From: Micrococcus terreus
Lineage (GTDB): Bacteria > Actinomycetota > Actinomycetes > Actinomycetales > Micrococcaceae
Direction: 5' to 3'
Assembly: GCF_900116905.1 (NCBI RefSeq)
Contig: NZ_FPCG01000002.1
Location: 62,001-126,000, forward strand
DNA: 64,000 nucleotides
The position numbers were made by a program, and so were the translations under genes. Position 1 is the first letter of the stretch. Every line of letters begins with the position of its first letter. The notes under the pieces were generated by a model. The model made no database searches, had not been told where the DNA came from, and saw only the letters and a list, made by a program, of their open reading frames with translations. Of the stretch, positions 1-64,000 are shown piece by piece.

Positions 1-277
1 CCAGCACGGTGTCCGCTCCTCCGGCGGCCTCCACGTGGTCCCTCACCCGGGCCACCTGGGCCGGATCGGTCACGTCCGCGGGCAGCGGGATGACCTTCCC
101 GACGCCGGCCCCCTCACCGGCCGCTTCCTCGGCCAGGTCCTGCAGGCGCTCAGCACGGCGGGCCACCGCGTAGACGGTCCAGCCGTCCTGGGCCAGGCGC
201 AGGGCGGTGGCCCGCCCGATGCCGGATGAGGCTCCGGTGACGACGGCGGCGTGGGCGATGGAGGTCTCTGCGCTCAT
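1..277 (-). CDS. SDR-family oxidoreductase, N-terminal part (cut by window edge)
   Basis: About 92 residues of a short-chain dehydrogenase/reductase are visible on the minus strand; the rest lies beyond base 1. The protein begins MSAETSIAHAAVVTG and carries the Rossmann glycine motif TGASSGIG at about residues 14-21, then a typical second strand (YAVARRAERL) and an acidic PADVTD segment that in SDRs positions the adenine of NAD(P). The catalytic Tyr-x-x-x-Lys lies outside the window, so neither activity nor substrate can be assigned. The start is supported by a TACCCT box 6 nt before the ATG, which suggests a leaderless message. Confidence 0.85.
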   Translation of the reverse strand, partial: MSAETSIAHAAVVTGASSGIGRATALRLAQDGWTVYAVARRAERLQDLAEEAAGEGAGVGKVIPLPADVTDPAQVARVRDHVEAAGGADTVL

Positions 278-283
278 AGACCC

Positions 284-289
284 AGGGTA
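284..289 (-). promoter_or_regulatory. -10 box TACCCT of the SDR gene
   Basis: On the minus strand TACCCT is followed by six bases and then the ATG at 277, the spacing expected when transcription starts at the start codon itself. No clear -35 hexamer was recognised. Confidence 0.45.
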
Positions 290-299
290 GACCGGCCCG

Positions 300-1304
300 T
301 CAGATGGTCATGGCGATCTTGCCCCTCACGTCCCCGGCCTCCAGCCGCCGCATCGCCTCGCCAACGTGGTCGAGGGGGTAGGTGGAGTCCACGCTGGGCG
401 TCACCGTGCCGGCCGCCATCAGTGCCGCGAGCTGCTCCTGATCACTGGCACGCTCCTTGCTGGCGAGCATGGTCAGACGTTGAGGCACGAACGCGGAGAG
501 GATCGAGGCACGCAGGGATCGGCCGAACCCCCCTGTCCAGCGCCCTCCCTCTTCACCGCCGACGATCACGAGTGTTCCTCCCGGGGTCAGGGCCCTGCGC
601 AGTCGCGACAGTGGTGCGTTGCCGGCGATGTCGAGGATGAGGTCGTACCGGTGGGTGCCATCGGCGAAGTCCTGGGAGGTGTAGTCGAGCACGTGGTCAG
701 CCCCCAGCGACCGCACGTCACCGAGCGTGGAGGTGCTGCACACGGCGGTGACCTCGGACTCGAAGACTCGGGCCAGCTGCCCCGCGTAGCTCCCGACTCC
801 ACCGGACGCGCCGATGACGAGGACTCGCTGTCCCCGACTGATCCTGCCGACCTCGGTCAACGCCTGCAGTGCCGTGCCGGCAGAGATCGGGACGACGGCC
901 GCCTGGGCGAACGTCAGATTCGGCGGCTTGTGGGCCAGTTTGTCCTCGCGGACGGCAGCGTACTCGGCGAAAGAGCCCCGGGAGATCCCGAACACCTCGC
1001 CGCCTGGAGCGAACTGCGTCACTGCAGATCCGACGCCGACGACGACGCCCGCCACATCGAGCCCCGGCACGCGGTTCTTCGGTGCGCGAAGACCGAACCC
1101 CAGGATCCTGACCAGATACGGCTGCCCGGTTATCAGATGCCAGGTCCCTCGATCGAGGCCAGCCGCCCTGACCTGGATGAGCCCCTCCTCCTCGGCGATC
1201 TGTGGCCGGGCGATCCGTGCAGATCGGAAGACCGCGGCGGACCCGTAGGCGTCCTGCACGATGGCGCGCATGGACGTGCGGATGGGTGTGGCAATGCTGC
1301 TCAT
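300..1304 (-). CDS. Zinc-independent MDR / quinone-oxidoreductase-like reductase
   Basis: A 334-residue medium-chain dehydrogenase/reductase of the NAD(P)H:quinone reductase type. It has an N-terminal GroES-like domain (about 12-130) followed by a Rossmann domain with the glycine motif GASGGVGSYAGQLA near residues 164-177. The Cys/His ligands of zinc alcohol dehydrogenases are not apparent, which fits the zinc-free branch. The likely reaction is NADPH-dependent reduction of a quinone or an alpha,beta-unsaturated carbonyl in the cytoplasm; the substrate is unknown. A GAGGGA ribosome site lies about 6 nt before the ATG at 1304; the ATG at 1271 (MRAIVQDAYG) is where many relatives begin. It ends 22 bp before the SDR start, so the two may be co-transcribed. 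Confidence 0.85.
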   Translation of the reverse strand: MSSIATPIRTSMRAIVQDAYGSAAVFRSARIARPQIAEEEGLIQVRAAGLDRGTWHLITGQPYLVRILGFGLRAPKNRVPGLDVAGVVVGVGSAVTQFAPGGEVFGISRGSFAEYAAVREDKLAHKPPNLTFAQAAVVPISAGTALQALTEVGRISRGQRVLVIGASGGVGSYAGQLARVFESEVTAVCSTSTLGDVRSLGADHVLDYTSQDFADGTHRYDLILDIAGNAPLSRLRRALTPGGTLVIVGGEEGGRWTGGFGRSLRASILSAFVPQRLTMLASKERASDQEQLAALMAAGTVTPSVDSTYPLDHVGEAMRRLEAGDVRGKIAMTI

Positions 1305-1541
1305 GTCGTTCCCTCACGGAGCGTAGGTGATCGGTGGATTCCACAGGATCCTGCTGCGCGAAGGGGTGACGGATGCGGTCACGCAGACTGAGCGGCTGGT
1401 GTGCTCATGGTGGTCCTGATCTCAGCCGAGGTCAATCGTTGGGGGCCGTGGCACGTGGCCGTGCCCCGAGCATGCACGGCTGTCGTCAGGACGTGTCTGC
1501 GGATTCGGAGCGCCTGCGCGCACCGTGGGATGATGGGCGGC
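1305..1541. other. Divergent intergenic region between MDR reductase and valS
   Basis: About 240 bp hold the promoters of two divergent units. No T-box leader, tRNA gene or strong hairpin was recognised. The open frame that continues upstream of valS through this stretch has no family similarity that I recognise and is treated as non-coding. Confidence 0.4.
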
Positions 1542-4232
1542 ATGGCTGACCACGCGCAGGGCACAGACACGCCCATCTCCGATCCGAACGCATCCACTTC
1601 CGGCACCGCCGCCACCTCGGTGAACGTCCCTGACCGCCCCGCCCTGGAGGGCCTGGAGGACAAGCTCTCCGAGCGCTGGCGCACCGAGGGCACCTACGCC
1701 TTCGAGGCTGACACCACGCGCGAACAGGTCTACTCGATCGACACCCCGCCGCCCACCGCGTCCGGGTCTCTGCACGTGGGTCACATGTTCTCCTACACCC
1801 AGACCGACGTGCTGGCCCGCTTCCAACGGATGAACGGCAAGAACGTGTTCTACCCCATGGGCTGGGATGACAACGGCCTGCCCACCGAGCGGCGCGTGCA
1901 GAACTACTACGGTGTCCGGTGCGATCCCACCAAGCCGTACGTGGAGGGCTACCGCCCCCCGGAAACCCCCGCGAAGAACCAGCGCGACTGGGATGTGGTC
2001 TCCCGCAAGAACTTCATCGAGCTGTGCGAGGAGCTGGCGGTCGAGGACGAGAAGGTCTTCGAGGCGCTGTTCACCCGCCTGGGACTGTCCGTGGACTGGT
2101 CGCTGACCTACCGGACCATCGACAACGTCTCCCGTGCCGTCTCCCAGCGTGCCTTCCTGCGCAACCTGGCCTCTGACGACGCCTACTTGGCCGAAGCTCC
2201 CACCCTCTGGGACGTCACCTTCCGCACCGCCGTGGCCCAGGCCGAACTGGAGGACCGGGAGATGCCCGGTGCCTACCACCGGATTCCGTTCTTCACCGAG
2301 TCCGGCGAGCAGGTCATCATCGAGACCACCCGCCCCGAGCTGCTGCCGGCCTGCGCGGCTCTGGTGGCCCACCCCGACGACGAGCGGTACCAGGGCCTGT
2401 TCGGCACCATGGTCACCTCACCGCTGTTCGAGGTCCCGGTGGAGGTCAAGGCCCACGCCCTGGCCAAGCCGGACAAGGGCTCGGGCATCGCCATGGTCTG
2501 CACCTTCGGCGACCTGACCGACGTCACCTGGTGGCGTGAGCTGCAGCTGCCCACCCGAACGCTGATCGGCCGGGACGGGCGCTTCCACGCCGAGACTCCC
2601 GAGTGGATCACCAGCGAGGCCGGACGTGCCCACTACGAGGCGCTGGCCGGCAAGACGGTGTTCTCCGCCAAGGAGGTTGTGGTCGCTGCACTGAAGGAGG
2701 CCGACCTGCTGGACGGCGAGCCGAAGAAGATCACCCACCCGGTGAACTTCTACGAGAAGGGCGACAAGCCGCTCGAGGTCATCTCCTCCCGCCAGTGGTA
2801 CATCCGCAACGGCGGACGTGACGCAGCTCGTCGGGACGCACTGGTCTCGCGTGGGCGGGAGGTCGCGTGGCACCCGGAGTTCATGCGCTCTCGCTATGAG
2901 AACTGGGTCGAGGGCCTGAACGGCGACTGGCTGGTCTCCCGTCAGCGGTTCTTCGGCGTGCCGATCCCGGTCTGGTACCCCCTGGACCAGGACGGTGAGC
3001 CGGACTACGAGCACCCGATCCTCCCCTCTGACGAGGCGCTGCCCGTGGACCCCGTGGCCGAGGCCGCTCCGGGCTATGAGGAGTCCCAGCGCGATGTCCC
3101 GAGTGGTTTCACCGGCGATCCGGACGTCCTGGACACCTGGGCCACCTCCTCGCTGACTCCGCAGATCGTGGGTCAGTGGAGCCATGACGAGGACTACTTC
3201 GGTACGGTCTTCCCGTTCGACCTGCGTCCCCAGGGACACGACATCATCCGGACCTGGCTGTTCTCCACCATGGTCCGTGCTGAGGCCCTGAACGAGTCCA
3301 TCCCGTGGAAGCACACCGCGCTCTCGGGCTGGATCCTGGACCCGGACCGGAAGAAGATGTCCAAGTCCAAGGGCAATGTGGTGGTCCCCACCGACGTGCT
3401 GGATGAGTTCGGCTCCGATGCTGTGCGCTACTGGGCTGCCTCGGCCAAGCTCGGCGCGGACACGGCCTACGAGGTCGCGCAGATGAAGATCGGGCGACGC
3501 CTGGCCATCAAGCTGCTCAACGCCTCCAAGTTCGCCCTGAACCTGGGTGCCACCGAGCAGAACGTGATCCGCTCCGCTGAGCAGGCAGCGGTCATCACCA
3601 ACCCTCTGGACCGTGCACTGATGGTGCGGCTGCGGGAGACCGTGGAGCAGTCCACCCGGGCATTCGAGGCATATGACTACGCCCGCGTGCTGAACCTGAC
3701 GGAGTCCTTCTTCTGGCAGTTCACTGATGACTATGTGGAGCTGATCAAGGACCGTGCGTACGGAGGACACGGCGAGGGCGAGCAGGCGTCCGTGCTGGCC
3801 GCCCTGGCGACCACGCTGGATGCCCTGCTGCGCCTGCTGGCACCCTTCCAGCCCTTCGCCACGGACGAGGTCTGGAGCTGGTGGCGCGCCGGTTCGGTGC
3901 ACCGCGCGGCCTGGCCGGGCCTGGCCCAGGAGGTCACCGGCATCCAGGCGGCCTCCGACGGCGGCGACGCCGGTGTCCTCTCCACGGTCGCCCAGGCCCT
4001 GGGCGGGATCCGCAAGTCCAAGTCCGAGGCCAAGGTCAAGCAGCGCACCGAGGTGCGTTCTGCTGTGGTCACGGCTCCAGCCGACCGACTGGAGCAGCTG
4101 CGCGGCGCCCTGCAGGATCTGAAGGCCGCCGGCAACGTCACCGACCTGTCCCTGGTGGAGGGCACACCGGAGGGTGACGCCGTCCTGGTGGTCTCCGACG
4201 TGGAGCTGGCACCCGCCGAGGATCAGAGCTGA
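1542..4232 (+). CDS. valS: Valine--tRNA ligase
   Basis: Charges tRNA-Val with valine in the cytoplasm. The class I signatures are clear: the HIGH-type motif GSLHVGH at residues 75-81 and KMSKS at 605-609, with a large CP1 editing domain between them and an anticodon-binding helical domain after about 700. With the ATG at 1542 (MADHAQG) the protein has 896 residues; two ATGs nine and twelve bases upstream are alternatives, and the frame stays open to 1401 without family similarity. The segment GLPTERRVQNYYGVRCDP and the lack of a long C-terminal coiled-coil arm point to the archaeal/rickettsial-like ValRS branch found in several actinobacteria rather than the E. coli type. A strong hairpin follows the stop. 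Confidence 0.95.
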   Translation: MADHAQGTDTPISDPNASTSGTAATSVNVPDRPALEGLEDKLSERWRTEGTYAFEADTTREQVYSIDTPPPTASGSLHVGHMFSYTQTDVLARFQRMNGKNVFYPMGWDDNGLPTERRVQNYYGVRCDPTKPYVEGYRPPETPAKNQRDWDVVSRKNFIELCEELAVEDEKVFEALFTRLGLSVDWSLTYRTIDNVSRAVSQRAFLRNLASDDAYLAEAPTLWDVTFRTAVAQAELEDREMPGAYHRIPFFTESGEQVIIETTRPELLPACAALVAHPDDERYQGLFGTMVTSPLFEVPVEVKAHALAKPDKGSGIAMVCTFGDLTDVTWWRELQLPTRTLIGRDGRFHAETPEWITSEAGRAHYEALAGKTVFSAKEVVVAALKEADLLDGEPKKITHPVNFYEKGDKPLEVISSRQWYIRNGGRDAARRDALVSRGREVAWHPEFMRSRYENWVEGLNGDWLVSRQRFFGVPIPVWYPLDQDGEPDYEHPILPSDEALPVDPVAEAAPGYEESQRDVPSGFTGDPDVLDTWATSSLTPQIVGQWSHDEDYFGTVFPFDLRPQGHDIIRTWLFSTMVRAEALNESIPWKHTALSGWILDPDRKKMSKSKGNVVVPTDVLDEFGSDAVRYWAASAKLGADTAYEVAQMKIGRRLAIKLLNASKFALNLGATEQNVIRSAEQAAVITNPLDRALMVRLRETVEQSTRAFEAYDYARVLNLTESFFWQFTDDYVELIKDRAYGGHGEGEQASVLAALATTLDALLRLLAPFQPFATDEVWSWWRAGSVHRAAWPGLAQEVTGIQAASDGGDAGVLSTVAQALGGIRKSKSEAKVKQRTEVRSAVVTAPADRLEQLRGALQDLKAAGNVTDLSLVEGTPEGDAVLVVSDVELAPAEDQS

Positions 4233-4258
4233 TCACCGCCTGATCCGGTCCACGACAC

Positions 4259-4297
4259 AGCCGGGCTCCCGCAGACTCGATCTGCGGGAGCCCGGCT
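4259..4297 (+). terminator. Hairpin terminator after valS (bidirectional)
   Basis: Perfect inverted repeat: arms 4259-4275 and 4281-4297 (17 bp) around a 5-nt loop. It lies between convergent valS and the small membrane-protein gene, so it probably ends both transcripts. No long U-run follows. Confidence 0.85.
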
Positions 4298-4323
4298 GCA
4301 TCAGGACCGATGTTCAGCGACGC

Positions 4324-4605
4324 TCAACGCTGGTGCCTGGACGCTCCACGATGTAGAAGCCAGCCACCCAGCGCCACAGCCCCAGCCACGGCCAGGATGA
4401 CGGTGAGACCGCTGCCGGTCCCCTCCGAGGACGTCAGAGACCCAGAGAGCAGCAGGGAGCTGACGATGGCGGCGACCAACACGACCACCACCAGCTGACG
4501 ACTGGACACTCGCGGCTGATGCGCCTCACGGCGTCGCCGTGCCTCGATGTAGGCGGCGATCTTCTGGTCCAGCTCGTCCTGGCCGATTCCGTCCCGCCGG
4601 TCCAT
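4324..4605 (-). CDS. Small two-helix membrane protein, unknown function
   Basis: 93 residues, not recognised. The N-terminal half is charged and helical (MDRRDGIGQDELDQKIAAYI, then an RRRR-rich patch at about 23-27). Two hydrophobic segments follow, about 38-54 (LVVVVLVAAIVSSLLL) and 68-84 (LTVILAVAGAVALGGWLL), so it is probably an inner-membrane protein with a cytoplasmic N-terminus. It starts 4 bp after the stop of the DsbA-like gene and is probably co-transcribed with it. Confidence 0.7.
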   Translation of the reverse strand: MDRRDGIGQDELDQKIAAYIEARRRREAHQPRVSSRQLVVVVLVAAIVSSLLLSGSLTSSEGTGSGLTVILAVAGAVALGGWLLHRGASRHQR

Positions 4606-4609
4606 CAGG

Positions 4610-5239
4610 TCAGTCGAACTCGGGGCTGGTGGTGCGAGAACGCTTGATCTCGTAGAAGTACGGGTACTCCGCCAGGGCCACCGCGCCGTCGAAGATCCGG
4701 CCGGCTTCCTCGCCGCGCGGGATGCGCGTCAGCACCGGACCGAAGAAGGCGGTGCCGTTGAAGGAGACCACGGGAGTGCCCACGTCGTCCCCGACCAGGT
4801 CGATCGCCTCCTGGTGCGAGGAGCGCAGCTTCTCATCCTCAGCATCGGTCTTCGCTGCGTCGAGGATCTCGGCGTCGTAACCCAGTTCCTGGAGGGCCTC
4901 GGCGATCACGGCCTCGTAGTCCTTGTTGCCCTGATTGTGGATCCGGGTGCCCACGGCGGTGTACCACTCGCCCAGGGCCTCCACGCCGTGGCGCTCACGG
5001 ACCTGGATCGCGGCACGGGCCGGGAGCCAGGCCTTCTCCATGCGCTCCAGGTAGCCCGGGTCCAGGTCGCGGCCCTCGTTCAGGACAGAGAGGGACATGG
5101 CATGCCAGGTGACCTTCACGGGGCGGACCTTCTCGACCTCGAGCATCCACCGGGAGGTGATCCAGGCGAAGGGGCAGGTCGAGTCGAACCAGAAGTCGAC
5201 CTTCTGGGTGTCCTGTGCGGTCTGCGGGGTCTCGGTCAC
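4610..5239 (-). CDS. DsbA-family thiol oxidoreductase, Rv2466c-like
   Basis: 209 residues, closely resembling the mycothiol-dependent reductase/nitroreductase family of Mycobacterium Rv2466c: conserved DFWFDSTCPFAWITSRW at about 15-31, IHNQGN near 97-102, DVGTP near 150-154 and a PRGEEAG segment near 174-180. It is a cytoplasmic thioredoxin fold with a DsbA helical insertion; no signal peptide is seen. The active-site cysteine is Cys22 in a CPFA motif, so the second (resolving) cysteine of CPWC-type members is replaced by Ala25, pointing to a monothiol mechanism, probably relying on mycothiol. It heads a two-gene unit with the small membrane protein. Confidence 0.88.
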   Translation of the reverse strand: MTETPQTAQDTQKVDFWFDSTCPFAWITSRWMLEVEKVRPVKVTWHAMSLSVLNEGRDLDPGYLERMEKAWLPARAAIQVRERHGVEALGEWYTAVGTRIHNQGNKDYEAVIAEALQELGYDAEILDAAKTDAEDEKLRSSHQEAIDLVGDDVGTPVVSFNGTAFFGPVLTRIPRGEEAGRIFDGAVALAEYPYFYEIKRSRTTSPEFD

Positions 5240-5301
5240 GAAAGCGCTCCTTGAATGCTCGGGGTCGGGCGGTTCAGCCCGTCACACGGTCCAACAGGTG
5301 A

Positions 5302-6618
5302 TCAGGCTGACTTGTTCCGCCGCTTGCGGTCCACTTCACGGGAGATCAGCGTGGGCTCGGCACCGTCACGGACCACATCTGCGGTGATGACCACCGTGGC
5401 GATGTCGTCTCGGGAGGGCAGATCGAACATGACCGGCTTCAGGACCTCTTCCATGATCGATCGCAGTCCACGGGCACCGGTCCCCCGTTCCTCGGCCTGC
5501 TCGACCACCGCGTCCAAGGCGTCCTGGTCGAACTGCAGCTCCACGCCGTCCAGCAGGAACATCTTCTGGTACTGCTTCAACAGGGCGTTCTTCGGTTCAG
5601 TCAGAATCTGGATCAGCGAGGCTCGGTCCAGGTTCTCCACGGTGGTGATCACCGGGAGGCGCCCGATGAACTCGGGGATCAGACCGAACTTGAGCAGGTC
5701 CTCGGGGCGCACCTCGGAATAGGTGACGTCTCCGCTGCCCAGATGGTTCAGCGGAGCGCCGAAGCCGATCCCCTTGCGTCCGGCCCGGGAGCCGATGATC
5801 TCGTCGAGTCCGGCGAAGGCACCGGCCACGATGAACAGGACGTTGGAGGTGTCGATCTGCAGGAACTCCTGATGTGGATGCTTGCGCCCGCCCTGGGGCG
5901 GCACGGAGGCCACCGTGCCCTCCAGGATCTTCAACAGCGCCTGCTGGACGCCCTCGCCGGAGACGTCACGGGTGATCGAGGGGTTCTCCGACTTGCGCGA
6001 GATCTTGTCGATCTCGTCGATGTAGATGATCCCCTGCTCGGCTTTCTTCACGTCATAGTCTGCGGCCTGGATGAGCTTGAGCAGGATGTTCTCCACGTCC
6101 TCGCCCACGTAGCCAGCCTCGGTCAGCGAGGTGGCGTCGGCCACGGCGAAGGGGACGTTCAGCATCCGGGCCAGCGTCTGGGCCAGATAGGTCTTGCCGG
6201 AACCGGTGGGACCGACCATCAGGATGTTGGACTTGCCGACCTCCACATCGGAGAGGGAGTCCTCCAAGGAGGCGTGCTGTTCCAGGTGCTCGGCGAAGGA
6301 GGACTCCTTGCCGGCAGTGTGCCCGCCGCGGATCCGCTTGTAGTGGTTGTAGACGGCCACCGCCAGAGACCGCTTGGCGGCGTCCTGGCCGATCACGTAC
6401 TCCTCGAGGAAGGCGTAGATCTCCTTGGGCTTGGGCAGCTCGACCTCAGCGGTCTCCACGACCTCCGCGAGCTCCTCCTCGATGATCTCGTTGCACAGTT
6501 CGATGCACTCATCGCAGATGTAGACACCGGGGCCGGCGATGAGTTTCCTGACCTGCTTCTGGCTCTTTCCACAGAACGAGCACTTGAGCAGGTCAGCGCT
6601 TTCGCCGATGCGTGCCAT
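5302..6618 (-). CDS. clpX: ATP-dependent Clp protease ATP-binding subunit ClpX
   Basis: AAA+ unfoldase that recognises substrates and feeds them to ClpP1P2. 438 residues, near the usual length. An N-terminal zinc-binding domain is visible (CSFC ... CDEC, within about 13-41), then Walker A GPTGSGKT (about 136-143), Walker [11 protein letters not shown] (about 197-206), and the sensor/pore regions. The start ATG at 6618 is followed directly by [18 protein letters not shown], typical of the family. It lies downstream of clpP1-clpP2 on the same strand but is separated from them by a strong hairpin, so it probably has its own promoter. Confidence 0.97.
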
Positions 6619-6773
6619 GCGGGGGTCTCCTCAGACATCAGGGGGGCGATCGCGGGTGATGGGCCGGTGGTCGACCGGGGCTATCGATCGCAGTTTGTCC
6701 AGCATACGTCCGGTGCCGGACGCGATAGCGGTCCGCAACGGCGGATGTCGGCACCGACCCGGGTCGACCACAG

Positions 6774-6813
6774 CTGAAGGGCCGCCACCCGGTCTCGGGA
6801 GGCGGCCCTTCAG
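6774..6813 (-). terminator. Hairpin terminator after clpP2
   Basis: Arms 6774-6786 and 6801-6813 form a 13-bp perfect stem; the 14-nt loop can form a further 4-bp stem. It lies 26 bp past the clpP2 stop and upstream of clpX. Confidence 0.8.
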
Positions 6814-6838
6814 TGTCGATTCAGCGGATCAGCCGATC

Positions 6839-7528
6839 TCAGCTGCTCAGCTGGGGGCGGCTGATCTTGCGGGGCTCGAGCACCTCGTCCACCAGGCCGT
6901 ACTCCTTGGCGCCCTGGGCGGAGAGGAACTTGTCCCGGTCGATGTCCTGACGGACCTGCTCCGCGCTCTTGTTGGTGTGCGAGGCCAGCGTCTCCTCCAT
7001 CCAGGTGCGGATGCGCAGCAGCTCCTCCGCATGGATCTGCAGGTCGGTGGCCGTGCCGCGGTCCCCACCCATGGAGGGCTGGTGGATCAGCACGCGCGCG
7101 TTGGGCAGCGCCAGTCGCTTGCCCGGGGCACCGGCAGCCAGCAGCACCGCGGCCGCAGAGGCAGCCTGTCCCAGGCACACGGTCTGCACCTCAGGACGGA
7201 TGAACTGCATGGTGTCGTAGATCGCGGTCATGGCGGTGAAGGAGCCGCCCGGCGAATTGATGTAGAGCGTGATGTCGCGCTCGGAGTCCATGGACTCCAG
7301 CACGAGCAGCTGGGCCATGATGTCATCGGCCGAGGCGTCGTCCACCTGGGCGCCGAGGAAGACGATGCGATCCTCGAACAGCTTGGCGTAGGGGTCCTGG
7401 CGCTTGAAACCGTAGGGGGTGCGCTCCTCGAACTGCGGCAGGATGTACCGCGAGGTCGGGGAGGTCCGCCCGATGCCGGAGGGCATGCCGGGCTGATCGG
7501 TCATTCCGGTGGGGTACTGGTTCATCAT
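6839..7528 (-). CDS. clpP2: Clp protease proteolytic subunit ClpP2
   Basis: Serine peptidase subunit, 229 residues from the ATG at 7528, which has a GGAG site 8 nt upstream; the frame is open further upstream, but that part overlaps clpP1. The catalytic triad is Ser124 (GQAASAAAV), His149 (LIHQPSMGG) and Asp199 (DIDRDKF). The N-terminus carries a prosequence-like stretch of about 25 residues. In actinobacteria ClpP1 and ClpP2 form a mixed two-ring complex that works with ClpX and ClpC. It follows clpP1 by 77 bp and is expected to be in the same operon. Confidence 0.95.
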
Positions 7529-7605
7529 CTGAAGGTCTCCTGGACAGAGCTGGTGACGTCTGACGGGGTCGGTCGGTTGGATCGGCTGGAGCTGGAGCAG
7601 ACAGC

Positions 7606-8226
7606 TCAGCTGTCCACGCCACCGCCGCCGGTCACGGTGCCGGCCCGCTCGGCGATGTGGTCGAAGAAGCCGTACTCCAGGCCCTCCTGAGCGGTGAACC
7701 ACTTGTCACGCTCATTGTCCTTGAGAATGGTCTCCACGGTCTGACCGGTCTGCTCGGCGGTCAGCTCGGCCATGACCTGCTTCATGTGCAGGATCAGCTG
7801 GGCCTGGATGCGAATGTCCGACTCGGTGCCGCCGATGCCGCCGGAGGGCTGGTGCATCAGGATGCGCGCGTGCGGGGTGGCGTAGCGCTTGCCCTTGGTG
7901 CCGGAGGAGAGCAGGAACTGCCCCATGGAGGCGGCCATGCCGGTGGCCACGGTCACCACATCATTGGGGATGTACTGCATGGTGTCGTAGATCGCCATGC
8001 CCGCGGTGATCGAGCCGCCCGGGGAGTTGATGTACAGGTAGATGTCCTTGTGCGGATCCTCGGCCGAGAGCAGGAGCATCTGCGAGCAGATGGCGTTGGC
8101 GTTCTCGTCCATCACCTCGGATCCCAGCCAGATGATGCGTTCCTTCAGCAGCCGGTTGTAGATGTAGTCCTCGCGGGCCGCCGGGTCCACCGACGCCATG
8201 CGGGGTGCGGGAGTGGATGCAGTCAT
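7606..8226 (-). CDS. clpP1: Clp protease proteolytic subunit ClpP1
   Basis: 206 residues from the ATG at 8226; a GTG 51 bases upstream in the same frame is less likely because the upstream residues have no family match and a purine-rich site (AGGAAGG) precedes 8226. Triad: Ser100 (GMAASMGQF), His125 (LMHQPSGG), Asp174 (NERDKWF). Together with ClpP2 it forms the hetero-oligomeric ClpP1P2 protease. The gene lies between tig and clpP2, the usual order (tig-clpP1-clpP2-clpX) in this phylum. Confidence 0.95.
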
Positions 8227-8419
8227 TGCGCCCTGCCTTCCTGATGCTCTGGCCGTGTGCGCGTCGGGTCCGGACACAGGTCCGGCTCACCGGCCGCGCG
8301 GTTTCTTCGAGACTACTGTCACGGCTCGTCCACCACCCGTGCGGCACCGCACTGTTCGCTGTTGGCGCATGGTCTGCACCGGTTGCCTCAGCAGGTCCCG
8401 ACGGCGCCCGGACAGCAGA

Positions 8420-8468
8420 GCGCCCGGGTCGCCGCCCTGCCCCGTAGGGGTGGGAGGCGCCCGGGCGC
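8420..8468 (-). terminator. Probable hairpin terminator after tig
   Basis: Arms 8420-8428 and 8460-8468 (9 bp) enclose an inner hairpin (cccc at 8440-8443, gggg at 8447-8450). It sits 22 bp past the tig stop. The long loop makes it a weaker candidate than the others in the window. Confidence 0.45.
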
Positions 8469-8489
8469 CTGGTGGATCACCGGAGAGGA

Positions 8490-10271
8490 TCAGCCCTCGG
8501 CGGTCTCCTCAGCCTTCTGGGCCGGTGCCTTCTTGGCGGCCGGCTTGCGAGCCGGAGCCTTCTTGACCGGAGCCTTCTTCTCGGTCTCCTCGGCGACCTC
8601 GCCCTCAGCCTTCTTGGCCGGAGCCTTCTTGGCCGTGGTCGACTTGGCAGCCGTGGTCTTGGCGGCGGTCGACTTGGCGGCCGGCTTGCGAGCCGGAGCC
8701 TTCTTGGCCGGAGCCTTCTCCTCCGTCGCTTCGCCAGCCTCGGCGTCGTCGGCCTTCTTGGTCGGAGCCTTCTTGGCCGTGGTCGACTTGGCAGCCGTGG
8801 TCTTGGCGGCGGTCGACTTGGCGGCCGGCTTGCGAGCCGGAGCCTTCTTCTCCGGAGTCTTCTTCTGTGCGGCCTCATCAGCCGAGTCAGCAGACTCGGC
8901 AGACTCCGGGGAGTCGGCGGAATCGGCCGAATCAGCGGAATCCGCCGAGTCAGCAGACTCCACAGCATCCTGGCCGCCCGGGGTGACGAAGGCGGTCAGG
9001 TCGACCTTGTTGCCGTCGGTGTCGGTGACCTCGGCGTACTCCAGCACCTTGGCCAGGGCCTTGCGGCGGCGCACCTCGCCCATGATCATCGGGACCTGGC
9101 CGGCCTGGTCCAGCATCTGGGCGAACTGGTTCGGGTCCATGCCGTACTGGGAGGCGGTGGTGATGATGTACTCGATCAGCTCGCCCTGGTCCACACCGAT
9201 CTCCTCGGCGTCGGCCACGGCGTCCAGGATGACCTCGTTGCGGAAGGCCTCGCGGGTGTTCTGCTCGACCTCGGCGCGGTGCTCCTCGGTGTCGTGGTCA
9301 TCGCCCTCGGTGTGGCCGCCCTGGGCGAAGTGCTGCTCGACCTGCTCGGTGATGATCGAGTCCGGCACGGCGACCTCGACGAGCTTGACCAGCTCCTCCA
9401 GGACCTTGTCGCGGGCCTCGACGCCCTGACCGGTGACGGCGCCCTCGGCGGCCTGCTTCTTCAGGTCCTCCTTGAGCTCGTCGATGGTGTCGAACTCTGA
9501 GGCCAGCTGGGCGAACTCGTCGTCGGCCTCGGGCAGCTCACGCTCCTTGACGGCGTCGAGCACGACCTTGACCTGCGCCTTCTCGCCGGAGCGATCGCCG
9601 CCGGCCAGGGTGGTCTCGAAGATGGCGTCCTCGCCGGCGGACAGACCCTCCAGGGCCTCGTCCATGCCGTCGAGCATGGTGCCGGCGCCGACCTGGTAGG
9701 ACAGACCTTCCGCCTGGTCGACCTGCTCGTCGTCGATGGTGGCGGTCAGGCTGATGGTGACGAAGTCGTCCTTCTTCGCCGGACGCTCCACGTCCTTGAG
9801 GGTGCCGAAGCGGGAGCGCAGGTCGTCCAGTGCCTTCTGCTCGTCCTCCTCGGTGGCGGCGGCGGGCTCGACGGTGACCTTCAGGCCCTTGTAGTCGGGC
9901 AGCTCGATCTCCGGGCGCACGTCCAGCTCGGCGGTGAACTTGAGCGGAGCCTCAGCGTCGCCGTCGGTGCCGGGCGTGGAGGTGATCTCCACCTCGGGGC
10001 GGGAGAGAGGCGTGATCTCGGCCTCGATCAGGGCCGCCTGGTAGAACTCGTTCAGACCCTCGTTGATGGCGGTCTCGATCACGAAGCCGCGGCCGACCCG
10101 CTGGTCGATGATGCGCGCCGGCACCTTGCCCTTGCGGAAGCCGGGAACCTGGATCTGGTTCGCCACGGTGGAGTAGGCCTCGTCGATGCGCGGCTTGAGG
10201 TCCTCGAAGGGGACCTCCACGTCCAGCTTGACCCGGGTGGGGCTGAGGTTTTCTGCGGTGCTCTTGACCAC
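8490..10271 (-). CDS. tig: Trigger factor with long acidic and lysine-rich C-terminal tail
   Basis: Ribosome-associated chaperone and peptidyl-prolyl isomerase. Residues 1 to about 437 carry the ribosome-binding domain ([17 protein letters not shown], the signature loop, near residues 45-61), the FKBP-like domain (about 150-240) and the helical C-terminal chaperone domain. Usual family length is about 430-470; here a 156-residue tail follows: an acidic stretch of Glu/Ser-Ala-Asp repeats (about 438-467), then a Lys/Ala/Pro-rich stretch (about 470-593) with [11 protein letters not shown]-type repeats resembling histone H1-like or HupB tails. The tail could add nucleic-acid or rRNA affinity, but that is inference. 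The start ATG at 10271 begins [16 protein letters not shown], as expected. Confidence 0.95.
8529..8863 (-). repeat. Internal tandem repeats encoding the Lys/Ala/Pro-rich tail of Tig
   Basis: Two near-identical DNA copies encode [12 protein letters not shown] followed by [16 protein letters not shown], and a shortened third copy lies at the 3' end. They are separated by acidic spacers ([11 protein letters not shown] and EGEVAEETE). The near-identical nucleotide sequence suggests recent duplication and makes the tail length prone to change. Confidence 0.8.
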
Positions 10272-10329
10272 GTAGGACTCCTGTAGATGGATCGGGAACG
10301 TCGTACTGATGCTTGATGTCGAGATGACG

Positions 10330-10403
10330 TCGGGGTGACAGGATTTGAACCTGCGGCCTCACGCTCCCAAAGCGCGCGCTCTACCAAGCTGAGCTACACC
10401 CCG
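10330..10403 (-). tRNA. tRNA-Pro (anticodon TGG)
   Basis: 74 nt, complete cloverleaf: acceptor CGGGGTG/CACCCCG, D-arm AGCTCAG, anticodon loop TTTGGGA (TGG) and T-arm GGTTCAAATCC. CCA is not encoded. A TAGTCT box at 10460-10465 (minus) may be its promoter. Confidence 0.95.
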
Positions 10404-10570
10404 CCGATCCGCCCTCGAGCGCACAGCAGTGCACCGTCAGGGCGGAGACGGACCGTCCAAGACTACCCCCTGCATTCAGCAGGCGAGTAATCACGGTTCC
10501 AGGTGACCTCGTGCCGGAGGCACAGCAGGTCCCGACGACGGCGCGTCCACCAGGGCGATCAGAGCGCCTT

Positions 10571-10600
10571 TTGCAGAGCGAGGGTTCCGGTTGGTAGGCT
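10571..10600 (+). promoter_or_regulatory. Promoter of tRNA-Gly
   Basis: TTGCAG at 10571-10576 and TAGGCT at 10595-10600 with an 18-bp spacer, a good sigma-70/SigA match. It ends 15 bp before the tRNA. Confidence 0.6.
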
Positions 10601-10615
10601 CAACCTCGCTGTTCC

Positions 10616-10686
10616 GGGGATGTAGCTCAATGGTAGAGCCCCAGTCTTCCAAACTGGCTACGCGGGTTCGATTCCCGTCATCCCCT
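10616..10686 (+). tRNA. tRNA-Gly (anticodon TCC)
   Basis: 71 nt: acceptor GGGGATG/CATCCCC, D-arm GTAGCTCAATGGTAGAGC, anticodon stem-loop CCAGT-CTTCCAA-ACTGG (TCC), and T-arm with GGTTCGATTCC. No encoded CCA. A strong hairpin follows. Confidence 0.95.
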
Positions 10687-10694
10687 CCGCATCC

Positions 10695-10733
10695 CAGCAG
10701 GGCCCCTGACCGATCCGGTCCGGGGCCCTGCTG
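10695..10733 (+). terminator. Hairpin terminator after tRNA-Gly (bidirectional)
   Basis: Arms 10695-10706 and 10722-10733, 12 bp perfect, with a nested gacc/ggtc stem in the loop. It lies between tRNA-Gly and the convergent Nei/Fpg gene and can end both. Confidence 0.85.
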
Positions 10734-10758
10734 CTGTTCTGGACCGTTTCCGTCCTGC

Positions 10759-11736
10759 TCACGCCTGACAGACGGCGCAGCGGTACAGCTTGCGCTGGAC
10801 CATCTCCTCCACCACGATCGCGTCGGCACCGTCCCGCGAGGTGGTCCCGCAGACCAGGCAGGTCTGTCCCTGCCGCTGGTACACGTAGGTCGCATGCTCC
10901 GGCCACGCCTCGGCCTCCGGCACGCCGGGCCGGTGCTCCGGTGCGGTGGTGATGATCCGTCCGCGTCTCACCCCGATCCCCATCAGCAGGACCAGGTCCT
11001 CCCACAGGCCCCGCAGTTCCTGGTCGGAGAGCGACCGCGCCGGACGGTGGGGGTCGATCAGCTGCCGGAACAGTGTCTCCGCGCGGAAGATGTTGCCCAC
11101 ACCCGCGATGATCGACTGATCCATCAGCACGGCGCCGATGGCCCGCCCGGTCCGGCTGGCTCGCCGCACGAACTCCCCCGCGTCCGCCTGCGGATCCAGC
11201 GGATCCGGACCGAGGTTCGAGCGCACCTGCTCCACCTCATCCGGTGTCAGGACGCGGCAGATCGAGGCACCCACCAGGTCCGCCCAGCCGTGCTGGGTCA
11301 CCAGCCGCACGCGGGTGGTCGGCGTGGGTTCCGGCGGCTCCGCCGCCGCTCTCCCAGCCACGGCGTCACCTGGCGCACCTGCGGAAGGCGACCGGCCGTC
11401 GTCGGGACGGGGGTGGGCAGGGTCAGCCGACTCACGGTGGATCTCCCGCTCGCCGATCCTCCGGGGTGCACCGATGGAGGAGGCCACCGTGAAGGTGTGG
11501 TCCCCGCCGAAGGTCCAGGCCCCGTACATCCCCAGGTGCACATTGAGGGTGTGACCGTGGTCGAAGGTGAGGAAGAAGTGCTTGCCGTGGGCGATCGACT
11601 CCACGGGAACATGACCGTCCAGCAGAGCGGCACCCTCGGCGAACCTCCCCTGCGGAGAGGTGGCCCGCACCGACTGCCCCACGAACGTGTCCTGGAACTG
11701 CCGGGCGAGCCGGTGGATGGAATGGCCCTCAGGCAT
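10759..11736 (-). CDS. Fpg/Nei-family DNA glycosylase/AP lyase
   Basis: Base-excision repair enzyme for oxidised bases. 325 residues beginning MPEGHSIHRLA, with catalytic Pro2 and Glu3, as in the Nei branch (MPEG) rather than MutM (MPELPE). A helix-two-turn-helix region includes VLMDQSIIAGVGNIFRAE (about 218-235), and a C-terminal zinc finger has CLVC ... CAVC. An unusual Pro/Ala-rich insertion of about 50 residues (roughly 100-150) separates the N-terminal beta-sandwich halves; it includes one copy of the CCCGACGACGG motif. Probably an actinobacterial Nei1/Nei2-type enzyme. It lies 36 bp downstream of rpiB and is likely co-transcribed. Confidence 0.9.
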   Translation of the reverse strand: MPEGHSIHRLARQFQDTFVGQSVRATSPQGRFAEGAALLDGHVPVESIAHGKHFFLTFDHGHTLNVHLGMYGAWTFGGDHTFTVASSIGAPRRIGEREIHRESADPAHPRPDDGRSPSAGAPGDAVAGRAAAEPPEPTPTTRVRLVTQHGWADLVGASICRVLTPDEVEQVRSNLGPDPLDPQADAGEFVRRASRTGRAIGAVLMDQSIIAGVGNIFRAETLFRQLIDPHRPARSLSDQELRGLWEDLVLLMGIGVRRGRIITTAPEHRPGVPEAEAWPEHATYVYQRQGQTCLVCGTTSRDGADAIVVEEMVQRKLYRCAVCQA

Positions 11737-11772
11737 GGGACACGCGCTCCGAGCGGTTGCCGCAGAGAAGGC

Positions 11773-12246
11773 TCACATCTGGACTTCGCCGGTGCGCTCG
11801 TAGTGCCCGATCTTGCCGATCCGGCGCACGTGGCGCTCGTCATTGCTGAAGGGCTCGGCCAGGAACGCCTCGATCAGCTCGGTGGCCTCCTCCAGGGAGT
11901 GCTGACGCCCGCCCACGGCCACCACATTGGCGTCGTTGTGCTCGCGGGCAAGCCGGGCGGTGTCCAGGTTCCAGGCCAACGCCGCACGGATGCCCTCGAC
12001 CTTGTTCGCCGCGATCTGCTCGCCGTTGCCGGAGCCGCCCAGCACGATGCCCAGGGAGTCCTTCCCCTCGGCGCGCTCGGCGGCCACCGCCCGGGCGGCG
12101 TTGATGCAGAAGCCGGGGTAGTCGTCCTGGGCGTCGTACTCCTGGGGACCGTGGTCCACGATCTCGTAGCCGCGCTCGGCCAGGTGCCGCTGCAGGTGGG
12201 CGGAGAGCTCGAGGCCGGCGTGGTCAGTGGCGATGTGGACGCGCAT
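11773..12246 (-). CDS. rpiB: Ribose-5-phosphate isomerase B
   Basis: Interconverts ribose-5-phosphate and ribulose-5-phosphate in the pentose phosphate pathway. 157 residues from the ATG at 12246, with AGGAG 6 nt upstream. Characteristic RpiB features: MRVHIATDHAGLELSAHL at the start, the GIVLGGSGNGEQIAANK anion-hole region (Ser/Gly) near residues 66-82 with a serine in the GSGNG motif as in mycobacteria, and HVRRI near the C-terminus. With gnd at 48.9 kb it supports an active pentose phosphate route. Confidence 0.95.
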   Translation of the reverse strand: MRVHIATDHAGLELSAHLQRHLAERGYEIVDHGPQEYDAQDDYPGFCINAARAVAAERAEGKDSLGIVLGGSGNGEQIAANKVEGIRAALAWNLDTARLAREHNDANVVAVGGRQHSLEEATELIEAFLAEPFSNDERHVRRIGKIGHYERTGEVQM

Positions 12247-12447
12247 GGGGGCTCCTGGTTCGGTCGGATCGGACGGGTCTGTGGGCTCGCCATCCACCCT
12301 ACCGGCGCGGACGGTCCCCGGATCCTGTGCAGTGGGACACATCGGTGGCACAATGGGGAGTTGCTCATCGCTTGTTTCACATCTGGTGCCACGACGGACT
12401 CTCAGCCCCGTCCTCACCCCTGTCACCACCGTCGCCCTGGAGGCTCT

Positions 12448-15045
12448 GTGTCCACTCTGAACATCACCCGCGAGGAGGCCCGCGTCCGCGCTGAGGCGCT
12501 GTCCGTGGAGTCCTACGAGATCGATCTTGACCTCACCCTGCCGGGAGACCACTTCCGTTCACGCACCACGGTCCGGTTCCGCGCGTCCGAGGACGCCGTG
12601 GGCGGTCAGACCTTCATCGACTTCGTCTCCACGAACCTCACCGCCGTCACCCTCAACGGCACTGAGCTGGGCTCAGACTGCTCGGACGGCACCCGCATCA
12701 CCGTGGGTCCGCTGGCCGCAGAAAACACCCTGGTGGTGGACGGCCTGGCCGACTACATGAACACCGGAGAGGGCCTGCACCGCTTCGTGGACCCGGTGGA
12801 CCAAGAGGTCTACCTCTACTCCCAGTTCGAGGTGCCGGACTCCCGCCGCATGTTCGCCGTGTTCGAGCAGCCCGACCTCAAGGCCACCTTCGCCTTCACC
12901 GTCACCGCTCCGGACCACTGGGCCGTGGTGTCCAACTCCCCCACGCCGGAACCTGTTCGCGCTGAGCTGGCCGAGGGCTCGCCGTTCTCCGGCGCCTCCA
13001 CCTGGACCTTCACGCCGACGCCACGGATCTCCTCCTACATCACCGCGCTGATCGCTGGCCCATACCGCTCCACGCACTCCGAGCTGACCAGCGCCGACGG
13101 GCGGACCATCCCCCTGGGTGCCTACTGCCGGGCGTCGCTGTTCGAGCACCTGGACGCGGAGAACATCTTCGAGCTGACCCGCCAGGGCTTCGAGTTCTTC
13201 GAGGCCCAGTTCGGCACGCCGTACCCGTTCGAGAAGTACGACCAGCTCTTCGTGCCCGAGTTCAACGCCGGCGCCATGGAGAACGCCGGGGCCGTCACGT
13301 TCCTGGAGAACTACGTCTTCCGCTCCCGTGTCCCCGAGGCCATGGTGGAGCGCCGAGCCATCACCGTGCTGCACGAGCTGGCCCACATGTGGTTCGGCGA
13401 CCTGGTCACCATGAAGTGGTGGAACGACCTCTGGCTCAACGAGTCCTTCGCCGAGTTCATGTCCACCCTGGCCGCGGCGGAGAACACCAAGTACACCGGA
13501 GCTTGGACCACGTTCTCCTCCATGGAGAAGGCGTGGGCCTACCGCCAGGACCAGCTCTCCACCACGCACCCGATCAAGGCCGAGATCCGCGATCTGGACG
13601 ATGTCCTGGTCAACTTCGACGGCATCACCTATGCCAAGGGCGCCTCGGTGCTGCGCCAGCTGGTGGCCTGGGTGGGCCAGGAGAACTTCATGGCCGGCGT
13701 GCGCGAGTACTTCGGCCAGCACGCCTGGTCCAACACGGAGCTGCCGGACCTGATGCGCGAGCTCGAGGCCTCCTCCGGCCGCGACCTCTCCGAGTGGACC
13801 CGGCTGTGGCTGGAGACCTCCGGGGTGAACACCGTCTCGGTGGAGGTGGACACGCAGGGCGAGGGTCCCGAGGGCGTCATCACCTCCCTGCGCCTGGTCC
13901 AGTCCGCGCCCCGCGGGGTGGAGCAGGGCGAGCCGGGAGACGCAGTGCTGCGTCCTCACCGCATGGCGGTGGGCTTCTATGACCTGGACGACGACGGCCG
14001 GCTCGTCCGCACCCAGCGGTACGAGCTCGATGTGGACGGCGAGGTGACGGAGGTCTCCGAGGCCGTCGGCGCGCGCCGCCCCGCGCTGATCCTGCCCAAC
14101 GACGATGATCTGGCCTACGCCAAGATCCGCCTGGACTCCGCCTCCTGGACGGTGGCCGCCGAGCGGCTCAAGGACGTGGCGGACTCCTTGCCGCGCACCC
14201 TGCTGTGGGGTGCAGCGTGGGACACCGCTCGGGACGGAGAGGCCACGGCGCAGTGGTTCGTGGACCTGGTGCTGGCCAACATCGGCCACGAGGTGGACTC
14301 CTCGGTGGTGCAGACCCTGCTGCGTCAGCTCAACACCGCCCTGTCCCTCTACACCCCGGAGGACCAGGCCTCGCAGCTGCGGGCGACCGCCGCAGACCGT
14401 CTGCTGGAGCTGGCTCGTGGCACCGAGGCCGGGTCGGACAACCAGCTGCAGTTCATCAAGGCCTTCGCCCAGCATGCCCGCACCGGCGAGCAGCTGGACA
14501 CCCTGGCCGGGCTGCACTCGGCAGAGCAGTCCCTGGACGGGCTGGACCTGAACACCGACCTGAAGTGGGAGATGCTGACCGGGCTGGTGGCCGGCGGCCG
14601 TGCCGGTGAGTCCGAGATCGCGGCGGCCGAGCAGAACGATGCCACCGCCACCGGTGCCCTGGCGGCGGCTCAGGCCCGGGCCGCTGTGCCGACCGCTGAG
14701 GCCAAGCAGCGCGCCTGGGACCAGGTGGTGTCCGGGGAGCTGTCCAACACCACCCAGCGCAATGTCCTGGCTGGGTTCGCCCGCACCAACGACCCCGCTC
14801 TGCTGGCCGGCTTCGCACCGCAGTTCTTCGAGGGCGCCGAGGAGCTGTGGGCCTCGCGTTCGCACGAGATGGCCGAGTCCGCCGCCATCGGCCTCTTCCC
14901 CACCTCCCAGGTCTCACAGCAGACCGTGGACGCGGCGAACACGCTGATCGAACGGGCCCGGGAGAAGCAGGCCGCTCTGGCCCGCACGGTCGCGGAGTCC
15001 CGCGATGAGGTGGTCCGGGCACTCAAGGCGCGCGCCGCCCGCTGA
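12448..15045 (+). CDS. pepN: Aminopeptidase N (M1 zinc metallopeptidase)
   Basis: Cytoplasmic exopeptidase that removes N-terminal residues from peptides. 865 residues from the GTG at 12448, preceded by GGAGG at 12439-12443. M1 signatures: GAMEN exopeptidase motif at 275-279 and the zinc site HELAH at 309-313 with the third ligand Glu332 in NESFAEF. An ERAP1-like helical C-terminal domain fills the second half. The frame is open for 1.8 kb upstream but that portion overlaps tRNA-Gly, the glycosylase and rpiB on the other strand and is spurious. It follows rpiB divergently; a CACAAT box near 12345-12350 may be the promoter. Confidence 0.95.
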   Translation: MSTLNITREEARVRAEALSVESYEIDLDLTLPGDHFRSRTTVRFRASEDAVGGQTFIDFVSTNLTAVTLNGTELGSDCSDGTRITVGPLAAENTLVVDGLADYMNTGEGLHRFVDPVDQEVYLYSQFEVPDSRRMFAVFEQPDLKATFAFTVTAPDHWAVVSNSPTPEPVRAELAEGSPFSGASTWTFTPTPRISSYITALIAGPYRSTHSELTSADGRTIPLGAYCRASLFEHLDAENIFELTRQGFEFFEAQFGTPYPFEKYDQLFVPEFNAGAMENAGAVTFLENYVFRSRVPEAMVERRAITVLHELAHMWFGDLVTMKWWNDLWLNESFAEFMSTLAAAENTKYTGAWTTFSSMEKAWAYRQDQLSTTHPIKAEIRDLDDVLVNFDGITYAKGASVLRQLVAWVGQENFMAGVREYFGQHAWSNTELPDLMRELEASSGRDLSEWTRLWLETSGVNTVSVEVDTQGEGPEGVITSLRLVQSAPRGVEQGEPGDAVLRPHRMAVGFYDLDDDGRLVRTQRYELDVDGEVTEVSEAVGARRPALILPNDDDLAYAKIRLDSASWTVAAERLKDVADSLPRTLLWGAAWDTARDGEATAQWFVDLVLANIGHEVDSSVVQTLLRQLNTALSLYTPEDQASQLRATAADRLLELARGTEAGSDNQLQFIKAFAQHARTGEQLDTLAGLHSAEQSLDGLDLNTDLKWEMLTGLVAGGRAGESEIAAAEQNDATATGALAAAQARAAVPTAEAKQRAWDQVVSGELSNTTQRNVLAGFARTNDPALLAGFAPQFFEGAEELWASRSHEMAESAAIGLFPTSQVSQQTVDAANTLIERAREKQAALARTVAESRDEVVRALKARAAR

Positions 15046-15069
15046 TCCCGCCACACCGCAGCTGCACCG

Positions 15070-15104
15070 CAGGGCCGGGTCGTCGTTCAGACGTCCCGGC
15101 CCTG
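15070..15104 (+). terminator. Hairpin terminator after pepN
   Basis: Arms 15070-15079 and 15095-15104, 10 bp perfect, with a further cgtc/gacg pairing inside the loop. Placed 25 bp after the pepN stop. Confidence 0.75.
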
Positions 15105-15137
15105 TTCCGTCCGAATCGTTCACGCCGCCCCACGCGG

Positions 15138-15143
15138 TAGGTT
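15138..15143 (+). promoter_or_regulatory. -10 box TAGGTT of the OsmC-globin gene
   Basis: TAGGTT is followed by 7 nt and the GTG start at 15151, the leaderless spacing. The same 7 nt (GGAGGGT) also resembles a ribosome site, so either mode is possible. Confidence 0.45.
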
Positions 15144-15150
15144 GGAGGGT

Positions 15151-16203
15151 GTGAACCACAGCTTCTCCCTGCGCGCAGAATGGACCGGGAACCGCGGCAC
15201 CGGCACCTCCGGCTACAAGGACTACGACCGTGACCTGGTGATCCAGGCTGAGGGCCCCGGTGAGCTTCAGGGCTCGGCTGCCCGAGCCTTCCACGGGGCC
15301 GAGTCACGGTGGAATCCGGAGCAGCTGCTGCTGGCCGCCCTCACCGAATGCCACCTGCTCTCCTACCTGCACAGCGCCACCCAGGCGGGCGTCGTCGTGA
15401 CCGGCCTGGCCTGCCGCGCCGAGGTGACCTTGGAGACCACCTCGGACGGTGCCGGGCAGATCACCTCCGCCGTGCTGCGGCCTGAGGTGTGGCTGGCCGA
15501 GGAGTCCCAGCGGGAGCAGGCCGATGGCCTCCATCCGCAGGCTCATGAGCGGTGCTTCATCGCCCGGTCGGTGAACTTTCCGGTGACGATCGAACCAGAG
15601 GCGCCACGGCAGATGCCGCATCTGCCGGAGTTCAGCAGCCGACTCGGCGCACCGATCGCCGTCCTGCGGCCCCGTGAGGCCAAGCGCCCGTCCCAGGTGA
15701 CGGGGCTGGAGAACCGGCCGGTCTCCCCCGGTGCGGCCCACACCCCGCCGTTCACCCGGACCTCTGAGACGGGTGCGTCGCCGGCAGCCGCCACTGCGGC
15801 TCCCCCGGCCGCATCCGCTCCGGCAGAGCCGCAGTCCACCTTCTACGATCAGGTCGGCGGACATGAGACCTTCGCGAAGCTGTGCCGGGTGTTCTACGAA
15901 GGCGTGGCACAGGATCCGCTGCTCAAGCCCATGTACCCGGAGGAGGACCTGGGACCGGCTGAGGAGCGGCTGCTGCTGTTCCTGGAGCAGTACTGGGGCG
16001 GCCCGCGGACCTACAGCGAGCAGCGGGGCCATCCGCGGCTGCGCATGCGCCACATGCCGTACACCATCGACTTCGAGGCACGGGACGCCTGGCTGCGCCA
16101 CATGCGCACGGCCGTGGACTCCCTGGAGCTGGCCCCCCTGCACGAGCACATGCTCTGGGACTATCTCGAGCGCGCGGCCCACTCCATGGTCAACTCCGCC
16201 TGA
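15151..16203 (+). CDS. OsmC-like peroxidase fused to group II truncated haemoglobin
   Basis: 350 residues in one continuous frame. Residues 1-150 form an OsmC/Ohr-type domain with both redox cysteines, Cys67 ([10 protein letters not shown]) and Cys135 ([10 protein letters not shown]); this family reduces organic hydroperoxides. A Pro/Ala-rich linker (about 152-229) leads to residues 231-350, a truncated haemoglobin of the trHbO/GlbO type: [16 protein letters not shown] (281-285), and RLRMRHMPY with the haem-ligating His at 301. Separately known functions are peroxide removal and O2/NO/peroxide chemistry, so the fusion probably couples haem and thiol peroxide defence in the cytoplasm (inference). 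A GTG start at 15151 with GGAGG is chosen. Confidence 0.9.
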
Positions 16204-16206
16204 GTC

Positions 16207-16953
16207 TCACCCGGCGTTCCACAGGTCCGTGTAGAAGGACAGCTTCTCGGCGTTCCTCTCGATCCCGTAGGCCCGCAGGAATCGGTCCGTCCAGTCACTC
16301 CGGTCCGCCGGAGCCGGCAGATTCCAGGCCAGGCTCATCAGCGCCGGGGCCAGGTCAGCCCATCGGTCGGCGACCCCGCACATGCCCACATCCACGTACC
16401 CAGTGCACTCCAGACGGCCGTCCTTCCGAGCCAGCAGCGTGTTCGGTGTGCAGGCGTCGCCATGGCACACCACCGGGTCCAGGGCAGGGATGGGTCGTCC
16501 GTCCGGCGCACCTCCTCGGGCAGCCACCGACCAGGTGAAGGGACAGCCGGTCAGGGGCACCGCATCGTGGAAGCGTCGCAGTGCCCGTCCCAGGGCGTCG
16601 ACGGCCTCCTCCGGCTCTGACATCAGATCCGGGTCCGCCGCCGAGGCTCCCGGAAGCCCCTCCGTCCACAGCCAGCCGACGCCGTCCCGCACTCCGGCAT
16701 CGAGCACCGCCGGAACCGGGACGAAGGTCTGCAGCCAGCGCAGCCGTTCGACGTCCGAGAACACCTGGAACTCGGGATGGACCGGCCCCACCTTGAGGAA
16801 CTCGCGGTCCGCCCCGTCGCCGATCTGCCAGGTCACTCCCCCGATTTCGTTCAACCACACCGGCACGGCGGATCTGCCGTCCAGGATCTGCTCGACCTGC
16901 GAGGGCGGGGCGCCCACCTCGTCCGGTGCTGGTCGCCGAGCAGGACGTGTCAC
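16207..16953 (-). CDS. APH(3')-like aminoglycoside phosphotransferase family protein
   Basis: 248 residues from the GTG at 16953, which overlaps the stop of the upstream gene (GTGA). The kinase fold resembles APH(3') enzymes: a Lys in EFLKVG (Lys53), the catalytic loop HGDACTPNTLL (His164, Asp166, Asn171), and the metal-binding YVDVGMCGVADRWADLA (Asp188), where the order G-x-x-D-R-x-x-D is a mark of APH(3'). It could phosphorylate an aminoglycoside 3'-OH or another small alcohol; resistance is not shown by sequence alone. Chromosomal placement beside a conserved-looking gene argues for a native, not newly acquired, gene. Confidence 0.8.
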   Translation of the reverse strand: MTRPARRPAPDEVGAPPSQVEQILDGRSAVPVWLNEIGGVTWQIGDGADREFLKVGPVHPEFQVFSDVERLRWLQTFVPVPAVLDAGVRDGVGWLWTEGLPGASAADPDLMSEPEEAVDALGRALRRFHDAVPLTGCPFTWSVAARGGAPDGRPIPALDPVVCHGDACTPNTLLARKDGRLECTGYVDVGMCGVADRWADLAPALMSLAWNLPAPADRSDWTDRFLRAYGIERNAEKLSFYTDLWNAG

Positions 16954-17669
16954 AGCCGAGGAGAGGTGCGGCACAGCACGTGACCGGCCGGGGAGCTGAG
17001 CCGGGTCCATGGCCCCTGAGCGTGCACGGTGGCCGAACCGCCCGGGGTGAGGAATCCCAGTCCATGGGCGGCGAAGGCGGCGGCGGCCGGCAAGATGCCC
17101 TCGTGCTCGTTCGGGCCGCCGAGCATGCGGCCCCACACCGCGGCACGCGCCTGGGCCACCATGGACGCGCCGGGGTCCGTGGGCAGGGCCGATCCGAGCT
17201 CTCGCACGCCGTCCTGAGCGATCTGCTGCAGCTCGGCGTCCTCCACCACGGCCACCGGCTGCCACCCGCTGCGGGGAGGCGTCACGGCCGTCCAGGTCAC
17301 CGACTCGGTGACGGGAGGATGGGCCAGTGCGGTCAGCCCCTCACCCTGCATCCGCGCCAGCCGCTCCAGGATGGAGGAGATCGGGTAGACCTCGTCCACG
17401 GCGGGGCTCGCCGGCTCGGTCAGCCGCAGCGTCCGCAGCCCCAGTGCCACCGGCACCCGGTCGCCGAGCCCCCGAGGCTGCAGGACCGAGACCCAGGCGG
17501 CCAGAACCGAGCCAGCGCTCTGCAGGCGCACCCCGGTGTCGGACATCGCCTTGGCCCGGGTCAGGAAGCGTTCCAGGTCCCGCACGGCATCCAGGTCTTC
17601 CAGGACCAGCGGTTCGGGCGTGGAGGAGGCACGGGGACGGGACACAGACGCGGCAGACATGCCGTCCAT
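16950..17669 (-). CDS. Uncharacterised protein translationally coupled to APH-like gene
   Basis: 239 residues, not recognised. The sequence is soluble, with few Lys, beginning MDGMSAASVSRPRAS and a predicted helical N-terminal half (EDLDAVRDLERFLTRAKAM). It has no signal peptide or clear membrane segment. A C-terminal pair of segments (GGPNEHEGILPAAAAFAAHG and TPGGSATVHAQGPW) suggests a compact folded domain. The stop overlaps the GTG of the APH-like gene, so both are probably translated together. It is divergent from tesB. An alternative start is the ATG at 17660. Confidence 0.7.
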   Translation of the reverse strand: MDGMSAASVSRPRASSTPEPLVLEDLDAVRDLERFLTRAKAMSDTGVRLQSAGSVLAAWVSVLQPRGLGDRVPVALGLRTLRLTEPASPAVDEVYPISSILERLARMQGEGLTALAHPPVTESVTWTAVTPPRSGWQPVAVVEDAELQQIAQDGVRELGSALPTDPGASMVAQARAAVWGRMLGGPNEHEGILPAAAAFAAHGLGFLTPGGSATVHAQGPWTRLSSPAGHVLCRTSPRL

Positions 17670-17770
17670 TGTCCCATCCCGGCCCCCCGCGCCCGGTCTA
17701 GGATGGCGGGCAGGCCCTCTGGGCCCGCAGACTCCACCGGCGCTGGCCGCGCCACGGCGAAGGGACCCCC

Positions 17771-18778
17771 ATGACCGGTGACCAGGGACGACGTCGGCTC
17801 ACGCGGCGAGGTGCGCAGCGGCCGGTCCCAGCGCCCGAGGATCCCACCGATCTGCTGCGTCAGGTGCTGACTCTCGAGGACGCCGGAGCCGATCCCCGCA
17901 CGGGAGACCTGACCTTCACCGGGCAGACACCTCGGCAGGCCCACGGCCGGGTCTTCGGCGGCCAGGTGATGGCCCAGTCGCTGATCGCCGCGTTCCGGAC
18001 CGTGGATCCTGGGCGCGCAGCCCACTCCATGCACTGCTACTTCATCCGTCCTGGTGATGCCCAGAAGCCGATCGCCTTCACCGTGGAGAACCTTCGGGAT
18101 GGACGGTCCTTCTCGGTGCGGCGGGTCCACGCCAGCCAGGACGGCAAGGCGCTGATGTCCCTGACCTGCTCGTTCCAAGAGCCCTCCGGGGGGCTGGAGC
18201 ATCAGGCGCCCATGCCCCAGGGTGTGCCGGATCCTGAGTCCCTGCCCTCCACAGCGGACCGGCTGGGACATCTGAACCATCCGATCGCTCACGAGTGGTC
18301 GTGGGCCCGGCCCTTCGACATCCGGCATGTGGACGCACCGGTGTACCTCCACCCGGCTCAGGAGAAGGTGGCCACCAACCTGGTGTGGATGAAGACCTTT
18401 ACCCCGGTGGAGGGGGACGCGAACGTCCAACGGGCCGCCCTGGCCTATGCCTCGGACTACACCCTGCTGGAACCGGTGCTGCGCCGCCATGGACTGGCCT
18501 GGGTCCGCCCCGGTATGAGCGTGGCCTCCCTGGACCACGCCATGTGGTGGCACCGCCCCGCCCCGGTCGACGAATGGCTGCTGTACGTCCAGACCAGCAC
18601 CTCAGCGCAGGGATCCCGTGGACTCGGTCAGGGCCGGATCTACACGCGCAGCGGGGAGCTGGTGGCCTCGGTCGCCCAGGAGGGGATGATCCGGGTGCCC
18701 ACCGGCGTGCAGTCCTCCATGCGCAACGCCGTCCAGGACCTGGTGCTCAAGACCGCGTGGCGGCGACCCACCCGCTGA
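17771..18778 (+). CDS. tesB: Acyl-CoA thioesterase II
   Basis: Hydrolyses acyl-CoA to free fatty acid and CoA. 335 residues with the double hot-dog fold: N-terminal half with RVFGGQVMAQSLIAAFRTV (about 58-76) and HSMHCYFIRPGD (about 84-95), C-terminal half with LAYASDYTLLEPVLRRHG (about 223-240), MSVASLDHAMWWH (the Asp of the TesB catalytic network) and QGRIYTRSGELVASVAQEG. The ATG at 17771 follows AGGGACCCCC. A TAGGAT box at 17699-17704 is a plausible -10. An N-terminal arm of about 30 residues precedes the domain. Confidence 0.93.
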   Translation: MTGDQGRRRLTRRGAQRPVPAPEDPTDLLRQVLTLEDAGADPRTGDLTFTGQTPRQAHGRVFGGQVMAQSLIAAFRTVDPGRAAHSMHCYFIRPGDAQKPIAFTVENLRDGRSFSVRRVHASQDGKALMSLTCSFQEPSGGLEHQAPMPQGVPDPESLPSTADRLGHLNHPIAHEWSWARPFDIRHVDAPVYLHPAQEKVATNLVWMKTFTPVEGDANVQRAALAYASDYTLLEPVLRRHGLAWVRPGMSVASLDHAMWWHRPAPVDEWLLYVQTSTSAQGSRGLGQGRIYTRSGELVASVAQEGMIRVPTGVQSSMRNAVQDLVLKTAWRRPTR

Positions 18779-18841
18779 ATCACCCCATCGTCACCCTGCC
18801 CCCTTCCTGTGAACCGCCTCACAGGCGCGCCTGTCATGGTC

Positions 18842-18847
18842 TAGCGT
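18842..18847 (+). promoter_or_regulatory. -10 box TAGCGT of the amidohydrolase/DUF1704/ATP-grasp operon
   Basis: TAGCGT is followed by 7 nt and the ATG at 18855. If this is the -10 element, the operon message starts at or next to its first start codon. Confidence 0.5.
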
Positions 18848-18854
18848 GATCACC

Positions 18855-19733
18855 ATGGACACGCACACTGCAGATCAGCTTTCCCAGCATGGTCGAGACC
18901 GCGAGGACGGGGCCGCTCCGTTCCGCGCCGTCGGGCCCTGGGCCGACTCCAGAGCCGACGCTGCCAGCCAGGTGGTCTTCACGGCGGTGCACACCGGTCA
19001 TGACCTGCGCGACGAAGTCCGTGAGCTCATGATCCTGGACGAGGACACCCGGCTGCGCGAGGAGGATCCCTTCACCGATCGTCTGGGCGCTGGGGTCGGA
19101 TCCGGACTGGTGATGAACCGCTCTCGGTTCGAGGTGGACGTGAACCGTCCGCGGGCCACCTCCGTCTATCAGACCCCGGACGAGTGCTGGGGACTGGACG
19201 TGTGGCGGGACGGACGACTGCCGGATGACATCGCCGAACGCAGCCGCGAGGTCCACGATGCCTGGTTCGCCGAGCTCGGCCGGCGCTTGGACGTGCTGGC
19301 CGCCCGCGGTCCGTTCGTGGTCTTCGACATCCACTCCTACAACCACTACCGGGACGGACAGGACCAGCCGCCCGCACCCCAGGACGGCAACCCGGACATC
19401 AACGTCGGCACCGGCTCCCTGGATCGTGAACCCTGGATCCCGGTCGTGGATGCCTTCATGGAGGCCATGGGGTCGCCCACGGTGGCGTCCACCGGTCGTT
19501 CCCTGGACGTCCGTGAGAACGTGCGGTTCTGGGGCCAGAACCAGGCCCGGTGGATCCATCGGCGCTACCCGGACACCGCCTGCGTCCTGGCCCTGGAGTT
19601 CAAGAAGACCTGGATGGACGAATGGACCGGTCAGCCGGACCAGGAGCACATGGAGCAGCTGGCCCAGATCCTGGCCTCCACCGTGCCCGCGGTGACCGAG
19701 GCGCTGAAGCAGGTGAAGGTGCCCACGCCATGA
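18855..19733 (+). CDS. N-formylglutamate amidohydrolase-family hydrolase
   Basis: 292 residues from the ATG at 18855 (a GTG at 18846 is in frame but overlaps the -10 box). FGase-type motifs: AVHTGHDLRDE (about 47-57) with a conserved His, NRSRFEVDVNRPR (about 88-100), and FDIHSYNHYRDG (about 159-170) with a probable zinc-binding Asp-x-His. The family hydrolyses N-formylglutamate or related N-acyl amino acids, but with no hut genes nearby a histidine role is unlikely. The stop overlaps the next ATG (ATGA). It is the first gene of a three-gene operon and may process a metabolite or peptide linked to the ATP-grasp ligase. Confidence 0.88.
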   Translation: MDTHTADQLSQHGRDREDGAAPFRAVGPWADSRADAASQVVFTAVHTGHDLRDEVRELMILDEDTRLREEDPFTDRLGAGVGSGLVMNRSRFEVDVNRPRATSVYQTPDECWGLDVWRDGRLPDDIAERSREVHDAWFAELGRRLDVLAARGPFVVFDIHSYNHYRDGQDQPPAPQDGNPDINVGTGSLDREPWIPVVDAFMEAMGSPTVASTGRSLDVRENVRFWGQNQARWIHRRYPDTACVLALEFKKTWMDEWTGQPDQEHMEQLAQILASTVPAVTEALKQVKVPTP

Positions 19734-20935
19734 CCGCGAAGACACCGCGAACCACACCAGATGAACCTGCCCCGTCCACCAGCGGGGGCATCTCCCTGCG
19801 TGACCGTGCCATCGACCATGAGCTGGCCCTGGTCTCCCAGAGCTTCCGCTTCCTGCTGGACGTCACCCCGGTGAACGTCGAGCCTGCCCGGGAGGAGTTC
19901 CTCTCCAGCGGTCGACTCCCCGAGTTCGTCTACCGAGACCTCGAGGACGACCCCGATGTGCTGCGCCGGGTCCTCAAGGACATCCCCATCCAGGAGGTCG
20001 ACGACGCCGTCCTGGGCACCCTGCTGCGCAACAAGCACCGTGAACTCTCCCTGCAGATCGATCTGCTCGAGTCCCGGGACACCGAGGCCTTCATGCCGCT
20101 GAGCATCGAGCTCTACGGCGCCATCACCCCCTCCCTGCGCCATACCGCCGAACAGATCCTCGAGTCCGTCACGGTGCCCAAGTCCACCAAGGACAGCAGC
20201 TACCGGGCCGAGGAGTTCCTGAAGCTGGCCTTCGAGGAGATCGGTCACTACCGCGAACAGGACCCGGACATCGAGATGCACGCCGAGATCCGTGAAGACG
20301 TCTCCGGCGTGATGGTCTCCGGCGAGTCCCTGCTGATGGGACCGTCCTCCAAGGTGCAGAAGGTGCGTGCCGCTGCGCTGCTGCACCATGAGGTCGGCAC
20401 ACACCTGGTCACCCATGTCAACGGTTCGGCCCAGCCGGTGAAGATCATGGGCAGCGGCCTGGCCGGCTATGACGAGACCCAGGAGGGACTGGCGGTGCTG
20501 GCCGAGGTCGCCTGTGGGGGGCTGACCGCCTTCCGGCTGCGTCAGCTTGCCGCCCGCGTGCTCACCGTGCATCGCATGGTCTCCGGAGCGAACTTCGCCG
20601 AGGCCCACCAGGCGCTGCTGGAGGACGGCATCCCCGCCTCCTCGGCCTTCACCACCACCATGCGTGCCTTCCGCTCCGGTGGCATGACCAAGGACGCCAT
20701 CTATCTGCGCGGCATGCTCGAGCTGCTCGAGCACCTCAAGGACGGAGGTTCCCTGGACCTGCTGCTGCTGGGCAAGTTCGCCCTGGAGGACCTGCCGCTG
20801 GTCACCGACCTGCAGGAGCGCGGCGTCCTGGAGCCGCCCCGGCTCACCCCGCGGTGGTTGGAGGACGAGGATTCCGCGGCCCGTCTCGGACGCGCCGCCG
20901 CCCTGGGCGATCCGGCGCTGCTGGTCGCCTCCTGA
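19730..20935 (+). CDS. DUF1704 / QEGLA-motif (MATCAP-type) metallopeptidase homologue
   Basis: 401 residues from the ATG at 19730, overlapping the previous stop. This family is labelled flavohaemoglobin-expression-modulating QEGLA protein (TIGR02421/DUF1704). It shows the metal motif HEVGTH (His220, Glu221, His225, H-E-x-x-x-H) and QEGLA at 251-255 (Glu252, likely third ligand), which match the active site of eukaryotic MATCAP tubulin carboxypeptidases. A cytoplasmic carboxypeptidase acting on C-terminal Glu/Tyr-type bonds is therefore plausible, but the bacterial substrate is unknown to me. It is placed between an amidohydrolase and an ATP-grasp ligase, so peptide-bond cleavage and formation are encoded side by side. 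Confidence 0.9.
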   Translation: MTAKTPRTTPDEPAPSTSGGISLRDRAIDHELALVSQSFRFLLDVTPVNVEPAREEFLSSGRLPEFVYRDLEDDPDVLRRVLKDIPIQEVDDAVLGTLLRNKHRELSLQIDLLESRDTEAFMPLSIELYGAITPSLRHTAEQILESVTVPKSTKDSSYRAEEFLKLAFEEIGHYREQDPDIEMHAEIREDVSGVMVSGESLLMGPSSKVQKVRAAALLHHEVGTHLVTHVNGSAQPVKIMGSGLAGYDETQEGLAVLAEVACGGLTAFRLRQLAARVLTVHRMVSGANFAEAHQALLEDGIPASSAFTTTMRAFRSGGMTKDAIYLRGMLELLEHLKDGGSLDLLLLGKFALEDLPLVTDLQERGVLEPPRLTPRWLEDEDSAARLGRAAALGDPALLVAS

Positions 20936-20989
20936 CCTCACGCACCACCTCATCCAGACCTTCCACACCCCGTCCCCGAAGGAGACCCC

Positions 20990-22033
20990 ATGAAGATCGG
21001 ATTCGTCGTCAACGACGTCGCCACCGAGAAGCACACCTACACCACCACCCGGCTGGCCATGGCCGCCAGCCAGGCTGGCCACGAAGTCTGGCTCACCGGC
21101 ACCGGTGACTTTGCCTACGAACCCGACGGCACCCTGTCCGTCCGGGCGGCCGGCGCCGGTGACAAGAACTACCGTTCCCTGGAGCGGTACCTCGAGGACG
21201 TGCAGAAGCCGGAGTCCAGCAAACAGGTCTCGGTGCATGACTTCGACGTGGTGATGCTGCGCAACGACCCGGCCGATGACGCCTCCGACCGCCCGTGGGC
21301 ACCCACCGCCGGAGTGGCCTTCGGACAGCTGATCGCCTCCACGGGCGTCCTGGTCGTCAACGACCCGCACACGCTGGCCAACGCCCTCTCCAAGGCCTAC
21401 TTCCAGCACTTCCCCGAGGCTGTTCGCCCCAAGACACTCATCTCCCGTGATGAGGCCATGATCTCGGATTTCGTGGACGAGATGGGCGGCAAGGCCGTGC
21501 TCAAGCCCCTGCAGGGCTCAGGCGGCTCCGGGGTGTTCCTGGTGGACCGCAAGGAGTCCCCCAACCTGAACCAGATCGTCGAGGCGATCGCCCGTGACGG
21601 CTACGTGGTGGCCCAGGAATATCTGCCGGAGGCCAAGAACGGCGATGTCCGCATGTTCCTGATGAACGGACGGCCACTGCAGGTGGACGGCGAGTACGCA
21701 GCCTTCCGCCGCCGCAACGCCGAGGGGGATGTCCGCTCGAACATGTCCGCCGGCGGCAAGGCCGAGAAGGCCAAGGTCACCGACGAGATGCTGCACATGG
21801 TCGAGCTGGTCCGGCCCAAACTGGTCGCCGACGGCATGTTCCTGGTCGGCCTGGACATCGTGGGCGACAAGCTCATGGAGGTCAACGTCTTCTCCCCCGG
21901 CGGCCTGGGCTCCTGCCAGGAACTGTACGGGGTGGACTTCGCTCCGGCCATCATCGCCGACCTCGAGCGCAAGGTCGATGTCCGCCAGCACTACTCGGCC
22001 CGCCTGAGCAACACGGACCTGGTGACCATCTGA
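20990..22033 (+). CDS. Glutathione-synthetase-like ATP-grasp ligase
   Basis: 347 residues. An N-terminal GshB-like pre-ATP-grasp domain (MKIGFVVNDVATEKHTYTTT, about 1-135) precedes the ATP-grasp domain, with the nucleotide loop KPLQGSGGSGVFLV (about 166-179), the adenine-binding VAQEYLP (about 205-211), and metal ligands in GLDIVGDKLMEVNVFSP (about 285-301, Asp and Glu-x-Asn). ATP-grasp enzymes join a carboxylate to an amine through an acyl phosphate. As mycothiol, not glutathione, is the usual thiol in this phylum, a role other than glutathione synthesis is likely. The ATG at 20990 has AAGGAGA upstream. It ends the operon 54 bp after DUF1704, and a strong terminator follows. Confidence 0.9.
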   Translation: MKIGFVVNDVATEKHTYTTTRLAMAASQAGHEVWLTGTGDFAYEPDGTLSVRAAGAGDKNYRSLERYLEDVQKPESSKQVSVHDFDVVMLRNDPADDASDRPWAPTAGVAFGQLIASTGVLVVNDPHTLANALSKAYFQHFPEAVRPKTLISRDEAMISDFVDEMGGKAVLKPLQGSGGSGVFLVDRKESPNLNQIVEAIARDGYVVAQEYLPEAKNGDVRMFLMNGRPLQVDGEYAAFRRRNAEGDVRSNMSAGGKAEKAKVTDEMLHMVELVRPKLVADGMFLVGLDIVGDKLMEVNVFSPGGLGSCQELYGVDFAPAIIADLERKVDVRQHYSARLSNTDLVTI

Positions 22034-22057
22034 GGTCTGCGCCAAGCCAGCACGACG

Positions 22058-22094
22058 ACGCCCCCGCACCTTCCCTGTGAAGGTGCGGGGGCGT
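22058..22094 (+). terminator. Hairpin terminator after the ATP-grasp gene (bidirectional)
   Basis: Arms 22058-22072 and 22080-22094, 15 bp perfect, 7-nt loop. It lies between convergent ATP-grasp and ettA genes; a GACGACG core overlaps the left arm. Confidence 0.9.
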
Positions 22095-22128
22095 TCGCAG
22101 TCCAGGCAAGCTGGACTGACCGAGGGGA

Positions 22129-23811
<1,683 letters not shown>

Positions 23812-23818
23812 GCTCTCC

Positions 23819-23824
23819 AGGCTA
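23819..23824 (-). promoter_or_regulatory. -10 box TAGCCT of ettA
   Basis: On the minus strand TAGCCT, then GGAGAGC, then ATG at 23811. The seven-base spacing suits a leaderless start, though GGAGAG could also act as a ribosome site. Confidence 0.45.
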
Positions 23825-23925
23825 GACCCTGCCCGCTTGATTCCTCGCATCGAGGAACGTGGCTGCCGCCACCAGCCCGAGGTGGCTGCCGGGGCGCGGT
23901 GAGACCGGCCCCGGCCGCCAGCGGG

Positions 23926-24519
23926 TCAGTACGCCCCGACCGGTGCCGGGTGCGCGGTCAAGGGGGCTCCCCAGTCATCGACGCCCGCCGTGGAGGGGCC
24001 AGGGTCCGTGAACCCCGTGGACTCCCCTGCGCCATCGGTGATCTCTCCGGTCTCGGTGTCCACCTGGGACGGGGCAGCCGCAGCGGGGGACTGTTCCGAT
24101 GCCTCGTCCGCGTCGTCCTCCTGGTCCTGCTGGTCCTCTGCATCGGAGGATGCCGAGGTCTTGGGGTTGACGCGGTGGAACAGGGACGTGCCCCAGACCA
24201 GGTCATGGCCGACGGTGTCCGCCTCGATCTCGATGGCCGTGCCCGACTTCTCCTCCGTCTGCCAGTCGCGGATGCGCAGCCGACCGGTGACGATGACCGG
24301 CTGCCCCTTGTGAAGACACATGCCCGCGTTCTCGGCCAGCGCCCGGAACATGTTGACGGTGTACCAGTTGGTGGTTCCGTCCACCCACCCCTGGGACTGC
24401 TTGTCGAAGCGACGCTCGGTGGAGGCCAGCCGGAAACTGGACATCCTCTGCCCGGACTTCATGGTCCGATTGTTCGGGTCGGTGGCGACGAAGCCGCGCA
24501 CGGTGATCAGATCGCTCAT
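23926..24519 (-). CDS. ssb: Single-stranded DNA-binding protein family paralogue
   Basis: 197 residues from the ATG at 24519, with AGGAAGG upstream. OB-fold at 1 to about 110: MSDLITVRGFVATDP, MSSFRLASTERRFD, NWYTVNMFRALAENAGMCLH and KGQPVIVTGRLRIRDW are standard SSB strands. The C-terminal 80 residues are acidic and low complexity, ending HPAPVGAY instead of the DDDIPF-type tip that recruits partners. It is thus probably a second, non-essential SSB (as in SsbB of streptomycetes) rather than the replication SSB, which in actinobacteria lies with rpsF and rpsR. An open upstream frame to 24732 has no similarity. Confidence 0.88.
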   Translation of the reverse strand: MSDLITVRGFVATDPNNRTMKSGQRMSSFRLASTERRFDKQSQGWVDGTTNWYTVNMFRALAENAGMCLHKGQPVIVTGRLRIRDWQTEEKSGTAIEIEADTVGHDLVWGTSLFHRVNPKTSASSDAEDQQDQEDDADEASEQSPAAAAPSQVDTETGEITDGAGESTGFTDPGPSTAGVDDWGAPLTAHPAPVGAY

Positions 24520-24738
24520 GATGAGCCCTTCCTGTGGTGCCGGAGCACGCCCGGCGCTGACACCGCCGGTGGGTCCGGAGGCGGCCGGCACCCGTCCTGT
24601 CCGGCGCCGACAGGACCAGTCCAGATCCGAACCGCCGCAGGCACGAGGGGCCTGGTGCGGATTGGGGACCGCTGCCGACGTCAGGTCTGCTGTGCAGGAG
24701 GGGACCAGGTCCGCGCAGGGTCCTCCCGCCATGCCCGG

Positions 24739-24744
24739 TAGACT
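24739..24744 (+). promoter_or_regulatory. -10 box TAGACT of tRNA-Arg
   Basis: TAGACT lies 12 bp before the tRNA 5' end. No good -35 was identified. Confidence 0.4.
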
Positions 24745-24756
24745 GGCCTGCGCCTA

Positions 24757-24832
24757 GCCTCAGTAGCTCAGCGGATAGAGCAGGAGCCTTCTAATCTCTT
24801 GGTCGGGGGTTCGATTCCCTCCTGGGGCGCCA
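24757..24832 (+). tRNA. tRNA-Arg (anticodon TCT)
   Basis: Acceptor GCCTCAG/CTGGGGC with one G-T pair, D-arm AGCTCAGCGGATAGAGC, anticodon loop CTTCTAA (TCT), and T-arm GGGTTCGATTCCC. A genomic CCA follows the discriminator G (24830-24832). The anticodon stem has a C-T mismatch next to the loop. Confidence 0.93.
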
Positions 24833-24886
24833 TACCGACGGTCCACCGGGTCGTCACCAGCACCAGATGCCTCGGAGGGTGGATCC

Positions 24887-26497
24887 GTGATCGAGTCTGA
24901 GCAGCGGACCCGCCGAGACGGTGCCGTGGACCGCGGTCCACGTCTGGACGCCGCCACCTGGCTGCAGCTGGGCCTGGTGATGACCGTGGCCGCCGGCCTG
25001 TACCTGGTCCACTCCCTGTTGCGCTTCCGCAACTACGAGGCCAAGGGCTACGACCTCGGCATCTTCGATCAGGCGGTGCGCCAGTACGCGCTGTTCCGTG
25101 AGCCGATCGTGGCCGTCAAGGGTGCTGACTTCCACATCCTCGGCGATCACTTCCATCCGATCCTGGCCGGTGTGGCCCCGCTGTACTGGATCTGGGACGA
25201 CCCTCGGATGCTCAACATCGCCATGACCGCGGCGCTGGTCTCCTGCGCGATCCCCGTCTACCTCTTCGCCCGGCGCCGGTTCAGCCACGTGGCATCGCTC
25301 CTCGCCGCCGCCGGCCTGCTGCTGTGGTGGCCGTTCCAGGCCATGGTCAACTGGGACTTCCACGAGATCACGCTCGGCGTCCCGGTGATGGCCTGGGTGA
25401 TCTGGGCCCTGGACGCCCGCCGACCCTGGCTGGCCGTGGGCCTGGCCTCGATCCTGCTGCTGGTCCGCGAGGACATGGGCATCACCCTGCTCGCCCTCGC
25501 CCTGGTCCTGCTGATCAAGCGCGCCTGGCTGCCGGCTGTGGTGACAGCGGTGCTGGGCGTGGTCGGATACTACGTGGCCACCTCCGTGGTGATCCCGCAC
25601 TTCTCCCCCACCGGGGACTTCGGCTACTGGCAGTTCACGGCGCTGGGCCCGGACCTGACCAGCTCGATCCGGTTCATGCTCACCGAGCCCTTCGCCGCCG
25701 CCGCGGTGCTGTTCGACCACCCCCTGAAGGTCGCCCTGTGGCTGCTGCACTTCGTGGTGCTCTGGCTGCTGCCGGTGCTCTCTCCCTACACGCTGATCGG
25801 CCTGCCGATCCTGCTGTCCCGGCTGTTCAACGACCGGCTGAACGTGTGGAGCCCGGTCTACCAGTACGACGCGATCCTCGGGGTCATCTTCCTGCTGGCC
25901 GCCCTGGAGGCTCTGGGCCGTCTGCTGGCCTGGACCGACTCCCGCGCCGAGCGTCGGTGGGGTGCGGCCCGAGCCGAGGGGCCGTCGTCGGGCTCCTCCA
26001 GCGCTGTGCGCTGGGCCCGGTCCTCCACCGCCGTGGTCTCCCCCGCCTCCCGCGGACGCCGCCTCCCGTTGGTCTTCACGACGACGTTCCTGGCCTGCGC
26101 AGTCCTGGGCACCCTGGCCTTCCCCCAGGTCTTCCCCCTGCAGCGCACCGTGACCGGCTCGAACTGGGGACTGCCCGAGCACGCCCAGGCGTTGGATCGG
26201 GCGGTGCAGATGATCCCGGACAATGTGTGCGTGGAGGCCGCGGACAACGCGGTGCCGCACCTGGTGGACCGCACGTATGTGGGGCTGCACGGGGACATCG
26301 GGGACGATCTGGCCACGTGGATGATCATCGACACCACGGTGGAGGAGCTGGGCGGCTGGGACCCGCTCACCCCGGACCAGGCGCTGGAGCGCGGCGAGCG
26401 GCTGGGCTACCAGGTGGTCTCCGCAGACGATGACGGCGTGTGGGTCCTGCACCGGGACCAGCCGGTGGATCCCACCTGCGTGGGCTACGCCGGCTGA
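24887..26497 (+). CDS. DUF2079 polytopic membrane protein, GT-C-like
   Basis: 536 residues with about ten hydrophobic segments. The DUF2079 signature is near the start: FRNYEAKGYDLGIFDQAVRQYAL (about 45-67) and DFHILGDHFHPIL (about 83-95), with an acidic first loop (YDLGIFDQ) typical of GT-C glycosyltransferases that use polyprenyl-phosphate sugars. A Ser/Arg-rich cytoplasmic stretch (about 345-395) and a soluble C-terminal part follow. The GTG at 24887 is preceded by GGAGG. It overlaps the convergent GT87 gene by 13 bp at the 3' end and sits beside three more membrane glycosyltransferases, so a role in cell-envelope mannan is reasonable but unproven. Confidence 0.85.
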   Translation: MIESEQRTRRDGAVDRGPRLDAATWLQLGLVMTVAAGLYLVHSLLRFRNYEAKGYDLGIFDQAVRQYALFREPIVAVKGADFHILGDHFHPILAGVAPLYWIWDDPRMLNIAMTAALVSCAIPVYLFARRRFSHVASLLAAAGLLLWWPFQAMVNWDFHEITLGVPVMAWVIWALDARRPWLAVGLASILLLVREDMGITLLALALVLLIKRAWLPAVVTAVLGVVGYYVATSVVIPHFSPTGDFGYWQFTALGPDLTSSIRFMLTEPFAAAAVLFDHPLKVALWLLHFVVLWLLPVLSPYTLIGLPILLSRLFNDRLNVWSPVYQYDAILGVIFLLAALEALGRLLAWTDSRAERRWGAARAEGPSSGSSSAVRWARSSTAVVSPASRGRRLPLVFTTTFLACAVLGTLAFPQVFPLQRTVTGSNWGLPEHAQALDRAVQMIPDNVCVEAADNAVPHLVDRTYVGLHGDIGDDLATWMIIDTTVEELGGWDPLTPDQALERGERLGYQVVSADDDGVWVLHRDQPVDPTCVGYAG

Positions 26498-27882
26498 GCC
26501 GAGGCCCGCACCGGACCGCGGCCGGCCGGCGGCAGCAGGAACCGGTCAGGATCGTCCTCCAGCACTCCGGCGAGCGGGTCGCAGAGCGGCCGATCGGCAC
26601 CCGGTCCGCGCCGCACAAGGTCACGTTCGGGGTCCCGGATGTCCTGGATCACCGAGACGCAGATCCAGATGACCGCGGCCATGTGCAGAACGATCCCGGA
26701 GCCGTACCAGAGCGGGATCCAGAGGGCGCCGTCGCCGAACGCGCCGTTCGAGGTGATCCGGGCCGACTCCATCCACACTCCGCCCCAGTGGTAGACCTCC
26801 ACGGCCTGCCAGATCCAGAACTGGCGCCAGTCGGGGCGGGCGAGCACCACCAGCGGGATCAGCCACATCACGAACTGCGGCGAGTAGACCTTGCCCAGCA
26901 GCAGGAACGCCGCCACGATCAGGAAGCACAGCTGGGCCATCCGGGGACGGTGCCGTGCAGACAGGCCCAGCCAGGCGATGCCCAGGCAGCACAGGGCGAA
27001 CAGTCCGTTGGAGATCAGCGAGAAGGTCTCCCCGGACCAGCCGGTCCAGGTGAAGGCCAGCCACATCGAGGAGAAGGAGACGTCCCGGTCCCCGGAGAAG
27101 GTGTAGAACCGGCTCCACTGCTCGAAGGCGGTGAGCATGAACGGGACGTTGACCAGCAGCCAGGCCACGATGCCGGCCACCAGGGACTTCGCGAACACCC
27201 CCCACCGGCCCGTGCGCCAGCACAGCACCAGGATGGCGCCGAAGAAGAACAGCGGGTAGAGCTTCATGGCCGCGCCCAGGCCCAGGACGAACCCGGCCAG
27301 GGTGGGCATCCGGCGGGACCACAGCAGCAGCCCCAGGGAGGCCAGCATGACCGCCCACAGGTCCCAGTTCAGGTACCCGGTGAGGATGATGCCCGGGGCC
27401 ACGGCCACCATCAGGGCGTCCTTGGCCCGGCCGCGCGCACTGTAGGCGGTGGCCACCACCACGATGATCCAGCACAGTGCCGCACCCACTGCGTTGATGT
27501 CGAAGTAGGTGACCGTCCGCTCCAGGGTGGCGCCCTCCCCCGGCACGAGCCACGCGGTCACCCCGGCCACCACGGCCAACAGCGCCGGGTACTCCATCCA
27601 CTGCTCCTCCGGCAACGGGGTGAAGAACGGGAACCAGCCCTCCGCCAGGCCGCGCGTGGGGAAGAGCTGTCCGAAGTCCGAATAGCACATGTGGATGTGC
27701 ACGTCCGGCGTGGCCCAGCCATTGATCCGGCACCACTGCTTGGTCAGCAGGGCGATCACCGCGGCCACCACCGTGACGCCGATCAGCACCAGCACGAGGC
27801 GGCGGTCCGGGCCGTGGGGGCCAGCCGCCCCGACCCGGTCCAGCAGCGGATGCGACGGGCGTGAGGAGGAGGAACGGGACAT
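26485..27882 (-). CDS. GT87-family polyprenol-dependent mannosyltransferase-like membrane protein
   Basis: 465 residues from the ATG at 27882, which overlaps the stop of the upstream mannosyltransferase gene by one base (TGATG). About ten transmembrane helices. Conserved GT87/DUF2029 features: an acidic residue after the first helix (VHIHMCYSDFGQLFP), EQWMEYPAL, GYLNWDLWAV, GLGAAMKLYPLFF and YSPQFVMWLIPL. Members move mannose from decaprenyl-phosphomannose on the outer membrane face. It is the last gene of a three-gene unit with MptA/MptB-like enzymes, consistent with lipomannan branching or elongation. Confidence 0.85.
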   Translation of the reverse strand: MSRSSSSRPSHPLLDRVGAAGPHGPDRRLVLVLIGVTVVAAVIALLTKQWCRINGWATPDVHIHMCYSDFGQLFPTRGLAEGWFPFFTPLPEEQWMEYPALLAVVAGVTAWLVPGEGATLERTVTYFDINAVGAALCWIIVVVATAYSARGRAKDALMVAVAPGIILTGYLNWDLWAVMLASLGLLLWSRRMPTLAGFVLGLGAAMKLYPLFFFGAILVLCWRTGRWGVFAKSLVAGIVAWLLVNVPFMLTAFEQWSRFYTFSGDRDVSFSSMWLAFTWTGWSGETFSLISNGLFALCCLGIAWLGLSARHRPRMAQLCFLIVAAFLLLGKVYSPQFVMWLIPLVVLARPDWRQFWIWQAVEVYHWGGVWMESARITSNGAFGDGALWIPLWYGSGIVLHMAAVIWICVSVIQDIRDPERDLVRRGPGADRPLCDPLAGVLEDDPDRFLLPPAGRGPVRASAQPA

Positions 27883-29555
27883 CAGTGCTCCTTGGGTTCG
27901 GTGGTGGTCGCCGGGGACGGTGCACGGGCACTGCGGCGCAGGGCTGCCCAGCCCGCGAACGGGAACAGGGCGGAGGTCTTGGGGTCCAGGGCCACGATGT
28001 ACACCAGGTACAGCGCACCGGCCACGGCGGTGATGATGCGCACCCACAGCAGCGGAATCCACTGGGCCACGGAGAGCTGGTCCACCACGCCGATCACCAC
28101 GAGCAGCATCACCAGCAGGTGCAGGCACCACACGGGCCAGCCTGTCCAGCGGCGCACCACGGCGAACATCGGCAGCACCCACAACAGGTACCAGGGCTGG
28201 ATGATCGGCGCCAGCAGCACGGCGGCCAGCAGGGCCAGTCCGGTGGCCAGCACCGGGTTGATCGGCCTCCGGGTCAACGCCAGCCAGGCGGTGAGCACCA
28301 GGGCGGTCACCGTGCCCAGCGAATAGAACACGCTGGCCGGCGGACGCACGCCGGTGTGAAAGATCATGTCCACCAACCAGCCCACACCCAGGCCCAGCAG
28401 CCCGAACGGGGCGTAGGGGAAGGCGGCGTCCCCGGAGGTCGCCATGGCCGGGATCCACCCGAACCACAGGCCGCTGAGCATCCCGACGACGGCCAGCACC
28501 ACCAGTGCCACGGCGCCGGTGAGCACCCACGAGCGGATCCGATCGGCCAGCCCGGGGACCGGCCGGGGCAGGCCGTCCGGCAGCCCGGGACGGGCACTGC
28601 CGGTGTGCATGAGCAGCCCGGCGAACGGCAGGGCCAGCACCGTGAGCGGTTTGATCGCCACGGACAGGGCCACCAGCACCAGTCCCAGCCCGTTGCGCAC
28701 CGGGTCCGCGGTGGAGCGCAGCAGCACGAACCCGCACAGCAGCAGGCCCAGCATGAGCGAGTCGTTGTGGACGCCGGCCACCATGTACAGCGCGAAGAGC
28801 GGGTTGGCCACGCAGATCCAGACCGCCCACCCGGGGTCGGACCCGAACCGCTGCGCCAGCCGAGGCACCGCCCACAGGCACAGGGCCATCCCGGCCACCG
28901 CGATCGCGCGGAAGAGGATCACCGCCGGTTCCGGACTGCCGTGCGTGACGAACCAGACGAACTGGGCCATCATCAGGAACAGCGGCCCGTAGGGAGAGGG
29001 CGACTCGGCCCAGATGCTGTCCGCGCCGTGCATGAACCAGCCGGGCAGGGCCGAGACCCCCTCCTCATAGGGATTCAGTCCTGCGTGCAGCAGCCGCCCC
29101 TGGGCCAGGTAGGAGTAGACGTCCCGGGAGAAGATCGGGAAGGTGAACAGCAGCGGAGCGGTCCACAGCCAGGTCGCCTGGACCACGGTGCCCCGGCCGT
29201 CCGCCCACCGTCCCTCCAGACGCTGGCCGAGGCGCAGCCAGGCACGGACCAGGACCAGGCAGCCGATCACCAGCAGCACGGCGCAGAGGATCACGCCGAC
29301 CGGTTCCACCCGCACCGGGTTCAATACGGTGGTGCGGGCGAACCACGAGCTGGGGGTGGTGGCCATCCACCCCACGCCCCAGGAGCCGACCATGATCAGC
29401 AGGGACCCCAGGAGCCCCTGCAGCAGCGAGTGGCCGGTGGCCTGGTCGTCCCCGCCGATCAGCCATCGTGTGGCCGGGGCCGTCTCCAGCCGGCGCCGCC
29501 CGGCCTCGACCAGTCCGCGCAGATCCGACTGCAGCGTGCGGTGAGCCGTGCTCAC
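27882..29555 (-). CDS. Alpha-1,6-mannopyranosyltransferase, MptB-like
   Basis: 557 residues from the GTG at 29555, which overlaps the previous gene's stop (GTGA). It is a GT-C enzyme with about 13 helices. MptA/B motifs: FTFPIFSRDVYSYLAQGRLL (the Arg-Asp-x-x-x-Tyr of the catalytic loop), LNPYEEGVSALP, SPYGPLFL, NPLFALYMVAGVHNDSLML and IIQPWYLLWVLPM. These enzymes extend the alpha-1,6-mannan core of lipomannan from polyprenyl-phosphomannose. It is a paralogue of the next gene upstream. The N-terminal 60 residues are soluble and probably cytoplasmic. Confidence 0.85.
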   Translation of the reverse strand: MSTAHRTLQSDLRGLVEAGRRRLETAPATRWLIGGDDQATGHSLLQGLLGSLLIMVGSWGVGWMATTPSSWFARTTVLNPVRVEPVGVILCAVLLVIGCLVLVRAWLRLGQRLEGRWADGRGTVVQATWLWTAPLLFTFPIFSRDVYSYLAQGRLLHAGLNPYEEGVSALPGWFMHGADSIWAESPSPYGPLFLMMAQFVWFVTHGSPEPAVILFRAIAVAGMALCLWAVPRLAQRFGSDPGWAVWICVANPLFALYMVAGVHNDSLMLGLLLCGFVLLRSTADPVRNGLGLVLVALSVAIKPLTVLALPFAGLLMHTGSARPGLPDGLPRPVPGLADRIRSWVLTGAVALVVLAVVGMLSGLWFGWIPAMATSGDAAFPYAPFGLLGLGVGWLVDMIFHTGVRPPASVFYSLGTVTALVLTAWLALTRRPINPVLATGLALLAAVLLAPIIQPWYLLWVLPMFAVVRRWTGWPVWCLHLLVMLLVVIGVVDQLSVAQWIPLLWVRIITAVAGALYLVYIVALDPKTSALFPFAGWAALRRSARAPSPATTTEPKEH

Positions 29556-31102
29556 GAAGCCGCCGGCCGTCGTCGTACCCGTCTCCACAGGGACCTCAGC
29601 GCCGGACGGACGTGCCACTCCTCCTTCATGATCCTGCTGGTCAGCGGGTCCAGCAGCAGGATCCAGAGCATGCAGCCCCAGGAGACGATGGTGGACAGGA
29701 CCTTCAGGGGCTGCTCGATGTCCAGGAACTGCCAGACGAAGAGCTGGTCGGCTGCGCCGAAGGCCACGAAGAAGGCCACCGTGAAGACGACCCACTTCAG
29801 CTGCCAGTCGGAGCGGATGCCGATCACCGCGAAGAACGGCAGCAGCCAGAGCAGGTACCAGGGCTGGATGATCGGCGAGAGGATGACCAGCGCGGTGAAG
29901 GCCCAGGTCATGCGCTGCATGAGGTGCTCGTGGCGGCCACGGAACATCAGCCACAGCACCACCAGGACTGAGAGCAGCCGCCCGGCGGTCTTGAACGTGT
30001 CCAGCACCCAGTGGTCCGGGATGTTCAGCGAGTCCAGGACCACCTTGGTGGCCTCAGCCGCGATGCCCACCGGGGACCACGGCACCGAGCCGGTCCCGGT
30101 GCCGAGCATCACGGTCAGCCAGCCCCAGCCGAATCCGTTGAGGACCCCGACGACGGCCATCACGGCCCCGGCGATGCCGGCGGTCAGTGCCCAGAAGGTG
30201 AAGCGCCGGGTCCAGGATGCCCCGCGCCCGGCCCAGAGCAGGCCAATGAAGGGCAACAGGACCAGGGTGATGGGCTTGATGCCGACCGAGGCCGTCACCA
30301 GCAGCACGCCGAGCAGTCCTCGCCCGGTGGCCACACACCAGACGCCGGCCAGGGCGAGACCGACCATGAGGGAGTCATTGTGCCCGGAAGCGACGAAGCT
30401 GATGATGAACAGCGGATTGGCGACGGTGATCCACTGGGCGCGGGCCCCGTCCGTGCCCAGCAGGCGCGCCAGCAGCGGCACGAAGACCATGATCAGCACC
30501 ACGCCCGCCACCGCGACCAGGCGGAACAGGAAGATCGCCAGGTCGGGGGACTCCGTTCCGGCGATCCGCATCACCGCTTCCTCGATCCAGAGGAACACGG
30601 GCCCATAGGGGGTCTCGGTGTCCGCCCAGGTGGTGTCGGCCCCGAGCTGGAACCAGTTGGAGAGCGTGGAGATCCCGTCTTCGTAGGGGTCCTGTCCGGC
30701 GACCATCAGCCGTCCCTGGCCCACGTAGGCGAAGATGTCCCGGGAGAAGATCGGCAGACAGAACAGCTGGGGCAGGCACCACAGGGCGCTCACCCAGTTC
30801 ACCGTGCGCAGAGCGCCCGGTCCGAAGGGGCGCAGCACCTGACCGAGCCGGATCCACGCCCAGAACATCAGCCAGCAGCCGATGGTCAGGGTCAGGGTTC
30901 CGGTGATGACGCCGGACTCCGTGGTGCGCCAGGGGATCAGCCACTGCCACCGGTTGATCGGCGAGACGGAGGCCAGCCAGCCGACGGAGAGTGACCCGGC
31001 CAGCACGGCCAGGGAACCGAGGAAGCCGACGACCACGGGGATCCAGACCGCGCCGGAGCGGGTCACGGAGACCGGATCCGTCCGGGTGGCGGGCACGCTC
31101 AT
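29552..31102 (-). CDS. Alpha-1,6-mannopyranosyltransferase, MptA-like
   Basis: 516 residues from the ATG at 31102 (MSVPATRT); the longer open frame overlaps orn and is not used. About 13 membrane helices, with the same landmarks as the paralogue: CLPIFSRDIFAYVGQGRLM, QDPYEDGIS, TPYGPVFLW, VANPLFIISFVASGHNDSLM, and IIQPWYLLWLLPF. It probably works with the downstream paralogue and the GT87 enzyme to build the lipomannan backbone, as described for Micrococcus luteus and Corynebacterium. Which paralogue equals MptA or MptB cannot be settled by eye. Divergent from orn; a GGAAGGA site lies upstream of the ATG. Confidence 0.85.
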   Translation of the reverse strand: MSVPATRTDPVSVTRSGAVWIPVVVGFLGSLAVLAGSLSVGWLASVSPINRWQWLIPWRTTESGVITGTLTLTIGCWLMFWAWIRLGQVLRPFGPGALRTVNWVSALWCLPQLFCLPIFSRDIFAYVGQGRLMVAGQDPYEDGISTLSNWFQLGADTTWADTETPYGPVFLWIEEAVMRIAGTESPDLAIFLFRLVAVAGVVLIMVFVPLLARLLGTDGARAQWITVANPLFIISFVASGHNDSLMVGLALAGVWCVATGRGLLGVLLVTASVGIKPITLVLLPFIGLLWAGRGASWTRRFTFWALTAGIAGAVMAVVGVLNGFGWGWLTVMLGTGTGSVPWSPVGIAAEATKVVLDSLNIPDHWVLDTFKTAGRLLSVLVVLWLMFRGRHEHLMQRMTWAFTALVILSPIIQPWYLLWLLPFFAVIGIRSDWQLKWVVFTVAFFVAFGAADQLFVWQFLDIEQPLKVLSTIVSWGCMLWILLLDPLTSRIMKEEWHVRPALRSLWRRVRRRPAAS

Positions 31103-31162
31103 CAGGGGCGGATCCTTCCAGGGCTGCGGAGACTGCGCACAATCTATCATCGGCGTGGCGGC

Positions 31163-31168
31163 TACTGT
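31163..31168 (+). promoter_or_regulatory. -10 box TACTGT of orn
   Basis: TACTGT, seven bases, then the GTG at 31176. The spacing supports leaderless transcription. Confidence 0.5.
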
Positions 31169-31175
31169 GGGAGGC

Positions 31176-31799
31176 GTGGCAACGACAGCAGACAAGCTCG
31201 TATGGATCGATTGTGAGATGACCGGACTGCACCCGGACCGGGATGCGCTCGTGGAGGTGGCGGTGCTGGTCACCGACCCCGAGCTGAACGTCCTGGGCGA
31301 GGGGGTGGATGTGGTCATCCGGCCCCCGCAGGAGGCGCTGGAGCAGATGGACGACTTCGTGCGGACCATGCACACCACCTCCGGACTGCTGGAGCAGCTC
31401 GAGCACGGCGTGAGTCTGGACGAGGCCTCGGAGAGGGTCATGGAGTACATCCGCGCGCACTGCCCTGAGCCGGGCAAGGCGCTGCTGGCCGGCAACTCGG
31501 TGGGACAGGACAAGGCGTTCCTGAGTCGGTACATGCCGGCAGTGACTGATCACCTGCACTACCGGATCGTGGACGTCTCCACGGTCAAGGAGCTGGCCCG
31601 CCGCTGGTATCCCCGGGCCTACTACCAGTCCCCCGAGAAGACCGGCAACCACCGGGCCCTGGGAGACATCGTGGACTCCATCAACGAGCTGCGCTACTAC
31701 CGCGAGGCCATCATGGTCCCCGCACCGGGGCCGGACTCCGAGACGGCCAAGTCCATCAGCGCGCGCATCGCCGGGACGGATGGCGCACAGGGCAGCTGA
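31176..31799 (+). CDS. orn: Oligoribonuclease
   Basis: 3'-5' exoribonuclease that degrades di- to pentaribonucleotides, including pGpG. 207 residues from the GTG at 31176. DEDDh motifs: WIDCEMTGL (Asp12, Glu14), GNSVGQDKAFL (Asp near 113), and HRALGDIVDSI (His and Asp near 158-163). The N-terminus VATTADKLVWIDCEMTG matches the family closely, which settles the start; the frame is open to 30882 but overlaps the divergent mannosyltransferase. tRNA-His follows 56 bp after the stop. Confidence 0.96.
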   Translation: MATTADKLVWIDCEMTGLHPDRDALVEVAVLVTDPELNVLGEGVDVVIRPPQEALEQMDDFVRTMHTTSGLLEQLEHGVSLDEASERVMEYIRAHCPEPGKALLAGNSVGQDKAFLSRYMPAVTDHLHYRIVDVSTVKELARRWYPRAYYQSPEKTGNHRALGDIVDSINELRYYREAIMVPAPGPDSETAKSISARIAGTDGAQGS

Positions 31800-31808
31800 A
31801 AAACCGTG

Positions 31809-31814
31809 TACACT
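31809..31814 (+). promoter_or_regulatory. -10 box TACACT of tRNA-His
   Basis: TACACT lies 42 bp before the tRNA, just past the orn stop. No -35 was identified. Confidence 0.4.
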
Positions 31815-31855
31815 TGAACGCGCTGCCAGGAACGGATCGCTCCGTTCCAGCGCAT

Positions 31856-31932
31856 GGTGGGTGTAGCTCAGTCGGCAGAGCGTCTGGTTGTGGTCCAGAA
31901 GGTCGCGGGTTCAATCCCCGTCACTCACCCCA
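31856..31932 (+). tRNA. tRNA-His (anticodon GTG)
   Basis: Acceptor GTGGGTG/CACTCAC, with an encoded G at -1 (31856) facing the C discriminator (31929), the identity element of tRNA-His. Anticodon stem-loop TCTGG-TTGTGGT-CCAGA (GTG), T-arm GGGTTCAATCCCC, and encoded CCA at 31930-31932. Confidence 0.96.
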
Positions 31933-31935
31933 GGT

Positions 31936-31973
31936 CAGAGGCCCGGAATCTCCTTCGAGGTTCCGGGCCTCTG
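31936..31973 (+). terminator. Hairpin terminator after tRNA-His
   Basis: Arms 31936-31948 and 31961-31973, 13 bp perfect, with a small cct/agg pairing inside the loop and a T-rich tract (ctgttgtc) after the stem. Confidence 0.88.
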
Positions 31974-31980
31974 CTGTTGT

Positions 31981-31986
31981 CATACT
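31981..31986 (+). promoter_or_regulatory. -10 box CATACT of the CPBP-like gene
   Basis: CATACT, six bases, then ATG at 31993; a probable leaderless start just after the tRNA-His terminator. Confidence 0.45.
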
Positions 31987-31992
31987 GGGTCC

Positions 31993-32823
31993 ATGCCACT
32001 GCAGAGTCCAGACACCGTGGTCGCAGACCGGAGGCTCGTCTCCCCTGGGGGTCTGGCGGGGGCTGCTGGCGTCTCCTTTTCGGCGTTCATCCTCTTCGGG
32101 CTGTTCCTGCCCGGCTGGGGTCACCTGGTGCTGGTGGCGAGCCTGCTGCTGGCCTGGCGTGTGGACCGCGAGCTCGGACGGGATCTGACCCTGATCGGTG
32201 CGGGAATCGCCGTGGTGAGCACCACGTCCGTGGAGGCGGACCTGCGCTGGGACCGGTTCTTCGTCCTGGGCGCGGTGCTGACCGCCGCCGTCCTGGTCCC
32301 GCTGGCCTTGGACCGGCTGTGGCTGAAGCGTCGTGCGATCGTGTACCCGTGGCGCACCGCCAAGCGGTGGAACCGGGTCCAGTGGTCCTATGTGGTGGCG
32401 GTCCCCCTGTTGGGATGGGCGATCCTGCCGGCCTACTTCATCCACTCCGGCGCGTATCAGAACTGGCCGGCCGTGCACGAGGCCTTCGAGCTGGCCCGGT
32501 TCTTCGTGGGCGTGAACTTCGTGGGCCTGTGGGACGAACTGTTCTTCATCTGCACCTGCTTCGCCCTGCTGCGCCGGCACTTCCCGCTGTGGACCGCGAA
32601 CATCCTGCAGGCGGTCATCTTCGTCTCCTTCCTGTGGGAGCTGGGCTACCGCTCCTGGGGTCCGCTGCTGACCATCCCGTTCGCCCTGTTGCAGGGCTGG
32701 ATCTTCAACCGCACCCGCAACCTGACCTACGTGGTGGTGGTGCACCTGCTGTTCGACGTGATCGTCTTCCTGGCGATCGTGCACGCCCACAACCCGGAGT
32801 GGCTGCGGATCTTCGTGTACTGA
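31993..32823 (+). CDS. CPBP/Abi-like membrane protein with degenerate protease motifs
   Basis: 276 residues with about eight hydrophobic segments. The C-terminal third resembles the CPBP (CAAX-protease and bacteriocin-processing) family: NFVGLWDELFFICTCFALLRR at the position of motif 1 (EExxxR), LWELGYRSWG in the middle, and VVHLLFDVIV as motif 3 (HxxxD/N). The paired Glu-Glu of motif 1 is Asp-Glu and the spacing is altered, so proteolytic activity is uncertain. The ATG at 31993 is chosen because the frame upstream runs through tRNA-His. Confidence 0.7.
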   Translation: MPLQSPDTVVADRRLVSPGGLAGAAGVSFSAFILFGLFLPGWGHLVLVASLLLAWRVDRELGRDLTLIGAGIAVVSTTSVEADLRWDRFFVLGAVLTAAVLVPLALDRLWLKRRAIVYPWRTAKRWNRVQWSYVVAVPLLGWAILPAYFIHSGAYQNWPAVHEAFELARFFVGVNFVGLWDELFFICTCFALLRRHFPLWTANILQAVIFVSFLWELGYRSWGPLLTIPFALLQGWIFNRTRNLTYVVVVHLLFDVIVFLAIVHAHNPEWLRIFVY

Positions 32824-32866
32824 TCAACCCCTCCCCCACACCGGCCTGCTCTGATAGACACAGAGC

Positions 32867-33823
32867 ATGACCGTGTACGGATTCCACGCATCCCACGAGC
32901 AGATCTCCCCACGGCAGCTGCTGGCCGACGTCCAGCTGGCCGAGCAGGCAGGGTTCCAGGCAGCCATGTGCTCGGACCACCTGGAGCCCTGGTCCAGCCG
33001 GCAGGGCCACTCGGGGCTGGCCTGGGCCTGGCTGGGCGCCGCCCTGGCGACCACCGACCTCACCTTCGGCACCGTGACCGCACCGGGACAGCGCTACCAT
33101 CCGGCCGTCGTCGCACAGGCCATCGCCACCCTGGGCCAGATGTACCCGGGCCGGTTCTGGACTGCCCTGGGGACCGGCCAGCACGCCAACGAGCACGTCA
33201 CCGGCGAGCCCTGGCCGCGCAAGGACCTGCGCCAGCAGCGGCTCGAGGAGTGCGTGGACATCATCTCCCGCCTGCTGGACGGAGAGACGGTCTCCCACGA
33301 AGGACTGGTCACCGTGCACGAAGCCACCGTGTGGGAACGCGCCGACCCGAAGCCGCAGCTGATCGCTCCGGCCATCAGCGCCGAGACCGCCGAACGCGGG
33401 GCCCGGTGGGCGGACGGTCTGGTCACCATCAACCAGGATCCGGCCACGCTCACCGAGATGCTGCGCCGCTGGGAGGACGCCGGCGGGGCTGACCACCGCA
33501 TCCTGCAGATCCACCTGTGCTGGGCGCCCACGGACGAACTGGCGTGGAGCATCGCCCAGGACCAGTGGCGTTCCAATGTCTTCTCCCCACCGGCCAACAC
33601 CGACCTGCGCGTGGTGGACTACGACGCCGTGAGTGCCGACGGGGTCAGCCGGGAGCAGCTGGAGCGCTCCGTGCTGATCGGCTCGGACCTGGGCGAGCTC
33701 ACCCAGCGCATCCAGGACCTGGCCGATCTGGGCTTCGACGCCGTCTACCTCCACCACGTGGGCCAGGACCAGCGCCCGTTCCTGGAGGCCTTCGGCGAGC
33801 GCGTGCTCCCCCAGCTGCACTGA
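32867..33823 (+). CDS. LLM-class flavin-dependent oxidoreductase (TIGR03885-like)
   Basis: 318 residues, a TIM-barrel luciferase-like monooxygenase fold. Landmarks: YGFHASHEQISP at the start, AMCSDHLEPWSSRQGHSG (about 34-51), GTVTAPGQRYHP (about 69-80), WTALGTGQHANEHVTG (about 102-117), and a conserved QLIAPAISAETAERGARW. It looks like the group named probable non-F420 flavinoid oxidoreductase, which often stands beside a GH13 enzyme, as it does here (34 bp to the next start). The cofactor may be FMN rather than F420, and the substrate is unknown. A TAGACA box six bases before the ATG suggests a leaderless start. Confidence 0.85.
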   Translation: MTVYGFHASHEQISPRQLLADVQLAEQAGFQAAMCSDHLEPWSSRQGHSGLAWAWLGAALATTDLTFGTVTAPGQRYHPAVVAQAIATLGQMYPGRFWTALGTGQHANEHVTGEPWPRKDLRQQRLEECVDIISRLLDGETVSHEGLVTVHEATVWERADPKPQLIAPAISAETAERGARWADGLVTINQDPATLTEMLRRWEDAGGADHRILQIHLCWAPTDELAWSIAQDQWRSNVFSPPANTDLRVVDYDAVSADGVSREQLERSVLIGSDLGELTQRIQDLADLGFDAVYLHHVGQDQRPFLEAFGERVLPQLH

Positions 33824-33857
33824 CCGATCCCGCTGCTTCACCCCGAAGGAGAGTTCC

Positions 33858-35552
33858 ATGCTCAAGACCGAGACCTCAGACCTGTGGTGGAAGTCCGCCG
33901 TGGTCTACTGCCTGGACATCGAGAAGTTCTTCGACGCGGACGATGACGGCGTGGGCGACATGGTGGGCCTGGCCCAGCGGATCGACTACCTGGCCGAACT
34001 GGGCGTGACGTGCCTGTGGCTGATGCCGTTCTATCCCACCGATGACCGGGACGACGGCTACGACATCATCGACTACTACGGCGTAGACCCCAGACTGGGC
34101 ACCCACGGGGACCTGGTGGAGCTGATCCGCACCGCCAAGGACCGGGGCATGCGGGTGATCGCCGACCTGGTGGTGAACCACACCTCCCACAAGCACCCGT
34201 GGTTCAAGGCCGCCCGGTCCTCGAAGGAGAGTCCCTACCGGGACTTCTACGTCTGGCGGGACGAGCCGCCCACGGACACCTCGGACGATGTGGTCTTCCC
34301 GGACCAGGAGGACTCGCTGTGGGCGTTCGAGGAGAAGACCGGTCAGTACTACCTGCACAACTTCTACACCGAGCAGCCCGATCTGAACATCGCCCACCCG
34401 AAGGTCCAGGAGCAGATCGCCAAGATCATCGGGTTCTGGCTGCAGGTGGGTCTGGACGGGTTCCGGGTGGATGCGGTGCCGTTCTTCATCGAGGACCGTG
34501 GCCTGCCGAAGCGGTGGTCCGAGCTCTATGGTGACCCCCATGAGTACCTGAGGGAGCTCAAGGCCTTCATGGGCCGTCGTCGGGGCGATGCCATCTTCCT
34601 GGGTGAGGTCAATGTGACCTACCGGGACCAGGTGGACTTCTTCGGCGGAGCCGAGGGCGATGAGCTGACCATGATGTTCGACTTCGAGCTGATGCAGCGG
34701 ATGTACCTGGCCTTGGCCCGGCAGGACGCCACGCCCATGGTGAAGACGCTGCGCCGACGGCCGGAGCTGGCCCGGCACAGCCAGTTCGCGAACTTCGTGC
34801 GCAACCACGACGAGCTGACGCTGGACAAGCTCACCGAGAAGCAGCGCCAGGAGGTGTTCGAGGCGTTCGGTCCGGAGGAGGACATGCAGCTCTTCGACCG
34901 GGGGCTGCGCCGCCGTCTTCCCCCGATGCTGGACGGGGATCCGCGCCGAATCCGGATGGTCTACTCTCTGCTGTTCGCCCTGCCCGGCACGCCCGTGCTG
35001 TTCTACGGGGAGGAGATCGGGATGGGCGAGAACCTTCAGATCGAGGGGCGGATGGCGGTGCGTTCGCCCATGCAGTGGACCGCCGGCAAGAACGGCGGAT
35101 TCTCGACGGCGGCTCCGTCGCGTCTGGCGGCACCGGTCACCGAGGGTGCCTACTCACCGGAGTTCGTCAACGCCGAGCAGCAGCGCTCCGATCCGGACTC
35201 GCTCCTGGCCTTCATCAGCACCTTGGCCCGGCGGTACCGCGAGTGCCCCGAGGTGGGGATGGGCGAGTTCGAGGTGCTGGACCATGAGGTGCCGGCGGTG
35301 CTGGCCCACCGCTGCACCTGGGCCCAGTTCGGCGGCGGGACGGCCAGCTCGGTGCTGGTGCACAACCTTGCGCCGGAGGCCACGGAGATCACCGTGACGC
35401 TGCAGGACGTGGAGGAGGGCACCGAGGTGCTGGACCTGCATGACGGTTCGCACCGGACCGTGGAGGCCGGCGGTCGGCTCACGGTCTCCCTGGACGGGTA
35501 CGGTCACCACTGGCTGCGTCTGTTGCTGCCGGGTGACCGTCGGCTGCACTAG
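33858..35552 (+). CDS. GH13 alpha-glucosyl enzyme, trehalose-synthase-like
   Basis: 564-residue alpha-amylase-family protein without signal peptide, so cytoplasmic. GH13 regions: DDGYDIIDYYGVDPRLGTHGD (region around I), DLVVNHTS, GFRVDAVPF (nucleophile Asp), LGEVNV (acid/base Glu) and FVRNHDEL (transition-state Asp). The pattern, including MAVRSPMQWTAGKNGGFS, is that of trehalose synthase (maltose glucosyltransferase) relatives, although it is slightly shorter than usual TreS (about 590) and no maltokinase domain is attached. A GGAGAG site precedes the ATG. Likely role: maltose/trehalose interconversion or a related transfer; probably co-transcribed with the flavin oxidoreductase. Confidence 0.88.
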   Translation: MLKTETSDLWWKSAVVYCLDIEKFFDADDDGVGDMVGLAQRIDYLAELGVTCLWLMPFYPTDDRDDGYDIIDYYGVDPRLGTHGDLVELIRTAKDRGMRVIADLVVNHTSHKHPWFKAARSSKESPYRDFYVWRDEPPTDTSDDVVFPDQEDSLWAFEEKTGQYYLHNFYTEQPDLNIAHPKVQEQIAKIIGFWLQVGLDGFRVDAVPFFIEDRGLPKRWSELYGDPHEYLRELKAFMGRRRGDAIFLGEVNVTYRDQVDFFGGAEGDELTMMFDFELMQRMYLALARQDATPMVKTLRRRPELARHSQFANFVRNHDELTLDKLTEKQRQEVFEAFGPEEDMQLFDRGLRRRLPPMLDGDPRRIRMVYSLLFALPGTPVLFYGEEIGMGENLQIEGRMAVRSPMQWTAGKNGGFSTAAPSRLAAPVTEGAYSPEFVNAEQQRSDPDSLLAFISTLARRYRECPEVGMGEFEVLDHEVPAVLAHRCTWAQFGGGTASSVLVHNLAPEATEITVTLQDVEEGTEVLDLHDGSHRTVEAGGRLTVSLDGYGHHWLRLLLPGDRRLH

Positions 35553-35628
35553 AGGTCCGGTCCCCGCCCACGGGCCGCCACGGGCGCAACCGGGTTCAAA
35601 CCGCGCTTCCACCTGCAGACCCACGACT

Positions 35629-36300
35629 GTGGCCAGCGGTCTGGCGGACCGGATCGGCCGGGTGAAGATCCTGCGCATCGGCATCATCTTCAGCATCGTC
35701 GGTTCCCTGCTGATCGTGCTGACCCCGGAGAACGCCGGAATCACCTCCGCCATACTGTTGGCCGGGCGCACCGTCCAGGGCCTCTCCGCCGCGTGCATCA
35801 TGCCCTCCGCGCCGGCCGATGATGTGGGGCTGCATGATCACCGGCCTAGGAGTGCTCCTGTGCTCCACCACATTCCTGCACCTGAGCGAGTACGTGGTCC
35901 TGACCGTCATCGGCTTCACCCTGTTCGGCATCGGGCTGGGCTTCTACGCCACGCCTTCCCTGGATGCCGCCCTGTCCACGGTGCCCGACTCCGCGGCAGG
36001 TGCCGCAGCGGGCATGTACAAGATGGCCTCCTCGCTGGGCAATGCCATGGGAGTGGCCATATCGGCAGCCATCTATGCCGGCGGACAGCTGGTCGACCCC
36101 GCCCTAACCCAGGAATGGGGACTGTTCGTGGGGCGCCAGGACAACCTGGTTCTGCGCTTCGGCGGTGCCATGGGGCTGCTCTTCAATGTCACCATGGTGT
36201 GTGTAGCCCTGGCCTCGATCATCGTCACGGTCCCCGCCACACCAGCACCCCTACGGACCGTTCAACGGGCCCGCCCACCGCGCGCCTGGACGTGGCCCCG
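35629..36300 (+). pseudogene. MFS (DHA2-type) drug transporter remnant
   Basis: Pieces of a 14-helix QacA/EmrB-type exporter. One frame carries the loop-2/3 signature GLADRIGRVKILRIG and the next two helices up to LQ-like GRTVQGLSAACIMPSA (35629 to about 35815). A second frame (about 35819-36240) carries C-terminal helices (LTVIGFTLFGIGLGFY, MYKMASSLGNAMGVAISAAI, RFGGAMGLLFNVTMVCVALA). The first helices, roughly six central helices and the start codon are missing, and the frames do not match, so the gene is inactive: 5' truncation, internal deletion and frameshift. The extent is approximate. Confidence 0.85.
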
Positions 36301-36359
36301 CCGCCGTTGGGCAACTGTGGCACCGCACCGTCCCCATCCACCCCACCTCAAGGAGCATC

Positions 36360-36656
36360 ATGACCGTCGTGAAAATCAACGCCATCTCCGTCCCGGAGGG
36401 CCAGGGCACTGAGCTCGAAGCGCGCTTCGCAGCCCGCAAGCATGCCGTGGACCAGGCCCCGGGCTTCGAGGGCTTCCAGCTGCTGCGCCCGGTCCAGGGC
36501 GAGTCCCGGTACTTCGTGGTCACCCACTGGGCCACGGAGGAGGACTTCGAGGCGTGGCGTTCAGGACGCAACACCGGGCACGACGACGGCCAGCAGCGTC
36601 AGCCGGTCGCCACCGGTGCCGATCTGCTGGAGTTCGAGGTCGTGGACCTGGGATGA
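36360..36656 (+). CDS. mhuD: MhuD-type haem-degrading monooxygenase
   Basis: 98 residues, ABM ferredoxin-like fold, very close in pattern to mycobacterial MhuD: it begins MTVVKINAISVPEG and keeps PGFEGFQLLRPVQGE, SRYFVVTHWATEE, and ATGADLLEFEVVD. Asn7, Trp66 and His74 match the Asn/Trp/His set that binds and distorts haem in MhuD/IsdG. It probably opens haem to release iron, giving mycobilin-type products. A good AAGGAG site precedes the ATG. It lies directly after the MFS remnant and before a copper-binding protein, so the local theme is metal handling. Confidence 0.9.
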   Translation: MTVVKINAISVPEGQGTELEARFAARKHAVDQAPGFEGFQLLRPVQGESRYFVVTHWATEEDFEAWRSGRNTGHDDGQQRQPVATGADLLEFEVVDLG

Positions 36657-36700
36657 GGACGAGGGCCGCAGGCCCCTTCCCGGACCCTTCCACGACTGGC

Positions 36701-36706
36701 TAGGGT
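36701..36706 (+). promoter_or_regulatory. -10 box TAGGGT of the copper-binding protein gene
   Basis: TAGGGT, seven bases, then ATG at 36714; leaderless spacing. Confidence 0.5.
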
Positions 36707-36713
36707 CGGCTGC

Positions 36714-37124
36714 ATGACGCATATCACCTCCATGCTGACGACCCACCCTGACGCCCCTGAGATCGACCAGGAGAAGCTGGCGGCATGCATCGCCGCCTGC
36801 TTCGAGTGTGCCCAGGCCTGTACGGCCTGCGCAGACGCGTGTCTGGCTGAGGAGCATGTGGGCCACCTCCGGTCCTGCATCCGCACCAATGCCGACTGCG
36901 CCGACGTGTGCGGCACTACGGGCAGGGTCCTGTCTCGGCTGACCGGTCAGTCTGATCAGGTCGACACCATCCGCGCACTCGTGGAGGCATGCCGAGCCTC
37001 CTGCGCCTCCTGCGCGGAAGAGTGCGGCAGCCATGCCGAGATGCACGAGCACTGCCGGATCTGCGCCGAAGCCTGCCGCCGGTGCGAGCAGGCCTGCGCT
37101 GACCTCCTCAGCGTCTTGGCCTGA
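36714..37124 (+). CDS. Cysteine-rich four-helix-bundle copper storage protein (Csp-like, DUF326)
   Basis: 136 residues with 18 cysteines, most spaced C-x(2,3)-C along amphipathic helices (Cys25, 29, 32, 36, 39, 43, then 55, 62, 66 and two later clusters). This is the pattern of Csp proteins, whose thiols line the inside of a four-helix bundle and hold many Cu(I) ions. No signal peptide is seen, so it is of the cytosolic Csp3 type. It probably protects against copper stress. It stands alone with its own promoter. Confidence 0.88.
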   Translation: MTHITSMLTTHPDAPEIDQEKLAACIAACFECAQACTACADACLAEEHVGHLRSCIRTNADCADVCGTTGRVLSRLTGQSDQVDTIRALVEACRASCASCAEECGSHAEMHEHCRICAEACRRCEQACADLLSVLA

Positions 37125-37155
37125 CCGGCCCGCCCTGGGTCTGCCGCTCCCGGAC

Positions 37156-37161
37156 TAGAAT
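37156..37161 (+). promoter_or_regulatory. -10 box TAGAAT of def
   Basis: TAGAAT lies 76 bp before the def start, giving a 5' leader of about 70 nt. The -35 is unclear. Confidence 0.4.
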
Positions 37162-37237
37162 CATCCGGTGCAACAGGGAGGCGCGGCCCCCCTGCCCACC
37201 CGATCCCTCCAGTCCACGACCCCCAGGAGTGCCCAGC

Positions 37238-37894
37238 ATGGCCATCCGTCCCATCACCGTCCACGGCGAGCCGGTCCTGCACCGACGCGCAGCCGATGTC
37301 GAGGTGATCGATGACGAGATCCGCACCCTGGTCCAGGACATGTATGAGACCCAGGTGGCGGCACGTGGCGTAGGACTGGCTGCACCTCAGGTCGGCGTGG
37401 GGCTGCGCATCTTCACCTGGACCTTCGGGGACACCGGCCCGGTGCCCAACACCGGCCACGTGATCAATCCGGTGCTGACGCTGCTGGGCAAGGTCTCCCA
37501 GGAGGAGCCGGACGAGGAGACCGAGACGGAGGGGTGCCTCTCCGCACCGGGCTACGGCTTCCCCCTGAAGCGCTCGGATCACGTTCGTCTCCAGGGCTTC
37601 GACGTGGACGGCAACCCCATTGACTTCGAGGCCACCGGCTGGTTCGCGCGCATCATGCAGCACGAGTACGACCACCTCGACGGCTATCTCTACGTGAACC
37701 GGCTGAACGGCAAGTGGACCCGCCGCTGGAAGAAGGCCCTGCGCCGCGAAGGCTGGACCGTGCCGGGCACCACGTGGATGCCTGGCGAGGATGAGGACCC
37801 CTTCGGCCACGATGAGGTGGATCCGGCCGAGATCGCCGGCTCCGGTGAGGACACCGCCACCGAGGCGCCCGCCCCAGAGACTGGCCGGCGCTGA
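37238..37894 (+). CDS. def: Peptide deformylase
   Basis: Removes the formyl group from nascent N-formylmethionyl proteins. 218 residues from the ATG at 37238, with AGGAG 8 nt upstream; a GTG at 37229 overlaps that site. All three metal/active-site motifs are present: GVGLAAPQ (44-51), EGCLS (98-102, Cys100) and QHEYDHLDG (His142, Glu143, His146). An acidic C-terminal extension of about 50 residues follows the catalytic domain. The 3' end converges with the HNH pseudogene. Confidence 0.95.
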   Translation: MAIRPITVHGEPVLHRRAADVEVIDDEIRTLVQDMYETQVAARGVGLAAPQVGVGLRIFTWTFGDTGPVPNTGHVINPVLTLLGKVSQEEPDEETETEGCLSAPGYGFPLKRSDHVRLQGFDVDGNPIDFEATGWFARIMQHEYDHLDGYLYVNRLNGKWTRRWKKALRREGWTVPGTTWMPGEDEDPFGHDEVDPAEIAGSGEDTATEAPAPETGRR

Positions 37895-37900
37895 GTCTCT

Positions 37901-39185
37901 TCACGAGCGCCAGAACACGTTCCGCTGCGCCGTCCTGGCTGGATCCAGGTACGCCGCCGGGATGAACCACGGCACACCCTGGCGATTCTCAATGCTTCAC
38001 GCGCCGGCGTGCACCGCGTGATGGTGGTGTGAGCACAGCAGCACCCCGTTGTCCACGCTGGTGGGACCGCCGTGGTCCCAGTGCTGGATGTGGTGGACCT
38101 CGCACCAGGGCGCTGGCATCGAGCAGCCCGGTGCCGCGCACCCGCCGTCACCGGCTGCGACGGCGCGACGCAGGCGGAGCGGGAACGGCCGCTGTTCCCG
38201 GCCGGTGTCCAGGACGCGCCCCTGTCCGTTGAGTACCACAGGCAGCACCGTTCCGTCGCAGAGCCACCGGCGGATCGACGTTGGGCTGATGGGGCCAGTG
38301 AATGCCGCCGAGGAGATGAATCGATCGCCCGTGGCGTCCGCCGGATCCCCGGTGGCGCCCAGCCGCTACGGTGATCCCAGAGCCTGGAGCAGGGATCCCT
38401 GCCGGGCCTCGCCGTCGGTGCGGGCGCCGCGGAGCAGGGTCTGCAGGTCGATGGTGACGGACACATGCGGTCTGGCACCGGCGACCTTGGGCAGATCGCC
38501 GGTCATGGCGAGCGCGAGCGCTCCGACCAGTGCGCTGACCAGCCCGTCCAGCTGACGTTGCGGTCGAGTCCGCTGGTCGATCGGCTCGGCCGGGGAACCG
38601 GTCTCGGTCTGGACGGCGGCTCTGTCTGCGCCGGCCCCTGCCGCGCCTGCAGCTCAGCGTCCGACGGTACGTCTCCGTCTGGATCGATCGCCGCCTCGAA
38701 CCAGGCGAGCCAGTGTGCGGCCACTCGACGCATGACGTCTGGGTCAAGCCCCTGGGCCTGTTCGGTCAGTGTCACCTCGGCCTCGCGCAGCAGGGAGGCC
38801 ACCCGAGCGTGGTCGACCTCACGGTGACTGCCCAGCCTGCGTGCGGTGGACAGTGCTGAGGCGATGTGGTCTACAGAGCTGGACGGGATGGTCCCCTGAG
38901 TCAGAGCTTCGGCCAGCATCGGCCAGACCGGCGGCAGGACCTCGGTCTGGCGAGGCGGGGCTGGGTATCGGCGGAGTAGACGCCCCAGTCCTGGTCTGCC
39001 GCTGGTGTGAGAACCGGCGGCAGTGCGTCGAGGAAGCCGGGATCCACGGCACGAGGGGCAATCTCGGCCAGCAGAGTCGCAGCGGCCTCGAGCAGGTCAC
39101 CGAAGCCCTGCCCGTCCAGATCTGTCCCCAACACCTCGGTCATGGTCTCCACCTCCGCCCGTTCGATCCGTGTCCCGACGCCCAC
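37901..39185 (-). pseudogene. Decayed DUF222-HNH endonuclease gene
   Basis: Homology to the DUF222/13E12-type HNH family runs through at least two frame changes and two in-frame stops. The N-terminal part is open from 39185 to about 38901 and the middle (MLAEALTQGTIPSSSVDHIA) from 38919. The rest continues in another frame (GDLPKVAGARPHVSVTIDLQ) to a TAG at 38366-38368. The C-terminal HNH motif (CAAPGCSMPAPWCEVHHI, HWDHGGPTSVDNGVLLCSHH) is followed by a TGA at 37997-37999, yet the same frame continues with GVPWFIPAAYLDP, which is normally the protein's end, to 37901. The family is multicopy and repetitive in actinobacteria; this copy is dead. Confidence 0.9.
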
Positions 39186-39379
39186 CGTCAGCTATTCGTA
39201 CACATATTCGAACACAGGCGACGGACGGGTTAAGGCGAGGAGCCCCCGGTCCTGGAACGCCACCTCCGAGGGTCCGCTGTGCAGGAGGCGGAACTGCTCG
39301 GCAGACAGAGAACGGGGCGGCCCCACCGTCTCCGGTGGGACCGCCCCGTTCGTCAGTCGCTCAGGTCAAGACCTGGACG
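39186..39379. other. Intergenic region between HNH pseudogene and gap
   Basis: It holds the gap terminator (39311-39350) and the upstream region of the HNH pseudogene. Nothing else was recognised. Confidence 0.5.
39311..39350 (-). terminator. Hairpin terminator after gap
   Basis: Arms 39311-39328 and 39333-39350: 18 bp with one mismatch and a 4-nt loop, 30 bp past the gap stop. Confidence 0.88.
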
Positions 39380-40819
39380 TCAGGCCTTCGGGAAGGTGGG
39401 CAGTGCGTCGCCAGCCATCTTCTCGATCACGCGGACCACCTGGCAGGAGTAGCCGAACTCGTTGTCGTACCAGACGTAGACGATGGCGTGGGTGCCGCCG
39501 TTGACGATGGTGGCCAGACCGTCCACGATGCCGGCGCGGTTGGAGCCGACGAAGTCCGTGGAGACGATCTCCGGGGAGTGGATGTAGTCGATCTGTGCCC
39601 GCAGCTCACCGGTCAGGGACTCGGTGCGCAGGCGGGTGTTCAGCTCCTCCACGGTGGTGGGCTTCTCCAGCTCCAGGTTCAGGATCGCCATGGACACGTC
39701 CGGGGTGGGGACGCGGATGGCGTTGCCGGAGAGCTTGCCCTGCAGCTCGGGCAGTGCCTTGGCCACGGCCTTGGCCGCACCGGTCTCGGTCAGCACCATG
39801 TTCAGCCCGGCGGCACGTCCACGGCGCGAGCCCTTGTGGAAGTTGTCGGTCAGGTTCTGATCGTTGGTGTAGGCGTGGACGGTCTCGACGTGGCCGTGGT
39901 CGATCCCGTACTCATCGTTGATGACCTTGAGCACCGGAGTGATGCCGTTGGTGGTGCAGGAGGCGGCGGAGAGGATGGTGTCTCCCTCGGCGATGTCCTC
40001 GGAGTTCACGCCGAAGACGATGTTCTTGATGTCGCCCTTGCCCGGTGCGGTGAGCAGCACCTTGGCGGCACCCTTGGCCTTGAGGTGTTGCCCCAGGCCC
40101 TCCTCATCCCGCCAGCGGCCGGTGTTGTCCACGATGATCGCGTTGTCGATCCCGTAGGAGGTGTAGTCCACGGTGGCCGGGTCGTTGGAGTAGATCACCT
40201 GGATGTCGGTGCCGTTGGCGGTGATCGTGTTGGTCTCCTGGTCCACGGTGATGGTGCCCTCGAAGGGACCGTGGATGGAGTCGCGGCGCAGCAGGGATGC
40301 GCGCTTGACCAGGTCGTCCTCGGAGTTCTTGCGGACCACGATCGCCCGCAGACGCAGTGAGGAGCCGCCGCCGGCGTGCGAGAGCAGGATGCGGGCCAGC
40401 AGACGCCCGATGCGGCCGAAGCCGTAGAGGACCACGTCGGTGGGCTCGGTGATGCCCTGGCCGCCCTGACCGTCCACGTCAGCCAGCTCGGTCTCCAGGA
40501 AGGCCTTCACGTCTGAGCTGCCGGACTGCTTGAACTTGTTGGCCAGGCGGGCCAGGTCCACCGAGGCGGCGCCCAGGTTCATCTGCGCCATGGCCTCCAC
40601 GAGGGGGTAGGTCTCCTCGACCGGCAGCACGGCCTCGTCGATCTGACGGGCGTAGCGGTGGGCCTTGATGATGTCAATGACGCCCTTGTGCACCAGCTGA
40701 CGGCCGTAGATGCTCGTCACCACGTTGTGGTCGCGGTACAGGGTGCCGATCAGCGGCACCATCTTCTCGGCGAGTGCCTCGCGGTTGTTCCAGCCGGTCT
40801 CGGCGGTGTTCTCTGCCAC
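39380..40819 (-). CDS. gap: Glyceraldehyde-3-phosphate dehydrogenase, long GapB-type
   Basis: 479 residues from the GTG at 40819, preceded by GGAAGGA. It has an N-terminal extension of about 130 residues before the Rossmann fold (VVLYGFGRIGRLLARILL), as in the roughly 480-residue actinobacterial GapB/GapX group, whereas classic GapA has about 335. The catalytic cysteine is in SAASCTTNGITPVLKV, with HAYTNDQNL and RRGRAAGLNMVLTETGAAKAV following. The reaction is reversible oxidation of glyceraldehyde-3-phosphate. In Corynebacterium the long form also works in gluconeogenesis and accepts NADP; the cofactor here is not certain. Confidence 0.93.
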   Translation of the reverse strand: MAENTAETGWNNREALAEKMVPLIGTLYRDHNVVTSIYGRQLVHKGVIDIIKAHRYARQIDEAVLPVEETYPLVEAMAQMNLGAASVDLARLANKFKQSGSSDVKAFLETELADVDGQGGQGITEPTDVVLYGFGRIGRLLARILLSHAGGGSSLRLRAIVVRKNSEDDLVKRASLLRRDSIHGPFEGTITVDQETNTITANGTDIQVIYSNDPATVDYTSYGIDNAIIVDNTGRWRDEEGLGQHLKAKGAAKVLLTAPGKGDIKNIVFGVNSEDIAEGDTILSAASCTTNGITPVLKVINDEYGIDHGHVETVHAYTNDQNLTDNFHKGSRRGRAAGLNMVLTETGAAKAVAKALPELQGKLSGNAIRVPTPDVSMAILNLELEKPTTVEELNTRLRTESLTGELRAQIDYIHSPEIVSTDFVGSNRAGIVDGLATIVNGGTHAIVYVWYDNEFGYSCQVVRVIEKMAGDALPTFPKA

Positions 40820-41104
40820 GGTGGGTCCTTCCCTCGTTGGCCCTGTTCCCAGGGGGCGACGGCGCTGTCGCCTCAAGCGCCCGGCGGGCGCACGTCAGAT
40901 GACGGTCACGGCCCGTCGTGGCCGTCCGCGGCCCCGGCAGGGCTCGGCAGTGACAGTCTAGTGAATTCCTGGCCCCGTCACGGAACGGCAGGGCCCGACG
41001 ACGGCCGGTCCAGGATGCGATACGCGTCACCGAGCACTCGGTATGGGAGGACGTGCCTGCGGGGGCGACCGCCGTGGGGATCGCAGGGCACTGAAGGGTG
41101 CAGG
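40820..41104. other. Intergenic region between gap and rnpB
   Basis: 285 bp with the gap upstream region and the 3' flank of rnpB (both on the minus strand). It contains one CCCGACGACGG motif at 40994-41004. No open frame with similarity was seen. Confidence 0.4.
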
Positions 41105-41517
41105 TGCGAGGGAACGGGCCGGCGGTACGCCGGGTTCTGTGCCTCGGCCGGATCGCTCCAGCCGAGGTGACGGCCATCCATCTAGGCCTGCCGTTGCCGG
41201 CAGGCTCGAGCGGCCAACCCGGATGCTCAGGCGGGCAGCCTTCGAACGCATCCTGTTCGGCCTTGCTCCGGATGGGGTTTACCGAGCCGACCCCGTCACC
41301 GGGGCCGCTGGTGGTCTCTTACACCACCCTTTCACCCTCACCTGCGCCGTTCGGTGCGAACACCGACCGGGCGGGCGGTCTGCTTTCTGTGGCACTGTCC
41401 TGCGGGTTGCCCCGAGTGGCCGTTAGCCACCATCCTGCCCTGTGGAGCCCGGACGTTCCTCGTGCCCTCATCCCGCGAACGGGAGGGGCACGCGGCCGTC
41501 TGCCGGCCCGTTCCGAG
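41105..41517 (-). ncRNA. rnpB: RNase P RNA (bacterial type A)
   Basis: Catalytic RNA that trims tRNA 5' leaders. Minus strand, about 413 nt. Universal elements: the 5' P4 segment GGAACGTCCGGGCTCCA (41443-41459), GGTAAACCCC with GGAGCAAGGCC downstream in the core, and the 3' P4 segment CAGAACCCGGCGTAC (41125-41139). P1 is formed by the ends: GGAACGGGCCGGC near 41516 pairs with GCCGGCCCGTTCC near 41107-41123. The ends are set by P1 pairing and by the TAGACT box upstream, so they are accurate to a few bases. Confidence 0.95.
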
Positions 41518-41522
41518 GGTCC

Positions 41523-41528
41523 AGTCTA
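41523..41528 (-). promoter_or_regulatory. -10 box TAGACT of rnpB
   Basis: TAGACT on the minus strand, about 7 nt before the inferred RNA 5' end. It stands back to back with the yaaA -10 box. Confidence 0.55.
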
Positions 41529-41543
41529 CGTCTGCCACCCCGT

Positions 41544-41549
41544 TAGGCT
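41544..41549 (+). promoter_or_regulatory. -10 box TAGGCT of yaaA
   Basis: TAGGCT, six bases, then the GTG at 41556. The rnpB and yaaA -10 boxes are only 15 bp apart and divergent, so the two promoters overlap. Confidence 0.5.
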
Positions 41550-41555
41550 GGACCG

Positions 41556-42356
41556 GTGCTGATCCTGCTGCCGCCCTCGGAGGGCAAGACCTCGCCGCGC
41601 TCCGGCGCACCCCTGGACCTGGACACCCTGATCTTTCCCACCCTGGCCGGCGAGCGCCGCACGGTGCTGGGCGCCTTGACCACGGCCTCGGCTCTGCCGG
41701 ACGCCCTCTCGGTCCTGGGCGTGGGCGCCTCCCTGGAGGACGAGGTCCGCGCGAACGTGGACCTGTTGGAAGCACACGCCGCCCCCGGGCACCAGGTGTA
41801 CTCCGGGGTGCTCTTCGACGCCTTGGACTACTCGAGCCTCTCCGACGGCGCCCGGACCCGTGCCCGCAAGGACGCCCTGGTCTTCTCCGGACTGTTCGGC
41901 GCCACCGCACTGGGGGACCGCATCCCGGCCTACCGCCTGCCGATCACCGCCAAGCTGCCCGGCCTGGGCGGTCTGGCGGCGTGGTGGAAGCCGAGGATCG
42001 GGCCGGAGCTGGACGGACTCGCCGAGCACACCGGTGTGGTGGTGGACTGCCGGTCCGGTGGCTACGCCGCCCTGTGGAAGGCTCCGGCCGAGACCGCGGT
42101 GACCGTGGACGTGTTCCAGATACGTGAGGGCAGGCGCACCGTGGTCTCACACTTCGCCAAGCACACGCGCGGACTGGTGGCCCGGATCCTGCTCGAGGCC
42201 GGTGGACGGACGGTACGCTCCCCGCAGTCTGCGGCTGAGGCCGTGGCGCAGGCCGGGGACGGTGCGCACGCCGTGGGCCATCAGTGGGAGGTCGACCTGG
42301 TGGCGGCCCACGGGAAGACCTCGGCCAAGCTCGAGGTCACCCTTCCCGAGTCCTGA
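41556..42356 (+). CDS. yaaA: YaaA/DUF328 peroxide-stress protein
   Basis: 266 residues from the GTG at 41556. It begins with the family signature MLILLPPSEGKTSP (Pro-Pro-Ser-Glu-x-K), with YSGVLFDALDYSSL (about 82-95) and FSGLFGATALGDRIPAYRLP (about 110-129) further on. In E. coli YaaA lowers free iron during H2O2 stress and has a DNA-binding HhH-type fold; the actinobacterial role is presumed similar. The end converges on the RNase H fusion gene across an imperfect hairpin. Confidence 0.9.
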   Translation: MLILLPPSEGKTSPRSGAPLDLDTLIFPTLAGERRTVLGALTTASALPDALSVLGVGASLEDEVRANVDLLEAHAAPGHQVYSGVLFDALDYSSLSDGARTRARKDALVFSGLFGATALGDRIPAYRLPITAKLPGLGGLAAWWKPRIGPELDGLAEHTGVVVDCRSGGYAALWKAPAETAVTVDVFQIREGRRTVVSHFAKHTRGLVARILLEAGGRTVRSPQSAAEAVAQAGDGAHAVGHQWEVDLVAAHGKTSAKLEVTLPES

Positions 42357-42369
42357 CGCCTGCATCTGC

Positions 42370-42427
42370 GGGTCAGACATCCACCTCATGAGCCCCCGAA
42401 TCCGTGGATGAGGTCGATTTCTGACCC
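42370..42427 (+). terminator. Long imperfect inverted repeat, probable bidirectional terminator
   Basis: Arms 42370-42389 and 42408-42427 pair over 20 bp with two mismatches, with an 18-nt loop. It lies between convergent yaaA and RNase H genes. Its arms are less GC-rich than the other terminators in the window and it has no GACGAC core, so it may be a degenerate mobile repeat rather than a simple terminator. Confidence 0.6.
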
Positions 42428-42447
42428 CTGGATGGATCCGCCGTGGG

Positions 42448-43413
42448 TCAGGCCGGGTCGGCCACCAGCTCCACCTCGAAGCCGTTCGGCGCCTCCAGGT
42501 AGGCCGCGTAGTGGTTCCGGCCGCCCGCGAAGGGGTGCTGCTCGGCGAAGAGCAGTGTGAAGCCCACCGCCTGGGCGGCCTGAGCCAGACGGTCCACGTC
42601 TGCCCGGGTGCCAGCGCGGAAGGCCAGGTGGTTCAAGCCGGGCCGGAGTCGGTCATGCGCCCCCGCGGACACGTCCGGCCCGCGCTCGATCACCAGATAC
42701 TCCCCCGCGCCCTGGTAGCTGGCCCCCTCGGACCACTCCCCGCTGAGCACGTACCCCAGCTCCTCGAACAGCCACCCCAGGGTGCGCCGTGCCTGGGCCA
42801 GGTCTTCCACCCAGATCTCCACATGGTGCAGTCGCCCGGTGTGCGTCGCAGAGCCGGCAGAGGAGGAGCTTCCCGACGACGGCTCCGTCGCCTTCTCGGC
42901 GGCCGGAGCCTTCTGCGCCCCCTCGCCGGGCGCGCTCACCGGGACCTTGGATGCACCGGCGTCCCACTGCGTCCCCGCGGCGCCGGCATCCATGGCCTCA
43001 TTGGAGAGCTGGTCGGCGTCCTTGTTCTTCTCCCGCGGGATCCACTCGTAGGTGACCTGTCCGGCGGGGATGATGCTGCGGGCCTGGGCGGCCAGGCGGC
43101 GCATGTCCTCGTGCTTGATCTTCCAGCGGCCGCTCATCTGCTCGACCACGAGCTTGGAGTCCATCAGGGCGTGCACGCGGGCCTCGGGGTCGATCTGGCG
43201 GGCCATGGTGAGCCCGGCGATCAGCCCGGAGTACTCAGCCACGTTGTTGGAGGCCCTGCCCAGCGGCTGGGCGTCCGTGGCCAGGATCTGGCCGGTCTCC
43301 GGGTCCCGCACCAGCGCACCGTATCCGGCCACGCCTGGGTTGCCGCGGGAGCCGCCGTCGGCCTCGACCTGCAGGGTCCGTTGAGTCTGAGAAGTCGTCT
43401 GCACCTCGGACAC
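42448..43413 (-). CDS. RNase HI-like domain fused to VOC/glyoxalase domain
   Basis: 321 residues from the GTG at 43413, 10 bp after the CdsZ-like stop. Residues 12 to about 140 are RNase HI: EADGGSRGNPGVAGYGALV (first Asp), ASNNVAEYSGLIAGL (Glu), ALMDSKLVVEQMSGRWKIKH (Asp) and NKDADQLSNEAMD (last Asp), so all four acidic residues are present and RNA cleavage in RNA-DNA hybrids is likely. A Ser/Glu-rich linker (about 150-185) leads to a VOC domain (HHVEIWVEDLAQAR ... LNHLAFRAGT ... GFEVELVADP). The mycobacterial orthologue Rv2228c instead carries a phosphatase domain. The VOC substrate is unknown. Confidence 0.88.
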   Translation of the reverse strand: MSEVQTTSQTQRTLQVEADGGSRGNPGVAGYGALVRDPETGQILATDAQPLGRASNNVAEYSGLIAGLTMARQIDPEARVHALMDSKLVVEQMSGRWKIKHEDMRRLAAQARSIIPAGQVTYEWIPREKNKDADQLSNEAMDAGAAGTQWDAGASKVPVSAPGEGAQKAPAAEKATEPSSGSSSSAGSATHTGRLHHVEIWVEDLAQARRTLGWLFEELGYVLSGEWSEGASYQGAGEYLVIERGPDVSAGAHDRLRPGLNHLAFRAGTRADVDRLAQAAQAVGFTLLFAEQHPFAGGRNHYAAYLEAPNGFEVELVADPA

Positions 43414-43423
43414 GTTAGCCGGT

Positions 43424-44167
43424 TCAGTCCGCGTCACGGACGAGGATGGCACCGGTGTCCGGGCAGTAGGCCAACCGATCCGCAGGGGTGGCCTTGATCT
43501 GCTCCAGCTCCACGGGGCTGATGCCCATGCCGGAGGCCTCTGATCGGTTGCCCACCAGTCGGGCCGCGCCGATCCCGCCGGTGCGTGCGCGGATCTTCTC
43601 GTACAGGGCCACCAGGTCAGCCGGCAGCGCGGCGGCCTGCTGCTGGCGGGTGCCGGTGAGCTCTTTGCCACGGGCCGCCACCTGGGCGGCCTCGGCCTTG
43701 ACCGCTCGTCCACGCGCGTTCGCCGCCGCTTCGGCCTCGGCGTGGGCCTGCTGAGCGGAGGCGTGGGCGGACTCGGCCTGTTCCACGGCGCCCATGGTCT
43801 CCAGCTCGGCGTCCTCCTGCTCACCCACCAGGCGCTGCAGGGTCTCGATCTCGTGCTGCATGCCCTGCAGGTCCTTGGCCGAGCCCTGCCCGGACTCCAT
43901 CCGCTTCTGGTTCCGATCCAGGTGCTCGCGCGTGGAGCTCACCTTGCGCTCGGCCTCGGTCTGGGCCGACTGTGCGGTGCCCAGCTGCTCCTGGGCGGCC
44001 TGGACCTCGGCCTGGAGCCGGTCCGCCTCAGTGCGCAGCCGCTGGTACTCCGCGTCCTGCCGCAGGGCCTGCATGCGGGTCCGGGCCTGGTCCAGCTCGG
44101 TGTCGGTGCGCTGCAGCTCCAGCAGGGCCAGCTGGTGGGCGGGGCTGACGGTGGTCGGTGCCGACAT
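43424..44167 (-). CDS. CdsZ / zf-RING_7-like coiled-coil protein lacking the zinc cysteines
   Basis: 247 residues. Residues about 10-170 are a long coiled coil rich in Gln, Glu and Ala, and the C-terminal 50 residues match the zinc-ribbon domain of the Rv2229c family (ISPVELEQIKATPADRLAYCPDTGAILVRDAD). The usual C-x2-C pair before ISPVEL is replaced by RSEASG, and the later pair is CPDTG, so only one of four cysteines is left and zinc is unlikely to bind. It sits between Nif3 and RNase HI genes, as in mycobacteria (Rv2228c-Rv2230c). A scaffold or rRNA/tRNA-related role has been proposed for relatives; the function is not known here. Confidence 0.82.
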   Translation of the reverse strand: MSAPTTVSPAHQLALLELQRTDTELDQARTRMQALRQDAEYQRLRTEADRLQAEVQAAQEQLGTAQSAQTEAERKVSSTREHLDRNQKRMESGQGSAKDLQGMQHEIETLQRLVGEQEDAELETMGAVEQAESAHASAQQAHAEAEAAANARGRAVKAEAAQVAARGKELTGTRQQQAAALPADLVALYEKIRARTGGIGAARLVGNRSEASGMGISPVELEQIKATPADRLAYCPDTGAILVRDAD

Positions 44168-44234
44168 GGCTCCTCGATTCCTCGGTTCTGACGGATCTGA
44201 CGTTCTTGACGGAGGCGCGGTCCTGTGCCCGACC

Positions 44235-45113
44235 CTACGCGCCCGGCGTGAGGACGAAGTCCCAGGGATCGGTGTTCCGGCCGGAGACGGCGATGTCCAC
44301 CTCGAACCCGCGGTCGGTCAGCAGGTTGTCCAGGGTCTGGGCGGCAGCGGGCAGCCACAGCCACTCACTGGCGAAGTGGGAGACCTCGATCAGATACGGA
44401 CGGCCCCCGTTGAGCAGGGCGGTCTCGCGGGCCTCCGAGGCCGGGTGGTGGCGCAGATCGGCGGTGATGTAGACGTCGGCACCGGAGGCACGGACCTGGT
44501 CGAACAGGCTGTCCCCTGCACCGCCGCAGACTGCCACCGTGCTGACCAGGCCGTCCCGGTCGCCGGCCACACGGACGCCTCCGGCCACGGCGGGCATGGC
44601 GGAGAACACCCGCGCGGCGAAGTCGGCCAGGGTGAGCGCCTGCGGCAGGGTGCCCACGCGCCCGATCCCCTCCTCCGGCAGTCCGTCCTTCGCCGGAGCC
44701 AGAGGACGCAGGTCCTCCAGTCCCAGGATCTCGGCGATCACATCCGAGACCCCACCCACCGCGGAGTCGGCGTTGGTGTGGCAGGTCAGCAGTCCGCAGC
44801 CGCCCTCGATCAGCGTGTGGACCAGCTGTCCCTTGTAGGAGGTGGCCGCCACCGTGTTGACTCCGCGCAGCAGCAGCGGGTGGTGGGTGATCAGCAGCTG
44901 GGCACCGGCGCCCACGGCCTCGTCCACCACCTCCATCACCGGGTCCACCGCGAAGTGGATCCGCTGCACGGGGCTCTCCGGACGGCCGACCACCAGTCCG
45001 GTGGCGTCCCACCCCTCGGACAGGCTCTGCGGCCACAGTTCCTCCACCGCCTCCAGCACCTGGGCGAGGGTGGGAGTGGAGGGTGAGGCTGACAGCGTCT
45101 GATCGGTGCTCAT
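44235..45113 (-). CDS. Nif3-like dinuclear metal-centre hexameric protein
   Basis: 292 residues from the ATG at 45113. Metal-site motifs of the Nif3/YbgI (GTP cyclohydrolase I type 2) family: WDATGLVVGRPE (about 34-45), LITHHPLLLRGVN (about 73-85, His-His), CHTNADSAVGGVSD (about 109-122), and VSHFASEWLW (about 250) with the C-terminal His/Glu. The family forms a ring-shaped hexamer; its biochemical role is not settled. The first gene of the Nif3-CdsZ-RNase HI unit, 67 bp before CdsZ. Confidence 0.9.
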   Translation of the reverse strand: MSTDQTLSASPSTPTLAQVLEAVEELWPQSLSEGWDATGLVVGRPESPVQRIHFAVDPVMEVVDEAVGAGAQLLITHHPLLLRGVNTVAATSYKGQLVHTLIEGGCGLLTCHTNADSAVGGVSDVIAEILGLEDLRPLAPAKDGLPEEGIGRVGTLPQALTLADFAARVFSAMPAVAGGVRVAGDRDGLVSTVAVCGGAGDSLFDQVRASGADVYITADLRHHPASEARETALLNGGRPYLIEVSHFASEWLWLPAAAQTLDNLLTDRGFEVDIAVSGRNTDPWDFVLTPGA

Positions 45114-45224
45114 GTCCCCATTGTGCCGCGTGTCACGCCCGACGACGGCAGGCTGGCCGGGTGCCTGGCCCACCGCACGCAGCGGTCCGGGAATGATCGG
45201 GGCCTGCCGATTGCTGACCCGGGT

Positions 45225-45818
45225 GTGAGCGAGAACCAGACCTCCCCCGCGCCCGACGCCGCCGACCGCTCGGTCGGAGGTGACGGCCGCTCCACCCTGC
45301 GTGAACTGACGGTGGCCGGCGGCTGCTTCTGGTGCCTGGACGCCGTGTACCGCCGTGTGCGGGGTGTGCAGGCGGTGGAGTCCGGCTACACCGGTGGGCA
45401 CACCGAGGACCCGGACTATCGATCGGTCTGCTCAGGGACCACCGGTCATGCCGAGGCCGTCCGGGTGCTCTTCGATGAGTCCGTGGTCCCCGCTGAGGTC
45501 ATCATGGACCTGTTCTTCACCGGGCATGATCCCACCACCCTGAACCGCCAGGGCCATGACATCGGCACCCAGTACCGCTCGGCACTGTTCCCTGCAGACG
45601 CCGCCGACGAGCAGCTCTTCCGGGAGTCGATCGAACGCCACCAGCCCCTGTGGCAGGACCCGATCGTCACCACCATCGAGCCCCTGGGTCCCTGGCACCG
45701 CGCTGAAGAGGTCCACCAGGACTTCTACAGCCGTCAGCCGTACAACGGCTACTGCCAGGTGGTCATCAACCCCAAGCTGGCCAAGGTCCGGCAACGTTAC
45801 GCCCAGTGGCTGGACTGA
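45225..45818 (+). CDS. msrA: Peptide methionine (S)-S-oxide reductase A
   Basis: Repairs methionine sulfoxide in proteins. 197 residues from the GTG at 45225, with the open frame continuing upstream to 45123 without similarity; the start is therefore moderately certain. Catalytic motif GGCFWC with Cys34 as nucleophile, Glu/Tyr partners in YTGGHTEDPDY, and GHAEAVRVLFDE, typical of MsrA. The resolving cysteine may be in NGYCQVV near the C-terminus. The gene stands between the Nif3 unit (divergent) and cysK. Confidence 0.92.
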   Translation: MSENQTSPAPDAADRSVGGDGRSTLRELTVAGGCFWCLDAVYRRVRGVQAVESGYTGGHTEDPDYRSVCSGTTGHAEAVRVLFDESVVPAEVIMDLFFTGHDPTTLNRQGHDIGTQYRSALFPADAADEQLFRESIERHQPLWQDPIVTTIEPLGPWHRAEEVHQDFYSRQPYNGYCQVVINPKLAKVRQRYAQWLD

Positions 45819-45841
45819 GAGGCCTCGGTCCGCGACGCTTC

Positions 45842-45847
45842 TAGGCT
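45842..45847 (+). promoter_or_regulatory. -10 box TAGGCT upstream of cysK
   Basis: TAGGCT gives a leader of about 87 nt before cysK. The sequence TAGGCTGGACCGG is identical to the yaaA promoter region. No riboswitch was recognised in the leader. Confidence 0.4.
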
Positions 45848-45940
45848 GGACCGGATCTGTGCCTCCGCGAAGGTCAGCACGCTGAGCAGCACCCCTCACC
45901 CGTCAACATCACATCCCCCCATCGGAAGGACACCGCACTC

Positions 45941-46876
45941 ATGGGCAAGATCCTGGAGAACATCACCGAGGCCGTGGGTCACACCCCCCTGGTCCGCCTG
46001 AACCGCCTGACCGAGGGCCTGCCCGCGCAGGTGGCGGTCAAGGTGGAGTTCTACAACCCGGCCAACTCCGTGAAGGACCGGATCGGCGCGGCCATCGTGG
46101 ACGCCGCTGAGGCCTCCGGCCAGCTCAAGCCCGGCGGGACCATCGTGGAGGGCACCTCCGGCAACACCGGCATCGCCCTGGCCATGGTCGGCGCCGCGCG
46201 CGGCTACAAGGTGGTGCTGACCATGCCCGAGACCATGTCCAACGAGCGCCGGGTCATGCTGCGTGCCTACGGCGCGGAGATCGTGCTGACCCCGGGCGCG
46301 GACGGCATGCGTGGAGCGGTGGAGAAGGCCCAGCAGATCGTGGAGACCACCGAGAACGCGATCTGGGCCCAGCAGTTCGCCAACCAGGCCAACGTGCAGG
46401 CCCACTATGACACCACCGGGCCGGAGATCTGGGAGGACACCGAGGGCGCCGTGGACATCCTGGTCTCCGGCATCGGCACCGGCGGCACCATCACCGGCGC
46501 TGGACGCTACCTCAAGGAGCAGAAGCCCGAGGTGACGCTGGTGGCCGTGGAGCCGGCCGACTCCCCCATCCTCTCCGGCGGCAAGCCCGGTCCGCACAAG
46601 ATCCAGGGCATCGGCGCCAACTTCATCCCTGAGGTGCTGGACACCGAGATCTACTCCGAGGTCTACACCGCCACCCTGGAGGAGTCCGTCTCCACCGCCC
46701 GTGCCCTGGGGACCCAGGAGGGCATCCTGGGCGGCATCTCCGCCGGTGCGATCGTGGCGGCCGCCCTGGAGCAGGCCAAGAAGCCGGAGAACGAGGGCAA
46801 GCTGATCGTGGCGATCGTCCCCGACTTCGGTGAGCGCTACATCTCCACCGTCCTGTACGAGGACATCCGCGGCTGA
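45941..46876 (+). CDS. cysK: O-acetylserine sulfhydrylase (cysteine synthase A)
   Basis: PLP enzyme that makes cysteine from O-acetylserine and sulfide. 311 residues: the PLP lysine is Lys45 in [11 protein letters not shown], the phosphate/substrate loop is [12 protein letters not shown] (about 69-80), and [12 protein letters not shown] (about 178-189) binds the PLP phosphate. The ATG at 45941 has GAAGGA upstream. It is followed 64 bp later by cysE, so acetylation and sulfhydrylation are probably co-expressed. Confidence 0.96.
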
Positions 46877-46940
46877 CCGGTCCCTCCGACCCCGGACCGC
46901 CACCGCACCACTTGATGCCAGCACCACCGAAAGGCCCCGC

Positions 46941-47537
46941 ATGGGACTGATCTCCCGCCTGAAGGACACCCTGAAGGAAGACATCGCCAACGCCCGCGCG
47001 CACGACCCTGCCGCGCGCGGCGACCTGGAGGTGGCACTGGCCTATTCGGGTCTCCACGCGATCTGGGCCCACCGCGTCTCGCACGCCATGTGGCAGCACG
47101 AACGGCTGAAGACCCCGGCCCGTCTGGTCTCGCAGGCCGCGCGGGCGGTGACCGGGATCGAGATCCATCCCGGTGCGCAGATCGGCCGGCGCTTCTTCAT
47201 TGACCACGGCATGGGCGTGGTGATCGGTGAGACCGCCGAGATCGGCGATGACGTCATGCTCTACCACGGGGTCACCCTCGGCGGCCGGTCCCTGGCCAAG
47301 GTCAAGCGCCACCCCACCCTGCATGACGGCGTGGTGGTCGGAGCCGGGGCCAAGATCCTGGGTCCGGTGGAGATCGGTCAGGGATCCTCCGTGGGCGCCA
47401 ACGCCGTGGTGGTCAAGGACACTCCCCCGGACTCGATCGCCACCGGCATCCCCGCCACCTTCCGCGTGCGCGGCGCCTCCGAGCACCAGGCGGCGGTGGA
47501 CCCGGCGGAGTACGTGGACCCCGCCATGTGGATCTGA
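46941..47537 (+). CDS. cysE: Serine O-acetyltransferase
   Basis: Acetylates serine with acetyl-CoA, the first step of cysteine synthesis, and forms the cysteine synthase complex with CysK. 198 residues from the ATG at 46941 (GAAAGG site). A left-handed beta-helix is visible: [37 protein letters not shown] (catalytic His in HGMG), and [24 protein letters not shown]. It is the short bacterial form with a reduced N-terminal helical domain. The C-terminus ends in Trp-Ile; Ile at the end is the residue that docks into the CysK active site. Confidence 0.95.
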
Positions 47538-47552
47538 TCTGAGCACCCAGCC

Positions 47553-47596
47553 CGACGACGCCCGTCACCTTCCGCTGAAGGTGACGGGCGTCGTCG
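47553..47596 (+). terminator. Hairpin terminator after cysE (bidirectional)
   Basis: Arms 47553-47571 and 47578-47596, 19 bp perfect, 6-nt loop, starting with a CGACGACG core. It lies between convergent cysE and the M14 carboxypeptidase gene. Confidence 0.9.
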
Positions 47597-47628
47597 TGGC
47601 AGGGGTGTGCTGAGTCGCACCAGCCCGC

Positions 47629-48819
47629 TCAGGCGGGGATGGTCCCGCCCCAGTCGGTGAAGTAGTACTGGACCGGATCATGCGGGATCTGCTCCCAGAT
47701 CTCCGGGTCCAGGCGCTGCACGGCGCCGGTGGCCAGACCGGAGAGCCAGGCCTCCACACCCAGCACGTTCTGCTGGATCAGCTTGCCGCGAGCCTTCTGG
47801 CCCAGGCTGCCGTCACGGGTGTTGCCGGAGGTCTCGAAGAAGATGGCCGCATTGGAGTGGCCGGTGGGGTTCAGTCCGTTCCAGTTCAGCCCCATCATCA
47901 TGGCCGAGACCACGCCGCCATGGATGTCGATCACCACTCCCTCACCGACGTCGTAGCGGTCGGTGGTGATGTGGCCACGGTGGTCCACCTGCTGCCAGAC
48001 ATGGCCGGCCATCTGACGGGTCAGCACGTCATACTCCCCGCCGCGGATGCCCGGCAGGGTGGGTCCGCCCGGAGCCAGGGAGACGCCCAGGGACAGGGTG
48101 ATGGCCTCTCCGGTGGTCCGGTCCACCTTCATGCCCTGATGGTGGATGTCCAGGGCGTACTCGGGCTTGACCATGGTCCAGTACTCGTACCAGGCGCGGG
48201 ACTCACGGGCACGGAAGCCGTTGACGGCCCAGTCGCGGTTCAGGTCCACGGTGAGCGGACGGCCGTTGGCACCCAGGCGAGGCTGGTTCGTGGTCTCGTC
48301 CCACAGGGTGGTGGTGCGGGTGTTCATCTCCGAGCCGTCGGGGTTGTAGACGGGGATGAAGTGGATGGTGAACTGCTCACGGATCTGCCGGTAGGTGGGG
48401 CTGCCGCTGGAGACCAGGGACCTCAGCACGGTCATCAGCGAGTCCAGGCCATAGGGCTCGTCGCCGTGGATGCGGCCCTGAATCCACAGATGCCGCGTGC
48501 CGGTGCCGACCTGGGCGACGTACAGCTCCCGCCCCTGCTCGGAGAGGTACTCGGCGGTGCCGACCTCGCGCAGGGTGGTGACCGTGACCGCGCCGCGCGA
48601 GGTGCGCTGCAGCTGCTCCAACCCCTTGATCATGTCCCCGTAGGTGCGGATGGCGCTGGTGGGGGTGTTGTTCGGGTTGGGGTAGGTGGTGGCCGCCGCT
48701 GGGCCAGCGAGAGCGGGGGTGGCGGCCAGTGCGCCGAGCGCACCGAGTGCGGTCAGTGCTGTCCGGCGGGAGATCTGAGGGCCTGAAGGAGTCTGGGAGA
48801 TGATGCAAGTGTGATCCAT
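47629..48819 (-). CDS. Exported M14 zinc carboxypeptidase
   Basis: 396 residues from the ATG at 48819. A Tat-like signal is suggested by ISRRTALTALGALGAL followed by an Ala-rich hydrophobic stretch and cleavage near ALAGPAAA (about 38-45). M14 zinc ligands: HGDEPYG (His-x-x-Glu) near 118-121 and a later His in DIHHQG; the catalytic Glu is in FFETSGN (about 330). Acts outside the cell on C-terminal residues of peptides or cell-wall-linked peptides. A leaderless TAGCGT box supports the start, although a GTG nine bases earlier is in frame. Confidence 0.88.
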   Translation of the reverse strand: MDHTCIISQTPSGPQISRRTALTALGALGALAATPALAGPAAATTYPNPNNTPTSAIRTYGDMIKGLEQLQRTSRGAVTVTTLREVGTAEYLSEQGRELYVAQVGTGTRHLWIQGRIHGDEPYGLDSLMTVLRSLVSSGSPTYRQIREQFTIHFIPVYNPDGSEMNTRTTTLWDETTNQPRLGANGRPLTVDLNRDWAVNGFRARESRAWYEYWTMVKPEYALDIHHQGMKVDRTTGEAITLSLGVSLAPGGPTLPGIRGGEYDVLTRQMAGHVWQQVDHRGHITTDRYDVGEGVVIDIHGGVVSAMMMGLNWNGLNPTGHSNAAIFFETSGNTRDGSLGQKARGKLIQQNVLGVEAWLSGLATGAVQRLDPEIWEQIPHDPVQYYFTDWGGTIPA

Positions 48820-48826
48820 CTCACGC

Positions 48827-48832
48827 ACGCTA
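48827..48832 (-). promoter_or_regulatory. -10 box TAGCGT of the M14 carboxypeptidase
   Basis: On the minus strand TAGCGT, seven bases, ATG at 48819. It is the same box and spacing as at 18842. Confidence 0.5.
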
Positions 48833-48953
48833 GTCCTCTGGAACCTGACCGATCAACGGACTCGACCGCACTCGGCGCGGCTACGGACCGGTAGCAGACA
48901 TCCGGTGGCGGGAAGACGGGCTCACGGTCAATCCGTCTCCCGGCCGGACCGGA

Positions 48954-50543
48954 TCAGGCGGTGATCTCCGAGCGGTCGCCGGACCACAGGGTGTGGAAGG
49001 CGCCCTCGCGATCGGTGCGGCGGTAGGTGTGCGCGCCGAAGTAGTCGCGCAGCCCCTGGGTCAGGGCGGCCGGCAGTCGGTCCTGGCGCAGACCGTCGTA
49101 GTAGGCCAGGGCCGAGGAGAAGACCGGGACGGGCACTCCTGCGGCCACCGCACGGGCCACCACGCGCCGCCAGGCGGGGACAGCCTGAGCGATCGCCTCG
49201 GTGAACTCCGGGGCGAACAGCAGGTTCAGCGGCTGTCCCTCGGCCACGGTGCCCGGCTCCGGGTGACGCTCGGTGTCCCGCCCCCCGTAGGCCTTCATGA
49301 TGGTGTCCAGCAGGTCGGCGCGGATGATGCAGCCGTTGCGCCACAGTGAGGCGATGGTGCCCAGGTCCAGGCTCCACCCGTACTGGGCGCCGGCGGCCTG
49401 CAGCATGTCCAGGCCCTGCGCGTAGGAGACGAGCTTGGAGGCGTAGAGCGCCAGCCGGACGTCCTCCACGAACGCCTCCCGGTCCTCCCCTTCGGCCAGG
49501 CGGGCCACATCGGCCTCGTCCAGTCCGGACTGCAGGGTCTTCTGGGCCTGGGCACGCACGGCGGTCTGGCTGGAGAGGGACCGGGCGAACACGGACTCGG
49601 CGATCGCGGCGATCGGGGAGCCCAGGTCCAGGCCGGAGATCGCCGTCCAGCGCCCGGTGCCCTTCTGCCCGGCCTCGTCCACGATCAGGTCCACCAGCGG
49701 GCGCTGGGTCTCCACGTCCACCTGGGAGAGCACGTCCGAGGTGATCTCGATCAGGTAGCTGGCCAGCTCGGTGCGGTTCCACTGATCGAAGATCGTGGCC
49801 TGCTCGGCCGGTTCGTACCCGCCCACGCGGCGCAGCAGGTCGTAGGCCTCACCGATCACCTGCATGTCCGCGTACTCGATGCCGTTGTGGACCATCTTCA
49901 CGAAGTGCCCGGCCCCGTCGGTGCCGATCCACGCGCAGCAGGGGTCGCCGTCGTAGTCCGCGGCGATGCTCTCCAGCAGCGGGCCGAGGGCCTGGTAGGA
50001 CTCCTTCGGGCCCCCGGGCATGATGGCCGGGCCGTTGAGTGCACCCTCCTCGCCACCGGAGACGCCCACACCCACGAAGTGCAGGCCCTGCTCGGCCAGC
50101 GCGGCCTCACGGCGGCGGGTGTCCTCATAGTGGGAGTTGCCGGCGTCGATCACGATGTCCCCGGCCTCCAGCAGCGGGATCAGCTGCTCGATGACATCGT
50201 CCACCGGCTGGCCGGCCTTGACCATCACCAGCACCCGGCGTGGGGTGGCCAGGTTCGCCACCAGCTCGGTCAGGGTCTCGGTGGGAATGAAGTCGCCCTC
50301 CTCGCTGAACTGGGCCACGAGGTCGTCGGTGCGGGCACGGCTGCGGTTGTGCAGGGCCACGGTGTAGCCGTTGCGGGCGAAGTTGCGAGCCAGGTTGGCG
50401 CCCATCACGGCCAGCCCGGTCACCCCGATGTCCGCCCGTCCCTCACGGCCGTCTCCGGGTGTGGCCGCCTGGCGGGCCTGTCCGGTCTCCGGCCCCTCCT
50501 GCGGGTCCAGCTTGTCCTTGGCGGTGGTGATCGACTCGTTCAT
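48954..50543 (-). CDS. gnd: 6-phosphogluconate dehydrogenase (decarboxylating, NADP)
   Basis: Oxidative pentose-phosphate enzyme that produces ribulose-5-phosphate, CO2 and NADPH. 529 residues from the ATG at 50543 (MNESITTAKDKL) with GGGAAGG upstream. It has an N-terminal extension of about 35 residues before the Rossmann motif GVTGLAVMGANLARNFARNG, then VGVGVSGGEEGA, the catalytic Lys in GHFVKMVHNGIEY, and the family's C-terminal helical domain (IIRADLLDTI, FSSALAYYDGLR). The length exceeds the usual 470-485 because of the N-terminal tail. Confidence 0.95.
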   Translation of the reverse strand: MNESITTAKDKLDPQEGPETGQARQAATPGDGREGRADIGVTGLAVMGANLARNFARNGYTVALHNRSRARTDDLVAQFSEEGDFIPTETLTELVANLATPRRVLVMVKAGQPVDDVIEQLIPLLEAGDIVIDAGNSHYEDTRRREAALAEQGLHFVGVGVSGGEEGALNGPAIMPGGPKESYQALGPLLESIAADYDGDPCCAWIGTDGAGHFVKMVHNGIEYADMQVIGEAYDLLRRVGGYEPAEQATIFDQWNRTELASYLIEITSDVLSQVDVETQRPLVDLIVDEAGQKGTGRWTAISGLDLGSPIAAIAESVFARSLSSQTAVRAQAQKTLQSGLDEADVARLAEGEDREAFVEDVRLALYASKLVSYAQGLDMLQAAGAQYGWSLDLGTIASLWRNGCIIRADLLDTIMKAYGGRDTERHPEPGTVAEGQPLNLLFAPEFTEAIAQAVPAWRRVVARAVAAGVPVPVFSSALAYYDGLRQDRLPAALTQGLRDYFGAHTYRRTDREGAFHTLWSGDRSEITA

Positions 50544-50635
50544 GCGCGCTGCCTTCCCGGGCGTCGGTGCGCCCTGAGAGTGAGGTGAGGTGGAGGGGAA
50601 CGTTGCTCTGTGCACCAGCCTACGCGCGCGGGGAC

Positions 50636-51394
50636 TCACGGAGCCGAACGGGACACCTCATGCAGGTCCTCGGCGATCCCTTCGGCCAGCAGCTGTGCCC
50701 CGGACTCGGACAGGTGCAGTCCGTCCGTGGTGTGGTCCGGGTCCGCGTAGCGCCCGTCCGGTCCGCGCAGCCGCTCCCACGGGTCCACCAGCTGCCAGCC
50801 GCGCTCCTGCGCCGCCTGCGCCGTCAGCTCGTTCCAGGCCTGGGTCCGCTCCGCCACCTCGGCGTTGATCGGCCCCACGCCCACGACGACCACGCGCTCC
50901 TCCGGGTACCCGGTGCGCTCGGCGATCGATCCGATCTGCTCCACGTAGGCCTCGTGCGCCTCCGTGAAGCCGCCGCTGTCCGGGGAACCTGCCCGACCGG
51001 CGTCGTTGGTGCCCAGGAAGGCGAGCAGCCATTGAGCCTGCACCGCGTCCTCACCGGTGCGCAGGTGGACCTGGAGGACTTCATCCGCCGTGGCACCCCA
51101 GCGGCCGGCGGCACCGACCACGGCCACGCCGTGATCGTCCACATGGTGCACCCAGGACTGCGGGCCGGTCCGTCCCGCGCGCAGATCCGGGGAGTCGGCC
51201 ACGGTGAGCGAGTCTCCGTAGACCTCCACGGTCACCGCCTGCTCAGCCTGCTTCGGCGCCTCAGCAGCGGGTCCCGACGACGGCGCCGCACCCGAGGAGG
51301 ACGGCTCGCCTCCCCCGGTGGGCTGGCTCCCGCAGCCGGCGAGGACGAGCAGGGCCGAGGCGGCCAGCGCGGCCAGCCGGCAACAGGTGCGCAT
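50636..51394 (-). CDS. SGNH/GDSL hydrolase-family lipoprotein
   Basis: 252 residues. Signal peptide with lipobox LVLAGC (Cys21), so the mature protein is membrane-anchored outside the cell. A Ser/Gly/Pro linker (about 22-50) precedes the SGNH hydrolase fold: YGDSLT (Ser nucleophile), a Gly in the AAGRWGAT region, GTND (Asn) near 129-132 and TTDGLHLSESG (Asp-x-x-His). The substrate may be an acyl ester of the cell envelope. The start ATG overlaps the ppk2 stop (TGATG), so they share a message. Confidence 0.85.
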   Translation of the reverse strand: MRTCCRLAALAASALLVLAGCGSQPTGGGEPSSSGAAPSSGPAAEAPKQAEQAVTVEVYGDSLTVADSPDLRAGRTGPQSWVHHVDDHGVAVVGAAGRWGATADEVLQVHLRTGEDAVQAQWLLAFLGTNDAGRAGSPDSGGFTEAHEAYVEQIGSIAERTGYPEERVVVVGVGPINAEVAERTQAWNELTAQAAQERGWQLVDPWERLRGPDGRYADPDHTTDGLHLSESGAQLLAEGIAEDLHEVSRSAP

Positions 51395-52305
51395 CAGTCG
51401 CCGACGGCGTCCCGACCGCGCTGGACGATCAGCGGATCCGGGGTGCCCACCACCTCGTGGTCCTTGTCCTCGTACTCGAACTGGGAGAGGAAGTAGCGCA
51501 TGGCGTTCAGGCGAGCGCGCTTCTTGTCATTGGACTTGATGGTGGTCCACGGAGCGTGGTCGGTGTCCGTGTGCAGGAACATCTTCTCCTTGGCGTCCGT
51601 GTAGTCCTCCCAGCGGTCCAGAGACTCCAGGTCCATGGGCGAGAGCTTCCACCGGCGCACCGGGTCGATCTGCCGGATGGCGAAGCGGGTGCGCTGCTCG
51701 GAGCGGGTCACGGAGAACCAGAGCTTGGTCAGGTGGATGCCCTCGTCCACGAGCATCTTCTCGAACAGCGGCACCTGGTTCATGAACGTGGCGTACTGCT
51801 CGTCGCTGCTGAAGCCCATGACCCGCTCCACACCGGCCCGGTTGTACCAGGAGCGGTCGAAGAGCACGATCTCGCCCTCCGTGGGGAAATGGTTGATGTA
51901 GCGCTGGAAGTACCACTGGCCCTGTTCGCGGTCGGAGGGCTTGTTCAGCGCCACCACGCGCGCGGTCCGCGGGTTCATGTACTCGGTGAAGCGCTTGATG
52001 GTGCCACCCTTGCCGGCGGCGTCCCGTCCCTCGAAGACGATGATGTGGCGCTGGCCGGTGTCCTCGCCCCAGTACTGCAGCTTGAGCAGCTCGATCTGGA
52101 GGTTGTACTTCTCCAGCTCGTACTCCTCGCGGGACATCCGCTCCTCGTAGGGGTAGTCCTCGCGCCAGGTCTCCACGGCCTTGCCGTCCGGGGCGATCAG
52201 GTCCGGGTCAGGTGTGTGGCCGTCGATGACCTTGTACCCGCCGTCACGCAGCTTGTCGATGAACTCTCGCAGGTTCTCACGGGGCACGTTCGGGGTCAGC
52301 TGCAT
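51394..52305 (-). CDS. ppk2: Polyphosphate kinase 2
   Basis: Transfers phosphate between polyphosphate and nucleoside di- or monophosphates. 303 residues from the ATG at 52305, with AGGAGGAGA upstream. PPK2 motifs: Walker A FEGRDAAGKGGTIKRF (about 91-106) and Walker B with lid VLFDRSWYNRAGVERVMGF. The one-domain architecture cannot be split into the ADP- or AMP-phosphorylating classes with certainty by eye, but the length and motifs fit class I enzymes such as those of Corynebacterium. Transcribed with the SGNH lipoprotein. Confidence 0.93.
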   Translation of the reverse strand: MQLTPNVPRENLREFIDKLRDGGYKVIDGHTPDPDLIAPDGKAVETWREDYPYEERMSREEYELEKYNLQIELLKLQYWGEDTGQRHIIVFEGRDAAGKGGTIKRFTEYMNPRTARVVALNKPSDREQGQWYFQRYINHFPTEGEIVLFDRSWYNRAGVERVMGFSSDEQYATFMNQVPLFEKMLVDEGIHLTKLWFSVTRSEQRTRFAIRQIDPVRRWKLSPMDLESLDRWEDYTDAKEKMFLHTDTDHAPWTTIKSNDKKRARLNAMRYFLSQFEYEDKDHEVVGTPDPLIVQRGRDAVGD

Positions 52306-52424
52306 CTTCTCGGTCTCCTCCTTGAGCTCCACGCACCGGGCCGCAGGACGGTCAGCGGCTCCTGCCGCCCAGACACCACCCTGGGGGTGCACCTTCATTC
52401 TCCCCCAGATCCGTGTGGTCCGAC

Positions 52425-52430
52425 TACGCT
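52425..52430 (+). promoter_or_regulatory. -10-like TACGCT upstream of yceI
   Basis: TACGCT gives a leader of about 54 nt before the yceI ATG. No strong -35 seen; low certainty. Confidence 0.3.
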
Positions 52431-52490
52431 GACATCAGACACCAGGTGCGGCGCATCCGCGTCCGGCCGTGACCCCAGGGGGAACATCAC

Positions 52491-53036
52491 ATGACCGCTC
52501 AGGACCTCGCCGGACACTGGACCATCGACCCGGCCCACTCACGGATCGGATTCTCCAGCCGTCACGCCATGGTGGCGCGCGTGCGCGGCGCGTTCAACGA
52601 GGTCACCGGAGAGGTCACCGTGGATCCGGCCGACCCCGCCCGCTCCTCGGCCACGATCCGGGTCCAGATGGACAGCGTGGACACCCGCAACGCCCAGCGG
52701 GACGAGCACCTGCGCAGTGCCGACTTCTTCAATGTGGCCGAACACCCGGAGATGGTGTTCATCTCCCACCAGATCGATGAGGTGGAGGACAACAGCTTCA
52801 TCGTCAACGGAGAGCTGACCATCCGTGGCATCACTCGGCTGCTCTCCGTGCCGCTGGAGCTGATCGGCATGGACACCGATCAGAACGGCCAGGTCCGCGC
52901 GGGCCTGGAGGGCAGCCGGCGGATCGACCGCCGCGACTGGGACGTCACCTGGAACACTCCCCTGGACTCCGGAGGGGTGCTGGTCAGTGACAAGATCTCC
53001 CTGGAGTTCGAGATCTCCCTGGTCAAGCAGGCCTGA
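52491..53036 (+). CDS. YceI-family lipocalin-like protein
   Basis: 181 residues, no signal peptide. The YceI beta-barrel signature is complete: WTIDPAHSRIGFSSRHAMVARVRG (about 10-33), NAQRDEHLRSADFFNVAEHPEM (about 64-85), GELTIRGITRLLSVPLEL (about 104-121), and ISLEFEISLVK at the end. Family members bind long isoprenoid chains such as polyprenyl quinone precursors. The cytoplasmic form is common in actinobacteria. The exact role is not known. Confidence 0.9.
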   Translation: MTAQDLAGHWTIDPAHSRIGFSSRHAMVARVRGAFNEVTGEVTVDPADPARSSATIRVQMDSVDTRNAQRDEHLRSADFFNVAEHPEMVFISHQIDEVEDNSFIVNGELTIRGITRLLSVPLELIGMDTDQNGQVRAGLEGSRRIDRRDWDVTWNTPLDSGGVLVSDKISLEFEISLVKQA

Positions 53037-53092
53037 TCCGGCCCTGCCAGGGCGCGGGGCCGCCGTCGGGAAAGTCTGAAATGTGACTTTGA

Positions 53093-53098
53093 TAACGT
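53093..53098 (+). promoter_or_regulatory. -10 box TAACGT of the flavin monooxygenase/amidase operon
   Basis: TAACGT, seven bases, GTG at 53106; leaderless spacing. Confidence 0.5.
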
Positions 53099-53105
53099 CC
53101 TGGGG

Positions 53106-54827
53106 GTGACCCTCTCAGACACTCCTGACACGCATCCTCGCCTGGACCACGCGGCAGATCCCGCACCTCCAGCGCAGCCGGGACTCACCGCCTTCGGCCC
53201 GGACTTCCCCTTCGCCTACGACACCTGGCTGACCCACCCGGACGGCCTGGGGTCAGTGCCGCCCGAGTGCCACGGCGAGGAGGTGGCGATCATCGGAGCC
53301 GGGATCTCCGGACTGGCCGCCGCCTACGAGCTGATGCGGATGGGGCTGCGTCCAGTGGTCTACGAGGCCTCGCGTCTGGGCGGTCGACTCCGCTCCGAGC
53401 CGTTCGCGGACGGAGACCCGGCCACCATCGCCGAACTGGGCGGGATGCGCTTCCCCCGGTCCTCCGCCGCGTTCTTCCACTACGTGGACCTGCTCGGGCT
53501 GCAGACCAGGCCCTTCCCCAACCCGCTCACCGAGGCCGCTGGCTCCACGGTGATCGAGCTGGCCGGTGAGGCCTGGTACGCCCAGACCCTGGATGATCTG
53601 CCCCCGCTGTTCCGGGAGATCGCCGAAGCCTGGGACGGCGCCCTGGAGACGGTCCTGCACCTGGGACAGCTGCAGCAGGCCATGCGCGCCCGGGACGCCG
53701 CCGCGGTCAAGCGCATCTGGGACGAGCTGGTCCCCCGGTGGGACGACCACTCCTTCTACGAGTTCGTGGCCTCCTCGGAGGAGTTCTCCCAGCTGAGCTA
53801 CCGGCACCGTGAGGTCTTCGGCCAGGTGGGCTTCGGCACCGGCGGCTGGGACTCGGACTTCCCCAACACCATGCTGGAGATCCTGCGGGTGGCGGTCTGC
53901 GAGTACGACGACGACCAGCACCTGATCCAGGGCGGCGCCGAGCAGGTGCCCCGCGGGCTCTGGGATCGGCCCGTGGACGACGCCATGCACTGGCCGTCCG
54001 GGACCTCGCTGTCCTCCCTGCACGAGGGGCGGCACCTGGGCGCGGTGACCCGCGTGTACCGCACGGCTGACGGACGGCTGGGCGTGGTGGACGCCGAGGG
54101 CGAGGAACGGACCTACCGCACGGTGCTGGCCTCCTGCCAGACCTGGCTGCTGACCACCCAGGTGCAGGTGGAGGAGGAGCTCTTCTCGCAGGAGGTGTGG
54201 ATGGCACTGGACCGCACCCGGTACATGCAGTCCTCCAAGACCTTCGTGAAGGTGGACCGTCCGTTCTGGAGGGACATCGATCCGCAGACCGGGCGGGAGC
54301 GGATGTCCATGACGCTGACCGACCGGCTCACCCGCGGCACGTACTTCTTCGAGGACGGGCCGGATGATCCGGCGGTGATCTGCCTGAGCTACTCCTGGAT
54401 GTCCGATGCGCTGAAGATGCTCCCCCATTCGGCCCAGCGGCGCGCCGACCTGGCGCTGCAGGCCCTGGATCGGATCTACCCCGAGGTGGACGTGCGCCAA
54501 CACATCATCGGTGAGCCGATCACCGTCTCCTGGGAGGCCGACCCGTACTTCCTGGGCGCGTTCAAGGGCGCACTGCCCGGACACTACCGGTACAACGAGC
54601 GCATGTTCGGACACTTCGTGCAGAAGGACCTGCCCACCGAGCAGAAGGGCATCTTCCTGGCCGGCGACGACGTCTCCTTCACTCCGGCCTGGGCCGAGGG
54701 CGCCGTGCAGACCGCGCTCAACGCCGTCTGGGGCATCGTGGACCACCTGGGCGGGAGCACCCCGGAGGCGAACCCCGGCCCGGGCGATGTGTTCGATCAG
54801 CTGCGCCCGGTACGGTTGCCGGCATGA
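53106..54827 (+). CDS. Flavin-dependent amino-acid (mono)oxygenase, lysine/tryptophan 2-monooxygenase-like
   Basis: 573 residues. The dinucleotide motif IIGAGISGLAAAYELMRMG is at about 62-80, EASRLGGRLRSEPF about 87-100, and the FAD-binding C-terminal GIFLAGDDVSFTPAWAEGAVQTALNAV region about 515-541. The substrate domain and the AELGGMRFPRSSAAFFHYVD stretch resemble the IaaM/DavB/PAO group, which oxidatively decarboxylates an amino acid to an amide. The next gene, overlapping by ATGA, is a nitrilase-type amidase, the same gene pair as DavB-DavA for lysine. The amino acid used here is not determined. Confidence 0.85.
   Translation: MTLSDTPDTHPRLDHAADPAPPAQPGLTAFGPDFPFAYDTWLTHPDGLGSVPPECHGEEVAIIGAGISGLAAAYELMRMGLRPVVYEASRLGGRLRSEPFADGDPATIAELGGMRFPRSSAAFFHYVDLLGLQTRPFPNPLTEAAGSTVIELAGEAWYAQTLDDLPPLFREIAEAWDGALETVLHLGQLQQAMRARDAAAVKRIWDELVPRWDDHSFYEFVASSEEFSQLSYRHREVFGQVGFGTGGWDSDFPNTMLEILRVAVCEYDDDQHLIQGGAEQVPRGLWDRPVDDAMHWPSGTSLSSLHEGRHLGAVTRVYRTADGRLGVVDAEGEERTYRTVLASCQTWLLTTQVQVEEELFSQEVWMALDRTRYMQSSKTFVKVDRPFWRDIDPQTGRERMSMTLTDRLTRGTYFFEDGPDDPAVICLSYSWMSDALKMLPHSAQRRADLALQALDRIYPEVDVRQHIIGEPITVSWEADPYFLGAFKGALPGHYRYNERMFGHFVQKDLPTEQKGIFLAGDDVSFTPAWAEGAVQTALNAVWGIVDHLGGSTPEANPGPGDVFDQLRPVRLPA
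54811..54816 (+). promoter_or_regulatory. Possible internal -10 box TACGGT before the amidase gene
   Basis: TACGGT, seven bases, ATG at 54824. It lies inside the oxygenase gene's last codons, so it may be chance; independent expression of the amidase is possible. Confidence 0.3.
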
Positions 54828-55666
54828 GCCCCGCCTCCATCTCCTCCCTGAAGGGCCCTCCACCGCAGCCGATCCGGGTGGCGGCCGCCCAGTGCCGCCC
54901 GATCCCGGAGGACGTCCCGGCGAACCTGTCCCTGATGGACCGCCTGCTCGCCGACGCCGCGGGGCAGGACGTGGATCTGGTGGTCTTCCCCGAGATGATG
55001 CTGACCGGCTACGGGATCGGAGCCGAGGCGGTGTCCCGGCTGGCCGAACCGGTGGACGGACCGTCCGGACAGTCGGTGGCCGAGATGGCACACCAGCACG
55101 GGGTGGCGGTCTGCTTCGGCCACCCCGAGCGGGACGGTCAGGCGGTCTTCAACAGCGTGAGCCTGGTGAGCGAGTCCGGCGAGCGCCTGACCGGCGGGCG
55201 GAAGATGCACCTGTTCGGGGACGTGGACGCGCAGCAGTTCTCCGCAGCTGACCGCGCGCCGCAGGTGGCCACGTGGCACGGCTGGACCGTGGGAACGGCG
55301 ATCTGCTTCGACGTCGAGTTCCCGGAGACCACCCGACTGCTGGCCGAGCAGGGTGCTGACCTGGTCCTGGTGCCCACGGCGAACATGGTGGGCTTCGAGG
55401 TGGTCAACCGGGTGCTGGTCCCTGCCCGTGCGGCCGAGAACCAGCTGGCCCTGGTGTACGCCAACCACACCGGTTCTGACCCGCTCTTCGACTACAACGG
55501 GGACAGCCTCATCGCCGGTCCGGACGGCTCCATCCTGGCTGAGGCCTCTGCCACCGGGGCTCCCACCGGTGAGCAGCTGGTCATCGCAGACCTGGATCCC
55601 CACAGGGTCCTGGATGCCCGGCGTGACTTCTCCTACCTCACCCAGCGCCGGACCGACCTGTACTGA
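54824..55666 (+). CDS. Carbon-nitrogen hydrolase (nitrilase superfamily) amidase
   Basis: 280 residues. The catalytic triad is complete: Glu57 (FPEMMLTGY), Lys127 (GRKMHLFGD) and Cys161 (AICFDVEFPE). It is expected to hydrolyse a C-N amide bond in the cytoplasm. Given its overlap with the flavin monooxygenase gene, the amide product of that enzyme is the probable substrate (in the lysine pathway this would be 5-aminovaleramide to 5-aminovalerate). No davT or davD homologues follow, so the pathway is incomplete here. Confidence 0.9.
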   Translation: MSPASISSLKGPPPQPIRVAAAQCRPIPEDVPANLSLMDRLLADAAGQDVDLVVFPEMMLTGYGIGAEAVSRLAEPVDGPSGQSVAEMAHQHGVAVCFGHPERDGQAVFNSVSLVSESGERLTGGRKMHLFGDVDAQQFSAADRAPQVATWHGWTVGTAICFDVEFPETTRLLAEQGADLVLVPTANMVGFEVVNRVLVPARAAENQLALVYANHTGSDPLFDYNGDSLIAGPDGSILAEASATGAPTGEQLVIADLDPHRVLDARRDFSYLTQRRTDLY

Positions 55667-55696
55667 CAGTCGTCGGCGCCCACTGCTCCTGCGACC

Positions 55697-55702
55697 TACA
55701 CT
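55697..55702 (+). promoter_or_regulatory. -10 box TACACT of the TIGR02206 gene
   Basis: TACACT, six bases, ATG at 55709; leaderless spacing. Confidence 0.5.
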
Positions 55703-55708
55703 GTCGCC

Positions 55709-56491
55709 ATGGATCGCATGACCCCCTACGGGCCGGAACACCTGGCCGTGCTCGTGGTGATCGTCGTCGTCGGGATCCTGGCGGTGGTCCACGCCCGCCG
55801 GGTGCGCGGCACCCCTGCTGAACACCGCCTCACCCGCGGCGCCGGCTGGCTGCTGCTCGTGGTCTCGCTCCTGTGGATGGCCTGGGGGCTGCTGCCGCAG
55901 AACTGGGACATCGAGCAGTCGCTGCCGTTCCACTTCTCCGACGCCCTGCGCATCATCACCGCGATCGCCCTGATCACCCGTGCGGGCTGGGCGGTGGCGG
56001 TCAGCTTCTACTGGGGCCTGACCCTGAACCTGCAGTCGGTGCTGACGCCGGACCTGACCTACCTGGGCGACCCTGTCCTGGAGTTCAGCCTCTACTGGTT
56101 CCTGCATGCCATGGTGCTGTGGGCCCCGCTCGTGCTGGTGTGGGGACTGGGCTATCGGCCGACCTGGCGCGGCTATGGGGCGGCCTTCGGCATCGCAGTG
56201 GGGTGGGCCGGTGTGGCGGCCGTGGCCAATGCGGTCACCGGCGCCAACTACGCCTATCTCGCCCATGCCCCGGCGGGACCATCCCTGTTGGACGTGCTGG
56301 GTGGCTGGCCCTGGTACATCGGGGTCGAGTTCCTCCTGGTGGGCGCCGTCTGGGCACTGATGACCTGGCCCTTCACGACGACGGCCCGCACCGAGCACGC
56401 ACCGCTCGCCGACCGCTGGGGTCTGGTGAGGAGGCGGGCCATCCCCGCAGCCGCAGCCTCGCCGACTACCCGCGCGTTCGCTCGGTCTTGA
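55709..56491 (+). CDS. TIGR02206 (YwaF-like) integral membrane protein
   Basis: 260 residues with about seven hydrophobic segments. The family signature is EQSLPFHFSDALRI (about 71-84), with NLQSVLTPDLTY (about 108-119), FLHAMVLWAPL, and the GANYAYLAHAPAG region near 180-192. The function is unknown; similar proteins are widespread in Firmicutes and actinobacteria. The C-terminus is a basic cytoplasmic tail. Its 3' end overlaps the convergent gene by 26 bp. Confidence 0.85.
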   Translation: MDRMTPYGPEHLAVLVVIVVVGILAVVHARRVRGTPAEHRLTRGAGWLLLVVSLLWMAWGLLPQNWDIEQSLPFHFSDALRIITAIALITRAGWAVAVSFYWGLTLNLQSVLTPDLTYLGDPVLEFSLYWFLHAMVLWAPLVLVWGLGYRPTWRGYGAAFGIAVGWAGVAAVANAVTGANYAYLAHAPAGPSLLDVLGGWPWYIGVEFLLVGAVWALMTWPFTTTARTEHAPLADRWGLVRRRAIPAAAASPTTRAFARS

Positions 56492-57605
56492 GCCTGGCCG
56501 CCCGGCGCCAGTCCCGCGCAGAGGAGATCGTCGCCCCAAGGAACAGCAGGAGCATGCCCGCGCGGAAGACGCTCTCCAGGACGGGCACCTCATCCATGCC
56601 GAGCCCTTCCACCAGCTGCGCTGCGAAGAGGACCGTCCAGGCGGCGGCCAGCGCCCCGGTGAACAGGGTCATCCGCCGCGGCCGGACCACCGGATCCTCG
56701 GCGAGCGCGTGGGCGTAGTCCCAGGGCGAGCCGAACTCCTCGACCGCCAGGTTGCTGGACTGCTGGGCATGGGTCAGCGCCTCATGGACTGCCCGGTCCA
56801 CGTCACTGTCCTTGAGCACTCGCCGGTGGAACAGCGCCGAGCGGAACTGGTCGGCCCAGGTCCGATCGTCCACCGGTTCTTCGGCTGTGTGCACCCGGCG
56901 GGGCAGGCCCAGATCATCGTGCGCGCCGCTGCCAGGAATCCGCTGGGCCAGCTGCCAGGCGACCACGGCCAGGAGTGTCCAGGCGCCGGTCGCGATCCAG
57001 ATCCAGGGCACCCCCTGCGGCAGCAGCACATCCTGAGTGGCCATGGCCACCACGGCGATCACCACAGCGGAGACCGCCACTACGACGACGGCCGCGGCCA
57101 CGGCGCGCAGATTCCCTCGGCGTCCCAGGGTGGAGGAGTAGACGGCGTGCAGCAGGATGATCGGCACGGCGATCGCGCCCGGCACCAGGATCCAGCCCAG
57201 GCTCATCTGGTCCGGGCCCCATCCCGGGATCACCGTGAAGAGCGCGAACAGGAAGGACATGCCTGCGGCCACGGCGGGGATGCCCCACAGGGCCGAGCGC
57301 AGGCTCCAGGTGTTCTCCGTCTCGCCGCGGTGCCGGATGAAGCGCTCCGGGTTCTCTCGCAGCCAGCGGTGCACCGTCGCCTCCGCCCACACGCCCGGTT
57401 CCCCGTGGAGCTGTTCCAGGGACTGGGCCGATCCTCGTGCAGCCTCGGCCGCGCGGCGCACCTCGCCCTGCGCCGGGGATGACTGGACCTGGGAGAGCAG
57501 CAGCCGGAAGTAGGCATCCCGTGACCAGTCCAGGTCGCGCTCGGAGTGTCCGTGGTCCTTGACCTCGGACTCCAGCCGCTCCAGGTCTTCGGTGGTGTCC
57601 TTCAT
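56466..57605 (-). CDS. Uncharacterised multi-helix membrane protein encoded with a PadR regulator
   Basis: 379 residues from the ATG at 57605, with GGGGGAGGG upstream; the start overlaps the PadR stop (ATGA). The N-terminal 95 residues are helical and charged, similar in position to the HAAS-type cytoplasmic domain found in PadR-linked membrane proteins, followed by hydrophobic pairs at about 110-145 and 165-215. The cytoplasmic middle (about 220-315) contains PRRVHTAEEPVDDRTWADQF, and two more helices follow near 325-365. The function is unknown. Co-regulation with PadR is likely. Confidence 0.75.
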   Translation of the reverse strand: MKDTTEDLERLESEVKDHGHSERDLDWSRDAYFRLLLSQVQSSPAQGEVRRAAEAARGSAQSLEQLHGEPGVWAEATVHRWLRENPERFIRHRGETENTWSLRSALWGIPAVAAGMSFLFALFTVIPGWGPDQMSLGWILVPGAIAVPIILLHAVYSSTLGRRGNLRAVAAAVVVVAVSAVVIAVVAMATQDVLLPQGVPWIWIATGAWTLLAVVAWQLAQRIPGSGAHDDLGLPRRVHTAEEPVDDRTWADQFRSALFHRRVLKDSDVDRAVHEALTHAQQSSNLAVEEFGSPWDYAHALAEDPVVRPRRMTLFTGALAAAWTVLFAAQLVEGLGMDEVPVLESVFRAGMLLLFLGATISSARDWRRAARLKTERTRG

Positions 57606-57988
57606 GGTCCCTCCCCCTGGGCACCCGTGGTGACGGGGCCGTCGTCGTGCTCTGTGGCTGCGTCCGCGGTCAGGGCGGTGACCAGTGCCGCCCACTGGGC
57701 GCGCTCCTGGGCCAGCTGTGCTGTCCCCTGGGCGGTGAGCCGGTAAGTCCGCCGCCCCGGGCCGGTCTGGCCTGGTTCCCAGGTGGAGGCGATCAGCCCG
57801 TCCTCCTCCAGCCGTCCCAGTAGCGGGTAGAGCGATCCACCGCGGGGCCGGCCGAAGCCGCGGCCCTCCAGCTCGGTGGCGAGCCTGTAACCGTGGCGGG
57901 GGCCGCCCCGCAGCACAGCCAGGATGGCCGTGGGCAGCGCCGTGCGAGACCAGGCCGCGGGCCACTGCTGCCCTGCCGCTGACCCCAT
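57602..57988 (-). CDS. PadR-family transcriptional regulator
   Basis: 128 residues from the ATG at 57988 with GAGGTGAGG upstream. Winged helix typical of PadR: ALPTAILAVLRGGPRHGYRLATELEGRGF and GSLYPLLGRLEEDGLI, followed by the short C-terminal dimer helix and an Asp/Gly-rich tail. It probably represses its own operon, which contains the downstream membrane protein. An inverted repeat upstream (58008-58028) is a good operator candidate. Confidence 0.9.
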   Translation of the reverse strand: MGSAAGQQWPAAWSRTALPTAILAVLRGGPRHGYRLATELEGRGFGRPRGGSLYPLLGRLEEDGLIASTWEPGQTGPGRRTYRLTAQGTAQLAQERAQWAALVTALTADAATEHDDGPVTTGAQGEGP

Positions 57989-58007
57989 CGCCTCACCTCT
58001 GTACGAT

Positions 58008-58028
58008 GGGTACGTTCCGTACGTACCC
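58008..58028. promoter_or_regulatory. Inverted repeat, probable PadR operator
   Basis: GGGTACGT-n5-ACGTACCC, arms of 8 bp, 19 bp before the padR ATG. It has the two-fold symmetry of PadR sites and lies where a promoter would be. No binding data. Confidence 0.55.
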
Positions 58029-58084
58029 CTCAGTACACCCTGCATGCACCAGGGGGGTCTCGTCAAGGCGCCGCGGTGCCTGCG

Positions 58085-58090
58085 CTAGCA
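58085..58090 (+). promoter_or_regulatory. -10 box TAGCAT of tRNA-Val
   Basis: TAGCAT lies about 28 bp before the tRNA 5' end. A TCGTCA element is in a possible -35 place. Confidence 0.4.
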
Positions 58091-58117
58091 TGGCGAGGTC
58101 CGGTCTGACCGGGTTCG

Positions 58118-58191
58118 GGGCCAATAGCTCAGTTGGTTAGAGCACTTCGTTTACACCGAAGGGGTCGGGGGTTCGAGTCCCTCTTGGCCCA
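58118..58191 (+). tRNA. tRNA-Val (anticodon TAC)
   Basis: 74 nt: acceptor GGGCCAA/TTGGCCC, discriminator A, D-arm AGCTCAGTTGGTTAGAGC, anticodon stem-loop CTTCG-TTTACAC-CGAAG (TAC), and T-arm GGGTTCGAGTCCC. CCA is not encoded directly. Confidence 0.96.
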
Positions 58192-58254
58192 CCCACCTGA
58201 ATCTCTTCGCACCGCCACGGCAGCCGCCACATCAGCGCACCCGTGGGAGGACCT

Positions 58255-59211
58255 ATGGAAGGATCGCACCTCCCGATGGAGCAGGACTGGCACCCTCGCG
58301 CGCGGGCGTGGATCTCGGAGCACCTCGGCGTTGAGTACCTGAAGATCGACCAGGTCCGGGAGCGGCACTGGGGGTCGATCTGGACGGTGGACACGGGTGA
58401 TCAGCGCTGGTGGTTCAAGCGCGGCCATCCCCGCCTCCACCACGAGGTCGCTCTGCGGCGGATCCTGCGTGACCATGCACCGGCACTGATCCTGCCGGTG
58501 GTCGCCGATCACCCCACTGAAGGATGGATGCTCACCGAGGATCAGGGCGGAACGCTCTCCGTTCGCGCCTCCAAGCATCCAGACCAGGGGCTACGGATCC
58601 TCAGGGACCTCGCCCAGGCCATCGCACAGGTGCAGCGCTCAGTTCCCCTGGAGGCTGTGACCCGCCCGGGGCTGGACGAGTTCCGCCCGGATCACGCCGT
58701 GGAGACGTTGGACCGGGCCCTGGCCTGGTTCACGGCATTGCCCCCGGACCACCCGGCCCATGTGGGCACCGGGCGCCGGGACAGAGCCCTGGAGGCCATG
58801 GCGCACGTGGTGGAGCGTTGGGACCGGGTCCGGGCGGACAGCATCCCGGACCTGGCGATCGACCACAACGACCTCCACCTGGGCAACGCCTTCCCGGGTC
58901 CAGTGATCTCCGACTGGGGCGACGCCGTGATCGGACACCCCTTCGGCACGGTCAGGCACCTGTTGGTCACCGCACAGCGCCTGCACGGCACGCGTGCCGC
59001 CGAGACGGTGAAGGGTGCCTACCTGTCCGAGTGGGGCGACCCGGCGGAACTGGACGAAGCACTGGAGACTGCCGTGCGGCTGCAGGTGCCGAACAGGCTG
59101 AACTGCTGGTGGCGGCTGGACTCTCCAGACATGGTGGCCGAGTACGCGCAGTACATCAACCCGCTGATCGACGAGATCGGCCAGGGCTGGGACACCGTCA
59201 CCGAACCCTGA
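58255..59211 (+). CDS. APH-superfamily phosphotransferase of unknown substrate
   Basis: 318 residues from the ATG at 58255, with GGGAGG just upstream (a GTG at 58243 is also in frame). The aminoglycoside/choline-kinase fold is shown by WWFKRG with the ATP lysine at about 50, the catalytic loop AIDHNDLHLGNAF (His-x-Asp-x-x-x-x-Asn, about 199-211), and the metal Asp in VISDWGDAVIGHP. The C-terminal helical part is rich in Trp. Substrate not recognised; it does not look specifically like APH(3'). It stands alone between tRNA-Val and the convergent peroxiredoxin gene. Confidence 0.8.
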   Translation: MEGSHLPMEQDWHPRARAWISEHLGVEYLKIDQVRERHWGSIWTVDTGDQRWWFKRGHPRLHHEVALRRILRDHAPALILPVVADHPTEGWMLTEDQGGTLSVRASKHPDQGLRILRDLAQAIAQVQRSVPLEAVTRPGLDEFRPDHAVETLDRALAWFTALPPDHPAHVGTGRRDRALEAMAHVVERWDRVRADSIPDLAIDHNDLHLGNAFPGPVISDWGDAVIGHPFGTVRHLLVTAQRLHGTRAAETVKGAYLSEWGDPAELDEALETAVRLQVPNRLNCWWRLDSPDMVAEYAQYINPLIDEIGQGWDTVTEP

Positions 59212-59282
59212 TCCAGCATGCGATCACGATCACGACGGATGTGGTCTCGATCGGCGTGTCGCGGCATGCAGCGCGCACGTGT

Positions 59283-59762
59283 TCAGAGGTTCAGGTGGGA
59301 CTGGGGGGTGCGTTCCTCGCCTGGGGCTGCCTGGATCCGGTGCAGGACAGTGCCGTCCACGTCGATCAGCACGCTGGAGCGCCGGGCACGGCCGGACTCG
59401 GCGTCGAACTCCCCCAGCAGCTGTGCCGCAGCACCGTGCGGCCAGAAGTCGGAGAGCATCGGAATGCTGATCCCCCACTCCTCCGCCACGGGACGCAGCA
59501 CCGGCGCGGGGTCACAGGAGACGATCCGCAGGGCGATGCCCTGATCGGCCAACTGGTCGGCCAGCGACTGCATCCAGCCCAGCTCGCGGGTGCACACCGG
59601 GGTGAAGGCCCCCGGCAGAAAGGCGATCCAGCAGCGCGAGGCGACGGAGCCGCCGTCGGGAAGGAGGAATCCCTTCGTCCGCTCGCCTGACGGGGCCAGC
59701 GGAGGCCAGGCCCACGGCTGGCCGTGCTGATCGCGCAGACGCGGGGTGGTCGGCGGTACCAC
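59283..59762 (-). CDS. AhpE-like 1-Cys-type peroxiredoxin
   Basis: 159 residues. The peroxidatic cysteine is Cys57 in PGAFTPVCTREL (P-x-x-x-T-x-x-C). A supporting Arg and an IVSCDPAPVLRPVAEEWG stretch match the thioredoxin-like fold of AhpC/TSA-type peroxiredoxins such as AhpE. It detoxifies peroxides, and recycling by mycothiol/mycoredoxin is plausible. The GTG at 59762, 11 bp after the DUF3052 stop, is used; the two genes are in the same order (AhpE next to DUF3052 and aceE) as in Mycobacterium. Confidence 0.87.
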   Translation of the reverse strand: MVPPTTPRLRDQHGQPWAWPPLAPSGERTKGFLLPDGGSVASRCWIAFLPGAFTPVCTRELGWMQSLADQLADQGIALRIVSCDPAPVLRPVAEEWGISIPMLSDFWPHGAAAQLLGEFDAESGRARRSSVLIDVDGTVLHRIQAAPGEERTPQSHLNL

Positions 59763-59773
59763 CGGGTGGGCCG

Positions 59774-60220
59774 TCAGGACTTGCGGCGGCCGACCAGTCG
59801 TGTGGCCGACCAGTCCTCGGAGACGCCCGCTGTGGTGGTCACGTGCAGGCCGGCGGTGGGAGCGGCCTCATTGGCATCCGCGGGATCCACGTAGCCCTCA
59901 CGGCCCTTGCGCGGGGTGAACAGCCAGACCGGGCCGGAGTCCAGTGAGGTCTGCACGTCCACGAGGGCATCGGTGAGGTCGGTGACGTCGCCGTCGTCCT
60001 CACGCCACCACAGGATGACGGCGTCCACGGGCTCCTGGTCGTCCTCCGTGAGCAGCTCGGAGCCGAGTCCGTCCTCCAGCGCGTCACGGAAGTCGAAGTC
60101 GACGTCATCGTCGTAGCCGAACTCCTGGACCAGCTGTCCGTGGGTCAGACCCATCAGCTGTGCTGGTCCCTCTCCGGCCTCCGCGGTGGGTGCTGCGGCT
60201 GCCGACTCTGGCTGGTTCAC
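59774..60220 (-). CDS. DUF3052-family protein
   Basis: 148 residues. Conserved core: MGLTHGQLVQEFGYDDDVDFDFRDALED (about 23-50) and DAVILWWREDDGDVTDLTDALVD (about 65-88), with SGPVWLFTPRKGREGYVDPAD (about 94-114) and TAGVSEDWSATRL near the end. Highly acidic overall. The family occurs only in actinobacteria; in Mycobacterium the homologue is Rv2239c, beside ahpE and aceE, just as here. The function is unknown. Confidence 0.88.
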   Translation of the reverse strand: MNQPESAAAAPTAEAGEGPAQLMGLTHGQLVQEFGYDDDVDFDFRDALEDGLGSELLTEDDQEPVDAVILWWREDDGDVTDLTDALVDVQTSLDSGPVWLFTPRKGREGYVDPADANEAAPTAGLHVTTTAGVSEDWSATRLVGRRKS

Positions 60221-60387
60221 GTCACGTTCCTCTCACATCCTCAGTGGATCCTGTGGAATCCAGGGCCCACCGGGCGGGGGCCCTTCCGACCAAGGGTACT
60301 GCCCTGCCGCCCTGAGGGCACGCCGCACCCCAGACAAGCGGTCCGTCACCGACGTCACGCAGGCTGACCCTGGGGTCCCACAGGCAC

Positions 60388-60393
60388 TACAGT
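60388..60393 (+). promoter_or_regulatory. Probable aceE promoter, -10 TACAGT
   Basis: TACAGT with CTGACC at 60364-60369, an 18-bp spacer, gives a leader of about 90 nt. The 272-bp region between DUF3052 and aceE holds both divergent promoters. Confidence 0.4.
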
Positions 60394-60492
60394 CGACACT
60401 GGAAGTCCTGGCCCAGGGACGCCGCAGGACAAGATCCCGACGGCAGCCCGGTCCGGCACCGTGGACACCATCCGCTATGAAGAGAGGTTGCC

Positions 60493-63243
60493 GTGAGCGC
60501 AGCTGAAGAAAGCTCCCATATCCTCAGTGGCCTGACGAATCAGATGCCCGACAAGGATCCGCAGGAGACCGCCGAATGGATCGAGTCCTTCGACGGCCTG
60601 GTGGAGTCGCGTGGCACCGAGCGCGCTGAATACATCATGCGCAGCCTGCTGCAGCGGGCCGGCACCAAGTCGGTGGGCGTGCCCATGGTCACCACCACCG
60701 ACTACGTCAACACCATCCCGGTGGACCAGGAACCCGAGTTCCCGGGCGACGAGGAGATGGAGCGCCGCTACCGCAACTACTTGCGGTGGAACGCGGCGAT
60801 GATCGTCCAGCGCGCCCAGCGCAAGGGTGTGGAGGTCGGCGGCCACATCTCCTCCTACGCCGGTCAGTCCACCCTGTACGAAGTGGGCCTGAACCACTTC
60901 TTCCGCGGAGCCGACCACCCCGGCGGCGGCGACCAGATCTTCTTCCAGGGGCACTCCTCCCCCGGCAACTACGCCCGTGCCTTCCTGGAGGGACGCCTGA
61001 CCGAGGAGGAGCTGGACGGGTTCCGCCAGGAGAAGTCCAAGGCCCCGCACGGCCTGCCCTCCTACCCGCACCCGCGGATGAAGCCGGACTTCTGGCAGTT
61101 CCCCACCGTGTCCATGGGCCTGGGGCCCTCCAATGCCATCCTGCAGGCCCAGTTCAACCGGTACCTGCACAACCGCGGCATCAAGGACACCTCGCAGCAG
61201 CACGTGTGGGCGTTCCTGGGCGACGGCGAGATGGACGAGCCGGAGTCGCGCGGCGCACTGCACATCGCCGCCAACGACAAGCTGGACAACCTCACGTTCG
61301 TGGTCAACTGCAACCTGCAGCGCCTGGACGGACCGGTGCGCGGCAACGGCAAGATCATCCAGGAGCTGGAGGCCTACTTCCGCGGCGCCGGCTGGAACGT
61401 CATCAAGGTCCTGTGGGGCCGCGAATGGGACCAGCTGCTGGAGAAGGACGACGACGGCGAGCTCGTGCGCATCATGAACGAGACCCTGGACGGCGACTAC
61501 CAGACGTACAAGGCCGAGGACGGCGGATTCGTCCGCGAGCACTTCTTCGGCCGCTCCTCCACCACCAAGGAGATGGTGGCGGAGATGAGCGACGACGAGA
61601 TCTGGGGCCTCAAGCGCGGCGGCCACGACTACAAGAAGGTCTACGCCGCCTACAAGGCCGCCATGGAGTACAAGGGCAAGCCCACCGTCATCCTGGCCCA
61701 GACCATCAAGGGCTACGGGCTGGGCACCCACTTCGAAGGCCGCAACGCCACCCACCAGATGAAGAAGCTGACGGTGGAGGACGTGAAGATGTTCCGCGAC
61801 CGTCACCGCATCCCGGTCACGGACGAGCAGATCGAGAACGATCCGTACAACGTGCCCTACTACCACCCGGGCCCGGATGCACCGGAGATCAAGTACATGA
61901 TGGAGCGGCGCAAGGAGCTGGGCGGATTCCTGCCCGAGCGCCGGTCCACGTACTCCAAGCTGCCGCTGCCCCCGGAGTCTGCCTACAAGCAGGCCAAGAA
62001 GGGCTCGGGCAAGCAGCTGGCCGCCACCACCATGGCGTTCGTGCGTCTGCTCAAGGACCTGCTCCGGGACAAGAACATCGGCCAGCGGATCGTGCCGATC
62101 ATCCCGGACGAGGCCCGCACCTTCGGCATGGACTCGTTCTTCCCCACCGCGAAGATCTACAACCCCAAGGGACAGAACTACCTCTCCGTGGACCGGGACC
62201 TGTTCCTGTCCTACAAGGAGTCCCCGCAGGGCCAGCTCTTCCATGTGGGCATCAACGAGTCCGGTGCCACCTCGGCGTTCAACGCCGCCGGCACCTCGTA
62301 CGCCACCCACGGCGAGCTGATGATCCCGGTGTACATCTTCTACTCGATGTTCGGCTTCCAGCGCACCGGGGACACCTTCTGGGCCGCAGCGGACCAGATG
62401 GCCCGCGGGTTCGTGATCGGCGCGACCGCCGGACGGACCACCCTGACCGGTGAGGGCACCCAGCACGCGGACGGGCACTCCCCGATCCTGGCCGCCACCA
62501 ACCCGGCCGTGAAGCACTACGACCCGGCGTTCGGCTACGAGATCGCCCACATCGTCCGCCAGGGCCTGGAGGACATGTACGGCGACCACGACCGCGGCGA
62601 GGACGTGCGCAACGTCATGTACTACCTCACCGTGTACAACGAGCCGATCCAGCACCCGGCCGAGCCGGAGGACCTGGACGTGGAGGGCCTACTCAAGGGC
62701 ATCTACAAGTACCAGGACGGTCAGGGCGAGGGACCCAAGGTCCAGCTGATGGGCTCCGGTGTCTCCCTGCCGTGGGCGATCGAGGCCCAGCAGATCCTGG
62801 CCGAGGACTGGAACGTCTCGGCGGACGTCTGGTCGGTGACCAGCTGGAACGAGCTGCGCCGCGAGGCGGTGGCGGCCGAGCGGAAGGGCTTCATGAACCC
62901 CTCCGAGGAGGCCCCGGTCCCGTACATCACCACCAAGCTGGCCGGCGCTGAAGGACCGATCGTGGCCACCACGGACTACATGACCATGGTCCCGGACCAG
63001 ATCCGCCAGTACATCCCGAACCGCTACGCCACCCTGGGTGCCGACGACTTCGGGTTCGCGGACACCCGCGCAGCGGCACGCCGTCACTTCGCCATCGACT
63101 CCCACTCGATGGTGGTGCGTGCCCTCCAGATGCTGGAGCAGGAGGAGAAGGTCGAGAAGGGCACCGCGGCGAAGGCCTTCGAGAAGTACCGGATCGACGA
63201 CGTCTCCGCCGGCACCACCGGCAATGCCGGAGGCGACGCGTAA
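60493..63243 (+). CDS. aceE: Pyruvate dehydrogenase E1 component (homodimeric)
   Basis: TPP-dependent decarboxylase of the pyruvate dehydrogenase complex, linking glycolysis to the TCA cycle. 916 residues in the single-chain form typical of actinobacteria. The TPP/Mg motif [17 protein letters not shown] ... [17 protein letters not shown] lies near 249-290, with [18 protein letters not shown] near 115-132, YADGHSP-like [15 protein letters not shown] near 656-670, and the C-terminal transketolase-type domain after about 720. The GTG at 60493 is preceded by AGAGAGG. Transcribed alone, with a perfect hairpin downstream and a PucR-like regulator next. Confidence 0.96.
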
Positions 63244-63276
63244 GGCGACCCCTCGCCTGCTCTCCCTGAGCAGGCC

Positions 63277-63323
63277 CGACGACGGCCGGTGAGGTTCCAG
63301 CGGGACCTCACCGGCCGTCGTCG
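63277..63323 (+). terminator. Hairpin terminator after aceE
   Basis: Arms 63277-63295 and 63305-63323, 19 bp perfect, 9-nt loop, with the CGACGACGG core at the base. It is 34 bp past the aceE stop. Confidence 0.92.
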
Positions 63324-63358
63324 TTCCCGGCGTCTGTGGAGTGGACCGGGACGCCGCA

Positions 63359-63377
63359 ATTGTGGGAAGTCCACAAT
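63359..63377. promoter_or_regulatory. Inverted repeat, possible operator of the PucR-like gene
   Basis: ATTGTGG-n5-CCACAAT, arms of 7 bp. It overlaps the -35 position relative to the -10 box at 63386, where a repressor would block polymerase. Confidence 0.5.
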
Positions 63378-63385
63378 CCAGGCCC

Positions 63386-63391
63386 TATGCT
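63386..63391 (+). promoter_or_regulatory. -10 box TATGCT of the PucR-like gene
   Basis: TATGCT, seven bases, ATG at 63399; probable leaderless start, downstream of the inverted repeat. Confidence 0.55.
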
Positions 63392-63398
63392 CGAGCAC

Positions 63399-64000
63399 AT
63401 GTCCGAGGCTCGCATCACGCCCCCGCCGCGCAAGGTCTCCGAAGAGTCCCTGCGCCGGCTGAGGTCCCATCTGGGATCGCTGAACACCGCCACCCTGCAG
63501 CGGCTGGACAGCACCCTGCCCTGGTACCGCAAGCTCAGCCCGGACGATCGCTCCTCCCTGGGCATGGTGGCCCAGCGCGGCCTGACCGGGTTCCTGGCCT
63601 GGTTCGAACGGCCCTCCACCACCATGACCACCCTGCTGGCCGAGGTCTTCGGCGGAGCCCCCACCGAGCTGACCAAGGCGATCAGCCTGCAGAAGGCCCT
63701 GCAGCTGATCCGCACCGTGGTGGACGTGGTGGAGGCCCTGGTGCCCGGGATCGTGCAGGACCGGGACCAGTCCGCGGTCCGCGAGGCGGTGCTGCGCTAC
63801 TCCCGGGAGATCGCCTTCGCCCTGGCCGACGTCTATGCCCGAGCCGCCGAGACACGCGGCGCCTGGGACTCACGACTGGAGGCGGTGCTGCTGGACGCCG
63901 TGCTGCGAGGAGACGAGCCGGATGAGATCCGCTCCCGCGCCGCCGCCGTGGGCTGGAACGGCACCGACGGCGTGCTGGTCATGGCCGGCAGCACCCCCAC
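63399..64000 (+). CDS. PucR/CdaR-type helix-turn-helix regulator, N-terminal part (cut by window edge)
   Basis: About 200 residues are visible; the stop lies past base 64000. The start is MSEARITPPPRKVSEESLRRL, followed by a helical N-terminal domain (LTKAISLQKALQLIRTVVDVVE, about 90-111). The sequence and the place after aceE match mycobacterial Rv2242, a regulator with a C-terminal HTH of the PucR family; the HTH itself is outside the window. In mycobacteria the downstream genes are fatty acid synthase II genes (fabD, acpM, kasA), so the regulator may link pyruvate dehydrogenase and fatty acid synthesis. Confidence 0.85.
   Translation, partial: MSEARITPPPRKVSEESLRRLRSHLGSLNTATLQRLDSTLPWYRKLSPDDRSSLGMVAQRGLTGFLAWFERPSTTMTTLLAEVFGGAPTELTKAISLQKALQLIRTVVDVVEALVPGIVQDRDQSAVREAVLRYSREIAFALADVYARAAETRGAWDSRLEAVLLDAVLRGDEPDEIRSRAAAVGWNGTDGVLVMAGSTP

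Follow-up and report, generated by a model that had tools for sequence, protein, structure and literature searches.

The FGase-family amidohydrolase, MATCAP/DUF1704 peptidase and GshB-like ATP-grasp ligase encoded as one unit in Micrococcus terreus form a near-inseparable module. The linkage of their genes is near-obligate, each protein belongs to its family with the catalytic motifs kept, the two hydrolases are fused to each other in Photobacterium, and the ligase is not identical with a standard glutathione synthetase. Since the trio is a fixed set across distant bacteria, it probably makes and unmakes one chemical bond. We tentatively propose a self-contained, horizontally mobile module in which one enzyme forms an amide and two enzymes cleave amides, all acting on the same glutamyl-type bond or bonds. 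The features of the operon are listed in Table 1 with their positions in the window, i.e., the whole 64,000-nucleotide stretch of DNA that was analyzed.

Table 1. Features of the three-gene operon and its flanks (positions are those of the window)
Feature	Position	Strand	Details
TGTGAACCGCCTCACA, exact CRP/GlxR-type palindrome	18808..18823	.	Center ~39 bp 5' of ATG 18855
TAGCGT, -10-like element	18842..18847	+	Suggested leaderless transcript start at or near ATG 18855; GGTCTAnnnT conservation
FGase-family zinc amidohydrolase (gene 1)	18855..19733	+	292 aa from ATG; Pfam PF05013, E 4.6e-22
MATCAP/DUF1704 gluzincin peptidase (gene 2)	19730..20935	+	401 aa from ATG; Pfam PF08014, E 8.5e-82
HEVGTH, metal-binding and catalytic motif	20387..20404	+	Residues 220-225; HE[VIM]G[TV]H in 115/116 operon copies
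QEGLA motif	20480..20494	+	Residues 251-255; aligns with TEEGLA of human MATCAP
GshB-like ATP-grasp ligase (gene 3)	20990..22033	+	347 aa; Pfam GSH-S_ATP, E 6.3e-51
Strong hairpin between operon and convergent ABC-F gene	22056..22097	+	Probable shared terminator; -38.3 kcal/mol, z -5.9

How firmly are the three genes tied to each other? The order amidohydrolase-peptidase-ligase on one strand is kept in 92 of 94 distinct loci, which is not due to chance. The two exceptions are the Photobacterium fusions, in which the ligase gene lies next to a gene for a fused amidohydrolase::MATCAP protein. Of the 80 loci in named actinobacterial genomes, 78 have all three genes in this order, and the junctions are tight, with an NTGA overlap at the first (80/94 loci) and a 4-bp overlap at the second (61/94). 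Among 198 Micrococcales genomes the six carriers of the peptidase are exactly the six carriers of the ligase, all seven genomes of a phylum sample with a strong match to the PRK12458 ligase model have the peptidase adjoining, and the single member of the genus (eight sampled) that lacks the peptidase also lacks the ligase. Ligase and remover are near-obligately co-encoded, as a reversible tagging system calls for. The distances between copies of the genes correlate (r 0.88 to 0.92, 0/999 permutations), partly due to shared ancestry. The original prediction had taken the genes for a functional unit and named their rare co-occurrence as a refutation; the opposite was seen, as they are nearly always found together. 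It had also looked to the Micrococcaceae as a whole: the genes do travel together, but the module is not general in the family, being present in seven of the eight members of one genus and in none of the other Micrococcaceae sampled, and in 6 of the 198 genomes of the order. Such a patchy distribution is expected of a cassette that moves horizontally. Alphaproteobacterial (rhizobial) plasmids carry the module in the same order, as does one further locus assigned to a betaproteobacterium; the rhizobial loci include Sinorhizobium meliloti pSymB and S. medicae. Solitary PRK12458 ligases occur on some Ensifer plasmids, and one Vibrio has the fused hydrolases with a damaged amidohydrolase motif and no adjacent ligase. 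No fourth gene, whether for a transporter, a catabolic enzyme or a tailoring enzyme, recurs beside the module, and the operons of actinobacteria and rhizobia contain no candidate substrate gene. We found no description of the trio in the open literature; the amidoligase survey of Iyer and colleagues (2009) reportedly may mention such neighborhoods.

The predicted layout of the operon was largely borne out. All three genes are present, the ATGA overlap of genes 1 and 2 lies at 19730-19733, and 54 nt separate genes 2 and 3. The proposed TAGCGT promoter corresponds to a TAnnnT -10 element just 5' of the ATG, which together with the preceding bases (GGTCTAnnnT) recurs in six of seven copies inspected from the genus, reading GGTCTAGCGT in the window and GGTCTACGTT or GGTCTACCTT in relatives. 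Its position suggests a leaderless transcript and, because the conserved element directly precedes it, makes ATG 18855 the likelier start of the amidohydrolase than GTG 18846, which would give 295 aa. No consensus -35 element was found for this promoter. The predicted strong terminator held up as a hairpin, which is probably common to the operon and the convergent ABC-F gene, but not as a canonical terminator: it has no U-run and was therefore not listed by the terminator scan. A sigma-70 scan of the operon also gave no match, and the -10 element and the hairpin were detected by other means. Control of the operon by a CRP/GlxR-type regulator was considered and set aside: the upstream palindrome is exact, and seven exact sites of this type occur genome-wide versus none for a reversed control, yet the site is not conserved ahead of the operon in relatives, leaving it a putative regulatory role.

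The peptidase scores 275.5 bits against the Pfam family MATCAP, formerly DUF1704 (cut-off, 27), and the anticipated motifs are both there; HEVGTH and the glutamate of QEGLA are near-invariant across 116 operon copies. Loss of HEVGTH in close relatives had been named as a further refutation, but essentially all operon copies retain HExGxH. E252 is invariant in the alignment and likely is the third metal ligand. The proposed kinship to eukaryotic MATCAP is supported by a profile match to the human protein (E 7.2e-18) and by the predicted fold (pLDDT 94; alignments for the structure models were built without plasmid sequences). At an E of ≤0.001 human MATCAP is the only fold match in the PDB, with a modest global TM score of 0.51/0.60, followed by weaker M32 carboxypeptidases. 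The window protein remains below the cut-off of the hypothetical QEGLA equivalog TIGR02421 (300.5 of 338.65 bits), which the rhizobial (353) and Photobacterium (448) partners pass. Long-form QEGLA proteins of rhizobia and two actinobacteria have an extra N-terminal domain of 230 aa, which was considered as a degenerate FGase; it has no Pfam family and matches FGase with an hhalign probability of only 5.6%. Bacterial relatives bear the name "flavohemoglobin expression-modulating", a label that explains nothing. To our knowledge, the only role in which MATCAP-family peptidases are known is the processing of tubulin in eukaryotes. There, the family cuts off C-terminal tyrosine and also glutamate and polyglutamate, residue by residue, and the enzymes with an assigned function have protein tails as substrates (PMC10499314).

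The assignment of gene 1 to the FGase-type amidohydrolases was confirmed as well. H49, E72-E73-D74, D98, N100-R101, D161 and H163 (numbered from the GTG) are invariant in a 35-sequence alignment. Like the N-formylglutamate deformylase HutG, the window protein matches Pfam FGase and retains intact metal and NR carboxylate-type motifs. Unlike HutG, it matches neither the HutG equivalog TIGR02017 nor any other NCBIfam model and is encoded outside any histidine degradation locus; a rhizobial copy reaches only 22 of 279 bits with the HutG model. The FGase profile gave no meaningful match to PDB sequences.

Does the operon then simply make and break glutathione? The ligase is indeed the glutathione synthetase-like ATP-grasp protein that had been predicted: it scores 468.6 bits (cut-off, 408) against NF009110/PRK12458, a subfamily that NCBI names "glutathione synthetase", the best PDB match of its model (pLDDT 88.9) is E. 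coli GshB (1gsa), followed by RimK, and the catalytic columns R91, K135, K172, R221 and N299 are retained. However, it fails both glutathione synthase equivalogs, TIGR01380 (199.5 of 299 bits) and PRK05246 (212.9 of 272 bits), which a GshB-like actinobacterial locus used as a positive control (L133) passes. E. coli GshB and each of the three actinobacterial GshBs inspected have NVTSPT, but it occurs in none of the 116 operon ligases, which have N-x-x-[ST]PGG instead. The window ligase reads SPGG where GshB has SPT and the aligned RimK has SPG; this argues against a standard GshB and does not indicate the size of the substrate. Moreover, the genome encodes MshC for mycothiol, which gives a basis to the earlier argument that GshB is dispensable in a mycothiol organism, and one operon carrier (G171) has a separate, weaker profile match that is GshB-like by score. 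From its sequence the ligase is a GshB paralogue, and we rejected standard glutathione synthesis as the main reading; an ordinary glutathione synthetase is very unlikely, and the PRK12458 calls of "glutathione synthetase" in mycothiol organisms are probably wrong. The Photobacterium ligase grouped with GshB, weakly and on long branches.

A different small molecule is a more serious contender. GshB, the nearest solved relative, joins a free dipeptide to glycine, and a small molecule is thus no less probable a substrate than a protein tail. The ligase could make a γ-glutamyl or other short peptide that serves as a thiol, osmolyte or storage compound, with the hydrolases maturing the precursor or recycling the product and no protein being tagged; the shared operon would suit enzymes of successive pathway steps just as well as enzymes that run one step in opposite directions. 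The module consists of its three enzymes alone, without a substrate gene, and a YbdK/GCS2-type carboxylate-amine ligase encoded elsewhere in the genome could provide a γ-glutamyl dipeptide. In Photobacterium damselae the GshB-annotated gene was up 38-fold and the QEGLA-annotated gene about 27-fold (27.5) at 1% relative to 3% NaCl in published RNA-seq data; the two have adjacent locus tags and are putative module partners (PMC10308900). Their strong response to salinity speaks for a small-peptide pathway, and their co-induction at low salt speaks for the joint module proposed above. Against this stand the protein-tail substrates of the assigned MATCAP enzymes and the lack of a recurring transporter or tailoring gene, and we consider such a pathway possible but somewhat doubtful. 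It is also conceivable, though improbable, that the hydrolases break down an acyl-glutamate or peptide, either imported or damaged, and that the ligase recycles or protects one of the products. Two hydrolases per ligase, their fusion in Photobacterium and the patchy, mobile, partly plasmid-borne distribution fit such a catabolic or detoxifying role, but the module has no conserved transporter or catabolic gene next to it, and of the three proteins the ligase shows the highest conservation (mean identity, 67% versus 57%), a surprising pattern if it served an accessory step.

We favor, with less than even confidence, a cycle of ligation and clipping, with a glutamyl peptide or an acidic C terminus as the candidate substrate. 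The ATP-grasp ligase would turn the C-terminal carboxylate of its acceptor, be it a glutamyl peptide or the acidic tail of a protein or peptide, into an acyl phosphate and then attach an amino acid. C-terminal residues would be stripped singly by the MATCAP-family metallopeptidase, and the amidohydrolase would cleave an acyl-glutamate-type amide. Together they might set and reset the C terminus of the substrate, much like RimK/RimB or the ligases and carboxypeptidases of tubulin tails. The direction of the reactions, the common substrate, its glutamyl nature and the reversibility are our inferences. A bolder reading, which we consider unlikely, is that bacteria have their own equivalent of the tubulin code, with the ligase writing and the MATCAP and FGase enzymes erasing amino acids on the acidic C-terminal tail of a cellular protein in response to osmolarity. 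Under this reading, a DUF413/MaoP-like protein encoded immediately upstream in Vibrionaceae is a candidate substrate there, as its C-terminal tail is acidic in all three copies seen (...EDSDDGGSDDDIDY, ...DYEDEDVDNDLDI and ...DDEPSLTEED). Of the original reading, the functional unit and the MATCAP kinship stand; the module proved not to be general in Micrococcaceae, and the nearest solved relatives of the ligase are GshB and RimK rather than tubulin tyrosine ligase (TTL).

Our analysis joins three vague annotations into a single three-enzyme system that can be tested, and it reveals a large bacterial MATCAP subfamily that is near-inseparable from both a GshB/RimK-type ligase and an FGase-family amidohydrolase, and even fused to the latter. 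We know of no tubulin in the bacteria that carry the module. With GshB, the window ligase shares the fold, domain order and ATP-grasp catalytic residues; it differs in having PGG for PT[CG], in failing the equivalogs and in its linkage to two hydrolases. RimK/RimB and the Pseudomonas RloC/RloA system likewise encode an ATP-grasp ligase of the GshB/RimK group together with a peptidase, and both enzymes of RimK/RimB, which glutamylates ribosomal protein S6, have one and the same glutamate tail as their target. Polyglutamate is cleaved by RloA, whose RloC/RloA system governs survival at low osmolarity (PMC12239564). Unlike RimK, the window ligase has a full GshB N-domain and stays under the cut-off of the RimK family TIGR00768 (85.2 of 143.4 bits). 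RimB and RloA are retropepsin-type aspartic proteases, unrelated to the gluzincin and FGase-type amidohydrolase of the window operon, which also has no ribosomal or membrane partner. The MATCAP/TMCP tubulin carboxypeptidases have a homologous metallopeptidase with HExxxH and EEGLA/QEGLA and are, in principle, paired in the same way with ATP-grasp-type ligases, TTL/TTLL. The window ligase, however, is GshB-like and does not match TTL, and whereas the eukaryotic MATCAP/TMCP genes are not encoded together with those of their TTL/TTLL ligases, the genes of the window are.

The amidohydrolase, peptidase and ligase genes form a module of three genes and no more, which is patchily distributed and mobile; linkage counts, plasmid copies and a comparison of flanks lead to this conclusion. 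A genome-wide scan returned 80 named loci, every one actinobacterial, and the trio is complete in 78 of them; one exception (L101) ends at a contig edge, and the other (L104) lacks the ligase and has an only partly matched peptidase. In 92/94 distinct loci the three genes share a strand and run amidohydrolase, peptidase, ligase; of the 94, 80 have genes 1 and 2 overlapping by NTGA, and 61 have a 4-bp overlap between genes 2 and 3. Of 198 sampled Micrococcales genomes, six have the peptidase, and exactly these six have a ligase above the cut-off of the subfamily model PRK12458, a coincidence with a chance probability of about 1e-11 if genomes were independent, which Micrococcales genomes are not. 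In a phylum sample of 396 genomes, all seven with a strong ligase match have the peptidase adjacent, and the sole genus member without the peptidase is also without the ligase. The trio occurs in the same order on plasmids of Sinorhizobium, Mesorhizobium, Aminobacter, Shinella and one labelled Roseateles, and in two Photobacterium records amidohydrolase and peptidase are fused into a protein of ~660 aa encoded after the ligase. When the flanks of 25 loci were compared, no further gene recurred; beyond the trio, just one cluster emerged, of ABC-type ATPases in 6 loci wherever placed in the flank.

In the window, the three codirectional genes lie exactly where the original prediction placed them, with the expected ATGA overlap and short gap (54 nt). 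Immediately 5' of the gene 1 ATG, 6/7 genus copies share a TAnnnT element, embedded in GGTCTAnnnT; because this conserved element directly precedes the ATG, at leaderless-transcript spacing, ATG 18855 is the most likely start. The predicted strong terminator is indeed a strong hairpin but has no U-tract. An exact CRP/GlxR-type palindrome precedes the operon, one of 7 such sites in the whole genome versus 0 for the reversed control; it was not found 5' of the operon in relatives. Elsewhere in the window, a single ORF fuses an OsmC domain to a truncated haemoglobin, a fusion kept in a congener.

Features of the operon, the window and related loci
Feature	Position	Strand	Details
Gene 1, FGase-family amidohydrolase	18855-19733	+	PF05013, E 4.6e-22
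Gene 2, MATCAP (formerly DUF1704) metallopeptidase	19730-20935	+	PF08014, E 8.5e-82
Gene 3, GshB-like ATP-grasp ligase	20990-22033	+	GSH-S_ATP, E 6.3e-51
CRP/GlxR-type palindrome	18808-18823		TGTGAACCGCCTCACA
Hairpin	22056-22097		-38.3 kcal/mol, z -5.9
OsmC-Bac_globin ORF	15142-16203		OsmC, E 6.4e-16; Bac_globin, E 4.3e-33
OsmC-Bac_globin, congener	L034:3322-4434		
Solitary ligase, Ensifer plasmid	L122:7001-8047		PRK12458
DUF413/MaoP-like genes, Vibrionaceae	L125:4400-4867; L166:5530-5889; L167:4465-4869		upstream of ligase and/or fused hydrolase
Fused amidohydrolase::QEGLA, Vibrio sp. HDW18	L166:5965-7956		
N-terminal domain, long-form QEGLA proteins	L119:6296-7000; L120:6257-7000		
N-terminal domain, long-form QEGLA protein	L028:9802-10500	minus	

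The ligase model has the GshB fold (1gsa, TM 0.75/0.83), with RimK next. Standard glutathione synthesis is nevertheless unlikely: the ligase passes PRK12458 but scores below both glutathione-synthase equivalog models, whereas a GshB-like locus from actinobacteria scores above them; where GshB has NVTSPT, 114/116 operon copies have N-[VA]-x-[ST]-PGG; and the genome encodes MshC, which points to mycothiol. The genome also has one YbdK/GCS2-type carboxylate-amine ligase. Operon ligases of actinobacteria and rhizobia form one clade (88/91) separate from GshB; the Photobacterium ligase is nearer GshB, on long branches. The Ensifer plasmid ligase lies near L,D-transpeptidase and GNAT genes and has neither hydrolase.

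A profile of the peptidase finds human MATCAP (E 7.2e-18), which is also the only fold match of the predicted structure (pLDDT 94) at E<=0.001, followed more weakly by M32 carboxypeptidases; HExxxH, the QEGLA glutamate and KDxxYL are retained. Eukaryotic MATCAP enzymes trim C-termini residue by residue, taking off Tyr, then Glu, and polyglutamate as well (PMC10499314). Six further genomes of the phylum sample have divergent DUF1704 proteins, 26-39% identical where they align and in several cases with HE[VA]YVH; the stretch examined around them showed no operon. Four divergent actinobacterial proteins (L017, L019, L024, L038), likewise with no operon detected, carry HE[VA]YVH in place of HEVGTH and, by sequence, belong to a different subfamily. 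Long-form QEGLA proteins have a conserved N-terminal domain of ~230 aa matching no Pfam family; compared with FGase, it reached an hhalign probability of only 5.6%.

FGase motifs, the D-x-N-R segment included, are invariant in 35 amidohydrolase copies. In the related carboxypeptidase/aspartoacylase fold the NR pair binds the substrate's free carboxylate, so the amidohydrolase may also act at a C-terminal acyl-amino-acid bond. In the Vibrio sp. HDW18 fusion, DMYAYN stands in place of DIHSYN, so that the histidine is lost, and no ligase adjoins it, possibly through decay or a changed role.

The most economical reading is that one bond-forming and two bond-breaking enzymes would share one glutamyl-type substrate, either a small peptide or a protein tail, in either an opposing cycle or successive steps. 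The amino-acid tagging system originally proposed finds partial support: the gene linkage has proved stronger than could then be known (78/80 loci complete, 6/6 matching Micrococcales); the mechanism is still a proposal. The one concrete protein candidate for the substrate is a DUF413/MaoP-like protein whose C-terminal tail is acidic; its gene lies just upstream in the 3/3 Vibrionaceae loci seen, together with a divergent LysR gene. Its place there may be incidental, since the LysR-maoP pair is an old gammaproteobacterial neighbourhood (hdfR-maoP of E. coli).

In Photobacterium damselae at 1% versus 3% NaCl, a GshB-annotated tag was up 38.4-fold, the adjacent QEGLA tag 27.5-fold and RimK 52-fold (PMC10308900). 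Adjacent numbers, annotation and other Photobacterium loci suggest that the first two belong to the homologous operon. The Pseudomonas Rlo system, which resembles the module in combining an ATP-grasp protein with polyglutamate-cleaving peptidases, governs low-osmolarity survival (PMC12239564). Taken with the low-salt induction, this likeness would make a link of the module to low osmolarity reasonable.
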